A stretch of 64,000 nt of DNA from Candidatus Latescibacterota bacterium (lineage in GTDB: Bacteria > Latescibacterota > UBA2968), in NCBI GenBank assembly GCA_022824945.1, contig JAJDYX010000015.1:1-64000 (forward strand). The letters are read 5' to 3'. Both the position numbers and the translations under genes were made by a program. Position 1 is the first letter of the stretch. Every line of letters starts with the position of its first letter. The notes below the pieces were generated by a model. That model worked only from the letters and a program-made list of their open reading frames with translations. It was not told the DNA's origin and searched no databases. Shown piece by piece: positions 1-64,000 of the stretch.

Positions 1-1633
1 AAAAAGACACGGAACGGACACTGCTTTCTTGTCTAAGTGTTGTCTTGAGTTGGCCGGTATTCACATCCCACAAATGAACGGTGTTATCATCACCCCCACT
101 GGCGAGAATGCTACCATCAGGCGAAAAAGACACGGAACGGACACTACCTTCAGGTCCTCTGAATATTGCCTTGAGTTGGCCGGTATTCACATCCCACAGC
201 AGAATGGTTTTATCATCACTCCCACTGGCGAGGATACTCCCATCAGGAGAAAAGGACACAGAACGGACACTACTTCTATGCCCTTTGCGTATTGCCTTGA
301 GTTGGCCGGTATTCACATCCCACAAATGAACAGTGTTATCATCACCCCCACTGGCGAGAATGCTACCATCAGGCGAAAAAGATACAGAACGGACACTACT
401 TTCATGTCTAAGTGTTGCCTTGAGTTGGCCTGTGTTCACATCCCACAAATGAACAGTGTTATCATCACCCCCACTGACGAGAATGCTACCATCAGGTGAA
501 AAAGACACGGAACGGACACTACCATGTCCTTCGAGTATTACTTTGAGTTGACCTGTATTCACATCCCACAGCAGAACGGTGTTATCATCACCCCCACTGG
601 CGAGAATGCTACCATCAGGTGAAAAAGACACGGAACGGACACTATCTTCATGTCCTTTGAGTATTGTTTTGGTTTTTCCTGTGCGCGTATCCCAAAACTG
701 AATGGCGGAATCACTACACCAAGCGAGGGTGCTACCATCGGGCGAAAAAGACACGGAACGGACACTGCTTTCTTGTCTAAGTGTTGTCTTGAGTTGGCCG
801 GTATTCACATCCCACAAATGAACAGTAGAATCACTACTCGCGCTGGCGAGGGTACTACCATCAGGAGAAAAAGACATAGACCCGACGATAACACCACGTC
901 TTTCGAGTATTGTGTGTTGACCGGTATTCACATCCCACAACGTAATATCATAACCATAACCCCTACTGGCGAGAATGCTACCATCAGGTGAAAAAGACAC
1001 AGAAAAGACCGCCCTCCCATACTGTGTTACTTTGTGTTGACCTGTATTTGCATCCCACAACCCAATAGCTCCTGCCAATTCTCCACTAAAAAGATAATAA
1101 TATCCAATGGCGAGAATGCTACCATCGGGCGAAAAAGACACAGAACCGACACTCCTCCCATGTCTAAGTGTTGCCTTGAGTTGGCCGGTATTCACATCCC
1201 AAAGCTGAGTGGTGGAATCACTACTCGCGCTGGCGAGGGTACTACCATCAGGCGAAAAAGACAGGGAATAGACACCACCAGTATGCCATGTGAGTATTGT
1301 TTTGGTTTTTCCTGTGCGTGTATCCCACAACCGAACGGTTTTATCATCACCCCTACTGGCGAGAATACTACCATCGGGCGAAAAAGACACAGAAAAGACC
1401 CTGCCAGTATGCCCTGTACCTGTAAGTAAGTGGATTTCGGTACCGGTCCGTGCATCATATAGCCCAACACCGACTTCACCTGCTACTGCGAGCCAAGCGC
1501 CATCTGGCGAATACGCAATATTATATACACGGCCAAGGCCGAAGCGTGCTTTTGCCCCTTCGGGCAATTGGGCCTGGGCGGGTGTGAGACACAGTATGGA
1601 AATGATAGCAGCCAAAAATGGCAGGCGTTTCAT
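1..1633 (-). CDS. WD40-repeat beta-propeller protein, exported (C-terminus beyond window)
   Basis: The reading frame starts at the ATG complementary to 1631-1633 and stays open to the window edge, so the C-terminus is missing. It begins with a signal peptide (MKRLPFLAAIISILCLTPAQA, about 20 residues), so the protein is probably periplasmic or surface-exposed. About 12 WD40 units follow, each with the pattern SVSFSPDGSILASGGDD, then LWDVNTGQLK. WD40 domains form propellers of about seven blades that act as protein-binding platforms, so this may be two propellers or one of a longer set. No catalytic domain is visible in the part present. It is transcribed in the same direction as the downstream-numbered PBP gene, 25 bp away. 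The partner or ligand cannot be deduced. Confidence 0.9.
   Translation of the reverse strand, partial: MKRLPFLAAIISILCLTPAQAQLPEGAKARFGLGRVYNIAYSPDGAWLAVAGEVGVGLYDARTGTEIHLLTGTGHTGRVFSVSFSPDGSILASRGDDKTVRLWDTRTGKTKTILTWHTGGVYSLSFSPDGSTLASASSDSTTQLWDVNTGQLKATLRHGRSVGSVSFSPDGSILAIGYYYLFSGELAGAIGLWDANTGQHKVTQYGRAVFSVSFSPDGSILASRGYGYDITLWDVNTGQHTILERRGVIVGSMSFSPDGSTLASASSDSTVHLWDVNTGQLKTTLRQESSVRSVSFSPDGSTLAWCSDSAIQFWDTRTGKTKTILKGHEDSVRSVSFSPDGSILASGGDDNTVLLWDVNTGQLKVILEGHGSVRSVSFSPDGSILVSGGDDNTVHLWDVNTGQLKATLRHESSVRSVSFSPDGSILASGGDDNTVHLWDVNTGQLKAIRKGHRSSVRSVSFSPDGSILASGSDDKTILLWDVNTGQLKAIFRGPEGSVRSVSFSPDGSILASGGDDNTVHLWDVNTGQLKTTLRQESSVRSVSF
2..1500 (-). repeat. Tandem ~120-126 bp WD40-coding repeats
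   Basis: On the plus strand the block around cacatcccacaa recurs near 62, 188, 311, 431 and 553 and then on to about 1320, at a spacing of roughly 120-126 bp. Neighbouring units differ by only a few bases, and the unit is one WD40 blade read on the minus strand. The repeats near the window edge are the most alike, while those next to the signal peptide are more diverged and vary in length. Confidence 0.85.
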
Positions 1634-1658
1634 AATGTGATTCTCCGTGCAACTCGCA

Positions 1659-3713
1659 TTATTTACTTTGCCTTTTCGATCTAAAAAACCGCAACGTATC
1701 TGCTGGTGTATTGGGCGCAACGCCTTCGGGCAGAACGAGGGTGACAGCCCCATCAGAAGTATCTACAATACCACTGCGCAAATTCACAGTATGCGCGGCA
1801 ACACCTGTGGGCGTGATAAAGTCCCGCGATGGCTTATCAATGCTCTTCATAAACGCCGCCCATATCGGTGCCGCTCCGCTCCCACCAGTAATCTGGCGTC
1901 TGCTCCTTCTCTCGACCAGCCGACGGCCACCTTCGCGGTTGTCAAAACCAACCCACACACTGGCGACCAGATCGGGCGTAAAACCCGTAAACCAGGCATC
2001 CGTATTGTCATTTGTCGTACCGGTCTTCCCCGCGGCAGGAGCTTGAAACCCAAGCGCGCGAATTGCGCGACCCGTACCGTGGTTGACAACATGCTGCATC
2101 AAATTGACCATAATCACCGCCTGTTCGGGATCGATAACAAGCCTGGGATCTGGCCGATGCTCATAGTGTATTTGCCCTGTAGCATCCTCAATCCGCGTAA
2201 CAAACGTCGGCATCACGCGAAAACCGTAACTCGCAATCGCGCCATAAGCAACGGCCATATCGAGCAACGTGACCTCCTGCGCGCCCAGGGCAATACTGGG
2301 ATACGGCTTGAGCTGGCTCTGAACACCCAGACGTTGTGCCAAATCGACAATGCGTTCGGGACCAATATCCATTGCAATTTGCACACTCGTCGCATTCGCC
2401 GACTTGACCAGTGCATTCGCCACAGTGGTAAGCCCCAGATATTGGTCTGCAAAATTCCTGGGCGACCAATCCTCATCGTTCACGCGATAGGTGCGCAGCG
2501 TGTCATCAAACAGAGAAACCGGCGACAGGACACCACTTTCAAAAGCCGCCAAATACACAAAAGGCTTAAAACCCGAACCCGGTTGACGGCGCGCTTGCGT
2601 GGCACGGTTGTAATAACTGATAAAAATATCGCGCCCACCCACCATAGCTTTGACATATCCGGTACGCGGATCCAGGCAGATCAACGCACCCTGTACATAA
2701 TCGACACGCTGTTCAGATGATGCACTGCCATAGTCTGAAAACCCCAGACGCGCATCCAGATCCGCCAAACCACTGGCCACGGCACGCTCGGCAGCCTGTT
2801 GTATAGACAAATCGAGCGTCGTATAAATATTCAAACCACCAAAACTCAGCGCCGAAGTTCCCCACAGACGTGTAACCTCGGCTTTAACAGTCTCGACAAA
2901 ATAAGGCGTTCGATTCTGGGGCATACGTCCAGAAACGAGTTTCAATTCCGAAGCCAGCGCATCCTGGACTTCTGCTGGACTAATAAAACCCAATGCCTGC
3001 ATGCGGTTCAAGACAAGCCTGGCACGCGCCAGAACGCGAGACTGGTCTTTGCGGAACGGATTGAGCACACTCGGCGCATTGGGAAGCCCGGCAAGTATTG
3101 CAGACTCGAGAAGCGTCAGCTCCGCGGCACGCTTGCCAAAATAGGTCTGCACCGCATCGGCAATACCATAAGCATTGGCACCGTAAAAACTGCCATTGAT
3201 ATAAATCTCGAGCAACCTGTCTTTGTAGCCCGCACCGTAGTGGCGTTCAAAAAGGGCTTCGAGTTGCGTTGCGAGAAGTATTTCTTTGATTTTTCGCACA
3301 TAAAATTTTTCTCGCGTAAGAAAAATATTTTTGACAATCTGCTGCGTAATCGTGCTACCACCCCGCACCCTGCCCCAGTGTCGGATATTGCCCAAAAAAG
3401 CACCGACCATGCCTTTAATACTGTACCCGCGATGATGATAAAAATCCGCATCTTCAATAGATAGCACAGCCTGAACAAAATGCGGATGCACCTCGTCGAG
3501 GCCAACGCGACCAACGCGTTGATTAACCGTATAGAGCAACTCTCCAGAAGCTGCATAAATATTAATACCGGACTCCGCCAATAAGCTATCGGGATCATCG
3601 GGCAGCCTCGGCAATGTAATCACAAGCCAGCATGCCGCGCCCAATACAATGAGCAAAACATCGGCAATGATCAAAAGAGCGAGAAAGACGCCGCGATGTG
3701 AGATTAATTTCAT
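1659..3713 (-). CDS. Class A penicillin-binding protein (PBP1A-like)
   Basis: Bifunctional peptidoglycan synthase of 684 residues, anchored in the inner membrane by a helix at about 10-33. The glycosyltransferase (GT51) domain spans about 70-240, with catalytic Glu87 in EDADFYHHRG, the GGSTITQQ motif near 118-125 and a second Glu at 169 in LEIYINGSFYG. The transpeptidase domain follows, with Ser380-x-x-Lys383 (GSGFKP), SAN at 438-440 and KTGTT from 563. All catalytic motifs are intact, so it should both polymerise and cross-link glycan strands. The C-terminal tail after KTGTT is about 120 residues, with no extra domain seen. The gene at 3725-4549 lies 11 bp upstream on the same strand, suggesting an operon. 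Confidence 0.95.
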   Translation of the reverse strand: MKLISHRGVFLALLIIADVLLIVLGAACWLVITLPRLPDDPDSLLAESGINIYAASGELLYTVNQRVGRVGLDEVHPHFVQAVLSIEDADFYHHRGYSIKGMVGAFLGNIRHWGRVRGGSTITQQIVKNIFLTREKFYVRKIKEILLATQLEALFERHYGAGYKDRLLEIYINGSFYGANAYGIADAVQTYFGKRAAELTLLESAILAGLPNAPSVLNPFRKDQSRVLARARLVLNRMQALGFISPAEVQDALASELKLVSGRMPQNRTPYFVETVKAEVTRLWGTSALSFGGLNIYTTLDLSIQQAAERAVASGLADLDARLGFSDYGSASSEQRVDYVQGALICLDPRTGYVKAMVGGRDIFISYYNRATQARRQPGSGFKPFVYLAAFESGVLSPVSLFDDTLRTYRVNDEDWSPRNFADQYLGLTTVANALVKSANATSVQIAMDIGPERIVDLAQRLGVQSQLKPYPSIALGAQEVTLLDMAVAYGAIASYGFRVMPTFVTRIEDATGQIHYEHRPDPRLVIDPEQAVIMVNLMQHVVNHGTGRAIRALGFQAPAAGKTGTTNDNTDAWFTGFTPDLVASVWVGFDNREGGRRLVERRSRRQITGGSGAAPIWAAFMKSIDKPSRDFITPTGVAAHTVNLRSGIVDTSDGAVTLVLPEGVAPNTPADTLRFFRSKRQSK

Positions 3714-3724
3714 AGGATATGCAA

Positions 3725-4549
3725 TTACTCCACAATTTCGGAAACAACATCCGCCTCAATTTCAAAAACAATAGGAACCTGACTTCCCTCGCGGAAAAGT
3801 TCACCGCGGAAACGCCCGAGGTCGCGGTACAGGAAAATTTGTGCAATCTGCCCATTTTGATACGCATTGATCAAAGCATCTCTTTCGCGCAGTCTCAAAT
3901 CGGGAATAATAGCAGTAGCGAGTTCGAAAAAAACAGCAGCCTTGAGCGAATCGGGATCGACCACCCTTAGACTATCAGCCAGAGCCGTACTATCTGGCAT
4001 AACAATCTCAATATCACCAACCTGAGCGTATAGACGATCAATCTGTTTGCGTACCTCCGCGTGGAAATGCACATCCGGCAAATGCAATGCTTTGACAATC
4101 GCAAGCCCCTGGCGGTAAACGCGCAAACTGGCGATCACATCGCCGAGCAGTCTGGTATTGAGATCAACACCGGGCAAAGGGATCTTGTAAATCGCGACAT
4201 AGCCTGGAACACCATCTTCGGGCACGCGCGAACCCTCAAAACGACTGCGTGTAACCACATCGGGCAAACCCGCTCGTGGCACAGGCAAAGGATCGGCTGT
4301 ATCAATGGCTTGCTGAGTTCTCACCTGTGCTTGAATATCTTGCCAGAGCGCACCGGACTGAGGGCGCAGAGCATTGATCGAAAGCAAAAATACCCCAAGG
4401 CGTCGCGCAAACCAATTGGTCTGATATTCGCTCCAGGCAACGCCTGCACCGAGCAGAGCGATGAGAACCAGCGTCACCGCCAACGGACGCAGATACCTTA
4501 CGCGAAAATGGGAAAGCACTGCCTTGATATTTTCGGGAAATCGAATCAT
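3725..4549 (-). CDS. Membrane-anchored protein of unknown function, upstream of PBP1A
   Basis: I do not recognise this 274-residue protein. It has a short cytoplasmic N-terminus, one hydrophobic segment (PLAVTLVLIALLGAGVAW, about 25-42) and a soluble part that should lie outside the inner membrane. The soluble part is mixed alpha/beta with no cysteines or visible catalytic motif. The gene ends 11 bp before the PBP1A start, so a co-transcribed envelope role is plausible but unproven. I chose the ATG at 4547-4549; an in-frame GTG six codons upstream (4565-4567) is possible, and neither has a clear Shine-Dalgarno. Confidence 0.75.
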   Translation of the reverse strand: MIRFPENIKAVLSHFRVRYLRPLAVTLVLIALLGAGVAWSEYQTNWFARRLGVFLLSINALRPQSGALWQDIQAQVRTQQAIDTADPLPVPRAGLPDVVTRSRFEGSRVPEDGVPGYVAIYKIPLPGVDLNTRLLGDVIASLRVYRQGLAIVKALHLPDVHFHAEVRKQIDRLYAQVGDIEIVMPDSTALADSLRVVDPDSLKAAVFFELATAIIPDLRLRERDALINAYQNGQIAQIFLYRDLGRFRGELFREGSQVPIVFEIEADVVSEIVE

Positions 4550-4692
4550 GTGAAAACAAAATGGCACGCGAAAATCGACAAGTCAAAGAAAATGTAGCAT
4601 AGTACAATGTCTTGCTTCAGGCAAAAGATGTATTACATTAGGTCATATATGATTTTAGGATCAGTACCCGCTTACAAAACAGGAGCCATACC

Positions 4693-5364
4693 ATGATAAA
4701 AATAGCAAAGGTCGAAAAACGTTTCAAGAGTCCAGGACCGCAGCCAAATGGCTTGCAAGCCGCGCCGGATGGCCTTTGGATAATTGACCAGGTAGATCTG
4801 AAAATATACAAAGTAGATTGGGAAACCGGCGACGTGCTATTTGAGGCGCAAACAGACACAGAGCATTCGAGCGGGATTACCGTCGGTGGTGGACATGTGT
4901 GGATCGCATCCACATTTGAATTGCAAATAGCAAAACTCGATATGAAAACCGGCAAAACCATTGCAAAATACGATTCTCCCGGCGTTGGCGTCGCATCCTG
5001 GCGTGAAGGCATGCCGGGTGCCTCGGAAACTGGCGCACACGGACTGGAATGGCGCGACGGTAAAATTTACATTGCGTCTCCACCCTCGCAATTTGTACAT
5101 GTAGTAGATGCCGAGACATGGACAGAAGAACACGCATTTCGAACCCCTGGACTCCGTAACCACGGATTGGCCTGGCAAGACGACAAATTATGGGTAGCGG
5201 ACACATCCGCAGGCACCGTAAATTTACTGGGCACAGCAGATGGTCGCGTGTACGACGTCATCCGCGTAGAAGCGCCCGATGAAGTACACGGCATGACCAT
5301 GCACGACGGCGTCCTGTGGTACTGCGACGCACACAATTGTGCTATCGGTCGATTGATTGTCTAA
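4693..5364 (+). CDS. Small beta-propeller protein (YncE/SMP-30-like)
   Basis: A 223-residue protein without a signal peptide. It has repeated strand patterns typical of propeller folds: GLWIIDQVDLKIYKVD, GHVWIASTFELQIAKLD, GKIYIASPPSQFVHVVD, DKLWVADTSAGTVNLL and GVLWYCDAHNCAIGRL, giving about five blades at 40-45 residue spacing. Conserved Asp and Trp residues end several blades. Related propellers include lactonases and quinoprotein-like sensors, but no active site can be assigned. The ATG follows AGGAG at about 4680. The gene stands alone, divergent from the PBP operon. Confidence 0.8.
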   Translation: MIKIAKVEKRFKSPGPQPNGLQAAPDGLWIIDQVDLKIYKVDWETGDVLFEAQTDTEHSSGITVGGGHVWIASTFELQIAKLDMKTGKTIAKYDSPGVGVASWREGMPGASETGAHGLEWRDGKIYIASPPSQFVHVVDAETWTEEHAFRTPGLRNHGLAWQDDKLWVADTSAGTVNLLGTADGRVYDVIRVEAPDEVHGMTMHDGVLWYCDAHNCAIGRLIV

Positions 5365-5494
5365 GTTACGAGAAAAAATAAACCGCGAGGGTTTCCCAAG
5401 AATCTGTGCGTTCATCCATCTATAGGGAAAGGTTGAATTGCTATCTCATTTGTACAACGGCCCTGCCTCTCCCTGCTCCTCATGAAAAATAATA

Positions 5495-8400
5495 ATGGAC
5501 AATAACCTTTTGTTTCCAATATCTGGAATCCGCGATAACCACAATCGGGGCACAGTGGGCGAGTTTCTCAAGTCCAAAATCCAGGAAGGCTCATCGCTTT
5601 CTATCGTATCAGCGTATTTTACGATTTATGCTTTTGATGCGCTGAAAGAATCTTTGAGCGGAATTGATGAGCTTCGGTTTTTGTTTGGTGAACCGCGTTT
5701 TGTCAAAAGTCTCGACCCGGAAAAGATAGACAAAAAAGCCTTTCAAATTGAAGACGAAGGCTTGCAACTTCAGAATCGGCTGGAACAAAAACGTGCTGCT
5801 AAAGAATGCGCTGAGTGGATGAAGAAAAAGGTACAGATTCGTTCAATCAAAGCACAGAATCTGTTACACGGGAAAATGTACCATATTGCTCATAACGGCA
5901 TAGAAGATGCCATTATGGGCAGTTCCAATTTTACTGTGCGCGGGTTGGGGCTGAGTCAGACAAGTAGTAATATCGAACTCAATCTGGAGGTGGATAGCAA
6001 CCGCGACCGCCTCGATCTAAAAGCGTGGTTTAATGAACTCTGGAATAACAAAGAACTGGTCGAAGATGTCAAAGCGGATGTGCTGTCATATCTCGAGCAA
6101 CTCTATCAGAATCACGCGCCAGAATTTATCTACTACAAGACCTTGTTTCACATCTTTGAGCAGTATCTGGGAGAACAGGAAGGTAGCGAGTTATTCACCG
6201 AACAGAAGCAATTCCTTGATACAGAGATTTGGAACGCCCTGTTTGAATTTCAGAAAGATGGTGTGAAGGGCGCTATCAACAAAATCCGTCAACACAACGG
6301 CTGTATCATTGCCGATAGCGTTGGCCTGGGCAAGACCTTCGAGGCCCTGGCAGTGATCAAATACTTTGAAATGGAAAATGACAGAAACAGAATCCTCGTT
6401 TTGTGTCCCAGAAAACTGCGCGATAACTGGACAATTTATCAAGCGCATAATCATAGCGAACTGAATCCCTTCCGCAATGACAACTTCCGATACACAGTCC
6501 TGTCACACACAGACCTGAGCCGAAATAGCGGCAAATCGGGAGACATTGATCTGGCGACCATAAACTGGGACGACTTCGATCTGGTTGTCATTGATGAGTC
6601 GCACAACTTCCGAAACAACACACCGGACAAGCGAGACGAGGAAGGCAATCTGATTACCAGAAGCCGCTATCAACGGCTGATGAAGGATATTATCCGGAGT
6701 GGAGTCAAAACCAAAGTTTTGTTGCTTTCCGCCACGCCAGTGAACAATGATTTAAAAGATTTACGCAATCAGATTTATTTTTTTACTGAAGATCGCGATG
6801 ACGCTTTCCGCGAATCACTCGGTATTGTTAGTCTAAAAGAAACGCTGGCAACCGCGCAACGCACCTTTACGGAATGGGCAAAGCAGAGCAATGAAAACCG
6901 CCAAACCTCTGCCTTGCTGGAACGGCTCAGTTCGGCATTTTTCAAGTTGCTTGATGAGCTGACCATTGCCCGTTCGCGAAAACATATTGAAAAATACTAC
7001 CGGGATTCGCTTAAAGAACTCGGTGGTTTTCCAACTCGAAGTAAGCCTATCTCGGTTTCTCCCGATATTGACCTGAAGAACCAGTTTATGTCTTACGACG
7101 AACTGAATGATGAAATCTCTAACTATCAACTTTCCTTGTTCAATCCTTCAAAATACATCCTTCCGGAATACCAATCCCAATACGATACTCGGCAAATCCG
7201 AAACTTTACACAAAGTGACCGAGAACATTATTTGATTGGCATGATGAAGGTGAACTTTCTCAAACGGCTGGAAAGTTCTGTTCATTCATTTGCCATTACA
7301 ATGCAGCGTACGATTGGAAAAATTGAGGCACTGGAAAAACGAATTAGACAGTTTCAAGAATTCCGTGATGACAACCCCGATTTGGATTTGGAAGAGATCG
7401 AAATTGAAGCCCTTGAAGACGAAGAATTGCAGGAAGCAATGCAGGTGGGGAGAAAACTCGTCTTCAAAATGGCGCATCTCAATGTTGATAAGTGGCTGGA
7501 AGATTTGAAGCGCGACAAGGAACAGCTCGAGTTGCCTTACCTTTTCGCAAAGGACATCACCCCTGACCGCGATGCCAAACTCGCCAAACTGAAAGAACTT
7601 ATCTCAGAGAAAGTCAAACATCCGACAACCGACAAGCACGGGCAGCCAAATCGCAAGGTATTGGTCTTCACCCACTTTGCCGATACCGCCACATATCTCT
7701 ACAACGCTCTGCATCAATGGGCAACCGATGAGTTGAGGATTCATCTTGCAATGGTATCGGGAGGTTCCGAGAATAAGACGACCTTTGGCAGAAATGAATT
7801 CAGCCACATTCTGACTAACTTTTCTCCAGTTGCAAAAAAACGCGACCAGATGAAATCCCTGCCACAAGATGATGAGATCGACTTGCTGATTGGCACAGAT
7901 TGTATCTCCGAAGGACAAAATCTGCAAGACTGCGATTATTTGATTAACTACGATATTCACTGGAATCCAGTACGGATTATTCAACGATTTGGGCGGATTG
8001 ACCGCATCGGTAGTATCAATCACAGTGTTCAGCTTGTCAACTTCTGGCCGACATCTGACCTCAACCGCTACATCAACCTGAAAAATCGCGTTGAGGCACG
8101 CATGGCACTGGTAGATATCGCTGCAACACAGGAAGACAATCTATTGGAGCCAGAGAATATTCGAGATGTGGTTACTGAAGACCTGAAATACCGCGACAAG
8201 CAACTTCAGCGTTTACAAGAAGAAGTATTAGATCTTGAGGATTTTAACGAAAACATTGCGCTTAATGAATTTACCCTCGATGATTTCCGCATAGGACTGA
8301 TGAAGTATCTTGAGAGCAATCGACAAATCCTTGAAGATGCACCATTTGGACTTTATGCCGTTGTCCCACCGAAACCGAGTCCGATAATTGACAATGGTGT

Positions 8401-8812
8401 TGTTTTCTGTTTGCGGCAGAAAGAGGATTCAACGGAAAACGAAAAGATCAATCCATTGCAGCCCTATTTCCTCGTCTATATTCGGGAAGATGGCGAAGTG
8501 CGTTTTACCTTTGCCCAACCCAAACAGATTCTCGATATGTACCGTCAGCTTTGCGAGAATGCGAAAAACCCGTATGAGGAACTGTGCGCCCTATTCGACA
8601 AGCAAACAGACAACGGCGCAGATATGACGCAATACAACGACCTGCTTGAGAAAGCAGGTCGTTCACTCGGTCGCACCTACCAGAAACGCGCTATCGGCAA
8701 TCTTTTATCTGGTCGAAGTGGTGTCCTGCCCAAAAAACAACAACAGGTCAGCCAAACTACAGATTTTGAACTCATTACCTGGCTGGTGATCAAATCGGAA
8801 AATCAACAATGA
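5495..8812 (+). CDS. PLD-like nuclease domain fused to SNF2-type helicase
   Basis: A 1105-residue protein. The N-terminal domain (about 10-190) is phospholipase D-like, with an HGKMYHIAHNG motif near 125 and GSSNFT about 20 residues on, the HxK...GSxN signature of PLD-family nucleases. The helicase follows: Walker A ADSVGLGKTFEA near 273-281, DEAH-type box VIDESHNF near 366, SATPVNN near 411, and motifs V-VI GTDCISEGQN and QRFGRIDRIGS near 800-835. About 270 residues follow motif VI with no named domain recognised. It overlaps the methyltransferase gene by 4 nt (ATGA), implying translational coupling. SNF2/PLD proteins beside methylases occur in restriction-like defence systems such as DISARM, where PLD and SNF2 are usually separate proteins. 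No clear Shine-Dalgarno precedes the ATG. Confidence 0.9.
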   Translation: MDNNLLFPISGIRDNHNRGTVGEFLKSKIQEGSSLSIVSAYFTIYAFDALKESLSGIDELRFLFGEPRFVKSLDPEKIDKKAFQIEDEGLQLQNRLEQKRAAKECAEWMKKKVQIRSIKAQNLLHGKMYHIAHNGIEDAIMGSSNFTVRGLGLSQTSSNIELNLEVDSNRDRLDLKAWFNELWNNKELVEDVKADVLSYLEQLYQNHAPEFIYYKTLFHIFEQYLGEQEGSELFTEQKQFLDTEIWNALFEFQKDGVKGAINKIRQHNGCIIADSVGLGKTFEALAVIKYFEMENDRNRILVLCPRKLRDNWTIYQAHNHSELNPFRNDNFRYTVLSHTDLSRNSGKSGDIDLATINWDDFDLVVIDESHNFRNNTPDKRDEEGNLITRSRYQRLMKDIIRSGVKTKVLLLSATPVNNDLKDLRNQIYFFTEDRDDAFRESLGIVSLKETLATAQRTFTEWAKQSNENRQTSALLERLSSAFFKLLDELTIARSRKHIEKYYRDSLKELGGFPTRSKPISVSPDIDLKNQFMSYDELNDEISNYQLSLFNPSKYILPEYQSQYDTRQIRNFTQSDREHYLIGMMKVNFLKRLESSVHSFAITMQRTIGKIEALEKRIRQFQEFRDDNPDLDLEEIEIEALEDEELQEAMQVGRKLVFKMAHLNVDKWLEDLKRDKEQLELPYLFAKDITPDRDAKLAKLKELISEKVKHPTTDKHGQPNRKVLVFTHFADTATYLYNALHQWATDELRIHLAMVSGGSENKTTFGRNEFSHILTNFSPVAKKRDQMKSLPQDDEIDLLIGTDCISEGQNLQDCDYLINYDIHWNPVRIIQRFGRIDRIGSINHSVQLVNFWPTSDLNRYINLKNRVEARMALVDIAATQEDNLLEPENIRDVVTEDLKYRDKQLQRLQEEVLDLEDFNENIALNEFTLDDFRIGLMKYLESNRQILEDAPFGLYAVVPPKPSPIIDNGVVFCLRQKEDSTENEKINPLQPYFLVYIREDGEVRFTFAQPKQILDMYRQLCENAKNPYEELCALFDKQTDNGADMTQYNDLLEKAGRSLGRTYQKRAIGNLLSGRSGVLPKKQQQVSQTTDFELITWLVIKSENQQ

Positions 8813-11800
8813 ATGATATACAATACAAACAGAAAATCTCTGATGCTTTACAACGCTTCCCAAGCGGTGAATTATCCAAAAATGCTGTTCATCTTCTCGA
8901 TGTGTTAGGCTATCGGAGCGATAATCAGATTGACCTCGGCTCGAATCATCCCGATGCGTTCTTTGCAGAGTATGATCAGCAAGGAAATCTCAATCGCGAT
9001 AAATTACTGTCCGCAGATTGGGATTCCATTGACCTGCTTTTCCAACTCACAGGCGATGACCTCACGCTTTCGAATCAACGCGGCTGGCGTTTCGATTCCA
9101 ACGTGAAGCAAGTGAATAATACAATCATCGAGTCATATCTGTTCTTTGCGCTACAACTACGAAATAACAATTACACTCGCACACAACTTTCTCAGATTAC
9201 CCGTGAAATCAACAAATTGTTCCCAATGCCGGTAATGCTTCTTTTTCAGCACGATCAGACTCTAACCTTCTCAATTATTGACCGGCGTCTGCACAAGCGC
9301 GATGAGTCCCGTGATGTTCTCGAAAAAGTGACGCTGATTAAAGACATTGATTGCAGTAAGCCCCACCGCGCACACATTGAAATCCTATTTGGCCTTGCCC
9401 TCGAACAATTGCACAAAACACACGACGTTCACAACTTTGTCGAACTGCATCAGGCTTGGAAAAAGACACTGGATACTTCCGAACTCAACAAGCGGTTCTT
9501 CAAAGAAATTGCTGACTGGTATTTTTGGGCGGTTGATCAGGTGACATTCCCAGCTGATGTGGAAAAAGATAAGAAGATTCGTAACGCCACGAATGTTATC
9601 CGCTTGATCACGCGGCTAATTTTTGTGTGGTTTATAAAGGAAAAAGGATTGGCGCAAGATACGCTTTTTATCAAAAAGGAGATTGATAAAATCCTCAAAA
9701 ATACCGATCCCCAGGAAAGTTCCTATTACAAAGCGATTCTTCAAAACCTTTTCTTTGCCACACTCAATACAGAGATGAAACCTGATAACCGCAAGTTCAG
9801 GCATCGAGCCAAGCAATCGGGAGGACGCGACCAGCACTACATGGTGCATTCTCTTTATCGATATGAGCGGTATTTCAAACATTCCAAAAAAGCACTCGGT
9901 TTTTTTAAGGAAATTCCTTTTCTCAATGGCGGTTTGTTTGAGTGTCTGGATAAGCCCGGCAAAGACAACTCCAAAAAGATCCTGCGCGTTGACGGCTTTT
10001 CTGATCGCAACGACAATCAGCTACATGTTCCCAATTTTCTGTTCTTTTCCGACGAACAAAGCGTTGATCTCAACGCGGCTTACGGCACAAAGGGTAAGCG
10101 CTATAAGGTGCGCGGGCTGATTAATATTCTCGACCGTTACAAATTCACGGTAGCTGAGAATACGCCTATTGAAGAGGAAGTAGCTCTTGATCCAGAATTG
10201 CTCGGCAAAGTTTTTGAAAACTTGCTTGCCGCATACAATCCCGAAACGAAGACAACTGCTCGCAAGTTGACCGGCTCTTTTTATACGCCCCGCGAAATCG
10301 TCAACTACATGACCGACGAATCGTTGATTGCCTATTTCAAGTCTGTCCTCATTTCATCTTACGAACCTAAAAGTGCTCTGTCCGCAACAACGCCACCTTC
10401 GCAACTGGATCTCACTGGTCAAACAGAGCCGGTACAATCTCAGCTTGATATACAAAAAAGATCGCTATTTGATAAACAAAAAGCCTTAATCGAAAATAAT
10501 CTCCGCCACTTGATCACCTATAATGATGAACCTCCCCGATTTAGTGGCGAAGAAACCGAGCAGTTAATCAAAGCCATTGACGATCTCAAAATTCTCGATC
10601 CCGCTTGTGGTTCAGGCGAGTTCCCCATGGGCATTCTGCGTAAACTGGTTTTCATCCTCGGAAAACTCGACCCGGGCAACGACCAGTGGAGGAAGCGACA
10701 AATTGCCAGAGTTGAAAGTACCATTGAGACAGCAGAAAAAATTGACGACAGCACAGTTCGTGAAAACACCATCCGCGACCTTGAAAAGGAAATCGACAAT
10801 ATCAATGAGGCTTTTGAACGGAACGAACTCGACTACGGGCGCAAACTCTACCTGATCGAAAACTGTATCTATGGAGTCGATATTCAGCCAATAGCTGTAC
10901 AGATTTCCAAACTTCGTTTCTTTATTTCGCTCATCATAGATCAAAAAATAGACGATTCAAGAGAAAACCGGGGCGTTCGACCATTGCCCAATTTGGAAAC
11001 CAAATTTGTCGCAGCCAATACACTTCTCAGTGTGGATAAACCCGCACAAATTTCCATCCGCAATCCACAAATTGACGAAAAGGAAAAGGAGTTGAGCGAA
11101 GTGCGGAGAAAACACTTCATTGCCCGCACCCCAAGAACCAAAGCCAAATACCGTGACCAGGACGACCGAATCCGTGCTGAAATCAGTGAGTTGCTAAAAC
11201 GCGATGGCTTTCCCAGTGAAACTACTGAAAAGATCGCCTATTGGAATCCTTATGATCAAAATGCGGCTGCCAATTTCTTTGACCCAGAATGGATGTTTGG
11301 TATCAAGAATGGATTTGATGTCGTGATTGGAAATCCGCCGTATGGTGCTAAAATTGACCGCAGCGACTTGAACAAGATCAAAGCCAATGTCCAAGACACG
11401 AAAAATTCAAATAGTGCGGCATTGTTTGTTGATTATGCCAAAAACCGTTTAATTAGAGCTGATCGTCAAAGTGGTATTGTAGCTTTTATTCTTCCTAAAT
11501 CTCTATTGTATTCCGAAAAATGGCATGATTTAACTTTTGCTCTATTAGAAAAGACAGTGGTTTTAGTGGATGTGGAAAATGCATTTGAGAAGGTCAAATT
11601 GGAGCAAGTTGTTGTTATTTATTTTGCACAATGTGATGATACTTTTTATGTCGGACGCAAGTTTCTAAATAATATTTTCTTACGAACGACTCATATAAAT
11701 AAAAATTACCCCAACCTGTTTCAAGCCTGGATATGTGATGTCTCAGGTGATGAAATTAACCTTGGCTCAAAAATTGCCGATGTAGGGACGTGTCTGGGAA

Positions 11801-12420
11801 ACATTTCGAAGACAACAAGAGGACTACCGATACAAAGGTCTCTTGCTCCACGCGGTGATATTCAGGTGATTGGAGGAAAAGAGATAAACCGATATGGCGT
11901 TGTAGGCGTCAAAGGGTTTGTAAAACGTGACTATTTGGACTTGACAAATCGCAAAGTTCAACTCTTGCGACAACCGAAAGTAATTTCTCAAAGGCTTGTG
12001 GCGCATATTCAAAACCCTCAGCCTCATATCAAAATAACTTCAACTGTTGATAAAACAGGCGACATATTGAGTGTTGATACCGTGGAAAATACGATCATTA
12101 CAGATGAAAACTTCAGTCCATTTTTCATCTCAGCCCTTTTTAATTCGACACTCATAAATTGGTACGCTTACAAGTTCATTTTTTGCTCAGCAATCAGAAC
12201 CATGGACTTTGATAACTACTATGTAGGCAAAATTCCCATTCCTGTTGCTACATCTGACCAACAAGTCCCGATTGTTGAGTTAGTTGACCATATCCTAATA
12301 ACCAAAGCGACTGACTCGGATGCCGACACCAGCGAGGAGGAAGCGGAGATAGATCAATTGGTCTATGCACTGTACGGACTGACGGAGGAAGAAATTGCTA
12401 TTGTGGAGAAAAGAGAATGA
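8809..12420 (+). CDS. Eco57I/type IIG-like N6-adenine DNA methyltransferase
   Basis: A 1203-residue protein with the gamma-class N6-adenine methylase signature. GSFYTPREIVNYM lies near residue 488, the SAM-binding motif I ILDPACGSGEF near 593-603, and the catalytic motif IV IGNPPYGAKI near 838-847. The roughly 480 residues before the catalytic core are mostly helical, and I see no unambiguous nuclease motif there. The C-terminal part (about 870-1165) resembles a TaqI-like target-recognition domain, ending with YYVGKIPIPV. Together with the helicase this fits a restriction-modification-like system in which the methylase marks self DNA. It starts inside the stop of the helicase gene and ends with a 4-nt overlap with the TIR gene. 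Bases coding for the recognition domain are visibly more AT-rich than the rest. Confidence 0.92.
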   Translation: MNDIQYKQKISDALQRFPSGELSKNAVHLLDVLGYRSDNQIDLGSNHPDAFFAEYDQQGNLNRDKLLSADWDSIDLLFQLTGDDLTLSNQRGWRFDSNVKQVNNTIIESYLFFALQLRNNNYTRTQLSQITREINKLFPMPVMLLFQHDQTLTFSIIDRRLHKRDESRDVLEKVTLIKDIDCSKPHRAHIEILFGLALEQLHKTHDVHNFVELHQAWKKTLDTSELNKRFFKEIADWYFWAVDQVTFPADVEKDKKIRNATNVIRLITRLIFVWFIKEKGLAQDTLFIKKEIDKILKNTDPQESSYYKAILQNLFFATLNTEMKPDNRKFRHRAKQSGGRDQHYMVHSLYRYERYFKHSKKALGFFKEIPFLNGGLFECLDKPGKDNSKKILRVDGFSDRNDNQLHVPNFLFFSDEQSVDLNAAYGTKGKRYKVRGLINILDRYKFTVAENTPIEEEVALDPELLGKVFENLLAAYNPETKTTARKLTGSFYTPREIVNYMTDESLIAYFKSVLISSYEPKSALSATTPPSQLDLTGQTEPVQSQLDIQKRSLFDKQKALIENNLRHLITYNDEPPRFSGEETEQLIKAIDDLKILDPACGSGEFPMGILRKLVFILGKLDPGNDQWRKRQIARVESTIETAEKIDDSTVRENTIRDLEKEIDNINEAFERNELDYGRKLYLIENCIYGVDIQPIAVQISKLRFFISLIIDQKIDDSRENRGVRPLPNLETKFVAANTLLSVDKPAQISIRNPQIDEKEKELSEVRRKHFIARTPRTKAKYRDQDDRIRAEISELLKRDGFPSETTEKIAYWNPYDQNAAANFFDPEWMFGIKNGFDVVIGNPPYGAKIDRSDLNKIKANVQDTKNSNSAALFVDYAKNRLIRADRQSGIVAFILPKSLLYSEKWHDLTFALLEKTVVLVDVENAFEKVKLEQVVVIYFAQCDDTFYVGRKFLNNIFLRTTHINKNYPNLFQAWICDVSGDEINLGSKIADVGTCLGNISKTTRGLPIQRSLAPRGDIQVIGGKEINRYGVVGVKGFVKRDYLDLTNRKVQLLRQPKVISQRLVAHIQNPQPHIKITSTVDKTGDILSVDTVENTIITDENFSPFFISALFNSTLINWYAYKFIFCSAIRTMDFDNYYVGKIPIPVATSDQQVPIVELVDHILITKATDSDADTSEEEAEIDQLVYALYGLTEEEIAIVEKRE

Positions 12421-14720
12421 GCGACCCCTTAAAAGTATTCATTACTTATTCGCATGAGAATCCAGACGCAAAGGACGAATTGATAAAGCACCTTGCAGTA
12501 ATGATACAACAAGGCTTGATAAATATTTGGCATGATAACGAAATCCTCCCAGGCGACAGGTGGTATGAAGATATTTCCAAAAATCTTAATGCTTCGGACA
12601 TTCTGCTCTACCTCGTCTCTGCCGCAAGTCTTGCCTCTGTGAACTGCAACAAGGAATTGGGCGAAGCATTAGACGTCAATATAAAAGTCATCCCCATTAT
12701 TCTTGAGAGTTGCGATTGGTTAAATCATGAACTCAGCGACTTTCAAGCTCTTCCAGACAAAGGCAAGCCTATTAACGAATGGGCCCCTGAGAGCAAAGGC
12801 TGGCAAAATGTGGTGGACGGTATCCGAAAAGCCGTTCAAGAAATGCAGTCTCAAGTCTATGAGACTACAACAAAAGAAACATTACCTGAGTGGGTGTTCC
12901 AACAGGGTAACTTCTTTCTAATGATAGGGCAGATAGACAGGGCGATAGAAGCTTACTCACACGCAATCGAATGCAACCCGCACAATGCCGAATTTTATAA
13001 CAATCGTGGCAATGCTTACGGCAGCAAAGGCGCGTATGACCATGCCATCGAAGACTTCAACACCGCCATAAAACTCAAACCCGAGTATCCCATAGCCTAT
13101 AGCAATCGCGGCAGTACTTACAGCGATAAAGGTGCGTATGACCGTGCTATTGAAGACTACAACAAAGCCATAAAACTCAAACCCGATTTGTTCATAGCCT
13201 ATAATAATCGCGGCGATGTTCACAGTAGAAATGGAAAGTTTCAGCGCGCCATTGAGGACTACAACACCGCCATAGACCTGAACCCGGATTACGCCGATGC
13301 CTATAACAATCGCGGAAATGCTTACGCCGAAAAAGGCGCGTATGAGCGTGCCATCAAAGACTACAACAAAGCCATAAAACTCAAACCTAATTTGGCTATA
13401 GCCTATAACAATCGCGGCAGTGCTTACGGCAGGAAAGGCACGTATGACCGTGCCATCGAAGACTTCAACACCGCCATAAAACTCAAACCAGAGTATCCCG
13501 AGGCCTATAACAATCGCGGTAGTGCTTACCGCGACAAAGGCGCGTATGAGCGTGCCATCAAAGACTACAACAAAGCCATAAAACTCAAACCTGACTGTGC
13601 CGAATTTTATAACAATCGCGGAAATGCTTACGGTAGAAATGAAAAGGTTGAGCGTGCCATTGAGGACTACAAAAAGGCCATAAAAATAAATCCGGATTAC
13701 GCTGATGCCTATAACAATCGCGGCAGTGCTTACGGCAGGAAAGGCACGTATGACCGTGCCATTGAAGACTATAACACCGCCATAAAACTCAAACCAGACC
13801 GTGCCGAATTTTATAACAATCGCGGCAGTGCTTACCGCGAAAAAGGCGCGTATGAACGTGCTGTTGAAGACTACAACACCGCCATAAAACTCAAACCCGA
13901 TTTGACCATAGCCTATAATAATCGAGGTGCTGCTTACGCTGACAAAGGCGAGATTGACCTGGCTATTGAAGACTATAACACCGCCATAAAACTCAAACCC
14001 GAGTATCCCGAGGCCTATAATAATCGCGGAAATGCTTACAGCAATAAAGGCGCGTATGAACGTGCTGTTGAAGACTATAATAAGGCGATAAAACTCAAAC
14101 CAGACCGTGCCGAATTTTATACCAATCGCGGCATTGCTTACCGCAGAAATGAAAAGGTTGAGCGTGCCATTAAGGACTACAACAAGGCCATAGAAATAAA
14201 TCCGGATTATGCCGAAGCCTATAACAATCGTGGTGCTACTTACATCGGCAAGGGTGAGCCTAACCGTGCTATCGAAGACTACAACAGGGTAATAGAACTA
14301 AAACCGAATTATGCCGAAGCCTATTACAACCGCGGAAATGCTTACCACGATAAAGGCTCGTATGACCGTGCAATCAAGGACTTCAGTAAGGCCTTAGAAA
14401 TAAATCCAAGATTTGTCATAGCCTATAACAGTCGCGGTGCTACTTATATCGGCAAGGACGAGCCTGACCGCGCTATTGAAGACTACAACAAGGCCATAGA
14501 ACTGAACCGAGACTATGCCGAAGCCTATTACAACCGCGGGGAAGCCTGGTTGCACTTGCAAAATTGGCAAGAAGCCAAAACAGACCTGATAGTTGCCAGG
14601 GGCAAGGGCGTAGATATTATCAAGGTATTTTGTAATGATTACCAAAATGTTGAGGAATTTGAGCGGAGATATGGTGTAAAATTGCCGGAAGACATTGCGG
14701 CAATGCTGACGCAAAGGTGA
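12417..14720 (+). CDS. TIR-domain protein with 17 tetratricopeptide repeats
   Basis: A 767-residue protein. Residues 1-140 form a TIR_2-type domain: KVFITYSHENPDAKDEL, then ILPGDRWYEDI, DILLYLVSAASL and NCNKELGEA. Glu80 sits where TIR NAD hydrolases carry the catalytic glutamate. From about 157 to 735 there are 17 TPR units of 34 residues (AYNNRGNAYGRKG, AIEDYNKAIKLKP), followed by a short tail ending YGVKLPEDIAAML. Bacterial TIR proteins commonly act as NAD-depleting effectors or as second-messenger producers. A TPR array would suit sensing or scaffolding. The gene overlaps the methyltransferase stop by 4 nt, so it is co-expressed with the methylase-helicase pair. NADase activity is inference. 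Confidence 0.9.
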   Translation: MSDPLKVFITYSHENPDAKDELIKHLAVMIQQGLINIWHDNEILPGDRWYEDISKNLNASDILLYLVSAASLASVNCNKELGEALDVNIKVIPIILESCDWLNHELSDFQALPDKGKPINEWAPESKGWQNVVDGIRKAVQEMQSQVYETTTKETLPEWVFQQGNFFLMIGQIDRAIEAYSHAIECNPHNAEFYNNRGNAYGSKGAYDHAIEDFNTAIKLKPEYPIAYSNRGSTYSDKGAYDRAIEDYNKAIKLKPDLFIAYNNRGDVHSRNGKFQRAIEDYNTAIDLNPDYADAYNNRGNAYAEKGAYERAIKDYNKAIKLKPNLAIAYNNRGSAYGRKGTYDRAIEDFNTAIKLKPEYPEAYNNRGSAYRDKGAYERAIKDYNKAIKLKPDCAEFYNNRGNAYGRNEKVERAIEDYKKAIKINPDYADAYNNRGSAYGRKGTYDRAIEDYNTAIKLKPDRAEFYNNRGSAYREKGAYERAVEDYNTAIKLKPDLTIAYNNRGAAYADKGEIDLAIEDYNTAIKLKPEYPEAYNNRGNAYSNKGAYERAVEDYNKAIKLKPDRAEFYTNRGIAYRRNEKVERAIKDYNKAIEINPDYAEAYNNRGATYIGKGEPNRAIEDYNRVIELKPNYAEAYYNRGNAYHDKGSYDRAIKDFSKALEINPRFVIAYNSRGATYIGKDEPDRAIEDYNKAIELNRDYAEAYYNRGEAWLHLQNWQEAKTDLIVARGKGVDIIKVFCNDYQNVEEFERRYGVKLPEDIAAMLTQR
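12960..14560 (+). repeat. Tandem 102-bp TPR-coding repeats
   Basis: Sixteen near-regular 102-bp units within the TIR-TPR gene share blocks such as ctataacaatcgcgg and gccataaaactcaaacc. Several units are almost identical over their whole length, for example those around 13400-13500 and 13710-13800. Such homogeneity suggests recent unit duplication or gene conversion. Confidence 0.9.
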
Positions 14721-14757
14721 CGGAGAACGAGATAATACCATCAACAGAGGTGACGAT

Positions 14758-16146
14758 ATGAAAATAAGCGTAAAAAATCTGGGGGTTCTGAAACAGGCGG
14801 ATTTTGAACTGGGCGAATTGACTCTCATTTGCGGCGGCAATAACACGGGAAAAACCTACGCTACGTATGCCCTTTTTGGCTTTTTACAGCGCTGGAAATC
14901 CTTCTTGGAAGTCGAAATTCCCAGTCGGCCTATTAACGCCCTACTGAAGGGAGACGAAACGCAGGTTGATATTACTGTGAAAGCGGATGACATCCTTAGA
15001 CGAGGTTGCCGAACATATACCCGACAACTTTCGAAACTCTTTGCCTCAAGGCCAGAGCATTTCAAAAACACGGCATTTCAAGTGTATCTTGAACCGAAAA
15101 CAATATCATCGATAAAGAGCCGTGCTATTGAGCATATAATACAATTCGCAGAAGGTCCATCTCTCTATCTGGTCAAGGCTAAAGGAGAAGAGGAACTAGT
15201 AATATCTCTTCTGATGGAGGGGGGAAAAAAATCATTGGCCTCTGTTGGGTGGATTAAGGAATTAATCTCAGATAGGGTAATCGAATTGCTCTTCGATAAA
15301 ATTTTCCCCCAGCCTTTTATCGCCAGCGCAGAGCGCACTGGCGCGGCAATTTTTCGCAGGGAACTGAATTTTGCCCGGAATCGCTTACTAAAAGAAATGA
15401 TTCAGTCAGACGAGAACATTGACCCGATGGAATTGTTGTTCAAATCTTACCAAGACTATCCCCTACCGGTCGAAGTCAATGTAGATTTTATCCGAAGACT
15501 TGAGAACATTGCCAAAGAAGACAGCTTTCTTACTGAAAATCATCCGCAAGTCCTGAATATATTTACCGATATCATCGGCGGTGAGTATATCGCGGAAAGT
15601 AATGACACGATCTATTTCAAACCCGCAGGCAAACAACAGAAGCTGACAATGGACGAGAGTTCCAGCGCAGTGCGTTCCCTATTGGACATTGGCTTTTATC
15701 TACGTCATACCGCAAAACCCGGCGACCTGCTGATGATAGATGAGCCAGAATTAAACCTGCACCCGGAAAATCAGTGTCGCATAGCCCGGCTCTTTGCGCG
15801 TTTGGTCAATCTGGGCATCCGCGTCTTCGTGACTACGCACAGCGATTATATTGTCAAAGAACTCAACACCCTGATTATGCTAAATCAGGACAAGCCCTAC
15901 CTGAAGCAAATTGCAGAAGATGAAGGCTACGAAAACGAAGAGCTTATATCTGCCGAAAATATAAGAGTTTATATCGCAGAGGACATGCCGATAAAGCTGA
16001 ATAACAAAAGTAAGCAAAGCCGACCTCAAACACTTGTACCGGCCAGGATAGACCCAGAATTGGGGATTGAGGCACGCAGTTTCGACGATACCATCAACAA
16101 AATGAATGAGATTCAAGACGCCATTGTGTGGGGTGGGGATGAATGA
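14758..16146 (+). CDS. OLD/RecF-like AAA ATPase
   Basis: A 462-residue ABC-type AAA ATPase. Walker A is CGGNNTGKTYATYAL (about 25-39), the signature-like stretch MDESSSAVRSLLDIG lies near 298-312, Walker B is LLMIDEPELNLHPENQ near 325-338, and a switch histidine follows in VTTHSDYIVKEL. The region between the Walker motifs is helical and shorter than in SMC proteins. The end of the protein shows no TOPRIM motif, so it is not a complete OLD nuclease. Such ATPases are sensors or motors in two-gene defence systems, paired with a separate effector. Here the next gene starts inside its stop codon (ATGA) and looks like a nuclease. It lies 37 bp after the TIR gene. Confidence 0.9.
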   Translation: MKISVKNLGVLKQADFELGELTLICGGNNTGKTYATYALFGFLQRWKSFLEVEIPSRPINALLKGDETQVDITVKADDILRRGCRTYTRQLSKLFASRPEHFKNTAFQVYLEPKTISSIKSRAIEHIIQFAEGPSLYLVKAKGEEELVISLLMEGGKKSLASVGWIKELISDRVIELLFDKIFPQPFIASAERTGAAIFRRELNFARNRLLKEMIQSDENIDPMELLFKSYQDYPLPVEVNVDFIRRLENIAKEDSFLTENHPQVLNIFTDIIGGEYIAESNDTIYFKPAGKQQKLTMDESSSAVRSLLDIGFYLRHTAKPGDLLMIDEPELNLHPENQCRIARLFARLVNLGIRVFVTTHSDYIVKELNTLIMLNQDKPYLKQIAEDEGYENEELISAENIRVYIAEDMPIKLNNKSKQSRPQTLVPARIDPELGIEARSFDDTINKMNEIQDAIVWGGDE

Positions 16147-16724
16147 TGTTTGATTTTGACATATTGCAAGACTTGATTAAAACTGAAGCATTGGCCTCCG
16201 TTGAGGATGAATATAACAAAAAGATTATCGTTCTGGAGGAACCCGGCAATCACCAACAATCAGCATATACCCTGACGATACGCAACGTGCCGGATGACAT
16301 TATAGCATTCAAAGCAGATGCTTTTCCTCCTCCAAACAATATTTTCAAAAATAGCAAAGGAGAATGTAAGAGGGCTGATTATGTGGTCATTGCCAGTGAT
16401 GATAGAGCAAACTGGATTGTTCACATAGAAATGAAAAGTGGCAAAGGCGATTCGGAAAAAGAAGTTGAGCAACAATTGCGCGGGGCACAATGCCTTGTTG
16501 CGTACTGCCGCGCCATTGGTCAGGAATTCTGGCAAGAGCCAGCATTTCTGGAAAAAAAGAATTACCAACAGCGTTTTATCAGAGTAAAAAATATAAGAGT
16601 AGCAAAACGACCAACGCTAATAGAGCCAAAATCCGGTCGGCACGACAGGCCGGAACACATGCTGAAAATCAACGCGCCTGCCAGAGGCAGTCTGCAATTC
16701 AAAGAACTGGTTGGAAAGCCTTAG
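16143..16724 (+). CDS. Putative PD-(D/E)xK nuclease partner of the AAA ATPase
   Basis: A 193-residue protein with no family I can name firmly. The centre shows a PD-(D/E)xK-like core: ECKRADYVVIASDD supplies a candidate metal-binding Asp at a strand start, and about 16 residues later WIVHIEMKSGKG supplies the E-x-K pair, followed by a helix with QQLRGAQ. Glu36 in VLEEPGNHQQS may be the helical acid before the core. The 4-nt overlap with the ATPase gene argues for a two-subunit complex in which this protein cuts nucleic acid when licensed by the ATPase. The nuclease call rests on motif spacing only. The annotation as the last gene of the cassette is supported by a 60-bp gap and a change in base composition after it. 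Confidence 0.7.
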   Translation: MMFDFDILQDLIKTEALASVEDEYNKKIIVLEEPGNHQQSAYTLTIRNVPDDIIAFKADAFPPPNNIFKNSKGECKRADYVVIASDDRANWIVHIEMKSGKGDSEKEVEQQLRGAQCLVAYCRAIGQEFWQEPAFLEKKNYQQRFIRVKNIRVAKRPTLIEPKSGRHDRPEHMLKINAPARGSLQFKELVGKP

Positions 16725-16784
16725 TGCAGAGAATGACTGCGCTGAAAAAACAGGTATTTAACCATCTGATAAAGGGAATCCAAA

Positions 16785-18023
16785 ATGACCTCCAAAGACT
16801 GCGAAGTTGCGGATATTGAACACATCCTTCTGCACGTCCCATTTCACCCGCGGTGTGCAAAAGTGAAACAAATTCGGGTACCGTTTTGGTCACTCGTGGA
16901 TGTGTGCAAAATAACGACCTCTGCGGGCGTAACGGGATATGGCGAAACCCTGACGCGCTATACCTGGGGACAATCGAATGAAAAGCAATTTGCCCGTGTA
17001 CGCGGAAAGAACATATTCGATCATTTGTGGGATGACAGCCTGGGCGCGGGCTTGCAAATGGCACTCTTCGATGCAGCGGGAAAAACACTCGGTGTGCCGT
17101 GTCACAAGTTGCTGGGCGTGCAATATCGAGAAACATGTCCCGTATCGTGGTGGGCACAGGATCGCACACCCGAAGACTGGGCTATGGAAGCACAGGCAGC
17201 GATAGACCACGGATTTACGACAATGAAGGTAAAAACACGCCCCTGGTTTTATCCCGCAGAACAACTTGAAGCCATCAGAAAATCTGTACCTAATTATTTC
17301 AAAATCGACGCGGATTTCAACGGTCTATTGCTCGGCGTAGATCAAGCCGCGCCCCTAATCCGGCGATTGGAAGACACGTATAGCCAACTGGCAATGGTCG
17401 AAACGCCAATCCCGCAAAACGACGTCGCGGGCAACGCCCTGTTGCGGGAAAAAATCGCCAGCCCAATCGCCATGCACTTTGGCAATCCGCCCTTTATGAC
17501 AGCAGTGCGCGAAGGCGTATGCGATGGATTTGTCATAGGTGGTGGCGCGAGTCGCGTCATGAAACAGGGCACCCTCGCCGCAGAAGCCAACCTGCCATTC
17601 TGGCTACAACTGGTGGGATCGGGATTGACAACCATGTGGGGCGTGCATTTGGGTGCTGTATTATCTCACGCACGCTGGCCCGCGATCCCCTGTGTGAACA
17701 TCTGGACGCATCCACTCGTCAAAGATTTCAAAGTGGAAGGCGGGCATATACGTGTACCCGATGCGCCGGGATTGGGTATTGAACTCGATTGGGACGTCAT
17801 TGAACGCTATCGCGTTGACCCAGATTTCAAACTCAAAGAAAAACGACAAATACACACAATATGCTGGCCCGACGGACGACAGACTCATTATCCAGACGGA
17901 AGCTATCGCGAGGACTTTCTGGCGGGCAGACTAACGGGCTTTTTACCGGGCATTCGCCTGGAATTAAAACTGGATGACGAATCGGACGCATTTGATCGAG
18001 AATATCGGAAATTATTTGGATAA
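16785..18023 (+). CDS. Enolase-superfamily (mandelate racemase/muconate lactonizing-like) protein
   Basis: A 412-residue two-domain enolase-superfamily protein. The N-terminal capping domain (about 1-125) is followed by a modified TIM barrel. The KxK motif is present (FTTMKVKTRP, Lys147 and Lys149), as are two metal ligands, Asp175/Asp177 in FKIDADFN and Glu206 in AMVETPIP. The third ligand, normally Glu or Asp at the end of strand 5, appears to be His231 (SPIAMHFGN). No His-Asp dyad is evident on strands 6-7. These enzymes abstract a proton alpha to a carboxylate and then eliminate or epimerise acid sugars. It leads a three-gene catabolic operon. AAAGGGA lies upstream of the ATG. Confidence 0.85.
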   Translation: MTSKDCEVADIEHILLHVPFHPRCAKVKQIRVPFWSLVDVCKITTSAGVTGYGETLTRYTWGQSNEKQFARVRGKNIFDHLWDDSLGAGLQMALFDAAGKTLGVPCHKLLGVQYRETCPVSWWAQDRTPEDWAMEAQAAIDHGFTTMKVKTRPWFYPAEQLEAIRKSVPNYFKIDADFNGLLLGVDQAAPLIRRLEDTYSQLAMVETPIPQNDVAGNALLREKIASPIAMHFGNPPFMTAVREGVCDGFVIGGGASRVMKQGTLAAEANLPFWLQLVGSGLTTMWGVHLGAVLSHARWPAIPCVNIWTHPLVKDFKVEGGHIRVPDAPGLGIELDWDVIERYRVDPDFKLKEKRQIHTICWPDGRQTHYPDGSYREDFLAGRLTGFLPGIRLELKLDDESDAFDREYRKLFG

Positions 18024-18044
18024 AACGGAACAAAGGAGACCATC

Positions 18045-18857
18045 ATGGCATTTAAACTTGGATACTGCGCATTGCGATGGAGAAACCCGGATTTGGAACC
18101 TGCCCTTGAAGCCCTCAAAAAATCGGGTTGGGATGGATGGGAATGTCGATTGCCGTTGGATTGGTTGGGACCGGCGGGTCGAATTCGGAAAATCTGTGAC
18201 AATGTCGGGTTGCCCATGGCGGTGTACACAGCGCAGGGATCGCCCGAAATAACCGGTTGGGAACACCAGGAACGCAACAAACGGCGCATTGATTTTGCCG
18301 CTGAAATGGAAGTGGATTGCTTTATGTACATGAGCGGTCCCAAACCCAAAGATCGGGACATCACCGAAGACGATATCAAACAGGCCGCTGAAGCAGCGGA
18401 CAACTGGGCTGATTACGCAGCGCAATACGATCTGGAATTGAGTTATCACATCCACACCAATCTGCTGGTAGATTCCAAGGAAGACTGGACGTTGTATATG
18501 CAACACCTCGAAAAAGCGAAACTGTGCATCGACGTATCGCACGCACAACTCTGGGACTATGACGCCGCGCAATCGTTGCGCGACTTTCAAGACCAGCTCA
18601 ATTACGTACATTTGCAAGATTGGGCAGATGAGAATATTACGCGGGATGAAGAGGGGCGATTTACGCCCGCATGGGTCTCTGTAGGCGTCGGTGAAGCCCT
18701 GGATTTCCCAGATCTGGCAAACGTACTTGAAGATACGGGATACGACCGGTGGGTAACAGCCTGCCCGGGCGCGCCGATTTACGAGGGCGAAGACGCGATA
18801 AATGAAGCGACTCGAAGTGCCAAAATGTATCAGTATTGCCGCAGTGCGGGATATTAA
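18045..18857 (+). CDS. Sugar phosphate isomerase/epimerase-like TIM barrel
   Basis: A 270-residue protein of the xylose isomerase-like (AP endonuclease 2) TIM-barrel family. Typical strand ends are visible: FKLGYCALRW, WDGWECRLPLDW, DCFMYMSGP, LELSYHIHTNLL, LCIDVSHAQLWD, LNYVHLQDW and RWVTACPGAP. His and Asp residues at these ends (HIHTN, DVSHAQ, VHLQDW) would hold the divalent metal. Members isomerise or epimerise ketoses, inositols or related polyols. AAAGGAG precedes the ATG by 7 bp, and the next gene starts 2 bp after its stop. A substrate cannot be named. Confidence 0.87.
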   Translation: MAFKLGYCALRWRNPDLEPALEALKKSGWDGWECRLPLDWLGPAGRIRKICDNVGLPMAVYTAQGSPEITGWEHQERNKRRIDFAAEMEVDCFMYMSGPKPKDRDITEDDIKQAAEAADNWADYAAQYDLELSYHIHTNLLVDSKEDWTLYMQHLEKAKLCIDVSHAQLWDYDAAQSLRDFQDQLNYVHLQDWADENITRDEEGRFTPAWVSVGVGEALDFPDLANVLEDTGYDRWVTACPGAPIYEGEDAINEATRSAKMYQYCRSAGY

Positions 18858-18859
18858 CT

Positions 18860-19933
18860 ATGCCGCGCAATACACCTGACAATCCCTTTTATCACCCCAT
18901 CATCGATTGTGATATTCACAATGAACTGCCCAGTTTGAAAACGCTGATTCCATATCTGGAAGAACACTGGGTTGCGTACATCGACGAATCGGCATTTGTG
19001 GGACCCAATGCGAGTGATTATCCCGCTCGGGCACCTACATCTGCGCGAAAAGGGACAAAGCCGAAAAATGGTCCACCTGGATCTGATTTTGAATTGCTAA
19101 AAGAACAGGCACTGGACGTCTGGGATGTCGAAATCGGGATCTTAACCTGCGCTTACCGCGTGCAAAGCGTACACAACGAAGACTTATCTGTATCGCTTGC
19201 AACGGCAATCAACCAGTGGCAAATCGACGCGTGGCTAAACAAAGACGTTCGATTGCACGCCTCCCTCGTGGTGCCCAGTCAAAATCCAGTACTCGCCGCG
19301 AGAGAGATCGAACGATTCGGCGATCACCCGGGCTTTGTACAGGTCATTGTGCCAGTCAGATCCTATCAACCTTATGGCAAGCGCGTGTATGACCCATTAT
19401 TCGAAGCCGCGGTAAAACGCGACCTCGCCATCGGGATACACTACGGCGGTGCATCGAGCTTACCGCCCACGCCTGTTGGTTGGCCTGCGACCTACGCCGA
19501 AGAAATGGTCGGTATGGCGCAAATATTTCAGTCGCAAGTTATGAGCCTCGTTGTAGAAGGCGCGTTTGATCGGTTTCCAGAATTGCGCGTGGTACTCATC
19601 GAAGGTGGCTGGACCTGGATGCCCGCATGGATGTGGCGCATGGATAAAGAATGGAAAGGCCTGCGACGCGATATCCCGTGGGTCAAACGCCCACCGTCGG
19701 AATACATCCGCGAACACATTCGGATGACGCTACAGCCCCTGGACGCTCCGCCCGAAGCCGAATATCTATTGCAAATCATAGGACACCTGGACTCGGATGA
19801 CATGCTGATGTTTTCCACAGACTATCCACACTATCATTTCGACACACCGATAGACGCAATTCCCAGGGGATTGTCGGACGCATTGCTGGGCAAAATTCTA
19901 TACGAAAATGCAAAAACATTTTATAGATTTTAA
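18860..19933 (+). CDS. Amidohydrolase family 2 (metal-dependent hydrolase/decarboxylase)
   Basis: A 357-residue amidohydrolase_2 TIM barrel. IIDCDIHNE near the N-terminus carries the strand-1 metal ligands. AIGIHYGGAS near 190 and the C-terminal MLMFSTDYPHYHFD, with its conserved Asp, complete the family pattern, followed by the standard LGKILYENAKTFY ending. Relatives hydrolyse lactones or decarboxylate aromatic acids. I chose the ATG at 18860, 2 bp after the preceding stop. An in-frame TTG upstream lies inside the preceding gene and would add eight unlikely residues. With the enolase-like and isomerase genes it forms a small catabolic cluster. Confidence 0.9.
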   Translation: MPRNTPDNPFYHPIIDCDIHNELPSLKTLIPYLEEHWVAYIDESAFVGPNASDYPARAPTSARKGTKPKNGPPGSDFELLKEQALDVWDVEIGILTCAYRVQSVHNEDLSVSLATAINQWQIDAWLNKDVRLHASLVVPSQNPVLAAREIERFGDHPGFVQVIVPVRSYQPYGKRVYDPLFEAAVKRDLAIGIHYGGASSLPPTPVGWPATYAEEMVGMAQIFQSQVMSLVVEGAFDRFPELRVVLIEGGWTWMPAWMWRMDKEWKGLRRDIPWVKRPPSEYIREHIRMTLQPLDAPPEAEYLLQIIGHLDSDDMLMFSTDYPHYHFDTPIDAIPRGLSDALLGKILYENAKTFYRF

Positions 19934-19970
19934 GATCCCTCGCAGCAAACCTCTTCACAAGGAGACCGCC

Positions 19971-22406
19971 ATGAAAGCCCTCTCGCTTTTGATCCTCACC
20001 TGCCTGCTCGCAGCACCGGTATGGACCGCAGAAAGCGAAGTAGATTCACTATATCACGCCGCACTTTCGCGCATGAATGAGATTGAACCCAAAGAAAGCG
20101 TGGAAGAATTCAAGCAAGTGCTCAAGAAAAACAGCAAATACGCCCCTGCACTTGCACAACTGACACGCCTCTACATTCGCCTGGACACGCCCGAATTTCG
20201 ACGCCGCGCAGTAGAAGCGAGCGAAAAGGCGATTCGGATTGAACCTGAAAATTTGCAATATCAACTCTTGCACGGCGAAGCGTTGTGGAACAGGGGATTT
20301 CAGCGCGAAGCAAAGGCGCATTACGAAAAAGTCATTGAAAAATTTCCCAATGCAGGCGAAGCAGCCTACGATGCTGGCCGCCATGTATTCGGCGAATACA
20401 TGATCACGCGCGACCGGGTAATACCACAGCGGCGAGCCATTCGAACTTTTGCCAAAAACGAATACGACCAGGCCGTGATGCTATTTGAAAAAAGCCTGGA
20501 GATCGATCCAGACTATCAGGACTCCTATTATCTATTGGGACTCGCTCATCTGGAACACAGAAGAATCCCCGCCATGCAACGGGTGATGCGGCGGATGATG
20601 CGAAGATTCCCTGGCGATACCAACTCGCAGTTGTTTTTGGCTTATTCGCACCAGCTTCAAGGAGAACTTTTAGAGGCGAACAAATTGTATGAAAAAGCCA
20701 TCGCAGCAATGGAACCCGAACAGCGCAAAATGATGGAATCCGTGGATCTCATCGCGTCAAAAGAAGACAGTGCGCGCATCGCAAAAGCCATGCGAGTAGG
20801 CGACGATGGCGAGTGGGAGGACTCTGCGGCATTGACGCAATTCTGGAACAAGAACGACCCTCTATTTCTGACTGACCACAACGAGCGGCGCATGGAACAC
20901 TACGGCCGCGTAGCCTATGCAAATCTGCGCTTTAGCGTACCCGCGCGGAACATCGAAGGCTGGAAAACCATTCGCGGACAAACCTATATCAAATACGGAA
21001 AATATCAGCGCCGCACAACGGGCGTATTTCCCCTGTTCAAAGAAACCTGGTATTACGGCGGATACAGGTTCACATTTCAAAGTGTGAACGGCGTTGACGG
21101 TTGGGGATTTGCAGGCGAAGTGGGACCCAGCACCACGGTGGATGTCATAGGTGGAGACCCCAACGCGATGAGAACGCGCAATGTGGATGCAACACAGGTA
21201 GCGCAAACGCTCTTCAGAAAATCTACTAACCCGCAATGGGCGAGCGACAAAATGCGCGAAGAGTATTTTGAAATACAAAATCGCGCGGCATTCAAAGAAA
21301 AAGAAGCGCGATTTGTCGATCCCTTTCAAAACAGAAAATACTCCATGCCACACCAGATTACCGCCTTCCGCTCGGGCAAAAATATGCGCATGGAAATCGC
21401 ATACGCCATTCCCACGGGCAAATTAAAAGCAAATGACGACCGGGTGATCGTCATGGATGAAGGATTGTTTATGTTCGATTACCGGTGGCGGGACATCTAC
21501 CGCAATGTGCGACCAATTGCGCAAGAAAAACCCAAAGGGGGCAATGCCCCGCAGTATTTGTTGAGCCAACGCGCCATGACACTTCCCCAGGGCACGTATA
21601 ATATCGTGGTCGAAGTGGGAGACAGAAACAGCGGCTCCATCGGCACATTCCGCACAGAACGCCTTTTGTCCGTATCCGAATCGCGCCTGGATATGAGCGA
21701 TCTGCTACTCGCCAAGAAAATTGAACGGGTCAAACCCTTTCCCGAAACGCGAATGGATCTCCGCATTGCACCCAATCCTCTCCGCGCGTATCGCACCGGG
21801 GAATTGGCATCTGTATATCTGGAAATCTACAACCTGAAAAAAGACGAATTTGGGCGCACCCAATATGAAATCACCTACACCATCGGCGTTCCCGATCAGC
21901 AGGAAGTCAATCCCGCGATGTTCGGTGCCATAGCCCTGAAAAAAGTGCGCGGACTGCTGATCGTGCCAACCGCTGAAGAACTGGCACAAGCAGAAATAGA
22001 AGATGATCGCTCCAGCAGTGATATTCTCGCCGCAGGCGACGCGCTCGACGGCACGGATGTCGAAACTGCCGAAGGCGAAATGCAAGATCAGGATGACCTG
22101 GTGGGCGATGCTATGACTGGCGGTGAAGAAAATATCAAAGCCCAAACCGTGGATTTTGGAGTGCAATACATGCCAGCTGAACGCAATTTGATGGCCGAAT
22201 CAGTCGAAGACCTGCGCCGAGCCGGTCAGCAAAGCCGCACATCGATCAGTTCGGTATATGCAGGCGACAAATCCGACGACTTCACCTTCCTGGAAATCGA
22301 CCTGTCCAAAATGCCCCGCGGCGTCTATAAACTCGAAGTCGCCGTAACGGATTTGCAGATCAAAAAACTCGTCAAACGCCGAGCTATATTCCGCGTACGC
22401 AACTAA
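19971..22406 (+). CDS. GWxTD-domain protein with N-terminal TPR repeats, exported
   Basis: An 811-residue exported protein, signal peptide MKALSLLILTCLLAAPVWTA. TPR-like helices cover about 25-240. A GWxTD-type domain follows: FWNKNDPLFL, DHNERRMEHYGRVAYA and GWKTIRGQTYIKYG near 329. The C-terminal third is beta-rich and carries EIYNLKKDEFGRTQY, a motif shared with the other three GWxTD proteins in this window, plus an acidic low-complexity insert near 690-735. GWxTD proteins are frequent in envelope gene clusters but have no established biochemical role. AAGGAG at about 19959 selects the ATG at 19971 over an upstream in-frame ATG that overlaps the amidohydrolase. Confidence 0.88.
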   Translation: MKALSLLILTCLLAAPVWTAESEVDSLYHAALSRMNEIEPKESVEEFKQVLKKNSKYAPALAQLTRLYIRLDTPEFRRRAVEASEKAIRIEPENLQYQLLHGEALWNRGFQREAKAHYEKVIEKFPNAGEAAYDAGRHVFGEYMITRDRVIPQRRAIRTFAKNEYDQAVMLFEKSLEIDPDYQDSYYLLGLAHLEHRRIPAMQRVMRRMMRRFPGDTNSQLFLAYSHQLQGELLEANKLYEKAIAAMEPEQRKMMESVDLIASKEDSARIAKAMRVGDDGEWEDSAALTQFWNKNDPLFLTDHNERRMEHYGRVAYANLRFSVPARNIEGWKTIRGQTYIKYGKYQRRTTGVFPLFKETWYYGGYRFTFQSVNGVDGWGFAGEVGPSTTVDVIGGDPNAMRTRNVDATQVAQTLFRKSTNPQWASDKMREEYFEIQNRAAFKEKEARFVDPFQNRKYSMPHQITAFRSGKNMRMEIAYAIPTGKLKANDDRVIVMDEGLFMFDYRWRDIYRNVRPIAQEKPKGGNAPQYLLSQRAMTLPQGTYNIVVEVGDRNSGSIGTFRTERLLSVSESRLDMSDLLLAKKIERVKPFPETRMDLRIAPNPLRAYRTGELASVYLEIYNLKKDEFGRTQYEITYTIGVPDQQEVNPAMFGAIALKKVRGLLIVPTAEELAQAEIEDDRSSSDILAAGDALDGTDVETAEGEMQDQDDLVGDAMTGGEENIKAQTVDFGVQYMPAERNLMAESVEDLRRAGQQSRTSISSVYAGDKSDDFTFLEIDLSKMPRGVYKLEVAVTDLQIKKLVKRRAIFRVRN

Positions 22407-22414
22407 ACGATCAC

Positions 22415-23287
22415 ATGACTAACAACACGCTGGCGATAGCGGAACAGAATTTATCGGCTGTCTCGTGTGACAATGTGCTGCGCGACCTCGGAGCATTCGC
22501 GTCACAGCGAGATGAAGACAACATCGTTCTGGATCTGTCAAAATTGGGTTTTGTCGATCCCTATGGGATGGGGATGTTGTGTTTGATAGGCCGACATCTG
22601 AGTGCCAAATACTGGGATATTACCTGCCGACTGCCCGAAAATTCAGACGTCGAGCGTTATTTGACCCGCATGAAAGTATTTGACGCGCTGATGTCTTATG
22701 TGACAGTAGCGCGCGTACCGCAAACGGGACAGCCGCGAATCCGAAACGAAAGCCTGCTGGAAATTACGACCATTGAACAGCGGAGCGATATCGAGCAAGT
22801 TCTGAGCGTAATTGAATCACGGGTTGGCACCATCTTGAGTGAAGAACTGCACTATACCGTGCGGGAAATTACGGGATTTAAAAATGTCGTAGCCGAATTG
22901 TGTCACAATATCCTGGACCACAGCGGGGATAAAGGGTTTGTAGTCGCACAACGCTATACCAATCACAGATTGAACAGAAAATTTGCGATCATCGGCGTAT
23001 GCGACCTGGGCATTGGCATTCGAGAGAGCCTGTCAACAGGACACGATACAGCGCATTGGTCGCACGGCCAGGCAATAAAAATGGCGATCCAAAAAACCGT
23101 CTCGCGGGGCAATACGCGGGGACTCGGTCTATACATCGTCAAACAAATCTGTCAGGAAAACAGCGGGCGTTTACATATTCGCTCGGGAGATGAACGGGTG
23201 TACATTCGAGAAGACGACATGTGGGTGTATCCATCCGCACTATTCCCCGGCACACAGGTAAGCATCGCGCTATATGAGAAGCGGTAA
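22415..23287 (+). CDS. STAS-like domain fused to HATPase (serine kinase-type) domain
   Basis: A 290-residue cytoplasmic protein. Residues 1-100 resemble a STAS/anti-sigma-antagonist fold (DNIVLDLSKLGFVDPYGMGM). The second half is a GHKL ATPase: N-box AELCHNILDHSG (Glu161, Asn165), G1 box DLGIGI (197-202) and G2 box NTRGLGLYIVKQI. There is no dimerisation/phosphotransfer histidine or receiver domain, so it is not a classical sensor kinase. It is more like SpoIIAB/RsbW-type anti-sigma kinases that phosphorylate STAS partners. Having both folds in one chain suggests a self-contained switch. The gene starts 8 bp after the GWxTD gene, so it is likely in the same transcript. Confidence 0.85.
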   Translation: MTNNTLAIAEQNLSAVSCDNVLRDLGAFASQRDEDNIVLDLSKLGFVDPYGMGMLCLIGRHLSAKYWDITCRLPENSDVERYLTRMKVFDALMSYVTVARVPQTGQPRIRNESLLEITTIEQRSDIEQVLSVIESRVGTILSEELHYTVREITGFKNVVAELCHNILDHSGDKGFVVAQRYTNHRLNRKFAIIGVCDLGIGIRESLSTGHDTAHWSHGQAIKMAIQKTVSRGNTRGLGLYIVKQICQENSGRLHIRSGDERVYIREDDMWVYPSALFPGTQVSIALYEKR

Positions 23288-23469
23288 GGCGTAAAAGGTA
23301 AGAGGTGAAAGGGCCTCACACGAAGACACGAAGACACAAAGATGTAAGACGTAAAAGACCGGGGACTGGGTGGGCTGACTGCTGTATTATCTGAGGAATA
23401 TCATAGAGCTGGCTTTAATCTGTGCAATCCCATAATCCGTGTAATCTGCGATCTCAAAGGAGGGAAATC
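23288..23469. other. Intergenic region with short direct repeats
   Basis: No gene is supported here. It contains the short tandem string cacgaagacacgaagacaca (from about 23319) and the related phrases taatctgtgcaatccc and taatccgtgtaatctgc (23415-23450). Strings like these look like dispersed intergenic repeats. AAGGAGGG at 23458-23465 is the ribosome-binding site of the next gene. Confidence 0.5.
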
Positions 23470-24408
23470 GTGAAACGCATACTGTTTATAACACTACTGG
23501 TCAATTTGATGCTGGTGCCAGTATATGCCCAGCAATCGACATCGGAGTGGGGTCCCGAAGATGAACGGGGTGCCGCGAACCGGTTGACACCTACCAAAGT
23601 GATGGAAGCGACCAAATTGATCAAAACCGGCAAAATCTACCAATTGGGAAAAGTATATGAACACGGAATACCGCTATTTGGTTCCCGGCATTACAGTTTG
23701 ACAATCGTGGGCAACCCAAGTGGTGGACCGCTCGGTGAGAACCAACTCGTGTGGCACGATGAAATGTTCAGTGGCGAAATCGGTCAAATCGGTACACAAT
23801 TCGATGGATTGGGGCATATTGGCACGCGGGTAGGAAACGAGGATGTGTATTACAATGGCTTCAAAGGCTCGAACTTCAGCAAACCTTATGGTCTGGAAAA
23901 ATTGGGCGTGGAAAAGGTAGGGACATTCTTCACGCGCGGCGTGCTGATCGATGTGGCCGGATACAAAGGCGTCGAGCGATTAGAGGTCGGATACGTAATC
24001 ACAGTAGCCGATACCGAGGGCGCGCTAAAAAAACAAAATGTATCGGTGGGAGAGGGCGATGTGGTAATCTTCCGCACCGGACACGGCACCCTGTGGATGA
24101 AAGACAACGAGACATTCAATAAAGGCCAGCCGGGTATTGGAATGGCTGTGGGCCAGTGGCTGGTAGATCAAAAAATTGCGATGGTCGCATGCGATACATG
24201 GGGCCTGGAAGTCGTACCCGGTGAGGATGGCACACTGGCTTTTCCCGTACATCAGTTGCTCATCGCCCAGCATGGAATTTACATATTAGAAAACCTGGAC
24301 CTGGAAGAACTGGCAAAAGATCAGGTATATGAATTTGCATTTGTATTTTCGCCATTGCGCCTGAAAGGCGGAACGGGTTCCCCCGGAAATCCCATCGCCG
24401 TAAAATAA
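23470..24408 (+). CDS. Cyclase-family (kynurenine formamidase-like) hydrolase, exported
   Basis: A 312-residue protein with signal peptide MKRILFITLLVNLMLVPVYA. The cyclase-family (PF04199-type) core has GTQFDGLGHIGT near residues 116-127, a variant of the HxGTHxDxPxH metal-binding motif with Gln for the second His. FFTRGVLIDVAGYKG, EGDVVIFRTGHG and MVACDTWGLEVVPG follow in the usual order. Members are Zn or Mn amidases or lactonases; the substrate is unknown. The start is the GTG at 23470, chosen because AAGGAGGG lies 5-12 bp upstream and it gives a clean signal peptide. The gene is followed by a terminator hairpin. Confidence 0.88.
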   Translation: MKRILFITLLVNLMLVPVYAQQSTSEWGPEDERGAANRLTPTKVMEATKLIKTGKIYQLGKVYEHGIPLFGSRHYSLTIVGNPSGGPLGENQLVWHDEMFSGEIGQIGTQFDGLGHIGTRVGNEDVYYNGFKGSNFSKPYGLEKLGVEKVGTFFTRGVLIDVAGYKGVERLEVGYVITVADTEGALKKQNVSVGEGDVVIFRTGHGTLWMKDNETFNKGQPGIGMAVGQWLVDQKIAMVACDTWGLEVVPGEDGTLAFPVHQLLIAQHGIYILENLDLEELAKDQVYEFAFVFSPLRLKGGTGSPGNPIAVK

Positions 24409-24423
24409 TACCACACCTTCCAG

Positions 24424-24461
24424 CCCCAGTCCTCCGTAAGATCGGTTGGACTGGGGTTTTT
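24424..24461 (+). terminator. Rho-independent terminator
   Basis: A 9-bp perfect stem (CCCCAGTCC at 24424-24432, GGACTGGGG at 24448-24456) is followed directly by five T residues. It ends the cyclase-family transcript, 16 bp after that stop codon, and lies just before the permease gene. Confidence 0.85.
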
Positions 24462-24475
24462 CAATGGGAGAAATC

Positions 24476-25939
24476 ATGACAGAATCAAAAAAACTGGAAT
24501 TTCCAGAACTGGCAGCGGCATTGCGCTCGCGGAAGATCGGCGATTTTTTGAAATTCTTCGGACCAGGCGCGATTATCGCATCGGTAACCATCGGCAGCGG
24601 AGAAACCGTGTGGGCATCGCGCAGCGGGGCGATCTTTGGCTACGCGATGTTCTGGGCATTTAGCCTATTTTGCATCACAAAAGTCGTTCAAGTGTATTCC
24701 GCAGCGCGATATATGACACTAACTGGCGAGCACCCCATGGAGCGCTGGGCACAACTGCCCGGTCCAAGAGGATTATTCCCAGCATTTGTAGGCGTGGTAA
24801 TGGTCGTGAGCTTCCCATTTTATTTATCCAGCTTGCCCATCATGCTCGGCACGATCTCGTCGTGGATATTATTTGACGACCCGGCGCGGTATCCGCATTT
24901 AATCGCCCTGATATTTATCGCATTTTTAATTCTGCTAACCCTGAAACAGAGTTATGGCCTGTTGGAAAAGGCACAGACCTCACTCGTGGGATTGATGCTG
25001 CTGATCATGTTAATCGCAACCGTCGCGGCAAATCCCGATTGGGTTGCCGCGCTAATGGGTGCAGTAGTACCCACATTCCCGGTATATCCAGAATGGGTAT
25101 CCCGCAATCCGCTATTTGCAGACCGAACATTAATCGTCGAAATGGTCGCGTACATGGGCGTAATCGGCGGCGGGGTACAGGACTATGTGGGATATGTGGG
25201 CATGTTGCGCGAAAAGGTGTGGGGAATGATTGGCCGACGCAGCAATGATGAAGAAACGATCTCGGAATCCCCAGAAAATCTCGAATTGGGCAAGGCGTGG
25301 TTAAAAGCACCGCTGGTCGATACACTCGTATCATTTGCCAGCGTATTATTGTTCACAGCAGCCTTTTTGATTTTAGGAGCCGCCCTCTTGCATCCGCGAG
25401 AAATCGTACCGTCCGGTATGGACCTCTACAATCACCAGGTCGTATTTTTAACCGCATTGCACGAAAGCGCGGGCGTCAAAGCATTCCTCGCGGGATTGTA
25501 CAAGCTCGGCGTATTCTTCGCAATTTTTGGCACCGTGTACGGCGCGTATGAACTATACGTCCGCACGGCGCATGAAAGCATACGCGCAATAACCCCCAAA
25601 TGGCGCGACCTATCATTGAACAACGTGCGAAAATGGACACTGGGATACACCGCTATTGCGGGTAGCGCACTCGTTCTATACGCCTGGTGGACAGCCACCC
25701 AGGACCCGAATGGCGTAGGCTGGAACCCAATTTCAATTATGACAATCCCTCTACACATCACCGGGGTACTCCTCGCTGGACCCTGGTGCTTTGCGATGAT
25801 CTATATCGACCGCAAATACGTCCCACCCCCATTGCAAATGGGCTGGTTCCTCGTCGCGCTCAATATAATCTCGGGCCTCGCCTTTACCTATTTTGGTGGC
25901 CTTGCCGTGTATGAGGACATATTGGGATTAATGAAATAG
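24476..25939 (+). CDS. NRAMP-like membrane transporter
   Basis: A 487-residue polytopic membrane protein with about 11 hydrophobic helices and the overall NRAMP layout. The first helix reads FFGPGAIIASVTIGSGE, where true NRAMP proteins have a DPGN metal-binding turn. The sixth helix region reads GVIGGGVQDYVGYVG, without the usual MPH. Both substrate motifs are therefore substituted, so divalent-metal transport is uncertain and another cargo is likely. I prefer the ATG at 24476; ATGs or GTGs upstream (24464, 24446) overlap the terminator. The PhyH gene follows 10 bp after its stop, suggesting one operon. Confidence 0.85.
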   Translation: MTESKKLEFPELAAALRSRKIGDFLKFFGPGAIIASVTIGSGETVWASRSGAIFGYAMFWAFSLFCITKVVQVYSAARYMTLTGEHPMERWAQLPGPRGLFPAFVGVVMVVSFPFYLSSLPIMLGTISSWILFDDPARYPHLIALIFIAFLILLTLKQSYGLLEKAQTSLVGLMLLIMLIATVAANPDWVAALMGAVVPTFPVYPEWVSRNPLFADRTLIVEMVAYMGVIGGGVQDYVGYVGMLREKVWGMIGRRSNDEETISESPENLELGKAWLKAPLVDTLVSFASVLLFTAAFLILGAALLHPREIVPSGMDLYNHQVVFLTALHESAGVKAFLAGLYKLGVFFAIFGTVYGAYELYVRTAHESIRAITPKWRDLSLNNVRKWTLGYTAIAGSALVLYAWWTATQDPNGVGWNPISIMTIPLHITGVLLAGPWCFAMIYIDRKYVPPPLQMGWFLVALNIISGLAFTYFGGLAVYEDILGLMK

Positions 25940-25949
25940 TGAGGTGACA

Positions 25950-26768
25950 ATGTACACCACAAACAGCGTAATCGACAAAAACGCCAAACCTTATAGCCCA
26001 GACAAAACCCGGGATCTGGTCGCACAATTTCAGCGGGATGGATATCTGTTCTTAAAAGGCGTATTAAACGAAAAAGAAGTACTGACATTGCGGGAGACAA
26101 TGGAGCGAAAATATCAGGACCCCAAAATGCACGAAGAGGAAGGAGACCACATTCGGGGCATCAGCATGATGCGGATGTTCGAGTATGACATCAACTTCCG
26201 GGACCTGATTGCGCGGGAGCCTTATGTAAGCCTATCAGAGGCAATCCTGGGTGATGATTGCCACATGATGTCGCAAAACGCCCTGCGTTACGAACCCGGT
26301 CAGGGTGGCGGATGGCATCTGGATGACCGCATACACTTTCCATTGCCAGACAATGTCCCTCGGCACAACAAAAAAATCCCATTGCCGTGTTTTGTGTTAA
26401 ACGTATTATTCCCCCTGAGCCGGGCCGACGCCATCGAATACGGCGTCACAGAAGTGGTGCCCGGCAGCCATTATGCGGGCAGGCGACCGGACAAAACAGA
26501 AGCCCCCGAGTTTGATGGACAGGGACCCGTATCCATGATCGGCGACCCGGGTGATCTGTGCATGTTCCACAATCAAGTGTGGCATCGGGGATCGCAAAAC
26601 AAATCCGATCAAGTGCGCTATGTAGGCTCCGTCGTGTACAGCCAGCGAATTATCGCACAGCGATTATATCCATTTATCGACTATCGAATGCCAGAATACG
26701 TCTGGACAGGAACCAGCGCGCGAATGCAGCGGTTATTGGGACGGCACGAGAAAGGTGCCTATGGGTAA
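25950..26768 (+). CDS. Phytanoyl-CoA dioxygenase (PhyH) family protein
   Basis: A 272-residue Fe(II)/2-oxoglutarate dioxygenase-type protein. The iron-binding HxD is in GGGWHLDDRIHFP and the distal His in MFHNQVWHRGSQN, so the 2-His-1-carboxylate triad looks complete. GVTEVVPGSHYAGRRP is the usual family block before the distal His. Family members hydroxylate diverse small molecules, and the substrate cannot be named here. The ATG at 25950 has GAGGTGA 2-8 bp upstream. The next PhyH gene starts inside its last codons, 8 bp before its end, so the two are translationally linked. Confidence 0.92.
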   Translation: MYTTNSVIDKNAKPYSPDKTRDLVAQFQRDGYLFLKGVLNEKEVLTLRETMERKYQDPKMHEEEGDHIRGISMMRMFEYDINFRDLIAREPYVSLSEAILGDDCHMMSQNALRYEPGQGGGWHLDDRIHFPLPDNVPRHNKKIPLPCFVLNVLFPLSRADAIEYGVTEVVPGSHYAGRRPDKTEAPEFDGQGPVSMIGDPGDLCMFHNQVWHRGSQNKSDQVRYVGSVVYSQRIIAQRLYPFIDYRMPEYVWTGTSARMQRLLGRHEKGAYG

Positions 26769-27609
26769 TTCAGACCAGCAATTACAGGATTATTTATTTG
26801 ACTTGCACGGCTATCTGCACCTGAAAAACGCGGTATCTCAGGAGGAAGTGTGCGAAATGAACCAATGGGTAGATGACCATTGGGAATACGTGCATGGCAA
26901 AAGGCGTCGGGGTGCAGGTGACGGTTCGGGTGCGTGGATCGGCCATGTGGAAACGCATACCTACCGCGAAAAAGACGGATTGAACTTTCAGAACATCATC
27001 GAAGCCGGACCGGTATTCGAGCGATTAATCAATCATCCATCCTGGATTGACCTGGCCAAACGCTACATCAACGACGAAGTAAACGGCATCTCAATCCACG
27101 AAAACTTTTTAACTGTACGCGGACCCGGCGGATTTATCTATATCCACAGTGGCGGTCACGCACCCCGGTGCTATTTCACCTTTCGGCACCACAACACAGG
27201 CGCGTGGATGGTGGGTCAGATCAACGTGCTGATCGCATTGACGGATATAGAACCAGGAGATGGACCAACAGTCCTCGTACCCGGCAGCCATAAAAGCACA
27301 GAAGTGCATCCCAGATTGCTTGTAGATGACAAGGGCGTGGTGAGTTCTGGCACAGAACCCGCTGGAACTGCTGCAGGCATGAAAGAAATGTACATGAAAG
27401 CGGGCGACGCGTTATTTTTCACAGATTCGGTCGCACATGGATCAGCCGAACGCACGAACAAAGGCTATCGCCGCACCGTAGTTTATCGGTATTCCCCGCG
27501 ATTCATCCGCACGCGATTTCACTACGTCCCATCGGACGGATTATTGGCGCGACTGACCCCCGAACAGAGAAAAATTATCCAACCAATACCACCGCGGCGC
27601 CCGCCGTAG
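26761..27609 (+). CDS. PhyH-family protein with HxG-type iron motif
   Basis: A 282-residue PhyH-family protein. The expected iron motif is replaced by YIHSGGHAPRCYF, giving His-Ser-Gly instead of HxD/E. The distal His is present in FFTDSVAHGSAERTN, and LVPGSHKSTEVHP is conserved. In Fe/2OG halogenases the carboxylate is replaced by Ala or Gly, which leaves room for a halide, but some PhyH relatives with this change have no known chemistry, so halogenation is only a possibility. The ATG at 26761 has AAAGGTG just upstream and overlaps the previous gene by 8 nt. Confidence 0.85.
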   Translation: MGNSDQQLQDYLFDLHGYLHLKNAVSQEEVCEMNQWVDDHWEYVHGKRRRGAGDGSGAWIGHVETHTYREKDGLNFQNIIEAGPVFERLINHPSWIDLAKRYINDEVNGISIHENFLTVRGPGGFIYIHSGGHAPRCYFTFRHHNTGAWMVGQINVLIALTDIEPGDGPTVLVPGSHKSTEVHPRLLVDDKGVVSSGTEPAGTAAGMKEMYMKAGDALFFTDSVAHGSAERTNKGYRRTVVYRYSPRFIRTRFHYVPSDGLLARLTPEQRKIIQPIPPRRPP

Positions 27610-27640
27610 AGTACATCTACTATATTTACATCGCAAAAGT

Positions 27641-27664
27641 GCCCGATTAGAACGGGCTTTTTTT
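27641..27664 (+). terminator. Rho-independent terminator
   Basis: GCCCG at 27641-27645 pairs with CGGGC at 27653-27657 across a 7-nt loop and is followed by seven T residues. It closes the NRAMP-PhyH-PhyH transcript, 31 bp after the stop codon. The AT-rich stretch after it (27665-27765) may hold the promoter of the next PhyH gene, but I see no clear boxes. Confidence 0.8.
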
Positions 27665-27776
27665 GTTTTAAGACTGTATTTTTCTTGTTTTTTAATATAA
27701 TTTAACACATGTTTTAGACTGATTAATGATTGGCTCTCTGTTTTGTCAATAAGCTTTCCAACCTGAGGGGGATATA

Positions 27777-29519
27777 ATGGATCAGGAACTCATGAGCAAC
27801 GAAGAAAATTACTGTTTTGATATAGCTGGCTACCTTCATGTACCGGGCGTATTGAACCGCGGCGAAGTCGAACAACTGAACCAGACCATTGACAAAGCCG
27901 GTCAACTATCGGACATGTTGGGATGGGATGGCGAATTAAAAGAACCATTCCGAGAACTACTCGTCCATCCGCACCTCGTGTGGTATCTCAATCAAATTGT
28001 AGGAATCGGCTTCCGCCTGGACCGCGAGCCTAAAATCTTGTGCGATGAGACCTGTGATACCACAGCACCACTAATAGGCGGCAATGAACCGAGAATGCCG
28101 GGCATTGCGTATTACCACCAGAACGGTCGGCGTTATTGCGAAGGCGTGCGCGTAATCTGGGCACTGGAAGACGTGAACGAAGGAGATGGCGGCTTCGTAC
28201 TGCTCCCCTGCTCACACAAAAGCAATGTGGCATCGCCAGAAGACATAACCACGGGCGAAGACGACATGGGATTGACACACCAGCCCGTTCTGAAAGCGGG
28301 GGACTTGCTGATAGTAGCACTATCCGCATTACAGGGCATGCGCCCGTGGCAGGGAGCTGGACAGCAGCGACTGCTATCTTATGAATACGTGGGCCGAGGC
28401 GTGATCCGATCTGCCGGAACAGGTTCAATGACTGAGGAAGAGCCGCACCCAGAATGGCACGATTCGCTAAGTGAAGAACAGCGCGCATCGCTTTATAAGC
28501 CGGGTTACAAATCCACCACACCTGCACCGACCATTGTCACGGATGGAAAAACGGTAAAGATGGACGAAACGCGCGAGGTATTTCATCCCTCAATTTACAA
28601 ACTGGACCCGGACTCGGAAATTGATTACAAAGAATTCTATTTCTGGGACTTGAACGGATATCTGGTACTCCGCGGCGTAATGGACGAAGAATGGCTGGCA
28701 GCGGCCAACGAGACCATCGACAAATTTGAAGACCGCATTGTAGTCGGCGAAGAACTCGCCCGAGGCTCAAAAAGCCTGGCTGGCACAGGACGACCTCTCT
28801 TGTCGGGATTGCTCGAACTGCCAGAACCGTATTGCGAACCATTCCGGCAAATGATTGCACATCCAGTAGTCGAGCATCGCTTGAACTGGATGGGCGCCAG
28901 CGGAGGGCGTTGCGGAGGCGCCACGGCATTTTGCTCAGTCCTGGGCGGCAGCGGACACTCGCTGCACAGCAACAACGAACCGCTCTATCCGCCGATGGGC
29001 TATGTGTTTCAAAACGGGCGCAGTTACGATCAGGCAGTAACCGTAGCCTGGCAACTGCGAGACGTGGAACCCGGTCTGGGAGGGTTCGCCTGTGTACCCG
29101 GCTCCCACAAAGCGTTTTATCCCATGCCGCCGGGCATTCGCACCTGCGACGACGACATGGGGCTTGTGGTACAGCCAGTGATGAAGGCGGGTGACGTGCT
29201 CTTTTTTGGGGATGGGGCGACGACCCACGGTGCGCTCGCCTGGAAAAACCCCATATCGAGACGGGGCATCCTGATCAAATACACATCCCGAAACTTCCAC
29301 CGCAGCGGAGGCGACATGGTACATCCAGAGAGCCGGTGGGGCGACCTGATAGCGGGCATGAGCGATGCACAACTCGCTGTAATGAGAGGACCGGACCGCG
29401 ATGTCGGCACAAATAATGTACCCCGATTGCAGGTAGAAAACGGACAGGTGGCAGTATCCTACGAGCGAGGAAGCGCGCTCTACAGCAAAGAGGCACCCAC
29501 GGGACCGCTGACAAAGTAG
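27777..29519 (+). CDS. Tandem two-domain PhyH-family protein, N-terminal domain degenerate
   Basis: A 580-residue fusion of two homologous PhyH domains (about 1-270 and 285-560). The second domain keeps SGHSLHSNNEPLY, with a His at the first iron position but no carboxylate at +2, and the distal His in DGATTHGALAW. In the first domain the matching stretches read LIGGNEPRM and ALSALQGMRPW, so both histidines are lost. Both domains retain the GGF...PxSHK block. The N-terminal copy is therefore probably a structural or regulatory pseudo-enzyme. GAGGGGGA lies 5-12 bp before the ATG. No signal peptide. Confidence 0.88.
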   Translation: MDQELMSNEENYCFDIAGYLHVPGVLNRGEVEQLNQTIDKAGQLSDMLGWDGELKEPFRELLVHPHLVWYLNQIVGIGFRLDREPKILCDETCDTTAPLIGGNEPRMPGIAYYHQNGRRYCEGVRVIWALEDVNEGDGGFVLLPCSHKSNVASPEDITTGEDDMGLTHQPVLKAGDLLIVALSALQGMRPWQGAGQQRLLSYEYVGRGVIRSAGTGSMTEEEPHPEWHDSLSEEQRASLYKPGYKSTTPAPTIVTDGKTVKMDETREVFHPSIYKLDPDSEIDYKEFYFWDLNGYLVLRGVMDEEWLAAANETIDKFEDRIVVGEELARGSKSLAGTGRPLLSGLLELPEPYCEPFRQMIAHPVVEHRLNWMGASGGRCGGATAFCSVLGGSGHSLHSNNEPLYPPMGYVFQNGRSYDQAVTVAWQLRDVEPGLGGFACVPGSHKAFYPMPPGIRTCDDDMGLVVQPVMKAGDVLFFGDGATTHGALAWKNPISRRGILIKYTSRNFHRSGGDMVHPESRWGDLIAGMSDAQLAVMRGPDRDVGTNNVPRLQVENGQVAVSYERGSALYSKEAPTGPLTK

Positions 29520-29537
29520 ATATACAGGCGATTGAGC

Positions 29538-31958
29538 ATGTCGAAAATAGGCTGGCATATCGGGCGCATTGCACTCGCCCTGATCTTTGGAATATTCTGG
29601 ACTGTTGCACCAGTCCTGGCGGATACTTCTCCTGCGGATTCTCTCTATCTACAGGGCAATCAGGCACTCAAAGCAGGAGAAATAGACCGCGCAAAAATTT
29701 TGTTTGAGCAATCTCTAAAAACAAACAAAAAACACGCCCCAACCCACTGTGGATTGGGACATGTGTATCTGACCCAGAATCAGCTTGGCAAAGCCAGAAA
29801 AGCCTTTCGAAACGCAGAAAAATACCAGCGAAAAATGCCCGAAGCCTACTTTGGCATGGGCCTGGTCTATGCCCGTGAGAAAGGCCAGTGGGTGCGTGCC
29901 ATTGATTACTTTTGCCGCGCCCTGGCCGAAAAGCCCGACTATGTAGAAGCCCAATACCACATTGGCCTGACGCATCTGAACCTCATGAATCGCGATGCCA
30001 TCAGAGCTTTTGAACAGGTGGTCGAAATGGATCCAGACCATCCAGATGCGTATTACCGCCTGGGCTTTATGTATGAATACGATCTGCTAAAAAAAGACGA
30101 CGCCATTGAATTTTACGAAAAACAACTGGCGGTCAATCCCGCACACAAAGACGCCATGTGGCGACTGGGGCAACTCTACCGCACCCTATCTCGCACGGAC
30201 CAGGCCGCGCGCACCCTGTCGCGGCTCATGCAGACGCAGGGCACAAACCAGCGGCAATACATGCTGGAACTGGCCGAAGTCTATCTGGAACGGAAAGATT
30301 ACAAAAAAGCCGAAACCCTCTTTGAGACCTATCTGGCAGGCCTGAATGTCAGAGAGCGGATGCCTTATGAAGATATTTCTATACTCGCCTCAGAAAGGGA
30401 AACAGAGGCACTTAAGGAGGCAAAGGACCGAAAAGTACTTCTGCAACAATTCTGGAAACGCCGAGATCCCACGCCCATTACAGACGTCAACGAGCGGAAA
30501 GTCGAACACTTCCGCCGGGTAGCTTATGCGCGGGAGCACTTCGGGACAGCGGTTTTTCCGTGGGACCGACGGGGCGAAGTCTATGTGCGCTACGGCACGC
30601 CATCCCACAAAAGCGCGTCCAGGGATCGACGGCGCGAATCCCATCCCGAAGACTGGGATATCAAACAGCGGCTATTAGACCGCGTAGATTGGGCAGCCGA
30701 AATACTGCTATCGGATTACGCCGCTGATGGCGACAGCGCCAATGTGACCTACCGTGGAGCTGGCGCAGAACAGGCACAACGCCAACTGGAAAGGCAGTTC
30801 CAGCGGCTATACAACCGATCATCCGAGCGAAATCAGAAAAGTGAACAGATTCGAAAACGAGCCGAATCGGCGATGGCCATGGGGGGCCTGGGTGCGTTCC
30901 TGGGACGCCCCATCTTTCCTATCCAGGATCGCCGGGCGTGGGAATACTGGATCTATCCCGGATTGGGAGAAGGTGTGGAAATCGCGTTTCGCCAGGTACC
31001 AGGTGCGCCCGATGGCGTTTTTGATTACGCCGTATTACCTGGGGAAATGACGGCCAAAATGCGCCACCTGTGGGGGCCTCTCATTCCCGAACAAATTATA
31101 AGCCAGGCTCCCAGAGAGATCTATGTACCGGCATTTCTCGCCGAACCGCTATATTACGCGGCTTATCCCGCCACATTTCGAGGACTGGGCGACAGCACGC
31201 GCGTGGAGATCTACTACGGATTTCCCGCCTCCACATTGACGCGAGATGGCGGGGATGTTCGGATAAACCGGGGTGCTGTTCTCTACAACGCAAAAGGCGA
31301 CCCGGTATTCAAAGCCGCAAAACGAGTAGTACTGCGGGTAGATGGAAAAACCGGGATCATTCCCGATATAATCGCAATGGATGTAAAACCTGGATCGTAC
31401 TACCTCGCCGTGCAAGCCATCGAAGAGCGGTCTGGACGCACGCAGGTCTATGGCATGCCCTTGCGGGTCCCGTCTTATCGGCAGGGCAGACTCTGGCTGA
31501 GCGATATCGAAATGGCGGCTTCAATTGAACAGACCACCGGAGAAGGACATTTTGTCAAACAGAATTTGGAAGTCATTCCACTGGCCACGCGGCATTATAC
31601 ACAGCGGCATCTAATCTATCTTTACTACGAAATTTACGGCTTGAGTCAGGATGCATTCGGACAGACAGACTACCAGATATCCTACCGCTTGAAGCCGCGT
31701 TCTGGACAGTCGTTTGGCGCAAAAGTACTCGGTGGCCTGGAAAAACTGGCAGGCATAGACCAGAACGAAGAACAAATTGCGATTTCTTATGATCAGACAG
31801 GCGATGCCGACAACGTGGTCAACTATCTGGCACTTGACCTATCTGGTTCCGAGCCGGGGGAATACATCATCGAGGTAGCTGCAATAGATCGCAGAGACGG
31901 GCAAAAAGTGACCAAAGCAGCGACCTTTAAACTGGAAACACCCGACGAGATCGAGTGA
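29538..31958 (+). CDS. GWxTD-type protein with TPR repeats, exported
   Basis: An 806-residue exported protein; the signal peptide ends near APVLADT. About seven TPR units span 35-270 (ADSLYLQGNQALKAGEID onward). The GWxTD-type domain starts at FWKRRDPTPI near 305 and includes NERKVEHFRRVAYA and PWDRRGEVYVRYGTP, where the GW of the named motif is reduced to PW. The C-terminus shares EIYGLSQDAFGQTDY and the ISYDQTGD block with paralogues in this window. I chose the ATG at 29538; a TTG two codons earlier is less likely. The next paralogue follows after 7 bp. Confidence 0.88.
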   Translation: MSKIGWHIGRIALALIFGIFWTVAPVLADTSPADSLYLQGNQALKAGEIDRAKILFEQSLKTNKKHAPTHCGLGHVYLTQNQLGKARKAFRNAEKYQRKMPEAYFGMGLVYAREKGQWVRAIDYFCRALAEKPDYVEAQYHIGLTHLNLMNRDAIRAFEQVVEMDPDHPDAYYRLGFMYEYDLLKKDDAIEFYEKQLAVNPAHKDAMWRLGQLYRTLSRTDQAARTLSRLMQTQGTNQRQYMLELAEVYLERKDYKKAETLFETYLAGLNVRERMPYEDISILASERETEALKEAKDRKVLLQQFWKRRDPTPITDVNERKVEHFRRVAYAREHFGTAVFPWDRRGEVYVRYGTPSHKSASRDRRRESHPEDWDIKQRLLDRVDWAAEILLSDYAADGDSANVTYRGAGAEQAQRQLERQFQRLYNRSSERNQKSEQIRKRAESAMAMGGLGAFLGRPIFPIQDRRAWEYWIYPGLGEGVEIAFRQVPGAPDGVFDYAVLPGEMTAKMRHLWGPLIPEQIISQAPREIYVPAFLAEPLYYAAYPATFRGLGDSTRVEIYYGFPASTLTRDGGDVRINRGAVLYNAKGDPVFKAAKRVVLRVDGKTGIIPDIIAMDVKPGSYYLAVQAIEERSGRTQVYGMPLRVPSYRQGRLWLSDIEMAASIEQTTGEGHFVKQNLEVIPLATRHYTQRHLIYLYYEIYGLSQDAFGQTDYQISYRLKPRSGQSFGAKVLGGLEKLAGIDQNEEQIAISYDQTGDADNVVNYLALDLSGSEPGEYIIEVAAIDRRDGQKVTKAATFKLETPDEIE

Positions 31959-31965
31959 GGACACT

Positions 31966-34581
31966 ATGAAAAAATGCGTTCGGTTTTTTGCAATTCGACT
32001 GATTCCCATATACCTCGTCCTGATTGCAGGCAAAGCACAGGCAGAACAGCCCTTCATAACCCTGATGACCCGATCAGATTCTCTGATGCTGGCTGCTGAT
32101 GTGCGGATTGAGATGGACAGTGCGCGGCACGCAATAGACCTGTTGCAAGAAGCTGTGCGCCTGGATCCGGAATTGGCCGAAGGCTACGCTCGCCTGGGTA
32201 CGGCATATCTGGAATCCCGCGAGCGAAAAAAGCAATGGAAAAAAGCCAGGCAGGCATTTGAAAAGGCACTGAGCTTAAATCCAGATCTCTCAGAAGCGCA
32301 TGACGGACTGGGACTCATCGCGCTCTACCAGAAGGAAGACATCCACGGAGCCAGAGCACATTTTGAAAAAGCCATCGCTCTCGCGCCCCAATCGCAGAAA
32401 ATTCTCTATCACCTCGGCCTTGTGCGACTCCTGCAAGAGGATCGGTCTTTGAAACGGGCTTCTGAACGAGCACTTGAGCGGGACTCGACGGATGTCATAG
32501 CCTGCAAAATCATGGCGGAACACCACAAAAAAAAGGACGAATGGGATCGGGTGATCAACCTGTACGAGCGCAGTGTGCGACAGGCCCCCGAAGACCTGGA
32601 CGTAGCCTATCAGTTGGGCGTGATTTATGCCATGAGAGAACGCTTCGCCGAATTGCGAGACCTGTTGACTCATTTAGATGAGGCAGTAGAATCACGTCGT
32701 TTTTTACCTCTGATAGCCCAGGTCTTTCTCTATGAAGGCGATGGCGAACGGGCCGTACGCATCTTTCGCAATTATATCGCGCTTCTCGATGCCGCCGAAG
32801 CAGCACTCTACCGGGATATTTCTCTATTGGCCTCCATACCCGAACTGGAATCCTACGCCAGAGTCACATCGGCTATAGAGCGAGAAGCATTTCTGCGCCG
32901 CTTCTGGATCCGGCACGACCTATCGCGCGTATCCGGTGGATTTTTGCGCCAGGCAGAACACTACTGCCGGGTCTGGCACGCGCGTACGCACTTTTCAAAA
33001 GCGATCTATCCCTGGGATCGTCGGGGCGAAGTGTACATCCGGTACGGCGAACCCGATTATCGCTCAACATCCGACCGCCTGAATGCCGACATGCCGGCCA
33101 AGGCACAGCGCATCAAAGAGCGCATGGCTGTAGATCTCTACGGACCGGATGCCGTGGGCGAATTTTTCACAGGACCGGTATATCCCGTTCGCAGCAACCG
33201 GGCTTTCAGCACCAAAGCACCCGATCCACAGGACCTGGGTTTAACCTCGGACGAGATCCAACTCATATTTTTGCTGGAAGACGCCCAGGATGCCGAGCGC
33301 ACCGAATTGTCGGAACGAGTGGAAGCTGCCGACGCAGGTGAAGGCGACCAGGTAAACCGAATTGTGGATCAAGAACAAACCCTCGCCGCACTGGGCGATG
33401 TGAACACGGGTGATTTGAGCTTCTCGCCATCGCGGGTGCGCCAGGAGCGGTTTGTCGAGCAGGCGATGGGCTTATTCATGCCAGTGACCAACCGCGAAGA
33501 CGCCAGCATTGTACCCTGGGAATCCTGGGTATATACCATGGTCGCGGAGGGCCTGGAGGTCACATTTACCGACGAGTATTTTCAGGGCAATTTCGAGTTT
33601 GCACCCGTGCCCACGCATGTACCCAACGAATTAAAAGAGCGCTATGTCGCCGTGCGGGACCTCACGGATTTTCTGTACCATTCTCCAGAACTGGTACTAA
33701 ACAAAATGGCCGGACGGATACCCGACTTTCACGACTTTGCCCGGGGTGCTCAGCCTTTGGATTTCTGGTACCGCACGGCCAGTTTTAAGGGAAAAAACGG
33801 TCGCACGCGCCTGGAAATCTACAGCGGCATCCCGCCGGATTCGCTGCTCAAAAAGCAAGAGGGCACATGGGTCATGCGCAGTGCGGCACTAACAGATCCC
33901 GCAGTGGATCAAACCTACCGGGACGAACGGAAATTTTTCCTCGATGAAACCTTTTTACAAACCTCAGTCGATACATCTCGGGGATGGCAAAATCTGGTAC
34001 TGGATATGGCCGCCATAGAAGCACCGCCGGGAACCTATGAACTCGGCCTGCGGGTCCGGGAGGCGGAAACGCGGCGGTTTCAGATATACCAACAACAGAT
34101 AATATTGGAAGACTATTCCACAGCCGACTTGAACTTGAGCGACATCGAACTGGCCTGGTCAATCTCAGACGAGACACCGTCAGAAGGTGTTTTTGTCAAG
34201 CAAGGATTGAACATAATGCCCATGTCGGTATGGGCATTCCCGGAAAAACATCCGGCCTTTCTCTATTTTGAAATCTATCATCTGAGCAGAGATGAATTTG
34301 GACAAACGCATTACCGCGTGACCTATGACATCCAATCCAAAGATCAGAAGAGCCGGAGTGCCCGCGTACTGGCCGGACTGGGTCGTCTGCTGGGAAAAGA
34401 AGAGAGGCAACAGGGCGTGAGCGTGACCTACGACCAGATCGGAAATACCACAGACGGTCTCTCTTATGTGGAATTGAATCTCGACGGAGCCGGAAAAGGC
34501 GACCATGAAGTGCAGGTCACTGTAGAAGATTTGGTAAGCGGCGTGCAAGTGAGGAAAAAAACGACCTTTGGGATTCGTTGA
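31966..34581 (+). CDS. GWxTD-type protein with TPR repeats, exported
   Basis: An 871-residue paralogue of the preceding gene; its signal peptide ends near IAGKAQAEQ. TPR helices cover about 40-260, then FWIRHDLSRV near 312 and PWDRRGEVYIRYGEPD near 345. An insert of about 150 residues rich in acidic residues (370-500) separates this from the beta-rich second half, which ends with EIYHLSRDEFGQTHY, VTYDQIG and a final strand block. Its tandem position with the 29538 gene suggests local duplication followed by divergence. TGAGG precedes the ATG by 5 bp. Confidence 0.88.
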   Translation: MKKCVRFFAIRLIPIYLVLIAGKAQAEQPFITLMTRSDSLMLAADVRIEMDSARHAIDLLQEAVRLDPELAEGYARLGTAYLESRERKKQWKKARQAFEKALSLNPDLSEAHDGLGLIALYQKEDIHGARAHFEKAIALAPQSQKILYHLGLVRLLQEDRSLKRASERALERDSTDVIACKIMAEHHKKKDEWDRVINLYERSVRQAPEDLDVAYQLGVIYAMRERFAELRDLLTHLDEAVESRRFLPLIAQVFLYEGDGERAVRIFRNYIALLDAAEAALYRDISLLASIPELESYARVTSAIEREAFLRRFWIRHDLSRVSGGFLRQAEHYCRVWHARTHFSKAIYPWDRRGEVYIRYGEPDYRSTSDRLNADMPAKAQRIKERMAVDLYGPDAVGEFFTGPVYPVRSNRAFSTKAPDPQDLGLTSDEIQLIFLLEDAQDAERTELSERVEAADAGEGDQVNRIVDQEQTLAALGDVNTGDLSFSPSRVRQERFVEQAMGLFMPVTNREDASIVPWESWVYTMVAEGLEVTFTDEYFQGNFEFAPVPTHVPNELKERYVAVRDLTDFLYHSPELVLNKMAGRIPDFHDFARGAQPLDFWYRTASFKGKNGRTRLEIYSGIPPDSLLKKQEGTWVMRSAALTDPAVDQTYRDERKFFLDETFLQTSVDTSRGWQNLVLDMAAIEAPPGTYELGLRVREAETRRFQIYQQQIILEDYSTADLNLSDIELAWSISDETPSEGVFVKQGLNIMPMSVWAFPEKHPAFLYFEIYHLSRDEFGQTHYRVTYDIQSKDQKSRSARVLAGLGRLLGKEERQQGVSVTYDQIGNTTDGLSYVELNLDGAGKGDHEVQVTVEDLVSGVQVRKKTTFGIR

Positions 34582-34773
34582 GATTTAGTAATTCAAATAA
34601 TCTATCACAAAAATGATGTTACAAAAACCCATCAGTTAAACTCATCACATACAGGGGCGAGTCCGTCTTCCGCTCTGTATCCCACCTCAAAAGCCTCATG
34701 CCTTACGTATAATCCTCTTTTCGCAACGTTTGTAGGCTATATATGAACGCTGTTTAAAACAGCCTTGATGCCC

Positions 34774-34798
34774 ATTCTGCCAAATGGCAGAATTTTTT
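34774..34798 (+). terminator. Rho-independent terminator
   Basis: A perfect 8-bp stem, ATTCTGCC (34774-34781) with GGCAGAAT (34786-34793), encloses a 4-nt AAAT loop and runs into six T residues. It lies about 190 bp after the GWxTD gene and separates it from the outer-membrane operon. Confidence 0.85.
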
Positions 34799-34811
34799 GT
34801 ATCGAAACCGC

Positions 34812-34840
34812 TTGACATCTGAGTACAGGCGTTTTAAATT
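34812..34840 (+). promoter_or_regulatory. Putative sigma-70-type promoter
   Basis: TTGACA at 34812-34817 and TAAATT at 34835-34840 are separated by 17 bp. They lie 140 bp before the ATG of the outer-membrane operon, and the AT-rich leader between could be a 5' untranslated region. The -35 box is a perfect consensus, the -10 is weaker. Confidence 0.5.
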
Positions 34841-34980
34841 TTAGTAAGCTAATACTTACTATTATCAATATTATTATTAAAATTTATCATTAAGGCATAC
34901 TTTTATTAGCTATGAAAATAATATTCCTCAACAATTACCCCCACTCGCATTGAGTGGGCCATTCACAAGGAGGGTCGCGT

Positions 34981-35724
34981 ATGAAACGAGTGATAATTTC
35001 CGCAGTTTGTTTGATGTTCTTCGCGCTTCCGGGCAATAGCCATGGCGATGCCCACGAGCAGGACACGGGCGTGGTGGGGAAAGTCGGCCTGGGATTGAGC
35101 GGAAACTTCAACTTTCCCGTGTTCGGCATGAGTGATCGTTTCCGCGCACAGGAAGCATTCGGGCTGTATTTCACCTATGCGCGAAATGCGCGCAACACCT
35201 TAGAGGTGGAATTTCACCGCACGCGCTTTGACCCCGGCAAAATCCAAGACGCCACCTTTTACTGGCCCGAAGACAAGCCGGAAGAGTGGCAGAAAATCAC
35301 AAGTCCGCTGGCGCGCAATTACATGACGGTCAATGCGTTTACCATCAACGGCCTGTATCACCTGAAAGAGCGAACAGGTGGTTCGGATGGCGTGACCGGA
35401 GGTCCCTTCATCGCCTATGGCGGTGGATTTTACCACTACAAAAATTCGGTATCGGGCCTGATCTTTGCAGGCCAACCGAACCTGGGCACCGGGATCGATA
35501 CGACATTGGAACTGGCGCCATTTGACGATACGGATGTGGCGTGGGGGCTCAACGTGGGTTTAGGTATAGAGGTATTGGCCAGTGACCGCGCAGCAGTGGA
35601 TGCGCGAGCGCGGTGGAACTTGCTGATCGGGGAACTGCGCCAGATGGAGTCTTATGGCGTCGCGCGGACCTTTCCGCTACACTATTTCGAGATCGGACTT
35701 TCGGTCAAGTACTATGTGATGTAA
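34981..35724 (+). CDS. Outer-membrane beta-barrel protein
   Basis: A 247-residue protein with signal peptide MKRVIISAVCLMFFALPGNSHG. The mature part alternates polar and hydrophobic residues in strands such as AFGLYFTYARNARNTLEVEF, GGPFIAYGGGFYHY and HYFEIGLSVKYYVM. The terminal aromatic pattern and length fit an 8- to 10-strand barrel of the OmpA/OMP_b-brl class. No peptidoglycan-binding domain is present. AAGGAGGG precedes the ATG at 34981. It is first in an apparent operon with the TonB receptor, 36 bp downstream. Confidence 0.85.
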   Translation: MKRVIISAVCLMFFALPGNSHGDAHEQDTGVVGKVGLGLSGNFNFPVFGMSDRFRAQEAFGLYFTYARNARNTLEVEFHRTRFDPGKIQDATFYWPEDKPEEWQKITSPLARNYMTVNAFTINGLYHLKERTGGSDGVTGGPFIAYGGGFYHYKNSVSGLIFAGQPNLGTGIDTTLELAPFDDTDVAWGLNVGLGIEVLASDRAAVDARARWNLLIGELRQMESYGVARTFPLHYFEIGLSVKYYVM

Positions 35725-35760
35725 GTATAACGAACAACCCTTTATTAAGGAGGCATAGAG

Positions 35761-38700
35761 ATGATAAGAAAGTTAGCATTTTTGTCCGTTTTGCTGGTTT
35801 GTGTCCTCGGTGTGCAGGACTGGGCACAGGCGGCAACAACGGGTAAAATAGCGGGCAGGGTAATGGATACAAAAGGCGATCCATTGCCCGGTGCCAACGT
35901 CGTGATCACGGGAACGAACCGGGGCGCGACAGCAGATGCAGAAGGCTATTATATCATCTTGCTGGTTCTGCCGGGAACACACAGCATGGAAGCCTCGCTG
36001 GTGGGATACCAGAAGGTCGTACAGCAAGATGTAAAAGTGGTGGTGGGTTATACCTCCACAGTGGATTTCAGCCTCACCGAGACAGCGCTGGAAGCCGAAG
36101 AACTGATCGTAACGGCAGAGCGTCCACCCGTAGAGCCGGACAAGACCGCGAGCAAATACTATGTAACGGCTGACGAGATCGACTTGCAGCCCGTGGTCAA
36201 AGATGCTCGGGCGTGGGCGGGCTTGCAGCCGGGCGTACAGAAAGACGGACGGTCAGTGCGGCAGGGCAACTTTCAAATGGACGAAGGCGAACGCCGTGCG
36301 GGCTGGTACACGACAACGCCAAAGCCCATTTCACTCACCTATACTGTTGACGGTGTGCGGATGGTGAATAATGACCGCCGCGCGGCAAATATGTTCACGG
36401 GTGTGAACCGCGCATCGATCCAGGAAATCTCTGTGGTAACTGGTGTTCCAGAAGCCGAATACGGAAACATGGACGCCGGGATCATCAATATCGTGACGCG
36501 AGAGGGTAGCCGAGACTACCACGGATTCTTCGAGTATCGATACACGGTGCCCGGAAAGCGGCATTACGGCTTCAATGCCTATGATCCGATCATTCACCTG
36601 AACCAGGGCACGGGCAAGAGCCGCATCCGCCTGGACGATCCGGCCTGGTTGCAGGAAAAGGAAAATATCGGTGCCGATGGATTGCCCGGCACAGCGGATG
36701 ATTCGGGACGCCTGGTGCATATCCAGCCGGACGATTACACCGATGTATCGGGGCATCGCGTTGAAGGCTCCTTTTCCGGTCCTCTTGGAGACAAGGCCTC
36801 ATTTCACGTGAGCGCGCAGACAAATCGACAACCCGTGCAGCGTCCCGATCCCGCACTTCAGGGCTTGCCCAATTATCAGGTGACGGGCAAACTGACCTTT
36901 GGCGTGAAGCCCAATATCAACCTGAAGGTGGGTGGTGTGTATGGCACGAACCAGAATTTCCGCAATACGCGAGAGTCGGCATTATCAGCCGGTCGAGATC
37001 TGTATTTGCCCATAGATATAGATGGTGCGGGCAAAGAGATCGAATGGAACTCGATGTTGTACGCGTATTTAACGCATTCCCTGTCTTCGCGCACCCTGTA
37101 CGAGTTGCGTCTCTCGCGATCAGACAGCGAGCAGGACTCATCGAACATTCCTATAGAAACGTTCAATGTGGTTCGGGACCACGACAGGTGGTTTACGGCA
37201 ACACCGCGTCCGGTTCGGGACTTCCGATTGAATCGTCAGACGCGCCACAATTTGAAATTCGATTTCTCCAGTCAGGTTACAAAGGGAAATTTCTTTAAGG
37301 CAGGAGCCGAAGCAACGTGGTTCAAGACCTACCAGTGGGAGTTACAGAGCCGTGGAAACCCGGGAAGTTATTCGGTCTGGTCAATGTACGACTACTATGC
37401 ATCGGCTCAGAATCGGTTGGGTGCAGATGGTCAGATGGACTACGTGCCCGCCACGACAGTGAACGGCGTCAAGCTGGCCGATTTAAGCCGAGCAGGCGGT
37501 CTCGACGACCCGGCCTGGAACAGCTACCGGGATTATCCGCGAAAGGCATTCCAGCTTGGAGCTTATGTACAGGACAAAATGGAGTTTGAGGGGATGGTCG
37601 TAAACGTGGGCGTGCGCCTGGATGCGTTTGACCACGGCGGTCAGACACGTCCCGAACCCGTGTGGTCGGTGCTGCCCCAAAACCGCTGGTTTTCCGATGC
37701 AGATGCGGCATTGGCGCGGCAGGGTCAAACGCCCTATCCCAACAATCCGCAGTCATTCCCGACTTATGATGGTCTGAATATGTTCAAGCTGTCGCCGCGC
37801 TTTGGGGTGTCTCACCCGATTACCGCGCGGTCTGCGATTCACTTCTCCTATGGCCGGTTCTTCGTCCTCCCGATTTTCTATTCGATGTATGGACAGACCT
37901 GGCAGGTGGCTTCGGGCCGGGGTATATCCGAAGACCTGAACGCAGACGACAGATACAGTTCTTATGAGTATTACGGCGGCCTGGAAATGGGCTCGACCAA
38001 GCGCGGATCGACGAATTCGCGTCCGGGCAGTACGGTGAACTACGAAGTGGGCGTAGATTGGAACTTTGTTTCGGACTACACGGCCAATGCGACGATGTTT
38101 TACCGCCGCACAGAAGACTATCTCCAGCAGAACAACACGTTTTTGCACGATCCGGTAGAGAAGCAGATCAAGCGCGCACACTGGTATCAGAACGCGTACA
38201 GCGGTGAAACGCGCGGTCTGGAATTAGCCGTGAGCAAGCGGTTCACCAATTTCTTCTCATTCCGCGCAACGTGGAGCTGGTACTGGGAGCAGAACAACTT
38301 CTACGGTGGTCGGGAGTGGGTATCCCGCTGGTACGTGGATTCGGACTTCCTGGCCAAAGATGCGTATCGCTTCAAATTTGAAATCGACGAGACCACGGGT
38401 GAGCGCATCTGGCAACCCCTGTCGAGTGCCGAAGTCGATGCCATTGGCACGTTTGCCAACCAGCTGGTGCAACAGGAAATCGACGCCAACCGGGAATTGT
38501 GGATTACCCAAAAATTCGCCAATCAGGTGCCGGATGCACAGGTTGGATTCCCCTGGACCGACGAGCGAAATATTGCGGCTCGTATAGCCACCGTGGGGTC
38601 TGTGCGCGGTCCTGCCAACATGCGCGATGCCACGGGCGATGGAAGCATCACATTTTTGTTTGCCACGCCCGAAGGATATGGTCCAGAAGTGGCCGGAAGC

Positions 38701-39108
38701 AAGGTACTGAGCGATCTGAACGTGAACCTGGTGCTGCGAATCGAGCCGGGTACATTCTTCCGCTATAGCCAGCCCACCCCGGCACCTTCGACTGCCAACA
38801 AGTTGATCAGGAACCAGTTGTTGTACACCAATCCAACGGCATTCCGCACGGATCTGGGCATTCAGAAGGGCTTCCGAATTGGAAAATTGCGCCCGACCCT
38901 GTTCTTTGAGGCGACCAATTTGTTCAACGCCAAAAAGCCGCGTCCGATCCGCAGGTGGAATTTCTTCCACGACATACCGAAGTATGGTCTGGCAGAAAAC
39001 CAGCCCACGCCAGTGGTGGTGCGGGACAACAACCAGATCTGGGATCAGTGGAACAGTTATACGAATCGCACTCGCGAGATCTATTTCGGCGTGCGCACGA
39101 GCATGTAA
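35761..39108 (+). CDS. TonB-dependent receptor with carboxypeptidase-regulatory-like N-domain
   Basis: A 1115-residue outer-membrane receptor. After a signal peptide ending near WAQAAT, a CarboxypepD_reg-like domain (KIAGRVMDTKGDPLPGANV to about residue 105) precedes the plug, which has PISLTYTVDGVRMVNN, the IQEISVVTGVPEAEYGN block and IINIVTREGS. The remaining roughly 850 residues are a large beta barrel ending YFGVRTSM with a terminal aromatic strand pattern. This arrangement is common in the FCB group for uptake of large or polymeric ligands and also for export-linked receptors. AAGGAGG lies before the ATG. The ligand is unknown, and the neighbouring exported protein may be its partner. 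Confidence 0.93.
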   Translation: MIRKLAFLSVLLVCVLGVQDWAQAATTGKIAGRVMDTKGDPLPGANVVITGTNRGATADAEGYYIILLVLPGTHSMEASLVGYQKVVQQDVKVVVGYTSTVDFSLTETALEAEELIVTAERPPVEPDKTASKYYVTADEIDLQPVVKDARAWAGLQPGVQKDGRSVRQGNFQMDEGERRAGWYTTTPKPISLTYTVDGVRMVNNDRRAANMFTGVNRASIQEISVVTGVPEAEYGNMDAGIINIVTREGSRDYHGFFEYRYTVPGKRHYGFNAYDPIIHLNQGTGKSRIRLDDPAWLQEKENIGADGLPGTADDSGRLVHIQPDDYTDVSGHRVEGSFSGPLGDKASFHVSAQTNRQPVQRPDPALQGLPNYQVTGKLTFGVKPNINLKVGGVYGTNQNFRNTRESALSAGRDLYLPIDIDGAGKEIEWNSMLYAYLTHSLSSRTLYELRLSRSDSEQDSSNIPIETFNVVRDHDRWFTATPRPVRDFRLNRQTRHNLKFDFSSQVTKGNFFKAGAEATWFKTYQWELQSRGNPGSYSVWSMYDYYASAQNRLGADGQMDYVPATTVNGVKLADLSRAGGLDDPAWNSYRDYPRKAFQLGAYVQDKMEFEGMVVNVGVRLDAFDHGGQTRPEPVWSVLPQNRWFSDADAALARQGQTPYPNNPQSFPTYDGLNMFKLSPRFGVSHPITARSAIHFSYGRFFVLPIFYSMYGQTWQVASGRGISEDLNADDRYSSYEYYGGLEMGSTKRGSTNSRPGSTVNYEVGVDWNFVSDYTANATMFYRRTEDYLQQNNTFLHDPVEKQIKRAHWYQNAYSGETRGLELAVSKRFTNFFSFRATWSWYWEQNNFYGGREWVSRWYVDSDFLAKDAYRFKFEIDETTGERIWQPLSSAEVDAIGTFANQLVQQEIDANRELWITQKFANQVPDAQVGFPWTDERNIAARIATVGSVRGPANMRDATGDGSITFLFATPEGYGPEVAGSKVLSDLNVNLVLRIEPGTFFRYSQPTPAPSTANKLIRNQLLYTNPTAFRTDLGIQKGFRIGKLRPTLFFEATNLFNAKKPRPIRRWNFFHDIPKYGLAENQPTPVVVRDNNQIWDQWNSYTNRTREIYFGVRTSM

Positions 39109-39174
39109 ACCGGTGGATCGGGGAACCAGAACAGGCTCCCCGATCCTGGCGCCTCATAAGTAAGGAGTGAATTT

Positions 39175-41673
39175 ATGTTTAAACGAATAATCGGTAAGGC
39201 GCTTGCTGGCATTTTTCTGACTGGACTATTTGTGACAGGGGTTCAGGCGGTGGATGAGCCAGTGCCAATGAAGCAGATCGACCGGTCAAAGCTGTCGGAA
39301 TCGTTTCGCAACACAGGACAACAGGGCGGAACATTTGCCCTGGGGTCGCAGGGATATGTGGCGCGGGAAAACGGTTCGATGACATATCCGTATATTTATA
39401 CGGGGTCTTCGACATCGGGCAGTTTCGGCGGTCGAGACCAGGACTACGACAACTCGAAGGGCCAGGGGGTGTGGATACTCGCGCGGGATGCGAGTGGAAA
39501 TACCTATGTCACATCCTCTGGGCCGGTATCCAACACAGGGGATGTGGAGCAGGTAGTACCAGATCTGACGCCTGGATCGGGCAATTTGCGCTTGCGGAAC
39601 GGTCAAGATCCGCCGATCGTAGCAGCCCGGCTGGGGTATGATACCCAGGACGCCAACGTGTGGTTCAACACGGACCGCGGCGGGATCACCGAGCAATTCA
39701 AGCCAATTTCCGAAGAGCCTGTGGAAGTGGATAATTACCGCGAGAACGGGTCCTATACGCTGCCCCAGTTCGATCACTTTCCAGAAGAGATCGTGATTTC
39801 GAGATGGCGCAGCAATACGAATATCGAGCCAGACGGAACCGGGATGACGATGACGCGGACAGCGTATGGATGGAGCCATCCGGATTTCGACGATTTCTTC
39901 TTTGTAGAACTGGTCGTAGAGAATACCTCAAACCGATCCTATGAAGAAGTGTATATGGGGTATTTGAACTATTTTAGCGTGAACAAACCCGGGCACTCCT
40001 ATCGCAAGTGGAACGGCTACTGGTTTTCCGAGCCGGGGCGTCGGCTGGAAGACGACCGGTATCAGTTTACCGAGGCCGCCAATTACGGTGGAAAGTATCG
40101 GGGGAAAAAGATATCGTATCAATACGATGGCGATGCGCCCACCAGTTCAAACAACGACATGGGCGAACCCCGGTTCGGCGCAGAGGCCATTGGCGTGATC
40201 GGGATGCGGGCAGAGCAAGAATTGTATTCTCCGCAATACATAGGCTGGGGACCTGTAGATGTGACACCGCCCTTTATCAACGACCCGGACGTCTATGTGC
40301 CGATTACGGGCACGGCGATGGGGGGCGAGGATATTCCCACCAGTCAGCCTGCGTATGCACACTGGTGGAAGCGCCGAAGCCGCACCAATATCGAGTTTGA
40401 GCCACACATATCAATTGATACGGTTGAGGAATTGTGGAAGAAGTTTATCACCCCCGGCAAGCCCTATGACGACAACCCGGTTGAGGGTGGTCCAAGCCCC
40501 GGTGAGCGAGAGTTGCAGGAGCAATTGCACTCACAGATGTTCGGTCCCTGGAAGTTGGTACCGGGCGACAAGGCAAAAATCGTGGTGGTTTTTGCCGCAG
40601 GTATGGCGTCTGAAAATGCGGGTCCCGGCGGTGAGCCGATGGACTTCCGCATCTGGGCAATGACGCCAGGTGCTCAGGGTCAGGTACCCGGCGGTGAGGA
40701 TATTTTGTTCAACCACATTGACCGCGCACGTCAATTGTACGCAATGGGATTTGACCTGCCCAATCAACCGCCAGATGTGGAATCGCTTGCGCGCGCCGAA
40801 ACCGACCGTCCCGTTTTGCTTCGCAGCAATGCAAATGGGAACGTGGAGTTGTCCTGGAGCGATGGTGCCGACGATGCGGTGCATCCAGATTATCCGGGCG
40901 GCGAGGCGCAGGATGTGGCTGGTTATAAAATTTACGGGAACACGGCACTGATCCAGACAGATCCCGTGCAGCATGCTGGCGCGCCTCTGGGGCCGTGGAA
41001 TCTGATCGCCAAGATTGAGGCAAAAGATCCGAGGTATTACGACGCTTCAACCGGAATTTATACTTTTGCCGATGAGAACTCAATTACGGGATTCGGATAT
41101 CGGTATAATATCGTAACCTATGCCAACGGGCACGCGAACTGGGAGAACCTCAATGCGCAGAGAAATGCGATTCCAGGCGCGCAAATGCCCGTCCCGACAA
41201 CACTTGCAGATCTACCCCCCGTGGTACAAAACCACATCCGTGAGGGAACCGAGTCGAGCCATATTGTGACGGCTGCGCGACACAACACAGTCGGTGGTCA
41301 GTTTACACCTGTTGTGGCAGCCTCAGATGGATTCGACGCCCTGGACGAGAAGGTGCTCGTGGTGCCAAATCCGTGGAAGGACGACGGAATGCATTCCTTT
41401 GGCGCACAGGGCGACAACAACAAGCGCATGCGGTTTACCAACCTGCCGCGTCTGGCTCGAATTTCGATCTTCACGGCTGCGGGAGACCTGGTCATGGAAA
41501 TAGTACACGATGGGACGCGCGGCGCGCAGCACACGGCAGAAGTGAGCTGGTCTCAGCGGGCGCGTTCTGGCACGTCGTATGCGTCTCCAGGGATTTATTT
41601 CTTCGCCGTAGAATCCCTGGTGCCCGGACAAGAAGGCAAGGTTCAAACGGGCAGTTTTCTGATTATCCAATAA
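39175..41673 (+). CDS. Large exported protein with fibronectin-like and FlgD-like C-terminal domains
   Basis: An 832-residue protein with a signal peptide ending near GVQAVD. The body is beta-rich with no enzyme motif I recognise. Near 540-580 a fibronectin-III-like segment begins (NGNVELSWSDGADDA, VAGYKIYGN). The last 110 residues match the FlgD-like/type IX-like tail pattern: VLVVPNPWKDDG, MRFTNLPRLARISIFTAAGD, SPGIYFFAVES and a final SFLIIQ. Tails of this kind target or anchor proteins at the surface in FCB bacteria. Its place between a TonB receptor and a PorV-like protein supports a surface role. TAAGGAGTG lies upstream of the ATG. Confidence 0.82.
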   Translation: MFKRIIGKALAGIFLTGLFVTGVQAVDEPVPMKQIDRSKLSESFRNTGQQGGTFALGSQGYVARENGSMTYPYIYTGSSTSGSFGGRDQDYDNSKGQGVWILARDASGNTYVTSSGPVSNTGDVEQVVPDLTPGSGNLRLRNGQDPPIVAARLGYDTQDANVWFNTDRGGITEQFKPISEEPVEVDNYRENGSYTLPQFDHFPEEIVISRWRSNTNIEPDGTGMTMTRTAYGWSHPDFDDFFFVELVVENTSNRSYEEVYMGYLNYFSVNKPGHSYRKWNGYWFSEPGRRLEDDRYQFTEAANYGGKYRGKKISYQYDGDAPTSSNNDMGEPRFGAEAIGVIGMRAEQELYSPQYIGWGPVDVTPPFINDPDVYVPITGTAMGGEDIPTSQPAYAHWWKRRSRTNIEFEPHISIDTVEELWKKFITPGKPYDDNPVEGGPSPGERELQEQLHSQMFGPWKLVPGDKAKIVVVFAAGMASENAGPGGEPMDFRIWAMTPGAQGQVPGGEDILFNHIDRARQLYAMGFDLPNQPPDVESLARAETDRPVLLRSNANGNVELSWSDGADDAVHPDYPGGEAQDVAGYKIYGNTALIQTDPVQHAGAPLGPWNLIAKIEAKDPRYYDASTGIYTFADENSITGFGYRYNIVTYANGHANWENLNAQRNAIPGAQMPVPTTLADLPPVVQNHIREGTESSHIVTAARHNTVGGQFTPVVAASDGFDALDEKVLVVPNPWKDDGMHSFGAQGDNNKRMRFTNLPRLARISIFTAAGDLVMEIVHDGTRGAQHTAEVSWSQRARSGTSYASPGIYFFAVESLVPGQEGKVQTGSFLIIQ

Positions 41674-41725
41674 GACCGACGGGAGGGGCGGGATTCCGCC
41701 CCTCTACAAACAAAGGAGAGTAGAT

Positions 41726-42739
41726 GTGAAACGATTAACTATTTATACGATGCTCCTGGCCGTCGGGCTTTTGGGGTCAGACGCCTGGGCGCAAGATTAT
41801 CAATTGCCGTCCGGCGTGCGCGCGGGGCAGCATCGGACAAAAGAGTTCCACGGAACCGGGCGGGCTTCGTTCCACGCATTAAAAGTGGGACAAAGCGCGC
41901 GGGCAGCCGCAATGGGCGATGCGTTTACAGCCGCAGCCGACGACATCAATGCGATGTTCTGGAACACGGCGGCATTGACCCATATCGAGCAATTCGAATA
42001 TGCCCTGGGATATACGCGCTGGATGGTAGATTCGAAATTCTTCAACGGTGCGGTCGCCTGGCGATACGGCCAGCAGACCTTTGGGCTGTCGGTCGTTCAG
42101 TTTGACGCGGGCACCTCTCGCGAGACCACGCCTATGGATCCGCAGGGGCGTTTCACGCGGGATATATCGGCCGGCGATATTTTCATAAACTTCGGTTATG
42201 CGTACAAGATGACGGACAAATTGTCGCTGGGTGCGTCTATAAAGTGGATTCAAGAGACGCTGGACCAGGACAAGATCAACAGTGCCTCATTTGACTTTTC
42301 CAGTATTTTTTACACCGGATTTGGCAGTTCGCGTCTGGCCATGACGCTTCGCAACTTCGGCAAAGACCAGGAACTCGTGATTCCCGGTTCCCTCCCGCAG
42401 GGCACTTCGATTGCCCAGCCCTTGATCTACACCATCGCTTTGGCGATGGAGCCGTACGGACGCAAGGGAGACCCCACATATCTAACCGTGGCAGCCGAAC
42501 TCGTGCATCATATTGACGATCGCGAGCGCTGGCACGTAGGCGGCGAATTGTGGGTAGCCAACACGCTGGCACTGCGGGCCGGTTACCGGGGGCGTTACGA
42601 CCTGGGTAGCTGGACACTGGGCGGCGGCGTCCAAAAGGATTTGGGCGTGGGGCGTAAAATCGGCGTCGATTTTGCATATATAAATTTCGGCCATCTATTT
42701 GATCCGCCCTTGCGCTTATCCATAACCGGATCGTTCTAA
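41726..42739 (+). CDS. PorV/PorQ-family outer-membrane protein
   Basis: A 337-residue outer-membrane protein. After the signal peptide (ending near DAWAQD) comes the family hallmark ALKVGQSARAAAMGDAFTA, then DDINAMFWNTAALTHI, matching the conserved start of PorV/UPF0164 barrels. Strands continue to a terminal LRLSITGSF with C-terminal Phe, a classical BAM signal. In the type IX pathway PorV is the shuttle that carries cargo to the attachment machinery, but FCB genomes encode many relatives with receptor-linked roles. The start is GTG at 41726 with AAAGGAGAG upstream; an overlapping ATG runs straight into a stop. Confidence 0.9.
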   Translation: MKRLTIYTMLLAVGLLGSDAWAQDYQLPSGVRAGQHRTKEFHGTGRASFHALKVGQSARAAAMGDAFTAAADDINAMFWNTAALTHIEQFEYALGYTRWMVDSKFFNGAVAWRYGQQTFGLSVVQFDAGTSRETTPMDPQGRFTRDISAGDIFINFGYAYKMTDKLSLGASIKWIQETLDQDKINSASFDFSSIFYTGFGSSRLAMTLRNFGKDQELVIPGSLPQGTSIAQPLIYTIALAMEPYGRKGDPTYLTVAAELVHHIDDRERWHVGGELWVANTLALRAGYRGRYDLGSWTLGGGVQKDLGVGRKIGVDFAYINFGHLFDPPLRLSITGSF

Positions 42740-42754
42740 CAGACGCTCCAAATG

Positions 42755-42799
42755 AAAAAAAACGACCGGTGGGTTTCTCTACTCATCGGTCGTTTTTTT
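42755..42799. terminator. Bidirectional terminator between convergent genes
   Basis: ACGACCG (42762-42768) pairs with CGGTCGT (42787-42793), flanked by an A run on the left and seven T residues on the right, so it works in both directions. It sits between the plus-strand porin operon and the minus-strand cytochrome gene, whose last codons overlap the right arm. Confidence 0.85.
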
Positions 42800-44621
42800 C
42801 TGAGTTATGTATCTGCGCCAGTCCTCTGGCTGCGTCCTCAATACCGGGCCAAATCCGCAGTGCCCGCTGGAAAGCGCGCTGGGCCAATTCGGTATTTCCC
42901 CGCCTCACATAAGCCCATCCGAGAAACGCATGCACATAAGGGTCAGTCCCCCATACCTCTTCGGCCGCCTGTTCGTATTCGGCAAAAAGGGCTTCATAGC
43001 GCTCGTAGTCCTGGCCCCTCAGATAATGTATGCCCAAATTTTCGACAGCGGGCACGAGAGCCAACCGCACGAGGCGGATCGGATCGTTTAACAGTGGAAC
43101 AAATGCAGGCACAACCCGCGCCTGACCGATCAGACCCAGACCTTCTACCGCCTTTGCGCGGATCAGCGGATGCGGATCTTTCAAAGCGTTGAGGAGTGCA
43201 GGAACAGCCTGCGCGGAACGGGTGCGACCCAGAAGCAACGCGGCAGAAGCCCGCCGCGTGGGATTATTGGACAGATCGAACAACGCGTCTTTCAGAGGAG
43301 ACACAGCCATCGGATTTCCCTGTCGCCCCAGTGCAACAGCGGCCGTTTGCAAAAGATAATCATCCTGTTTCCCCCACCAGGCTTCGGTTTTTTCCGCAGC
43401 CCATTCGGGCGTGCGGTCCCCGTGGCATTCGCCGCAGGCATTTGGAATGCCAAAGCGCACGGTATTCGCTGGAACAGGAGAAGCTATGCGGTGGTCAAAC
43501 ACGCGCACCCGGCGCACTTCTGGTACAGGAGGCATATGACAATCTACGCAGGCGATATGCTCCTCGTGGCGGCTGTGTTCCCAAGGCTCTATATCCCGGT
43601 GACACTGCATACATATACCGTCGAAATCTGCCCTCGTCTTCTTTTTCCCCTCAGGACCGTGGGACGGGTGACACGTCAAACACGTCAGCCCGCCCTCCGT
43701 ATAACAGGGGCTGAGCGTGAGCGCCGTATAATTATACGCGAGATGCCGGTAGCGACCATTGGGCCACATACCTTCAAAATCCAGAACAACAGGTTCGTAA
43801 AAATCGTAGAAATTGTCGCCGGGCCGATAGCCCAGTTTTAAAATGCGCTTGGTCGCGTGGCACTGTGCGCAGAGTTCTACGGATTGTTCTGAGGAAAGCA
43901 TTCTCAAATTCACCAGCGAAGTATCTTGCGCGCTGGCGGCATCGGCATCTGTCAGTGCTCTCTCCCAAAACGCGACATGCCCCTGCCCGGGACCGTGGCA
44001 GGTTTCGCAATTGATGCTCAGATCTACCCAGCGGGAATCATAAGTACCCGCATCGGGATCGTAATTGACCTCAATCTGGCTGGCGTGGCAATCAAAACAC
44101 TGTGCGCTCCAATTGCGCCCAAAATGCATCCAGAACGACGTATCGCGGGGATCTAAGGGCTGATCGGACGGCGAGGCGATAATACCTTCGACGGGATTGT
44201 ACCAGGTATTTCTGCGGACATCGAAATAAACCGGAAGAATCTGCAAATGCCCTCCGGGAAGCTCAGTGATGTACCACTGCGTATCCCGGTCGCCAATCGT
44301 GTAGAGAACTTCATAGGTCCCTTGCGACCCATCGGCCCCCGGTGTCGTGATAAAATAGCGACCATCTCGAAGGCTCATCGTTGAGGTAATACCGCCGAAC
44401 GTATAGGCATTATTTTTTGTGAAATCGCCCTTAACAGTCTGTGGCGTCGCTTCTTGCATGGAAGTCGCATGGGTCGTGCGTTGCCACTCTTGAAACGCTT
44501 CCAGATGGCAACTCGCACAGCGATGTACGCCGACAAACGCCGTAGATACATCGGGTTGAGAGGGCTTACACGCCAGGCAGACGCCGACCAGAAGAACCCA
44601 TATCATTTTTTTCATCGGCAT
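42783..44621 (-). CDS. Octaheme c-type cytochrome lipoprotein with HEAT and TPR repeats
   Basis: A 612-residue protein starting with a lipoprotein-type signal peptide (MIWVLLVGVCLACKPS). Eight CxxCH heme-binding motifs follow: CASCH, CFDCH, CETCH, CAQCH, CLTCH, CMQCH, CVDCH and CGECH, all within about the first 400 residues. HEAT-like helices come next (PALLNALKDPHPLIRAKAV, about 450-530), then a TPR-like pair near the C-terminus (GWAYVRRGNTELAQRAF). It is likely a periplasm- or surface-facing electron carrier or oxidoreductase, related to cytochrome c-554/NrfB-like families, with repeats for docking. GGGGGGAAT precedes the ATG; a second ATG two codons later is equally possible. It is divergent from the ABC operon. 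Confidence 0.9.
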   Translation of the reverse strand: MPMKKMIWVLLVGVCLACKPSQPDVSTAFVGVHRCASCHLEAFQEWQRTTHATSMQEATPQTVKGDFTKNNAYTFGGITSTMSLRDGRYFITTPGADGSQGTYEVLYTIGDRDTQWYITELPGGHLQILPVYFDVRRNTWYNPVEGIIASPSDQPLDPRDTSFWMHFGRNWSAQCFDCHASQIEVNYDPDAGTYDSRWVDLSINCETCHGPGQGHVAFWERALTDADAASAQDTSLVNLRMLSSEQSVELCAQCHATKRILKLGYRPGDNFYDFYEPVVLDFEGMWPNGRYRHLAYNYTALTLSPCYTEGGLTCLTCHPSHGPEGKKKTRADFDGICMQCHRDIEPWEHSRHEEHIACVDCHMPPVPEVRRVRVFDHRIASPVPANTVRFGIPNACGECHGDRTPEWAAEKTEAWWGKQDDYLLQTAAVALGRQGNPMAVSPLKDALFDLSNNPTRRASAALLLGRTRSAQAVPALLNALKDPHPLIRAKAVEGLGLIGQARVVPAFVPLLNDPIRLVRLALVPAVENLGIHYLRGQDYERYEALFAEYEQAAEEVWGTDPYVHAFLGWAYVRRGNTELAQRAFQRALRIWPGIEDAARGLAQIHNSEKNDR

Positions 44622-44654
44622 ATTCCCCCCACAAAAAACAGATAGGAGAATCCC

Positions 44655-44683
44655 TTGATTTTATCCACTAAACAAAATATCAT
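44655..44683 (+). promoter_or_regulatory. Putative promoter of the ABC/CRTAC1 operon
   Basis: TTGATT (44655-44660) and TATCAT (44678-44683) are separated by 17 bp, 48 bp before the TTG start of the permease gene, in the 109-bp gap between divergent genes. Confidence 0.45.
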
Positions 44684-44730
44684 CTCTTATGGCAGGCGTC
44701 ACGTAAAAACTATCGCAAAAGGGTAAAAAT

Positions 44731-45900
44731 TTGGTCATTTTTCAATTTATAAGCGTCGTCCTCAAAGAACTGCGGCGACACCGCACGCGAAGCGCTCTGA
44801 CCATAAGCGGCGTAGCCCTATCCGTATGCGTGCTGGTCAGCATCCTGGGCCTGGGAACCGGATACCGAACATCCCTCATCCAAAGCATTGATCGCCTGGG
44901 GTATCACGTACTGGTCACCTCAAAAGGATGTCCCTACGAAGCGGCAACCCTGCTGATGCAAGGTGGGGTAATCCCGATGTACATGGATGAAGCCATCCAC
45001 CGAGAAATTCTTCGGGACGCCGATGTGGCGATCACGACGCGGTTATTCCTCGGATCGCTTCCCGTACACCGGGAGGGATTTTCCCTGGTAACGGGAATAG
45101 AAGACAGCTTTCTGGAAATGAAACCCTGGCTGACCTTCCAGCGAGGCGGGTGGTTCGGCGAAGGCGCGACCGACGAGGTCATTCTGGGATACAGCGTAGC
45201 GGCGTATTATCGGAAAAACATCGGAGACGATTTTCCGCTTAAAGGACTGGGACAAACATTCCGCGTACGCGGGATTTTTGACCGCAGCGGAACACAGGAC
45301 GACGGCACCATCTTCGTGCCGCTTGAGGTAGCGCAACGCCTCTTCGACAAAAAGGAAAAACTCACAGGTATCGGCGTAAAATTAAAAGACCTGTCCAGAA
45401 TAGACGAATTTTCGGCACGCGTATTCGAAATCCCCTCGGTACAGGTCATCACCATGGCGCAGGTTCAGCGGACCCTTCTCGACCTCCTGGGCACAGCGCG
45501 GTTTTTCATCGGAACAGTCGCCATCGTAGCCGTGGCAATAGCAGTACTCGGCGTAATGAATACCATGCTAATTGCAGTCTTTGAACGGACTCGAGAAATC
45601 GGCGTCATGCGAGCAATTGGCGCATCCCGGAGCGATGTATTTGCATTGATCTGTGCAGAGGCGTTTACAATCTGCACCATAGGCGGAATCGCCGGTGGCG
45701 GAATCGCGGTCCTGGGCAGCCGTATGGCATCTGAAGCCGTACGCGCAATTCTCCCATTTGTCCCCTCAGGCGTACTGGTGCAAATTGATGGCCTACTACT
45801 AATCGGCGGGATTGCAATGGCAGCAGGCATGGGCATACTGGCTGGAATCATACCGGGGTGGCGGGCTTCCCGCCTGCATCCCATTGAGTGGATGCGCTGA
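44731..45900 (+). CDS. ABC transporter permease, FtsX/MacB type
   Basis: A 389-residue permease with the MacB topology. One N-terminal helix follows a basic stretch (LKELRRHRTRSALTISGVAL), then a periplasmic domain of about 210 residues, then three C-terminal helices ending with the family's PGWRASRLHPIEWMR coupling motif. The start is TTG at 44731, since no ATG or GTG occurs before the first helix, and AAAGGG lies about 7 bp upstream. The ATPase gene begins 1 bp after its stop. This class moves lipoproteins or envelope proteins rather than importing nutrients. The lipoprotein gene downstream is a plausible cargo or partner. Confidence 0.9.
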   Translation: MVIFQFISVVLKELRRHRTRSALTISGVALSVCVLVSILGLGTGYRTSLIQSIDRLGYHVLVTSKGCPYEAATLLMQGGVIPMYMDEAIHREILRDADVAITTRLFLGSLPVHREGFSLVTGIEDSFLEMKPWLTFQRGGWFGEGATDEVILGYSVAAYYRKNIGDDFPLKGLGQTFRVRGIFDRSGTQDDGTIFVPLEVAQRLFDKKEKLTGIGVKLKDLSRIDEFSARVFEIPSVQVITMAQVQRTLLDLLGTARFFIGTVAIVAVAIAVLGVMNTMLIAVFERTREIGVMRAIGASRSDVFALICAEAFTICTIGGIAGGGIAVLGSRMASEAVRAILPFVPSGVLVQIDGLLLIGGIAMAAGMGILAGIIPGWRASRLHPIEWMR

Positions 45901-45901
45901 A

Positions 45902-46552
45902 ATGTCGGCTATTCTCGCACGGGGACTCACGCGGATATACCGCCGTTCAGCCGAAGAAATCGCAGCGTTATTCGGTGTAGATCTGGTTATAGAACCCGGC
46001 GAATTTGTAGCCATCACTGGCGCGTCGGGCGCGGGAAAAACAACCCTGTTGAACCTTATAGGATGTCTGGACCGCCCCACATCGGGCCTTTTGAAATTAC
46101 TGGGTCGAGATGTACGCGCTTTGAGCGGCAAAGACCTGGAAATTATGCGTCGGCAACATGTGGGATTCGTATTTCAAGACTATTGCCTAGTACCTACCTT
46201 GACCGTCGAAGAAAACGTGGCACTCCCTCTCCTCTTTTCCCGCGCACTGCACCAACGCAACCGGGTAAGAGATTTGCTGGCGCGCGTGGATTTGCAAGAC
46301 CGCTCAGATCACCTGCCCCGCGAACTATCGGGAGGTGAACAGCAACGGGTAGCCATTGCACGCGCACTCGTAAACAACCCCGAGATCTTGCTCGCAGACG
46401 AACCAACTGGCAACCTGGATTCAAAACAGGGGAATGAGATCGTGGCATTATTGCGGGATATGAAATTGACAATCGTGCTATCCACGCACAACCTGGATCT
46501 GGCAAATCGAGCAGACCGCCAGATAAAACTCGCAGACGGACGGGTGGTCTGA
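45902..46552 (+). CDS. ABC transporter ATP-binding protein, LolD/MacB type
   Basis: A 216-residue nucleotide-binding subunit. Walker A is TGASGAGKTTLLNLIG, the Q-loop is VGFVFQDYCLVPTLT, the ABC signature is LSGGEQQRVAIARAL, Walker B is EILLADEPTGNLDS, and the switch His is in VLSTHNLD. Its size and the EPTGNLDS sequence are standard for the LolD/FtsE/MacB group, so it should energise the adjacent permease. I chose the ATG at 45902, 1 bp after the permease stop; the upstream in-frame extension would lie wholly inside the permease gene. The next gene follows 1 bp after its stop. Confidence 0.95.
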   Translation: MSAILARGLTRIYRRSAEEIAALFGVDLVIEPGEFVAITGASGAGKTTLLNLIGCLDRPTSGLLKLLGRDVRALSGKDLEIMRRQHVGFVFQDYCLVPTLTVEENVALPLLFSRALHQRNRVRDLLARVDLQDRSDHLPRELSGGEQQRVAIARALVNNPEILLADEPTGNLDSKQGNEIVALLRDMKLTIVLSTHNLDLANRADRQIKLADGRVV

Positions 46553-46553
46553 C

Positions 46554-48926
46554 ATGACTGTAATCCTTCTGCTACTGATTGTCCTGTCAATAGGATGCGG
46601 TGAACAAAGGGAGATTTCGCCGGGCATGCGGATGGATTATGCCACGCATCTCCAGCAGGGAATAGAAAGCATGCGGCGGGCGCAGTACGAAGCGGCTGAA
46701 GCGGAATTTCGCCGGTGTATTCACATCGACTCGACGCAAAGCGCGGCCCATCTCCACCTGGGCAAAGTACTCGCAATTCAAAACCGCCCCGAAGCAATAA
46801 CCGCGTTTGAGCAGGCAGTAGCCCGCAACCCGGATGAGGTCGAAGCGCGAACATGGCTTGCGCGGCTTTACCGTTCACAGCGGGAACCCGCCCGCGCAGC
46901 AGCGCAATTTGAAGCAGCCCTCGCGGGACAACCCCTGATGCTGGACGTGCGAAAAGAATACGTCACCTGGCTGCTGGGCGGAGAAACCATCTGGTTTGAA
47001 AATCAGAAAATGGGAAGCAGCGGACAAATCATGCCCCTGAACGATTCCCGCATCTTGCTGGAACGCGCATTTCACCACGCCGACAAATTATCCGATAACG
47101 CCGTAAACGATGCAGAAGCACGCTATCTGGCCGGCCTCGCCCTTCTGAGAATGGGGGATTACGAAGCGGCAATTGAACGCTTGAAAGTGGCGATGCAGAT
47201 GCAAAAGGACCGGTTGGACCTGCGCATACCGGATCGGATCGGCGTGGCCTATTACCGCGCGGGACAGTATCGAAAATCAGCCGAAACATTCTTAAATCTG
47301 CTGCGTGCCCTGCCGGAAACAGACGAATGGTTTTTGCGCACCCAGTGGAATTTGAAACAAGCCTATGACAAACTCGGCGGTTATCCCTGGTCGTTGTGGT
47401 CTTATTATCGCTTTGACCAGCGCCCCGAATCCACAGACACACCCCTGCCCGTGCGCTTTACAGATGTGGCCCGCGACCTGGGCGTAGCCAAATTGGACGG
47501 AGCCGGACCGAGTGCCTGGGGAGATATCGACGGCGATGGCGACCTGGACCTGCTGGCGCAGGGATGCGACACGTACCTCGCGTTTTACCGCAACGACGGA
47601 ACGCGATTTGTGGATATCAGCAACCAGATCGGCCTGAAAGACGTCGATTCGGGGTTTTCGGGAAATCTCATCGATTACGACAACGATGGCGACCTGGACC
47701 TCTACATCGCCCGCAGCGGGTGGTCCGGACCCGGCCCAAACGCGCTCTACCGCAATGACGGGGGCCAATTTACCGATGTATCCACAACTTCGGGTACAAA
47801 TGACGGGGGATCGGGATTTGTCTCCCTTTGGGGCGATACGGATAACGATGGCGACCTGGACTTATTTATCGCAAATGGCATTGCCGGAGACGGATCCTCA
47901 AATGCACACTACCGCAACGAGGGAGACTTTGTCGAAACCACAGACGAAGCGGGCCTTCATTTTGACCTGGGTACAATAGGTGCAGCCTTTGGCGATTACG
48001 ACTTAGATGGCGACCTGGACCTCTTTGTAACTGGCTTCGAGACACCCAATGCCCTGTATCGAAATCGCGGAGACGGCACCTTTATAGATGTCGCGCAAGC
48101 CTCCAATGTCGCCGGAAGCGGCACCCTTCAAGGCTATGTATCGTTTTTCTTCGACTACGACAACGACGGCGACCTGGACATCCTGACCACCTGCCTTGCC
48201 GGATTTGAAGAGAGCTTAGAGGGACAACAGGTCGGCTATACCGCGCCTACCGACCCGGCCTATCCAACGCCCAAGCTATACCGCAACGAGGGCCAGGCCG
48301 AAGGCTGGCGCTTCACAGATGTATCCTACGAAGCGGGATTCATCTATGCCCACGGCGTGATGGGCGGCAATGTGGGAGATATAGATAACGACGGGTACCT
48401 GGACGTGTACTTCGGGACGGGCGATCCAGACCTGGGACGCCTGGAGCCAAACCGATTTTATCGCAATAACGGGAACGGGACATTTACCGACCTGACCGAA
48501 TACGTGGGAATGGGCCACCTGGGCAAAGGACACGGCATCACATTTGCCGATTACGACGCAGATGGCGACCTGGATGTGTATGCACCACAAGGCGGATGGT
48601 ACCACGGAGACTTATTCGAAAACGCGCTTTACCGCAACGAGTCGAAAAATCAAAATCACTGGCTACAGATCACACTTCAGGGGCGGCAAAGCAACCGATC
48701 GGGCATAGGCGCGAAATTGCGCCTGACAGTGGAAAACCGCACCCTGTTCCGGGAGGTGCTCGGAAGTGTTGGATTCGGGTCAACCGACCCCTATGCGATC
48801 CACTTTGGACTGGGAGGCACCGACCGCGCAACGCGACTAAAAGTAATCTGGCCCAGCGGAACAGTGCAGGTCGTAGAAAACCTGTCCGCGGGACAAATTG
48901 TGAATATTACAGAACCCATGCCCTGA
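46554..48926 (+). CDS. Lipoprotein with TPR, FG-GAP/VCBS and ASPIC/UnbV (CRTAC1-type) domains
   Basis: A 790-residue protein with a lipoprotein signal peptide (MTVILLLLIVLSIGCGEQ). TPR units cover about 25-290. Six or more FG-GAP-type calcium-binding repeats follow, marked by DIDGDGDLDL, DYDNDGDLDL, DTDNDGDLDL and DYDLDGDLDL (about 300-680). The C-terminus is an ASPIC/UnbV domain (RSGIGAKLRLTVENR, VIWPSGTVQVVENL). Propellers of this kind are adhesion or ligand-binding surfaces and occur on cell-envelope proteins. It is third in an ABC transporter operon with 1-bp spacing, so it may be the transported lipoprotein or an accessory subunit. Confidence 0.92.
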   Translation: MTVILLLLIVLSIGCGEQREISPGMRMDYATHLQQGIESMRRAQYEAAEAEFRRCIHIDSTQSAAHLHLGKVLAIQNRPEAITAFEQAVARNPDEVEARTWLARLYRSQREPARAAAQFEAALAGQPLMLDVRKEYVTWLLGGETIWFENQKMGSSGQIMPLNDSRILLERAFHHADKLSDNAVNDAEARYLAGLALLRMGDYEAAIERLKVAMQMQKDRLDLRIPDRIGVAYYRAGQYRKSAETFLNLLRALPETDEWFLRTQWNLKQAYDKLGGYPWSLWSYYRFDQRPESTDTPLPVRFTDVARDLGVAKLDGAGPSAWGDIDGDGDLDLLAQGCDTYLAFYRNDGTRFVDISNQIGLKDVDSGFSGNLIDYDNDGDLDLYIARSGWSGPGPNALYRNDGGQFTDVSTTSGTNDGGSGFVSLWGDTDNDGDLDLFIANGIAGDGSSNAHYRNEGDFVETTDEAGLHFDLGTIGAAFGDYDLDGDLDLFVTGFETPNALYRNRGDGTFIDVAQASNVAGSGTLQGYVSFFFDYDNDGDLDILTTCLAGFEESLEGQQVGYTAPTDPAYPTPKLYRNEGQAEGWRFTDVSYEAGFIYAHGVMGGNVGDIDNDGYLDVYFGTGDPDLGRLEPNRFYRNNGNGTFTDLTEYVGMGHLGKGHGITFADYDADGDLDVYAPQGGWYHGDLFENALYRNESKNQNHWLQITLQGRQSNRSGIGAKLRLTVENRTLFREVLGSVGFGSTDPYAIHFGLGGTDRATRLKVIWPSGTVQVVENLSAGQIVNITEPMP

Positions 48927-48945
48927 GAGATGGGGGTTTGCGAAC

Positions 48946-50898
48946 ATGGCTTCGGCACCGGAACCTGAAAGAAAAGCATCAACAGCATCTGAATCGCTCA
49001 CCATCCGGGCTTTTGTACTGGGGCTGATCACAATTGCGGGCATGTGTTTGTACGCGACCTACTTCGGGCGAAATCTGATGAAAAGCTTCGTGCCCGTCAC
49101 CGCGTTGCTGCCCCTGGTATTGTGGGTAGGGATCAACACAGTATTAAAGCTAACTTTGCCTCGCATTGCCCTGTCGCGCACAGAAGTAATGGTGATTTTT
49201 GGAATGGTCTGGATGGTGGGTACAGCACCGGCAGTGGGCTGGGCCGGGTACTTGATTACAGATATTTCAGCACCATCCGCTTTTTCTTCACCGGAAAACC
49301 GATTCTGGGAGGTCGTGGGAGCCTATATGCCCCGCTGGCTGTTTTTTGAGCCAGGAGATATGGTGGTAGAAAAGCTGTACGTAGGACTGGGATCAGAGGA
49401 ATCTATTCCATGGCGCAACTGGCTAACCCCGCTGTTCTGGTGGTTTGCCGGAACTGTGGCACTGGTAATGGCCGGCTTTTTTGCAAGTGTGTTGTTTTAC
49501 AAACAATGGGTGGAACGGGAACGGCTGACATTTCCCCTGGCGACAATGCCCCTGGAACTGCTTCGGGAAGAACCCTCACACCGATTGCCCATCGTGTTCC
49601 TAACACCCGTTTTCTGGATGGGTTTTGCGTGTACAGCCGGTGTAATTTTCTGGAATATAGCCGGATATTTTATTCTCACAATTCCGCGCATTGGGATCTA
49701 CGACCACTATTTGACCAAAGCCGTGCATATCGGACGCGATTTTCCGACCTTATATCTGAGGGTTCAGCCCCTTTTGATGGGGCTGGCCTACCTGTGTCCG
49801 CTAAATATACTGCTGAGCGTGTGGACCTTTTTTGTCCTCAATATTTTCAAACAAGCACTGATGGATCGAACCGGATTTACAGTGGGCATGCAGGGACAGG
49901 CGGCAACCTCGGGAGAAATTCGGATGCTGGAGGCGCACGGAGCACTGGTATTTCTCGTGATCTGGTCGGTCTGGGTAGCCAGAGGACATCTGAAAGAAAC
50001 CCTGCAAAAGGCATTATCAGACGACCGGAGCAAAGACGATGGAACGCCCGTGACCTACCGCACGGCCTGGCTGGGATTCAGCGCGGCATTTGCATTTCTC
50101 ACAGGCTGGATGGTATCTCTGGACATGCGCCCCGTGGTGGCTCTGCTACAGCTTTCACTGTTTTTCGTGATCTACTTCGGCGTGACCAAATACGCGGCAG
50201 CCACGGGATTCGTATTTCTATCTCCCCAGGGACAGAAAGGTGGACCGATACTAAAGACGCTTCTGGGAACAGCCAATTTTTCTCCCTCCGACCTGACGGG
50301 AGTGATGGTTTTAAACCGCGGCGGATTGGCCGCGCATTCGGGTCGGATGCTGTCGATACCGGCCATTCCACATTTTTTTCGGCTATTGCAACAAGCCCTG
50401 AAGCGCCGTTTTCTGGTCGTATGTGCTCTGCCCATCTCTCTGCTTGGGGCCTATGCCATAGCCTGCGGTGCCCAGCTTTATTTGTGTTATACAGAGGGCG
50501 GCCTAAACGCGGCCTATATGTACGATTGGACCGTAATGCTGGGACAGGTAGGCATAATTGAAGGAACGGAACCCACATATTTTGATTTTCAGAAACTGCT
50601 GGTCTGGCTATTCGGAGTTGGAGAAGCGGGGCTGCTGACATTGCTGAATACCCGTTTCGCTTCCTGGCCGATTCACCCGGTGGGACTCGCCTTCCCGAGT
50701 CATACGTACGGATTCGCTATTTTTGTCGTATGGCTCATCAAGGCCCTGACCCTCAAATTTGGGGGCGTAGTGCTCTACCGGCGATCAATGCCATTTTCCT
50801 ATGGAATAGTAGTGGGATACCTGTTGGGCGTGGGCGCGTCGAGTGTTGTAGATGCGATCTGGTTTCCCGGAAGTGGACACTTTGTACACGGATGGTAA
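48946..50898 (+). CDS. Polytopic membrane protein, DUF6785/oligopeptide-transporter-like
   Basis: A 650-residue protein with about 13-14 hydrophobic helices, no signal peptide and short loops, of the kind annotated as DUF6785/DUF6784. Typical segments are RLTFPLATMPLELLREE after helix 5 and TKYAAATGFVFLSPQGQKGG before the last third. The general layout recalls oligopeptide (OPT) transporters, but I see no substrate motif. It starts 19 bp after the CRTAC1 lipoprotein gene and so probably belongs to its operon. Its stop is 2 bp from the converging minus-strand gene. Confidence 0.8.
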   Translation: MASAPEPERKASTASESLTIRAFVLGLITIAGMCLYATYFGRNLMKSFVPVTALLPLVLWVGINTVLKLTLPRIALSRTEVMVIFGMVWMVGTAPAVGWAGYLITDISAPSAFSSPENRFWEVVGAYMPRWLFFEPGDMVVEKLYVGLGSEESIPWRNWLTPLFWWFAGTVALVMAGFFASVLFYKQWVERERLTFPLATMPLELLREEPSHRLPIVFLTPVFWMGFACTAGVIFWNIAGYFILTIPRIGIYDHYLTKAVHIGRDFPTLYLRVQPLLMGLAYLCPLNILLSVWTFFVLNIFKQALMDRTGFTVGMQGQAATSGEIRMLEAHGALVFLVIWSVWVARGHLKETLQKALSDDRSKDDGTPVTYRTAWLGFSAAFAFLTGWMVSLDMRPVVALLQLSLFFVIYFGVTKYAAATGFVFLSPQGQKGGPILKTLLGTANFSPSDLTGVMVLNRGGLAAHSGRMLSIPAIPHFFRLLQQALKRRFLVVCALPISLLGAYAIACGAQLYLCYTEGGLNAAYMYDWTVMLGQVGIIEGTEPTYFDFQKLLVWLFGVGEAGLLTLLNTRFASWPIHPVGLAFPSHTYGFAIFVVWLIKALTLKFGGVVLYRRSMPFSYGIVVGYLLGVGASSVVDAIWFPGSGHFVHGW

Positions 50899-50900
50899 GC

Positions 50901-52517
50901 CTATTCCTCAATAACCAGAACCTGATTCGGAGACAAATTGCTCAGAGTTTGGGTGCGTCCAGAGGGCCACCAGATATCCAGACGATCAATCTGTTCGGCA
51001 TCGCCCAGACCGAAATGGAGGCGAGGATCTCCCGAAGAGAGATACCCAGATTGACTTCGTACCTCTCGCGATTGGATACGTCCACCTGCAGTAAGGGTGA
51101 CGCGAGCACCCATCGCACTGCGATTCGCGCCCTCTATCTGGACAATAAGCCATGAATAGGCAGGCGGAGCATCGTTCCGATAGAGATGAGGACGGGCATC
51201 GGCGACGAGCACAATCAGATCCAGATCACCATCGGTATCTATATCGCCCAGCGCCGAACCCCGGCTGACAGCGGGCGATGTAAAACCCGCAGACTCGGAA
51301 ACATCTTCAAAAACGCCTGCGGTATTGCGGAAAAACTGATCGGTCTGAGGGTAGGACTCGGCAGAAGAAAAATCCGAGACATTGGGAAAAATATGACCAT
51401 TGGCGACAAAAAGGTCCAGATCGCCATCGCTATCTGCATCGAAGAAATGCGTGCCAAAGCCCAGAGGAAGAGTAGTGGGTCCCACAAGACCGATGCGGGC
51501 ACTGGCCTCGGCAAAAACACCCTGTTCTGTGTGGTGATAAAAAGCATTTGACTCATAAGAAAAATTGGTAACAATGAGATCAGTGCGCCCATCGCCACCC
51601 ACATCGCCAGCATCCACGCCCATGCCAGCCTGAGGACGGCCCGAAGCACTTAAACTCACACCCGCTTTGTGCCCGACTTCAGTAAAGCGATCGCCATCAT
51701 TTCGATAGAGAAAATTGGGCGTCGTATCATTGGCGATATAGAGATCGGTATCGCCATCCCGGTCGTAATCCAGCGTGAGCACGCCCAGACCCTTGCCCCG
51801 GGGATCGGCGATTCCTGCCCGCTGAGAAATATCTTCAAATGTGCCATTTCCGCTGTTTTGATAGAGCAGATCGGGAGCACCCCGAAACCGGTACGGCGCG
51901 CAATAAGTACGCACACCACTGCGTTCACACACCGGCTCGCGGGCGGGATCGTACGTGAGATAGCGCACCACATAGAGATCCAGATCGCCATCGGCCTCAA
52001 AATCGAAAAAAGTCGCCCCCGCGCTCCATCCGCCTGCGGTCACATTCGCCTGCCGGGAAGCGTCTTTGAAGGTAGCATCGCCATTGTTCACATACAGAAT
52101 ATTTTCGGGATAGCCGGTAACGTACAGGTCCAGATCGCCGTCATTGTCCGCGTCGCCCACGGTGCAGCCCATGCCATAGCCTCGCCCGAGCGCACCCGAA
52201 GATTCAGTAATATCAGTCAAGTGAATCGTTTTATCCGTATCATTGCGATACAGCGCATTGCTACCCTGAACCGGTTGCCCGGGCAGATTGGCGCCATTGA
52301 CCAGATAGAGATCCAGGTCTCCATCGCCATCCGCATCGAAAAGGGCACAGCCAGAACCCATCGTCTCGATATAGTGCCATCCGCCCCTGGCTCCGGTACT
52401 GTGGACAAAATGGATCCCCGCCTTCTCCGCCATTTCAGTAAAACGGATAGAATCGGCGGCAACAAAATGGGGCGCGCAAATCAGGAACAGGAACAACGCG
52501 ACGCGAATCATGGTCAT
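50901..52517 (-). CDS. CRTAC1-type exported protein (FG-GAP repeats plus ASPIC/UnbV)
   Basis: A 538-residue protein with a signal peptide (MTMIRVALFLFLICAPHFVA). About seven FG-GAP/VCBS units carry DGDGDLDLYL, DADNDGDLDL, DFEADGDLDL, DYDRDGDTDL and DSDGDLDLF motifs that bind Ca2+. The C-terminus is an ASPIC/UnbV domain (SAMGARVTLTAGGR, WWPSGRTQTLSNLSP). It is a beta-propeller of the CRTAC1 class, secreted or surface-held. The ATG at 52515-52517 overlaps the stop of the upstream TPR gene by 4 nt, so the pair is translationally coupled. Compare with 46554-48926, where both parts are in one chain. Confidence 0.92.
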   Translation of the reverse strand: MTMIRVALFLFLICAPHFVAADSIRFTEMAEKAGIHFVHSTGARGGWHYIETMGSGCALFDADGDGDLDLYLVNGANLPGQPVQGSNALYRNDTDKTIHLTDITESSGALGRGYGMGCTVGDADNDGDLDLYVTGYPENILYVNNGDATFKDASRQANVTAGGWSAGATFFDFEADGDLDLYVVRYLTYDPAREPVCERSGVRTYCAPYRFRGAPDLLYQNSGNGTFEDISQRAGIADPRGKGLGVLTLDYDRDGDTDLYIANDTTPNFLYRNDGDRFTEVGHKAGVSLSASGRPQAGMGVDAGDVGGDGRTDLIVTNFSYESNAFYHHTEQGVFAEASARIGLVGPTTLPLGFGTHFFDADSDGDLDLFVANGHIFPNVSDFSSAESYPQTDQFFRNTAGVFEDVSESAGFTSPAVSRGSALGDIDTDGDLDLIVLVADARPHLYRNDAPPAYSWLIVQIEGANRSAMGARVTLTAGGRIQSREVRSQSGYLSSGDPRLHFGLGDAEQIDRLDIWWPSGRTQTLSNLSPNQVLVIEE

Positions 52518-54532
52518 CGCCCCTCTTCCATGCGGCGGATAAAATCCCGGATGAGACTCGCGTCGGGATGATCCGGACGAAGACTGAGAACCTTCTGAAG
52601 GGCGGGTAGCGCGTCTTCCGGGCGATTGGCTCGCAGGCAGGCCAGGCCGAGAGCGTGCTGAATATCGGCATTCTCAGGACTGAGACTGGCGGCTTTGCGG
52701 TAAGTATCAATCGCTTCGTCCAAAAGCCCGGCATCCTCAAAAGCGCGGGCGCGGTTCAGATAAGTACTGACCTGATCAGGCTGTTTCTGCAACCGCGCGA
52801 TTTCGCGGGCAATAGCGAGGGAATCGGGGTGTCCGGGACTGAGCTGAAGACCCGTTTGGAGAGCAGATACAGCTGCGGTCTTTTGCCCGGTATGCAAATA
52901 GACCATGCCCAGACCGAGATGTGCGTCTCCATCCTCGCGTTTGAGGTCAATGGCTTTTCGGAAAGCCTGAATCGCATCCGGATACTGTTTCAAATAAGCC
53001 AGAGCCTCGCCCAGATACCGGTGGACATCGGCATTTTTGGGCGTCAGACGAACAGCCTCTCGAATGGATGAAAGGCCCTGTTCATAGCGACCCATATCCA
53101 GTTGCAGGCTACCCAGAGACAGATGAATATCAGCCAGATGGGGATTGAGACGGAGCGCTTCTCGAAAAGCATTTTCCGCCTCCTCAAAACGCGCGGCATT
53201 TCGATAGGCAATACCCATATTGTGATAGATGAGCGGATCTTGCGGATAGATCCGTCGGGCAGTGTGCAGGGTGCGAATGGCCTCCTCAAAACGCCCGGCC
53301 TCGGTATGGGCAATGCCCAGATTAAAGTGCAAATCGGCATAATCGGGGTTGAATTGAGCGGCCTGTTTGAAGGCAGCGACAGCTTCATCATAGCGCCTCA
53401 GTGCCTCATAAGCGCGCCCCAGATTAAAATGGGCATCGGCGTGCTCTGGATTGTGCGATATGGCTCGCTCTAAAACTTCGGTCGCCCGATCGCCATGCCC
53501 CATCTCGATATAGACAACGCCCAAATTGTAGTGGGCATCGGCATTTTCGGGAGACAGGCGAATCGCCTCTCTCAATGCGTCTTCTGCGCGGGTGTGGGAT
53601 TGCGTATTGGCAAGGGCAATGCCCAGAGTTAGATAAGCAACCGCAAAATCGGGCTTGAGACGGACCGCGGTCTGCAAAGGCGAAATAGCAGCCTCGTGAT
53701 TGCCCTGAAGATGGTGTAGAATACCCAGATTGTAGTGGGTAATGGGATCATCCGGCTTGAGGCGGATCGCGTCCCGAAACGCGACAGCAGCGCGATCGGG
53801 CTGCCCCAAACTGGCATAAGCCACACCCAGATTGTAGCGGGTCAGTGGATCATCCGGCTTGAGGCGCACAGCGGTCTGCAAGGCACCGAGCGCCTCTTTG
53901 AACCGGCGTTGCGCGACAAAAAGCAACCCCAGGTGGCTATGGGCATCGGCATAATCGGCATCCTCGGCAAGGGCGCGGTCGAGGTGATCGCGCACAACAT
54001 CCGGATCCTCGGCATTGCCAGTCAGCATACTCCGGGCGCGCACCCAGTGGGCATAAGCCCGAACCGATCGAGTAGGTCTGCGAAGAATCGCCTCCCATTC
54101 GATGACGGTGGAACTGAGATCAACACCGTCCAGGAAGCGGCGAATCACGCTATCCTGCAGAGCAAAAAGGGACTCGAGAGAACCATCCACCTCTCCCAGT
54201 TCCAGAATATCATCGGTATCAATCCGCAAAACGCGGGCGGAGATTTTGAGCTGGTCTTTCTCCAACCGACAGGCGCCGTACAGGACCAGTGTTGCCCCCG
54301 CCGACTGGCCAACTTGCACAGGCGTCTGATATTTAGACAGAGCGGCATTTAGCCGATCGGAATCGGCCATTTGCAGTGCCGACACGCGGCGGAGCTTATC
54401 CGACAAACTCCAGGCCATACCCTCCGGGAGCCAATCGGTATTCGCCTCTTCAAAAGGCAAAACCGCGACCACCGGGCGACTGTGAGCCGACAGTGGCATT
54501 AGCAGGATAAAAAATGAAATAATGACACGCAT
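52514..54532 (-). CDS. TPR protein with FlgO/TolB-like N-terminal domain, exported
   Basis: A 672-residue protein with a signal peptide ending near LSAHSRP. Residues 20-140 resemble the FlgO/TolB-N-like domain common at the head of TPR proteins (VVAVLPFEEANTDWLPEG, ATLVLYGACRLEKDQLKI). From about 150 to 650 there are 14 or so TPR units of 34 residues, close to consensus (AVRLKPDDPLTRYNLGVAY, NPEHADAHFNLGRAY). The array should form an extended superhelix for protein or glycan contacts. It ends with a 4-nt overlap into the CRTAC1 gene. Confidence 0.9.
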   Translation of the reverse strand: MRVIISFFILLMPLSAHSRPVVAVLPFEEANTDWLPEGMAWSLSDKLRRVSALQMADSDRLNAALSKYQTPVQVGQSAGATLVLYGACRLEKDQLKISARVLRIDTDDILELGEVDGSLESLFALQDSVIRRFLDGVDLSSTVIEWEAILRRPTRSVRAYAHWVRARSMLTGNAEDPDVVRDHLDRALAEDADYADAHSHLGLLFVAQRRFKEALGALQTAVRLKPDDPLTRYNLGVAYASLGQPDRAAVAFRDAIRLKPDDPITHYNLGILHHLQGNHEAAISPLQTAVRLKPDFAVAYLTLGIALANTQSHTRAEDALREAIRLSPENADAHYNLGVVYIEMGHGDRATEVLERAISHNPEHADAHFNLGRAYEALRRYDEAVAAFKQAAQFNPDYADLHFNLGIAHTEAGRFEEAIRTLHTARRIYPQDPLIYHNMGIAYRNAARFEEAENAFREALRLNPHLADIHLSLGSLQLDMGRYEQGLSSIREAVRLTPKNADVHRYLGEALAYLKQYPDAIQAFRKAIDLKREDGDAHLGLGMVYLHTGQKTAAVSALQTGLQLSPGHPDSLAIAREIARLQKQPDQVSTYLNRARAFEDAGLLDEAIDTYRKAASLSPENADIQHALGLACLRANRPEDALPALQKVLSLRPDHPDASLIRDFIRRMEEGR

Positions 54533-54702
54533 GGAAAGCTCCTGGACAGTTCAATCCACAATCTAAGGCGTATATGTAAAAAATGCAATTACTGCCTTAC
54601 CTTAAGAGAGACCAGCGCGAAAAAACAGCGATTCCATTTTGGTTTTTTATTATACTCTATAAACACCTTGCGAAGGATCACATCTCTTGTGAACACAACA
54701 CA

Positions 54703-57129
54703 ATGAAAAATTATTATTTCTATATTGCGCTTAGCCTTTTTATCGGACTGTGCGGAATCGGAACGGTACATGCCCAGGACGCCGAATCAATTTACGCCCG
54801 GGCATTGCAGACCTCGCACAAAGACAGTGTAAAACAGGCCGTCAAAAATCTGGAAAAGATCGCAGAGCAACAACCCCGGCCTGCGCGGGTGCTGACCATG
54901 ATTGGACAACTTCACCTCCAGTCTAAACAGGCCGACGACGCTATCAAAGCATTTCGCAAAGCGGTACAGGCCGATTCGGCGTGGGTAGAAGCGCACCTGG
55001 GCTTAGGGCTGGCCTACCTGGATCTGAAAAACGACTGGCGGGGTGCCCGATCCCATTTACAGAGAGCCGTAGCACTGGATTCGACCCGGGCAAAAATGTA
55101 CTACCACCTGGCCCGCCTCTACCGAATATCGGAAACCGGAAATGCCATAAAAGCGGCGGGACGGGCGATCCAGATTGATCCCGAATACGCGCCGGGATAT
55201 TTGCTACTGGGTCAACTCTATCAGGACGACAAATTGGATCAGGTGGCAATTCATTATTACGACCAGTATCTCAAGCGCCAGCCCAAAGACCAGGAAGCGG
55301 CCTATTTGTTTATCCGCAGCCTGGCCGAATCGGGCAAAAAGGCAGAAGCCGAACGCCTGCTGGGCAGGCTGGAAGACCCTCGAGGCTATGCGATCCTGGG
55401 ACAGATACTCATGGAGCGGGGCAACTTCGAAGACGCACTCATCGCTTTTGAAGAGTACATTTCCACACTATCTGAAGAGGAAGGAGGACTCTACTGGGAT
55501 ATCTCGATTGTGGCGACACCCAGAGAAGCGGAGGCCTATCGACAAACCCCACCAGAGCGGCGGCGCGATTTCCTGCGGCGATTCTGGTTAAACAAAGACC
55601 CCCTGAAAGCCAGTGGCGGACTGATGCGCTGGTGCGAACATTATCGGCGGGTACTCTATGCGCGGGAAAACTACGGGCGAAAGCAATTTCCCTATGACCG
55701 ACGCGGAGAAGTCTATATCCGCTATGGAGAACCAGACCACCGCTCGACTTCCCGCTCATTGAACCACAACGTACCCCAATCAGTGGAAATCATCCAGACG
55801 GAACTCGCCCGCAGGCTCTACGGCCCCGATGGTGTACACCACACGTTTCTGGGACCTGTATATCCGGTGCGAACGGAACGATTTATCAACATCATCGACG
55901 CAGACAACCCCGAACTGGACGACCTGCCCCGCATGCCCTTTGAAGGCTCCATGCAAGCCCGCGCGGGCATAGCGGCTGAAGACACGCTGGGATTTTATGG
56001 GTACAAACCCGTGACAACGGGCATTGCCGGGATGACCGTGAAATGGGAAGTGTGGTTTTACACCCGCATCGGCGGAGGTATCGAAGTGGTATTTACCGAC
56101 GAATTTACCTCCGGGCGTTACGACTACGCGCCGCCACCGGTTTTGACTACAGAAGACCGGGACCGACTGGAACGTTTTGGACACGACCAGACACTGCGGA
56201 TATCGCGGCTATTCTCGGAATATTCACCGGACACCTTTATGCCCCGCATCACCCGGGATATACCCGAGATCTATAACATCAGTTATTACGAACCCCTGGA
56301 TTTTCATTTTGACACAGTGGATTTCAAGGGAACAGACGACAATACAGAAATTCGGGTATTTATGGGAGTACCCACCCGCAACCTCTATGTGCAGGGTGCC
56401 AGCGATACGGCGCGGGTACAGCGGCGGGTAGCCCTGATCAACGAGCGCTCTGGAAAAGTCTATCGCGTACAGGGCGATGTTGAGGTCATGGCATCGCGGG
56501 GCAGCAAATCAGTACTCGTGGAAGAATTTCCAATGGACATCCCCCCGGGCGATTATATGCTCGCCGTTCAGGTCTGGCGACCAGAAGTGGATTTGATGGG
56601 CGTTTATCAAGTATCTGTACCGGTGGTTTCCTACAGCCGGGATACACTGATGGTCAGCGGCATTCAAGTAGCCCGCGCAGTGGCTCAGGTAGATTCGGGA
56701 ACCACGGGCCAGTTTGTGAAATCGGGCTTTCGGGTCGATCCCTCGCCGGGACGGATATTTTACCAAGGAACATCGTTTTTTATCTATTTTGAAATCTACA
56801 ATTTGCTGCGCGATTCATTTGGGCAGACGCGCTACGAAGTCGCCTATACGGTGCGAGACGCCAATCACACACCGCTGCTAATCCGCGCGCTGTCCGGACT
56901 GGGCCGAATGCTATCGGGCGGTAGCAGAGAGGAAGTGACTATTCGGTACGAGCAGACGGGCACGCAAACGAAAAGCGAGAATTTTGTAGAACTGGATTTG
57001 GGAGATATCGCACCCGGTCAACACGAAGTAGTCGTCGCCGTAAAAGATCTAAACCGCGACATTGAAGTGTTCAAAACAGCCCGTTTTTACGTGGTAGATA
57101 AGCAAGGAACAAAGGCCCAAAAAGAATGA
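54703..57129 (+). CDS. GWxTD-type protein with TPR repeats, exported
   Basis: An 808-residue exported protein; its signal peptide ends near GTVHAQDAE. TPR units cover about 25-250. The GWxTD-type domain begins at FWLNKDPLKASGG near 294, then YDRRGEVYIRYGEPDH near 330; the GW position is FPY. The second half ends with EIYNLLRDSFGQTRY, TIRYEQTGT and a closing strand block, as in the paralogues. I chose the ATG at 54703 because it starts the signal peptide; an ATG 40 codons upstream gives a non-signal extension. No strong Shine-Dalgarno is visible. The UbiA gene overlaps its stop by 4 nt. Confidence 0.88.
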   Translation: MKNYYFYIALSLFIGLCGIGTVHAQDAESIYARALQTSHKDSVKQAVKNLEKIAEQQPRPARVLTMIGQLHLQSKQADDAIKAFRKAVQADSAWVEAHLGLGLAYLDLKNDWRGARSHLQRAVALDSTRAKMYYHLARLYRISETGNAIKAAGRAIQIDPEYAPGYLLLGQLYQDDKLDQVAIHYYDQYLKRQPKDQEAAYLFIRSLAESGKKAEAERLLGRLEDPRGYAILGQILMERGNFEDALIAFEEYISTLSEEEGGLYWDISIVATPREAEAYRQTPPERRRDFLRRFWLNKDPLKASGGLMRWCEHYRRVLYARENYGRKQFPYDRRGEVYIRYGEPDHRSTSRSLNHNVPQSVEIIQTELARRLYGPDGVHHTFLGPVYPVRTERFINIIDADNPELDDLPRMPFEGSMQARAGIAAEDTLGFYGYKPVTTGIAGMTVKWEVWFYTRIGGGIEVVFTDEFTSGRYDYAPPPVLTTEDRDRLERFGHDQTLRISRLFSEYSPDTFMPRITRDIPEIYNISYYEPLDFHFDTVDFKGTDDNTEIRVFMGVPTRNLYVQGASDTARVQRRVALINERSGKVYRVQGDVEVMASRGSKSVLVEEFPMDIPPGDYMLAVQVWRPEVDLMGVYQVSVPVVSYSRDTLMVSGIQVARAVAQVDSGTTGQFVKSGFRVDPSPGRIFYQGTSFFIYFEIYNLLRDSFGQTRYEVAYTVRDANHTPLLIRALSGLGRMLSGGSREEVTIRYEQTGTQTKSENFVELDLGDIAPGQHEVVVAVKDLNRDIEVFKTARFYVVDKQGTKAQKE

Positions 57130-58007
57130 GCAATTCTATGGAACAAAATGGATTCCGCGCCTTTGTAGTGCTCGCGCGGCCATTCACACTACTGGCACCT
57201 GCCGTGGGCTTTCTCGCGGGATCGGCAATGGCTACCGGCGGCGGAATTCCAACAGCAGGCCTGGTAGGTACGCTGGCTGTTACTATCCTGAATGCGGGAT
57301 CGAATATCATCAACCAGTGCTGCGATCTGGAAATCGATCGGATCAACAAACCCACCCGCCCTTTGCCCCTGGGGAGCGTATCCATGCGGGGGGCAGCACT
57401 TCTGGGAACCGCGTGCTATATCATCGCCCTCGGTCTCGCCTATCTGGTACATCCCCGACTGCTGGGCATCTTCGCGGTGGGCGCATTGCTCACACTGGCC
57501 TATTCAGCACCGCCCTTGCGGCTAAAACGGCACGCACTCTCTTCAAGCCTGGCACTGGGATTTGGACGGGGGTGTTTGCTACCCGTGGGGGGATGGGCGG
57601 CTGTGGAACCTATATGGCACCCGGCACCCTGGTTTGTGGGCCTGGTATTCGGCCTCTATGTGTTTGGCGCCAGCAACACCAAAGATTTCGCAGATGTAAA
57701 AGGAGACCGCGCCTTCGGCATGCAGACACTACCCGTACTATTGGGACCCCGACGAGCAGCGTGGATGATACTGCCTTTTCTGGTATTGCCTTTTGCGCTC
57801 ATTCCCATTGGCGCGATGTGGGAATGGGTGCCGTCGAGCGCGCAGTGGCTTGGCTCTCTGGCACTTTGGGGAGGGTATGTCGGCTGGTTGATGTTGAAGC
57901 GTCCCGAAGCATTGACATTTGAATCCAATCACATTTCTTGGAAACACATGTATTTGCTCTTAATGGCGGGACATGTGGGGTTTGTGTGTGTGTTTGCAAT
58001 CGGATAA
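57126..58007 (+). CDS. UbiA-family prenyltransferase
   Basis: A 293-residue integral membrane enzyme with about eight or nine helices. The first aspartate motif is NIINQCCDLEIDRINKP, giving the NxxxDxxxD pattern with Asn63, Asp67 and Asp71. The second is NTKDFADVKGDRAFG (Asp187, Asp190, Asp194). Both bind Mg2+-diphosphate of the isoprenoid donor, so activity is likely intact. UbiA enzymes attach prenyl chains to aromatic rings or extend carotenoids. Acceptor identity is not evident. It starts in the stop of the GWxTD gene (ATGA), and a desaturase gene follows 14 bp after its end. Confidence 0.9.
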   Translation: MSNSMEQNGFRAFVVLARPFTLLAPAVGFLAGSAMATGGGIPTAGLVGTLAVTILNAGSNIINQCCDLEIDRINKPTRPLPLGSVSMRGAALLGTACYIIALGLAYLVHPRLLGIFAVGALLTLAYSAPPLRLKRHALSSSLALGFGRGCLLPVGGWAAVEPIWHPAPWFVGLVFGLYVFGASNTKDFADVKGDRAFGMQTLPVLLGPRRAAWMILPFLVLPFALIPIGAMWEWVPSSAQWLGSLALWGGYVGWLMLKRPEALTFESNHISWKHMYLLLMAGHVGFVCVFAIG

Positions 58008-58021
58008 CGCGGAGGTTTGCA

Positions 58022-58975
58022 ATGGCGGAACCGACGTATCACGACCATGCGCGAAACTTAAACCGGGAACTGCGGGCGGCAATACCAAAAGAACGGCTAA
58101 CAGACCTGCACCAGCGGCGACCCTGGCGACACTTTTGGATCGCCATACGACAGATAGCACTGCTGGTCGGGCTACCCATCTGGATTTACCACGTCGATTC
58201 ATTCTGGGCCTGGTTTCCCGCAAGCGTAATCCTGGGATTCGTAATTTTTAGCTTCTCCGTTTTGCTACACGAATCCGTACACCGGTGCATTTTCCGCAAG
58301 AAGCCCCGGCTCAACGACCTTCTCGGGCTTGTGTACGGATGGATCTCCGGGCTGGCATTTTCACAGTTCAAGCGATGGCATCTGGACCATCACGATCACC
58401 TGGGTTCGACGCACGCAGACCCCAAACGGGCGCACCTGTCGCCCCGCATCAACTCGCCGTGGTTCAAGTTTCTTTACTGCACGCCAATGCTATTCCCCAT
58501 TTATTTTCGGGCAGTAGCCGAAACCTTTAAAGGCTATCCAGAGCAACTGTCCCGCCAGATCAAACGAGAACGCACAGTGGGCATCGTCCTGCACCTGGGG
58601 GTTCTGGCGTGGTTCTGGACGCTGGACCCGTGGTTTGCTTTCAAAGCGCATATTTTTCCGGTATTTTTTATTTTTCCCATTGCTTTTACGGTCAACCGAT
58701 TGGGGCAGCACTATGTGATAAACCCAGATGAAATTGCCAACTGGACGACGCTAATGCGATCCAATTGGATATGGAATTTTCTCTATCTGTTTTCGACATA
58801 TCACCTGGAACACCACTATTTTCCCGGCGTGCCATTTTACAACCTGCGGAAATTGCAAAAAGAACTGGAACCCTTTTTCCAACGGAAACAGATGGTATTT
58901 TTTTCTTATAGTCGGGTGCTCTATCTCTGGTTTATCAAAAACCACGCACCCCATACGCAGTCGGATCTCATATAA
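58022..58975 (+). CDS. Membrane fatty-acid-desaturase-superfamily enzyme
   Basis: A 317-residue di-iron membrane enzyme. The histidine boxes are LLHESVHRCI near 80-89, KRWHLDHHDHLGSTH near 113-127, and LEHHYFPGVP near 261-270. There are about four hydrophobic helices in two pairs. These boxes hold the di-iron centre that desaturates or hydroxylates fatty acyl or carotenoid chains. I chose the ATG at 58022, which has CGGAGG about 8 bp upstream; an in-frame ATG earlier would overlap UbiA. It is grouped with UbiA and a membrane-TPR gene, suggesting lipid, quinone or carotenoid modification. Confidence 0.9.
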   Translation: MAEPTYHDHARNLNRELRAAIPKERLTDLHQRRPWRHFWIAIRQIALLVGLPIWIYHVDSFWAWFPASVILGFVIFSFSVLLHESVHRCIFRKKPRLNDLLGLVYGWISGLAFSQFKRWHLDHHDHLGSTHADPKRAHLSPRINSPWFKFLYCTPMLFPIYFRAVAETFKGYPEQLSRQIKRERTVGIVLHLGVLAWFWTLDPWFAFKAHIFPVFFIFPIAFTVNRLGQHYVINPDEIANWTTLMRSNWIWNFLYLFSTYHLEHHYFPGVPFYNLRKLQKELEPFFQRKQMVFFSYSRVLYLWFIKNHAPHTQSDLI

Positions 58976-58987
58976 ATAAGAGGTGCC

Positions 58988-60538
58988 ATGAAAACGCTTC
59001 TGCTTTTTGTGCCCTCTGCTGTGGCAATAGCCGTGCTGATGTGGCACGCCTGGTCCCATCGGGGTCGCCGTATTGCGCTGAGCTTTTTTATCTCGGCGTT
59101 TCTATTTGGCGTCTTGCGGGGAAATGTGATTCACTGGATCACAGTAGAATCGCAGGGCGGCGTGATGCCCTATGTATTCACGCAGCCGGTAGTACAGATC
59201 TTTTCAGCGTCTTTACAGGCGGTAATCGGATGGATTTTTGCCCTCTATGTGAGCTGGTGGCTTGCCGAGCGGGTCCTGGCTCGGATACCCGCACTTAAAG
59301 GCGATTTGATGGCCACGGTGGGGATGGCCTGCGTGGGAATGGCGGCAGTTGGATATGGGGTAGAAGGCGGCGCGGCAGCCGCAGGTTGGTGGGTGTGGAG
59401 CATACCCACGTACAATCGTTTCTTTGCAGGTGTGCCAACTGTGGGGATAGCGGAGTGGTTTGCGGTGGGATTCGAGTTTTTTATCCCCTATTTTCTGGCA
59501 TTCTGTACGCCCTATCGGCGCAGGGTCTGGGCGCACGCGCTGTGGGGCGTATTTCTTTTTCACATGTTTTTACACCTGTTTTCCGAACCGATCTCACGCG
59601 CGGTGCCCACACAGCCTTTTGTACTCTGGCACTGGATAAGCATCCTGACGCTGGGCGTTCTGGCACTGACCGGCGCAGGCTCGACAACTGTGGAAACAGC
59701 CGAAGGCAAACACAGGTCGCGGCACGGATTAATGTGGGTGTGCTTATGCCTGTTCACAGCGGTAATGGTCGTGGCGCAGGTGGGCATTGGCGGGCGACCA
59801 GACCTGCTGGTCTCGCTGATCCCCCTCGCCCTACTGTGCCTGATGGCATTGCCAAAAATATCCATGCCCTATATTCTGGCCTCTGCGGTTATCGCCTGGA
59901 TAGCTGAGGGATTCGGTACAGGTTTTGTCACAACACCGGTAGCCGCGGTCTTATTCCTGCAAGGACGCGCACAGTGGGGCGGGAAATGGCTTTTCCGCAT
60001 CGGCGTAGTCGCATTATTTGTGGGCATCGGATTGGGCGTTTATCGTTCGGGAGTGGCATTGAGTCGGCAGTGCGAAGTCTATATGATGCACCTGGAACGA
60101 GCGGCGCGCCATGCGGGAAACGGTCGGATGGACCTGGCCGCGCGAGAGCAAGCAACAGCCGATGCGCTAGCTCCCGGGGATGTAGAAGCCTATTTGCAAA
60201 TCGGATATGCACTGGACCGGCGGGGATTTCTCGGTCTCGCCATTGCCCAGTTTCGAAAAGCCCTCGACCTGGAACCCACGCTTTTCACTGCGCATTACGA
60301 CCTGGGAATAGCCCTGGAAAGATTCCGAGATACGGTGGGGGCAGAAGCGGCATTTCGCCGCTCAATCGAGTTGGCACCCCGGTTCTACGATGGCCATGTG
60401 AGGTTGGGCACGCTATTGCTCAATCAGGGCCGCGCAGACTCGGCACAGGTGTATTTCGAACGCGCGGTTCAAATTGACCCAACCCATCCGGACGCACGGC
60501 AGGGCCTGCAGATGATTCGGGATATAGAAGTCAAATAA
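58988..60538 (+). CDS. Polytopic membrane protein with C-terminal TPR repeats
   Basis: A 516-residue protein with about ten hydrophobic helices (1-360) followed by three or four TPR units (about 385-505: AYLQIGYALDRRGF, AHYDLGIALERFRD, GHVRLGTLLLNQGR). The membrane part, with GVPTVGIAEWFAVGFEFF and FFIPYFLAFCTPY, weakly resembles the CruF/DUF422 carotenoid-biosynthesis fold, but I see no conserved active site. The combination with TPR is unusual. GAGGTGCC lies before the ATG, 12 bp after the desaturase stop. Its stop lies 1 bp from the converging minus-strand gene. Confidence 0.78.
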   Translation: MKTLLLFVPSAVAIAVLMWHAWSHRGRRIALSFFISAFLFGVLRGNVIHWITVESQGGVMPYVFTQPVVQIFSASLQAVIGWIFALYVSWWLAERVLARIPALKGDLMATVGMACVGMAAVGYGVEGGAAAAGWWVWSIPTYNRFFAGVPTVGIAEWFAVGFEFFIPYFLAFCTPYRRRVWAHALWGVFLFHMFLHLFSEPISRAVPTQPFVLWHWISILTLGVLALTGAGSTTVETAEGKHRSRHGLMWVCLCLFTAVMVVAQVGIGGRPDLLVSLIPLALLCLMALPKISMPYILASAVIAWIAEGFGTGFVTTPVAAVLFLQGRAQWGGKWLFRIGVVALFVGIGLGVYRSGVALSRQCEVYMMHLERAARHAGNGRMDLAAREQATADALAPGDVEAYLQIGYALDRRGFLGLAIAQFRKALDLEPTLFTAHYDLGIALERFRDTVGAEAAFRRSIELAPRFYDGHVRLGTLLLNQGRADSAQVYFERAVQIDPTHPDARQGLQMIRDIEVK

Positions 60539-60539
60539 A

Positions 60540-61532
60540 TCAATTCTTAATCACAAAAATATCATCCGCCACCAGAAAGGGTTCGCCCTGACCAATAATC
60601 GGTGCCGAGATAACCGTGCGATCACCAGTACTGATATCCACGCGGTAAATAACTGTGCGATCTGCCACCAGGAGTTGATCGAGAATATTAAAAGCGAGAC
60701 CAGAGGGAATATCGGGCAATTCGCCTTCGCCCATAAAAGGGCTTGAAATGATGGTGCGGTCTCCACTGATGGGATCGATTTGAATAACAGCGGCCTGGCC
60801 GATATCGGTGACAAAAATTGTATTCAGGCTATTTAGAACAATGCCTTCCGGATCCATCAATCGAGGTCCTTCACCCATTTCTGGACCAGAGACGACCGTG
60901 CGATCTCCACTATCGGGATCAATGCGGAAGATACGCCCCTCGCCCCCCTGCGAAACTGAGCCGACCACCAATAGGAGATTCCCATCGGCCTCCAGAGCAA
61001 ATTGCTTGATGCGGCCAGTAAAGGGTGGACCATCGCCTCGACCGGGACCAGAGACGACCGCGCGGTCACCACTATCGGGATCAACCCGAAAGATAGTAGC
61101 AGAAGGCTGATCGCCAACGATGAGTTGTCCAGATGTTTCCCGCACCAGGCCGACCGGACCCAAAAACGCGGGACCTGAACCGATGATCGGAACATTGGGA
61201 TCAACGGGGCTACCACTTGAAGACACAATAAAAAGATCGCCCGTTCGGACATCGAACCGCAGGACAATGGGCAGACTGCTTTCAGAGAGGGCTATCAGGA
61301 GGTCGCCATTGGCATCCCGGGCAATCTGCCGGGGAACACCGCCGATGCGGTCGGTAACAACGGTGCGGTCTCCCGTACCGGGATGGATGCGGAACAGCGC
61401 GCGCTGGGCAGCATCCGTAAGCAAGATATCGCCTTCGGAAAAAGTGGGAATCTCCTCGGGATCGAGACCCTTATCGGACGAACCACAGGCGACCGCGAAA
61501 CAGACCAACCAAATCTGTAAGAACCGATTCAT
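60540..61532 (-). CDS. Beta-propeller lipoprotein (NHL/SMP-30-like)
   Basis: A 330-residue lipoprotein (MNRFLQIWLVCFAVACGSS). The mature part is six repeats of about 50 residues, each with a signature like VDPDSGDRTVVSGP followed by a strand pair such as GIVLNSLNTIFVTDIGQ. The SGDRTVV turn recurs five times with small changes, giving a probable six-bladed propeller. No catalytic residues can be assigned, so a binding role is likely. I chose the ATG at 61530-61532 for its clean signal peptide and an upstream GGGGA; ATG 61547 and TTG 61553 are alternatives. Confidence 0.85.
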   Translation of the reverse strand: MNRFLQIWLVCFAVACGSSDKGLDPEEIPTFSEGDILLTDAAQRALFRIHPGTGDRTVVTDRIGGVPRQIARDANGDLLIALSESSLPIVLRFDVRTGDLFIVSSSGSPVDPNVPIIGSGPAFLGPVGLVRETSGQLIVGDQPSATIFRVDPDSGDRAVVSGPGRGDGPPFTGRIKQFALEADGNLLLVVGSVSQGGEGRIFRIDPDSGDRTVVSGPEMGEGPRLMDPEGIVLNSLNTIFVTDIGQAAVIQIDPISGDRTIISSPFMGEGELPDIPSGLAFNILDQLLVADRTVIYRVDISTGDRTVISAPIIGQGEPFLVADDIFVIKN

Positions 61533-61631
61533 AAATGCATTCCCCATCGACAAATAGTGTGACTACTCAATGATACCGCAGTGGGTAGCCGCTGTCAACA
61601 TGAGACGCAAAGCCTTTTTCAGGAGACGTAC

Positions 61632-63428
61632 GTGATCACTAAAAGCGGTTTATGGCTAATTTTTTTGAGCTTTCTGGCAAGTGGATGCGCTTCCAAAGCC
61701 GACGAATGGGTACAAATTTTGGAGCATCCCAATGCTGCGGAGCGCGCCCGCGCAGCGATGCAGTTAGGGGAAATGGGGGACCGAAGTGCGGTGCAGCCTC
61801 TCATCCAAACCCTCAAAGACCGAGAAGCACAGGTGAGATTGGCCGCAAGCGAAGCCCTGGGTAAATTGGGAGATCGGCAGGCAGTGGATTCGCTGATTGC
61901 GATTGTTCGCGATCCAAATGTCATGGTGGGCCTGAGCGCGGTCGAAGCCCTGGGCAATATCGGAGGCGAAAAGGCCGTGGAAATCTTGCTACGGATCGCG
62001 CAGGAGCGAGAAAGGCCGCTGAGCCTGGGAGCAATTCGAAGTCTGGGTACCGCAGGTGGCGACCGGTCCATTCAGGCACTGACCACCGCGCTGACCGATA
62101 GGGCACGCGATGTGCGGTGGGTGACTGCGCTGACCCTCGCCCATTTAAAAAACCCACAGACTCTCGCCCCCCTGATTGACGCCCTGCCACAGGCGGACAG
62201 AGAGCTGCGTCGGGTAATGGTGGGAGCACTCAACACCATCGATCCATCATGGCGAACTTCTGCACCAGCTAAAGAGGCGATCAATCGCCTGATTGACGGA
62301 TTGAAGATACCAAACCAATCGCGCTACCAGGCGGTTCAGGTGCTATCGGAAATGGATGCCGAGTGGAAAACGCGTGCGAGTGCTGGCACGGCCATGGACT
62401 TTTTTGTCGCACAACTGGCGGCTGGAGACCTGATGGCACGGATACAAGCTGTCGAGGCTCTGGGGCAGATCGGAGACGCCCGGATAGCACCATCTCTCCT
62501 TAAGACACTAAAAGATCCAAACAGACAAGTGCAGTACATCGCTATAAAAGCACTGGGCGAACTGCGAGATACACGCGCCGTCGAACCACTGGTAGAAGCT
62601 CTCGAACATCGTGATCCCGGCATCGTTTCAGCGGCTGCACTTGCTCTGGGCGAACTGCGAGATACACGCGCCGTCGAACCACTCATGACCATCCTGTCCA
62701 ATGCAGAACAAGGCGTATTTCGCCTGGGAACAATACAAACTCTGGGTGTACTGAAGGACCCTCGCGCAACAGCTTTGCTAACTGAGCAGTTAGACGATGC
62801 ATCGGTACAGGTTCGGCGCATTGCGACCGAAGCTCTGGGAGAAATTGGAGACCGCGGCGCCATCGCGCCCCTGCTGAAAATACTGAATGATCCGTCAGCC
62901 GAAGTGCGCTGGGCAGCGGCCGATGCCCTGGGATCAATCGGCGATGCGTCTGTGGCAGATACTCTCATCTCGATTATCGGAAAAGGACGGATATGGGCGC
63001 GGCGAATGGTGCGGGTGCTGGACCGCCTGGACACCAACTGGCGGGAACGAGAAGCGACGTTGCGAATAGAAACCTATTTTCTGGAACACATCGACCATCC
63101 CGAGCCAGAAGTACGATGGCGCTCTGCCGAAGCTCTGGGAGAGATTGCCACTGCGCGGGCGAGCCAGAAACTCCTGCAAGCTCTGGAACAGAAACGCACC
63201 ATGATCGTAGCAGCCGCGCACGCCTTCTTCATCCGAAACGGAATGTCTGAAGCAGAACCCCTGCTCGTCCAGGCTCTGCATCAGTATGGCACCGAGGAAA
63301 TGGCACTAACATATCTAAATGCCGACCATCCCGTGCTGGCCAGAGCAGCACACATCTGGGCGCGCAGACAGGGAATGATATTGCTATCTTCTCCCGAACC
63401 GGGTAATATTCGATGGAATAGCAACTAA
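61632..63428 (+). CDS. HEAT/PBS-lyase-repeat lipoprotein
   Basis: A 598-residue lipoprotein with GTG start at 61632, chosen because AGGAGA lies 6 bp upstream and it gives the signal peptide MITKSGLWLIFLSFLASGC. About 15 HEAT/PBS-lyase units of 31 residues follow, typified by RAAMQLGEMGDRSAVQPLI and LGELRDTRAVEPLV. The units are well preserved over most of the length, with helices breaking into a linker near 200-250. Such superhelices are protein-binding scaffolds. Lipidation suggests membrane anchoring at the periplasmic side. No enzyme domain is visible. Confidence 0.88.
   Translation: MITKSGLWLIFLSFLASGCASKADEWVQILEHPNAAERARAAMQLGEMGDRSAVQPLIQTLKDREAQVRLAASEALGKLGDRQAVDSLIAIVRDPNVMVGLSAVEALGNIGGEKAVEILLRIAQERERPLSLGAIRSLGTAGGDRSIQALTTALTDRARDVRWVTALTLAHLKNPQTLAPLIDALPQADRELRRVMVGALNTIDPSWRTSAPAKEAINRLIDGLKIPNQSRYQAVQVLSEMDAEWKTRASAGTAMDFFVAQLAAGDLMARIQAVEALGQIGDARIAPSLLKTLKDPNRQVQYIAIKALGELRDTRAVEPLVEALEHRDPGIVSAAALALGELRDTRAVEPLMTILSNAEQGVFRLGTIQTLGVLKDPRATALLTEQLDDASVQVRRIATEALGEIGDRGAIAPLLKILNDPSAEVRWAAADALGSIGDASVADTLISIIGKGRIWARRMVRVLDRLDTNWREREATLRIETYFLEHIDHPEPEVRWRSAEALGEIATARASQKLLQALEQKRTMIVAAAHAFFIRNGMSEAEPLLVQALHQYGTEEMALTYLNADHPVLARAAHIWARRQGMILLSSPEPGNIRWNSN
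62553..62683 (+). repeat. 38-bp exact direct repeat within HEAT gene
   Basis: An identical 38-bp block starts at 62553 and again at 62646, 93 bp (31 codons) apart. It codes for one HEAT helix pair (LGELRDTRAVEPL) and indicates recent duplication of one unit. Confidence 0.9.
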
Positions 63429-63451
63429 AAAACAATACCAAGGAGAATATA

Positions 63452-64000
63452 ATGAGCAGTATATATGCAATTGCAACAATGGACACCAAAGGTGAAGAAA
63501 TCGGGTATGTCGCCGAATGCATCCGGACAGCGGGCGTAGAAGTAACAGTCGTAGATGTAGGTACGCAAAGCGACGCGCAGGGCGGCACGCCAGATGTATC
63601 GCGGGAAACCATAGCGGCCTGCCACGCGGGCGGAACAGGCGCAGTAATCGGACATACGGACCGGGGCGAAGCCGTCACAGCGATGGGAGAAGCATTATGC
63701 GCCTATTTGTTGCAAGAATATGCCGAAGGCAACGTGGCAGGTATTATTGGCATTGGGGGTAGCGGGGGAACCGCACTCATTACACCAGCGATGCAGGCAT
63801 TGCCCATTGGCGTACCAAAAGTCATGGTATCAACCGTCGCCAGTGGCAATACCGAACCTTATGTGGGGTGTTGCGATATAGCGATGATGTATTCCGTAGT
63901 AGATGTAGCTGGAATCAACCGCGTATCGCGGCAAGTACTGGGCAATGCAGCGCATGCAATAGCGGGAATGGTCGTAAACACGGTTGCAGAGGCCGAAGAC
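63452..64000 (+). CDS. Tm-1-like ATP-binding (UPF0261) protein, 5' part
   Basis: The first 183 residues of a gene that continues past the window edge. The start MSSIYAIATMDTKGEE and VEVTVVDVGT match the UPF0261/Tm-1-like ATP-binding family, and IIGIGGSGGTALITPAM with the following VPKVMVSTVASGN are the glycine-rich nucleotide-binding region. In many bacteria it is paired with a phosphoenolpyruvate-hydrolase-like TIM-barrel gene, which would lie just downstream of this window. AAGGAG precedes the ATG by 6 bp. Confidence 0.9.
   Translation, partial: MSSIYAIATMDTKGEEIGYVAECIRTAGVEVTVVDVGTQSDAQGGTPDVSRETIAACHAGGTGAVIGHTDRGEAVTAMGEALCAYLLQEYAEGNVAGIIGIGGSGGTALITPAMQALPIGVPKVMVSTVASGNTEPYVGCCDIAMMYSVVDVAGINRVSRQVLGNAAHAIAGMVVNTVAEAED

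Follow-up and report, generated by a model that had tools for sequence, protein, structure and literature searches.

Five overlapping genes and their predicted products

The window analysed here is a stretch of 64,000 nucleotides from a Candidatus Latescibacterota bacterium, which carries a cassette of five open reading frames, all on the forward strand (Table 1). They are joined by three 4-nt ATGA overlaps (8809-8812, 12417-12420 and 16143-16146) and separated once, between the third and fourth genes (14720 to 14758), by 37 nt. The ORF coordinates confirm the five frames, the overlaps and the gap as given in a preliminary description, and the Pfam domains bear out its calls of a PLD-helicase, a methylase, a TIR-TPR protein and an ATPase. 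The overlaps are an operon signature rather than a statistical oddity; neither promoter-like sites (22 versus 18.7 +/- 4.4 in shuffles) nor terminator-like sites (12 versus 12.5) are in excess.

Table 1. Features of the cassette and of its insertion site
Feature	Coordinates	Strand	Length	Remark
Left flanking gene	4693-5364	+	223 aa	outside the cassette, left edge of the site
Inserted segment	5365-16770		~11.4 kb	from the genus comparison
Helicase-nuclease	5495-8812	+	1105 aa	
Methylase	8809-12420	+	1203 aa	
TIR-TPR protein	12417-14720	+	767 aa	
ATPase	14758-16146	+	462 aa	
Small nuclease-like protein	16143-16724	+	193 aa	
Right flanking gene	16785-18023	+	412 aa	outside the cassette, right edge of the site

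The first protein is an HKD/PLD-type nuclease fused to a SNF2 helicase (Pfam PLDc_2, 2.9e-09; SNF2, 2.6e-12; Helicase_C, 6.1e-14), with the putative active residues H125, K127, N145 and E161; it matches the PADLOC model C3a139 "HKD+Snf2" (5.4e-125), and a sequence search of solved structures recovered only SNF2-family and other helicases. The second is a predicted N6-adenine DNA methylase, in which a DUF4391-like N-terminal domain (about residues 1-257) is followed by an Eco57I-type methyltransferase (1.5e-21) and a TaqI_C specificity domain (5.5e-06). The likeness of this head to DUF4391 is weak: its Pfam score of 23.0 bits lies under the cut-off of 29.9, and a profile of ten plasmid DUF4391 proteins gives it 35.3 bits over residues 112-224 (14 sequences searched) but barely registers the corresponding domains of several related methylases and of sigma fusions (3.9-14 bits). 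None of the 325 matches in the plasmid sigma-fusion search covers 80% of the query, and in the 15 matches listed it is the sigma half that is matched. The fold that AF2 predicts for the methylase head (pLDDT 89.9) has no match in the PDB at E <= 0.001 (best E 0.07), nor has the methylase sequence any among solved structures at E <= 0.01. The chain matches PADLOC type IIG models (1.9e-50), and Pfam shows no nuclease domain in it.

The third protein combines a TIR domain (TIR_2, 8.4e-15; about residues 7-110, Glu80 being invariant in an alignment of six) with a TPR array, in which 15.2 tandem copies of a 102-nt period correspond to about 15 TPRs. Its TIR domain matches PADLOC ThsB (2.2e-27) and, at E <= 0.01, no solved structure by sequence.

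By their model matches, the last two genes are an already catalogued ATPase-nuclease pair of the PDC-M47/PD-T4-4 type; the preliminary description had assigned the nuclease-like partner to no known arrangement. The OLD-like ATPase (AAA_15/AAA_21; AAA_15, 5.3e-26) matches PDC-M47A (1.8e-206, residues 1-459) and PD-T4-4_A (1e-155), and its small partner matches PDC-M47B (6.6e-65), both at full length; we found no mention of PDC-M47 by name in the open-licence PMC literature. Among solved structures the ATPase matches eight ABC-type or AAA ATPases, including UvrA, FtsE, an OLD-family nuclease and the retron Ec78 ATPase. The small partner belongs to no Pfam family and has nothing below E 0.68 in the same search. 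In an alignment of the window protein and 57 relatives drawn from 75 extracted, every sequence has D79, E96 and Q111, and at least 90% have K98. AF2 models the protein with confidence (pLDDT 91.3), and Foldseek against the PDB gives a best E of 0.008, none at E <= 0.001, with low TM-scores; among the best of these weak matches are BsmI, FokI and BamHI, alongside unrelated proteins such as DdmD and adseverin. We tentatively predict it to be a PD-(D/E)xK nuclease.

Modular replacement at one chromosomal site

The left flanking gene adjoins the right flanking gene, or borders the filled site, in the 11 genus genomes, one of which is the window's own. In eight of the 11 none of the five genes lies between this pair, and the stop-to-start distance across the empty site is 15 nt in seven genomes and about 190 nt in G008. 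At the same site G003 has a helicase (90% identity), a methylase differing from that of the window (41% identity over residues 1-731), a tyrosine recombinase in place of the TIR-TPR gene, and an ATPase and a nuclease (76% and 82% identity). From G000 to G003, the ends of the cassette are constant and the methylase and middle module are different. G004 has only the ATPase-nuclease pair and the last ~25 codons of a TIR-TPR gene, a scar indicating that a TIR-TPR gene adjoined the ATPase there too. In G003 and G016 the contig breaks between the helicase-methylase and ATPase-nuclease genes, and the last 1500 bases have no 21-mer in common with the first 3000 of the other contig, so that these two joins are argued, not shown; by eye, the contig ends of G003 resemble the two ends of what we take to be an IS transposase. 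Judging by length and position, loci L114, L115, L116 and L117 of the wider searches are the same contigs as G004, G046, G016 and G017.

Of 12 near-full helicase loci from the class and phylum, 11 have the methylase downstream at a distance of no more than about 4 kb, the contig of the twelfth stopping at the helicase; 15 loci were examined, and this count omits L049 (a broken helicase), L050 and L051. Five of the 11 are covered only as far as the methylase or a little beyond it. L050 and L051 are distant helicases (about 26% identity), both with a methylase match nearby. In IMG/VR the methylase stands behind the helicase in five of 76 loci; among the 52 others whose sequence continues for 4 kb or more past the helicase, Mod and/or Res is encoded in 51, and the full set of DUF4391, Mod and Res in 40. 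A DUF4391 gene adjoins the helicase in all ten plasmid loci examined (chosen from 40 listed of 520 records), and all ten match DUF4391, Mod and Res, some of them having supplied the queries. The helicases accompanied by this methylase form one clade, and most of the 81 others adjoin type III Mod/Res. One branch with a support of 100 (SH-aLRT, a quick method) divides 17 rows from 73 in a tree that omits nine of 99 helicases (those with an in-frame stop or with fewer than 950 residues aligned) and in which several long branches are flagged. The putative H, K, N and E residues are kept in 17 of 17 members of the methylase-partnered clade versus none of the 81 other helicases. Thus, in the sequences examined, they are kept only where the partner is a methylase with a DUF4391-like head, and not with type III Mod/Res. 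A class helicase of 42% identity (L048), which weighs the other way, is without the PLD residues. The helicase and methylase of the window look like a restriction-modification-like core.

Among the genome loci compared, which are the best 80 of 423 relatives, 79 pair the ATPase with its small partner; the contig of the 80th ends there. The flanks reach 10 kb at most, with 5 kb or more upstream in 63 loci and 9 kb or more in 46; within them, a window-type methylase is nearby in one of these 80 and partial helicase-domain matches in two.

One system or several modules

We favour the view, with a probability of about 0.6, that the cassette is a mosaic defence island, in which three separable parts were inserted at one chromosomal site. 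This agrees with the alternative of two adjacent modules raised in the preliminary description, which gains from the pair's occurrence without this methylase in 79 of the best 80 loci and from the same-site replacement. Its other option, one conserved five-gene system, fails in that the gene order recurs in none of the related loci examined. Its proposal that independent occurrence would split the cassette holds in part: in the single-contig genomes G008 and G046 the distance between the modules, among the matches listed, is hundreds of kb or more, whereas G000, G003, G017 and perhaps G016 have both helicase-methylase and ATPase-nuclease at a single locus. This sharing looks like more than chance placement and possibly reflects joint function or linked inheritance; defence islands, however, cluster anyway. 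A seemingly new five-gene system is thereby split into known and new parts. We found no description of the five-gene arrangement among the titles and abstract openings of open-licence PMC articles, and claim no absence from print.

For all five products we infer functions as follows. The TaqI_C domain would determine where the methylase marks host DNA, and the helicase, a SNF2 motor carrying a BfiI/NgoFVII-like PLD nuclease, would load on unmarked foreign DNA, translocate and cut. The domains favour the methylation-based discrimination suggested earlier for these two genes. The DUF4391-like head would join methylase and helicase, because a free DUF4391 accompanies the sister-group helicases, whose counterpart here is a similar domain within the methylase chain. 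The TIR-TPR protein, translationally coupled to the methylase, would be an NAD-consuming abortive-infection arm, as judged from its TIR family and invariant Glu, and would fire when restriction is overwhelmed or blocked. The ATPase and small nuclease would act as an independent system of the PDC-M47/PD-T4-4 type.

The TIR-TPR protein is accessory, in keeping with the earlier idea of an added arm: it is unmatched in all other helicase-methylase loci fetched (11 class/phylum, five IMG/VR), and a genome-wide search at E <= 1e-10 found no match to it in eight of the ten other genomes with the helicase-methylase genes. These absences weigh against a rather unlikely alternative, in which helicase, methylase and TIR form one three-gene system, with the TIR-TPR protein licensed by DNA recognition through the methylase and only the ATPase-nuclease pair foreign. 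Such a system would accord with the 4-nt coupling and with the closest TIR-TPR relatives, three of four of which (L096, L102 and L103, not L104) have a C-terminal methylase-type specificity domain followed by an SMC-like AAA protein, a fusion that possibly links TIR to DNA recognition. This domain is 42% identical to the G046 methylase and 27-34% to five others, and the AAA protein of L096 is 66% identical to the one behind the G046 methylase. However, the fused domain has no blastp match in the window's own methylase at E <= 1e-3, and an SMC-like AAA is absent from the window. The helicase-methylase-AAA genes of G046 are likewise followed by a TIR gene, but one of another TIR family (PADLOC PDC-S66).

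These fusions raise the further, quite doubtful idea that the methylase specificity domain is a shared targeting chassis for either a restriction head or a suicide head (TIR-TPR), and that the window TIR-TPR might be a sequence-specific, methylation-gated NADase; with both heads in one operon, it would fire on unmarked target sites. No description of such a trigger was found in titles and abstract openings of the open-licence PMC literature. A TIR-TPR protein with a methylase-type DNA-reading domain would connect restriction-modification with NAD-depleting abortive infection.

We consider it unlikely that all five genes form one integrated, multi-layer system, in which the TIR-TPR protein and the ATPase-nuclease pair are back-up effectors sensing inhibition of restriction, as proposed for OLD-ABC modules next to BREX. 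The operon-like spacing and the four shared loci, G016 being the uncertain one, would fit it, as would the OLD-ABC and nuclease pairs that, according to PMC12839542, recur next to BREX and related loci in a back-up role. Against it stand the rarity of this methylase beside the pair (judged on short flanks), the wide separation of the modules on one contig in G008 and G046, and the difference in methylase and middle module, but not in the ends, between G000 and G003. Least probable is a purely epigenetic role for the methylase, in which the helicase would act as a remodeller and nothing would be restricted: sister loci L041, L098 and L038 do have a second, inverted copy of the specificity domain, accompanied in L041 and L098 by a tyrosine recombinase, an arrangement like that of phase-variable methylomes, but the clade-wide retention of the nuclease residues, absent from the mostly Mod/Res-associated remainder, argues that cutting is selected.

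Relationship to known systems

The cassette shares parts with several known systems. Thoeris has in common with it a ThsB-type TIR domain, which in the window is fused to the TPRs; no ThsA is found among the five proteins. DISARM, to which the preliminary description had compared the helicase, methylase and ATPase, likewise has a SNF2 helicase, a PLD domain and an adenine methylase, but in the window PLD and helicase are in one chain. The helicase reaches 159.5 bits with NCBIfam DrmD (1.2e-46), far under the curated cut-off of 610, the DrmA match is again the helicase (75 bits, shared helicase domains only), and no DrmB is among the matches listed for the five proteins; the suggested likeness therefore does not extend to membership. 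The likeness to Hma suggested there fares similarly. According to PMC12839542, type-2 BREX-related ("Hma"-like) systems, centred on DUF499, have a Swi2/Snf2 helicase with an N-terminal HKD-endoDNase and an N6-MTase. The window has the same combination, but its ATPase is of the AAA_15/AAA_21 kind and none of the five proteins matches DUF499.

The ATPase-nuclease pair matches the PDC-M47 models nearly full length and with a 4-nt overlap. The small partner, close to PDC-M47B, matches PD-T4-4_B weakly (1.4e-06). PD-T4-4 came from a functional selection in E. coli, according to PMC9519451, and a table in the review PMC10952713 places it under a PF13175 ATPase domain and a PD(D/E)XK nuclease. The window pair differs from both in standing behind a restriction-modification-like unit. 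Type IIG restriction-modification models match the window methylase, but its head is DUF4391-like. The loci with HKD-Snf2 (C3a139), DUF4391 and type III Mod/Res have a homologous helicase (about 36-46% identity), and in their plasmid and IMG/VR representatives a DUF4391-type domain likewise occurs, as the next gene. Those loci encode DUF4391, Mod and Res separately, and none of the three is a separate gene among the five of the window. Here the DUF4391-like domain forms one chain with an Eco57I-type methylase, and the helicase has retained the putative PLD residues.

Gene content of the cassette

The five open reading frames, all on the forward strand (Table), are arranged as in the preliminary description: coding regions overlap by ATGA three times (8809-8812, 12417-12420, 16143-16146), and 37 nt (14721-14757) separate the TIR-TPR and ATPase genes. 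Gene 1 additionally matches Pfam RE_NgoFVII (6e-06). Glu80 of the TIR domain, which we take to be the catalytic residue, is invariant in all six aligned TIRs. The TPR array (12985-14539; 15.2 copies of 102 nt, 72% match), whose shifted copies share 73-83% DNA identity, may reflect recent repeat growth.

The head of the methylase weakly matches Pfam DUF4391 (23.0 bits; cut-off 29.9) and scores 35.3 bits over residues 112-224 against a custom profile built from ten plasmid DUF4391 proteins. The heads of this methylase family clearly resemble each other in alignment; nevertheless, the DUF4391 link is carried mainly by the methylases of the window, G052 and G001, since heads other than the window's score 3.9 to 32.5 bits. 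The AF2 model of the DUF4391-like head (8809-9582) is confident (pLDDT 89.9) and has no PDB fold match at E <= 0.001.

Table. Features of the window and of related loci (G, genomes compared, G000 being the window's own; C, contigs; L, loci fetched around matches)
Feature	Position	Strand	Assignment
Left flanking gene	4693-5364	+	adjoins right flanking gene in genus
Gene 1	5495-8812	+	PLD domain and SNF2 helicase (Pfam); PADLOC C3a139 'HKD+Snf2', near full length
Gene 2	8809-12420	+	Eco57I-type N6 methylase with TaqI_C specificity domain
Gene 3	12417-14720	+	TIR domain and ~15 TPR repeats of 102 nt
Gene 4 (ATPase)	14758-16146	+	PDC-M47A (PADLOC)
Gene 5 (small nuclease)	16143-16724	+	PDC-M47B (PADLOC)
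Right flanking gene	16785-18023	+	adjoins left flanking gene in genus
Right flanking gene, filled site of G003	G003:C101:24267-25501 (L098)		two frames, internal stops
Head-sigma-70 fusions	G000:C16 (L045:12292-13914); L041:10861-12498; L042:10764-12473; L043:3837-5477; L046:9301-10941
Second, inverted specificity domain next to methylase	L041:16031-18253; L098:11737-13911; L038:15071-15766
TIR-TPR-TaqI_C fusions	L096:8764-12545; L102:8707-12821; L103:10039-14117

The helicase-methylase unit

Among the near-full helicase loci from the class and phylum, 11 of 12 have the methylase at most ~4 kb downstream; in the twelfth (L048) the helicase stands at the contig end. By comparison, the plasmid loci (10 of 520 records) all have DUF4391 directly after the helicase, with type III Mod and Res matches further on. 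Among the 76 IMG/VR helicase loci the methylase is found in five; of the other 71, 52 extend at least 4 kb past the helicase, with DUF4391, Mod and Res in 40 cases and Mod and/or Res in 51. In a rapid maximum-likelihood phylogeny covering 90 helicases, a single branch (SH-aLRT 100) separates the 17 methylase-partnered sequences from the rest. In an alignment of 99, the PLD residues H125, K127, N145 and E161, presumably the BfiI/NgoFVII-type active residues, are present in 17/17 methylase-partnered helicases and in 0/81 others, two of which are gapped there; the L048 helicase, at the end of its contig, also lacks them. The simple reading is that the helicase would act as the restriction nuclease when Res is absent.

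Viral contigs in IMG/VR also carry the helicase-methylase unit (L251, L252, L253 and L255, with L254 cut inside the methylase), and L255 by eye adjoins integrase-like and replication-like genes; thus, the unit may be carried by prophages.

Six of the 11 loci have an extra gene between helicase and methylase, encoding a head-like domain fused to a sigma-70 factor; one such fusion lies in the window's own genome. Sigma regions 2 and 4 were recovered in all five fusions tested and region 1.2 in four; a sixth (L044) was found by tblastn. Searching with the head alone gave seven frames of 470-574 aa of this kind in 47 class genomes, the G003:C58 frame being a candidate fusion by its head. The sigma half matches PADLOC MzaA, described as a sigma factor in PMC9523054.

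The inverted specificity copies beside certain methylases form imperfect inverted repeats (71-80%), accompanied in L041 and L098 by tyrosine recombinases sharing 62% identity, and possibly make methylase specificity switchable.

Modular replacement at a probable insertion site

Across 100 relatives, the window's genome (5.49 Mb, 57 contigs; the window is C23:1-64000) included, the ATPase was found in 11 (E <= 1e-20), the small nuclease in nine (E <= 0.001) and the TIR in seven (E <= 1e-10). In the single-contig genome G008, the helicase lies at 1.75 Mb, the TIR-TPR gene at 0.94 Mb and the closest ATPase at 4.33 Mb. In G046, ~0.47 Mb separates the helicase from the ATPase, and the small partner is shortened. 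Among the loci of the best 80 of 423 ATPase relatives, whose upstream flank is at least 5 kb in 63 and at least 9 kb in 46, the small partner is present in 79, the 80th contig ending there; the methylase is nearby in one (G017 itself), and two have a partial helicase-domain match only. Pointing the other way, helicase-methylase and ATPase-nuclease share a locus in G000, G003, G017 and perhaps G016, so their association recurs within the class; none was seen beyond it in the loci examined. The complete five-gene order was found in the window only, among those loci. The gene arrangement described earlier is confirmed, and its proposed reading as one multi-arm system or two adjacent modules holds in part: the cassette is probably a mosaic island built of variants of known systems.

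The site between the flanking genes lacks all five genes in 8 of 11 genus genomes (the window's own counted) and is filled in three. Seven of the empty sites have 15 nt from stop to start codon and G008 has ~190 nt. In G004 the site holds the ATPase-nuclease pair alone, preceded by a stretch matching roughly the last 25 codons of a TIR-TPR gene, with 68% identity across 25 residues; this remnant indicates that G004 probably once had the upstream genes and has since lost them. The G003 site spans two contigs, both ending inside the methylase gene, and compares with the window at 90% (helicase), 41% (methylase, residues 1-731), 76% (ATPase) and 82% (nuclease) identity; in place of TIR-TPR it carries the specificity domain again, in inverted orientation, together with a tyrosine recombinase (Phage_integrase, 9.7e-17). 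The G001 methylase, 85% identical to the window's over residues 1-845, lies elsewhere, with that genome's own copy of the site empty. From sequence comparison, the differing contents are modular replacement; insertion, as the simpler reading, is likelier than repeated loss.

TIR-TPR relatives and comparison with known systems

Neither the 11 other helicase-methylase loci of the class and phylum nor the plasmid (10) and IMG/VR (76) loci show a match to the window's TIR. Contigs end in or soon after the methylase in five of these 11 (L038, L040, L042, L043, L044); four of the five genomes have no genome-wide TIR match at E <= 1e-10, and the fifth, G040, has one elsewhere. The TIRs of G021 and G059 share 36-37% identity with the window's. 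The four closest TIR-TPR relatives are located in other places, and three are TIR-TPR-TaqI_C fusions, a possible sequence-reading TIR system together with the SMC-like AAA protein that follows each. Their C-terminal extension of ~350 aa (TaqI_C 8e-16 in L096; absent from the fourth relative, L104) shares 42% identity with the C-terminal end of the G046 methylase and 27-34% with five further methylases of the family, but no blastp match links it to the window methylase at E <= 1e-3. The L096 AAA is 66% identical to that behind the G046 methylase, relatives (27-49%) stand behind the methylase in the IMG/VR loci L252, L253 and L255, and a Nostoc plasmid encodes a TaqI_C protein with an AAA. Thus, one specificity domain/AAA chassis bears either helicase-methylase or TIR-TPR. 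These matches are the best ground for regarding the window's TIR-TPR as a sequence-reading, methylation-gated NADase that would fire on unmarked target sites; that the window's TIR-TPR reads DNA in this way is nonetheless unlikely, and the window lacks the SMC-like AAA.

Most likely, methylation by gene 2 would mark self DNA, the helicase-nuclease would cut unmarked DNA and TIR-TPR would deplete NAD if cutting fails; the ATPase-nuclease pair would act on its own, as kin of PD-T4-4, a system which PMC9519451 reports from an E. coli anti-phage selection. The recent survey PMC12839542 describes cores of HKD-Swi2/Snf2 and N6-MTase accompanied by DUF499, and OLD-ABC/nuclease pairs that recur as back-ups. 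DUF499 is absent from the five cassette proteins, and we therefore rejected membership in the DUF499-centred systems. The window nevertheless has the HKD-Swi2/Snf2 and N6-MTase pairing of those cores and resembles them in its back-up logic.
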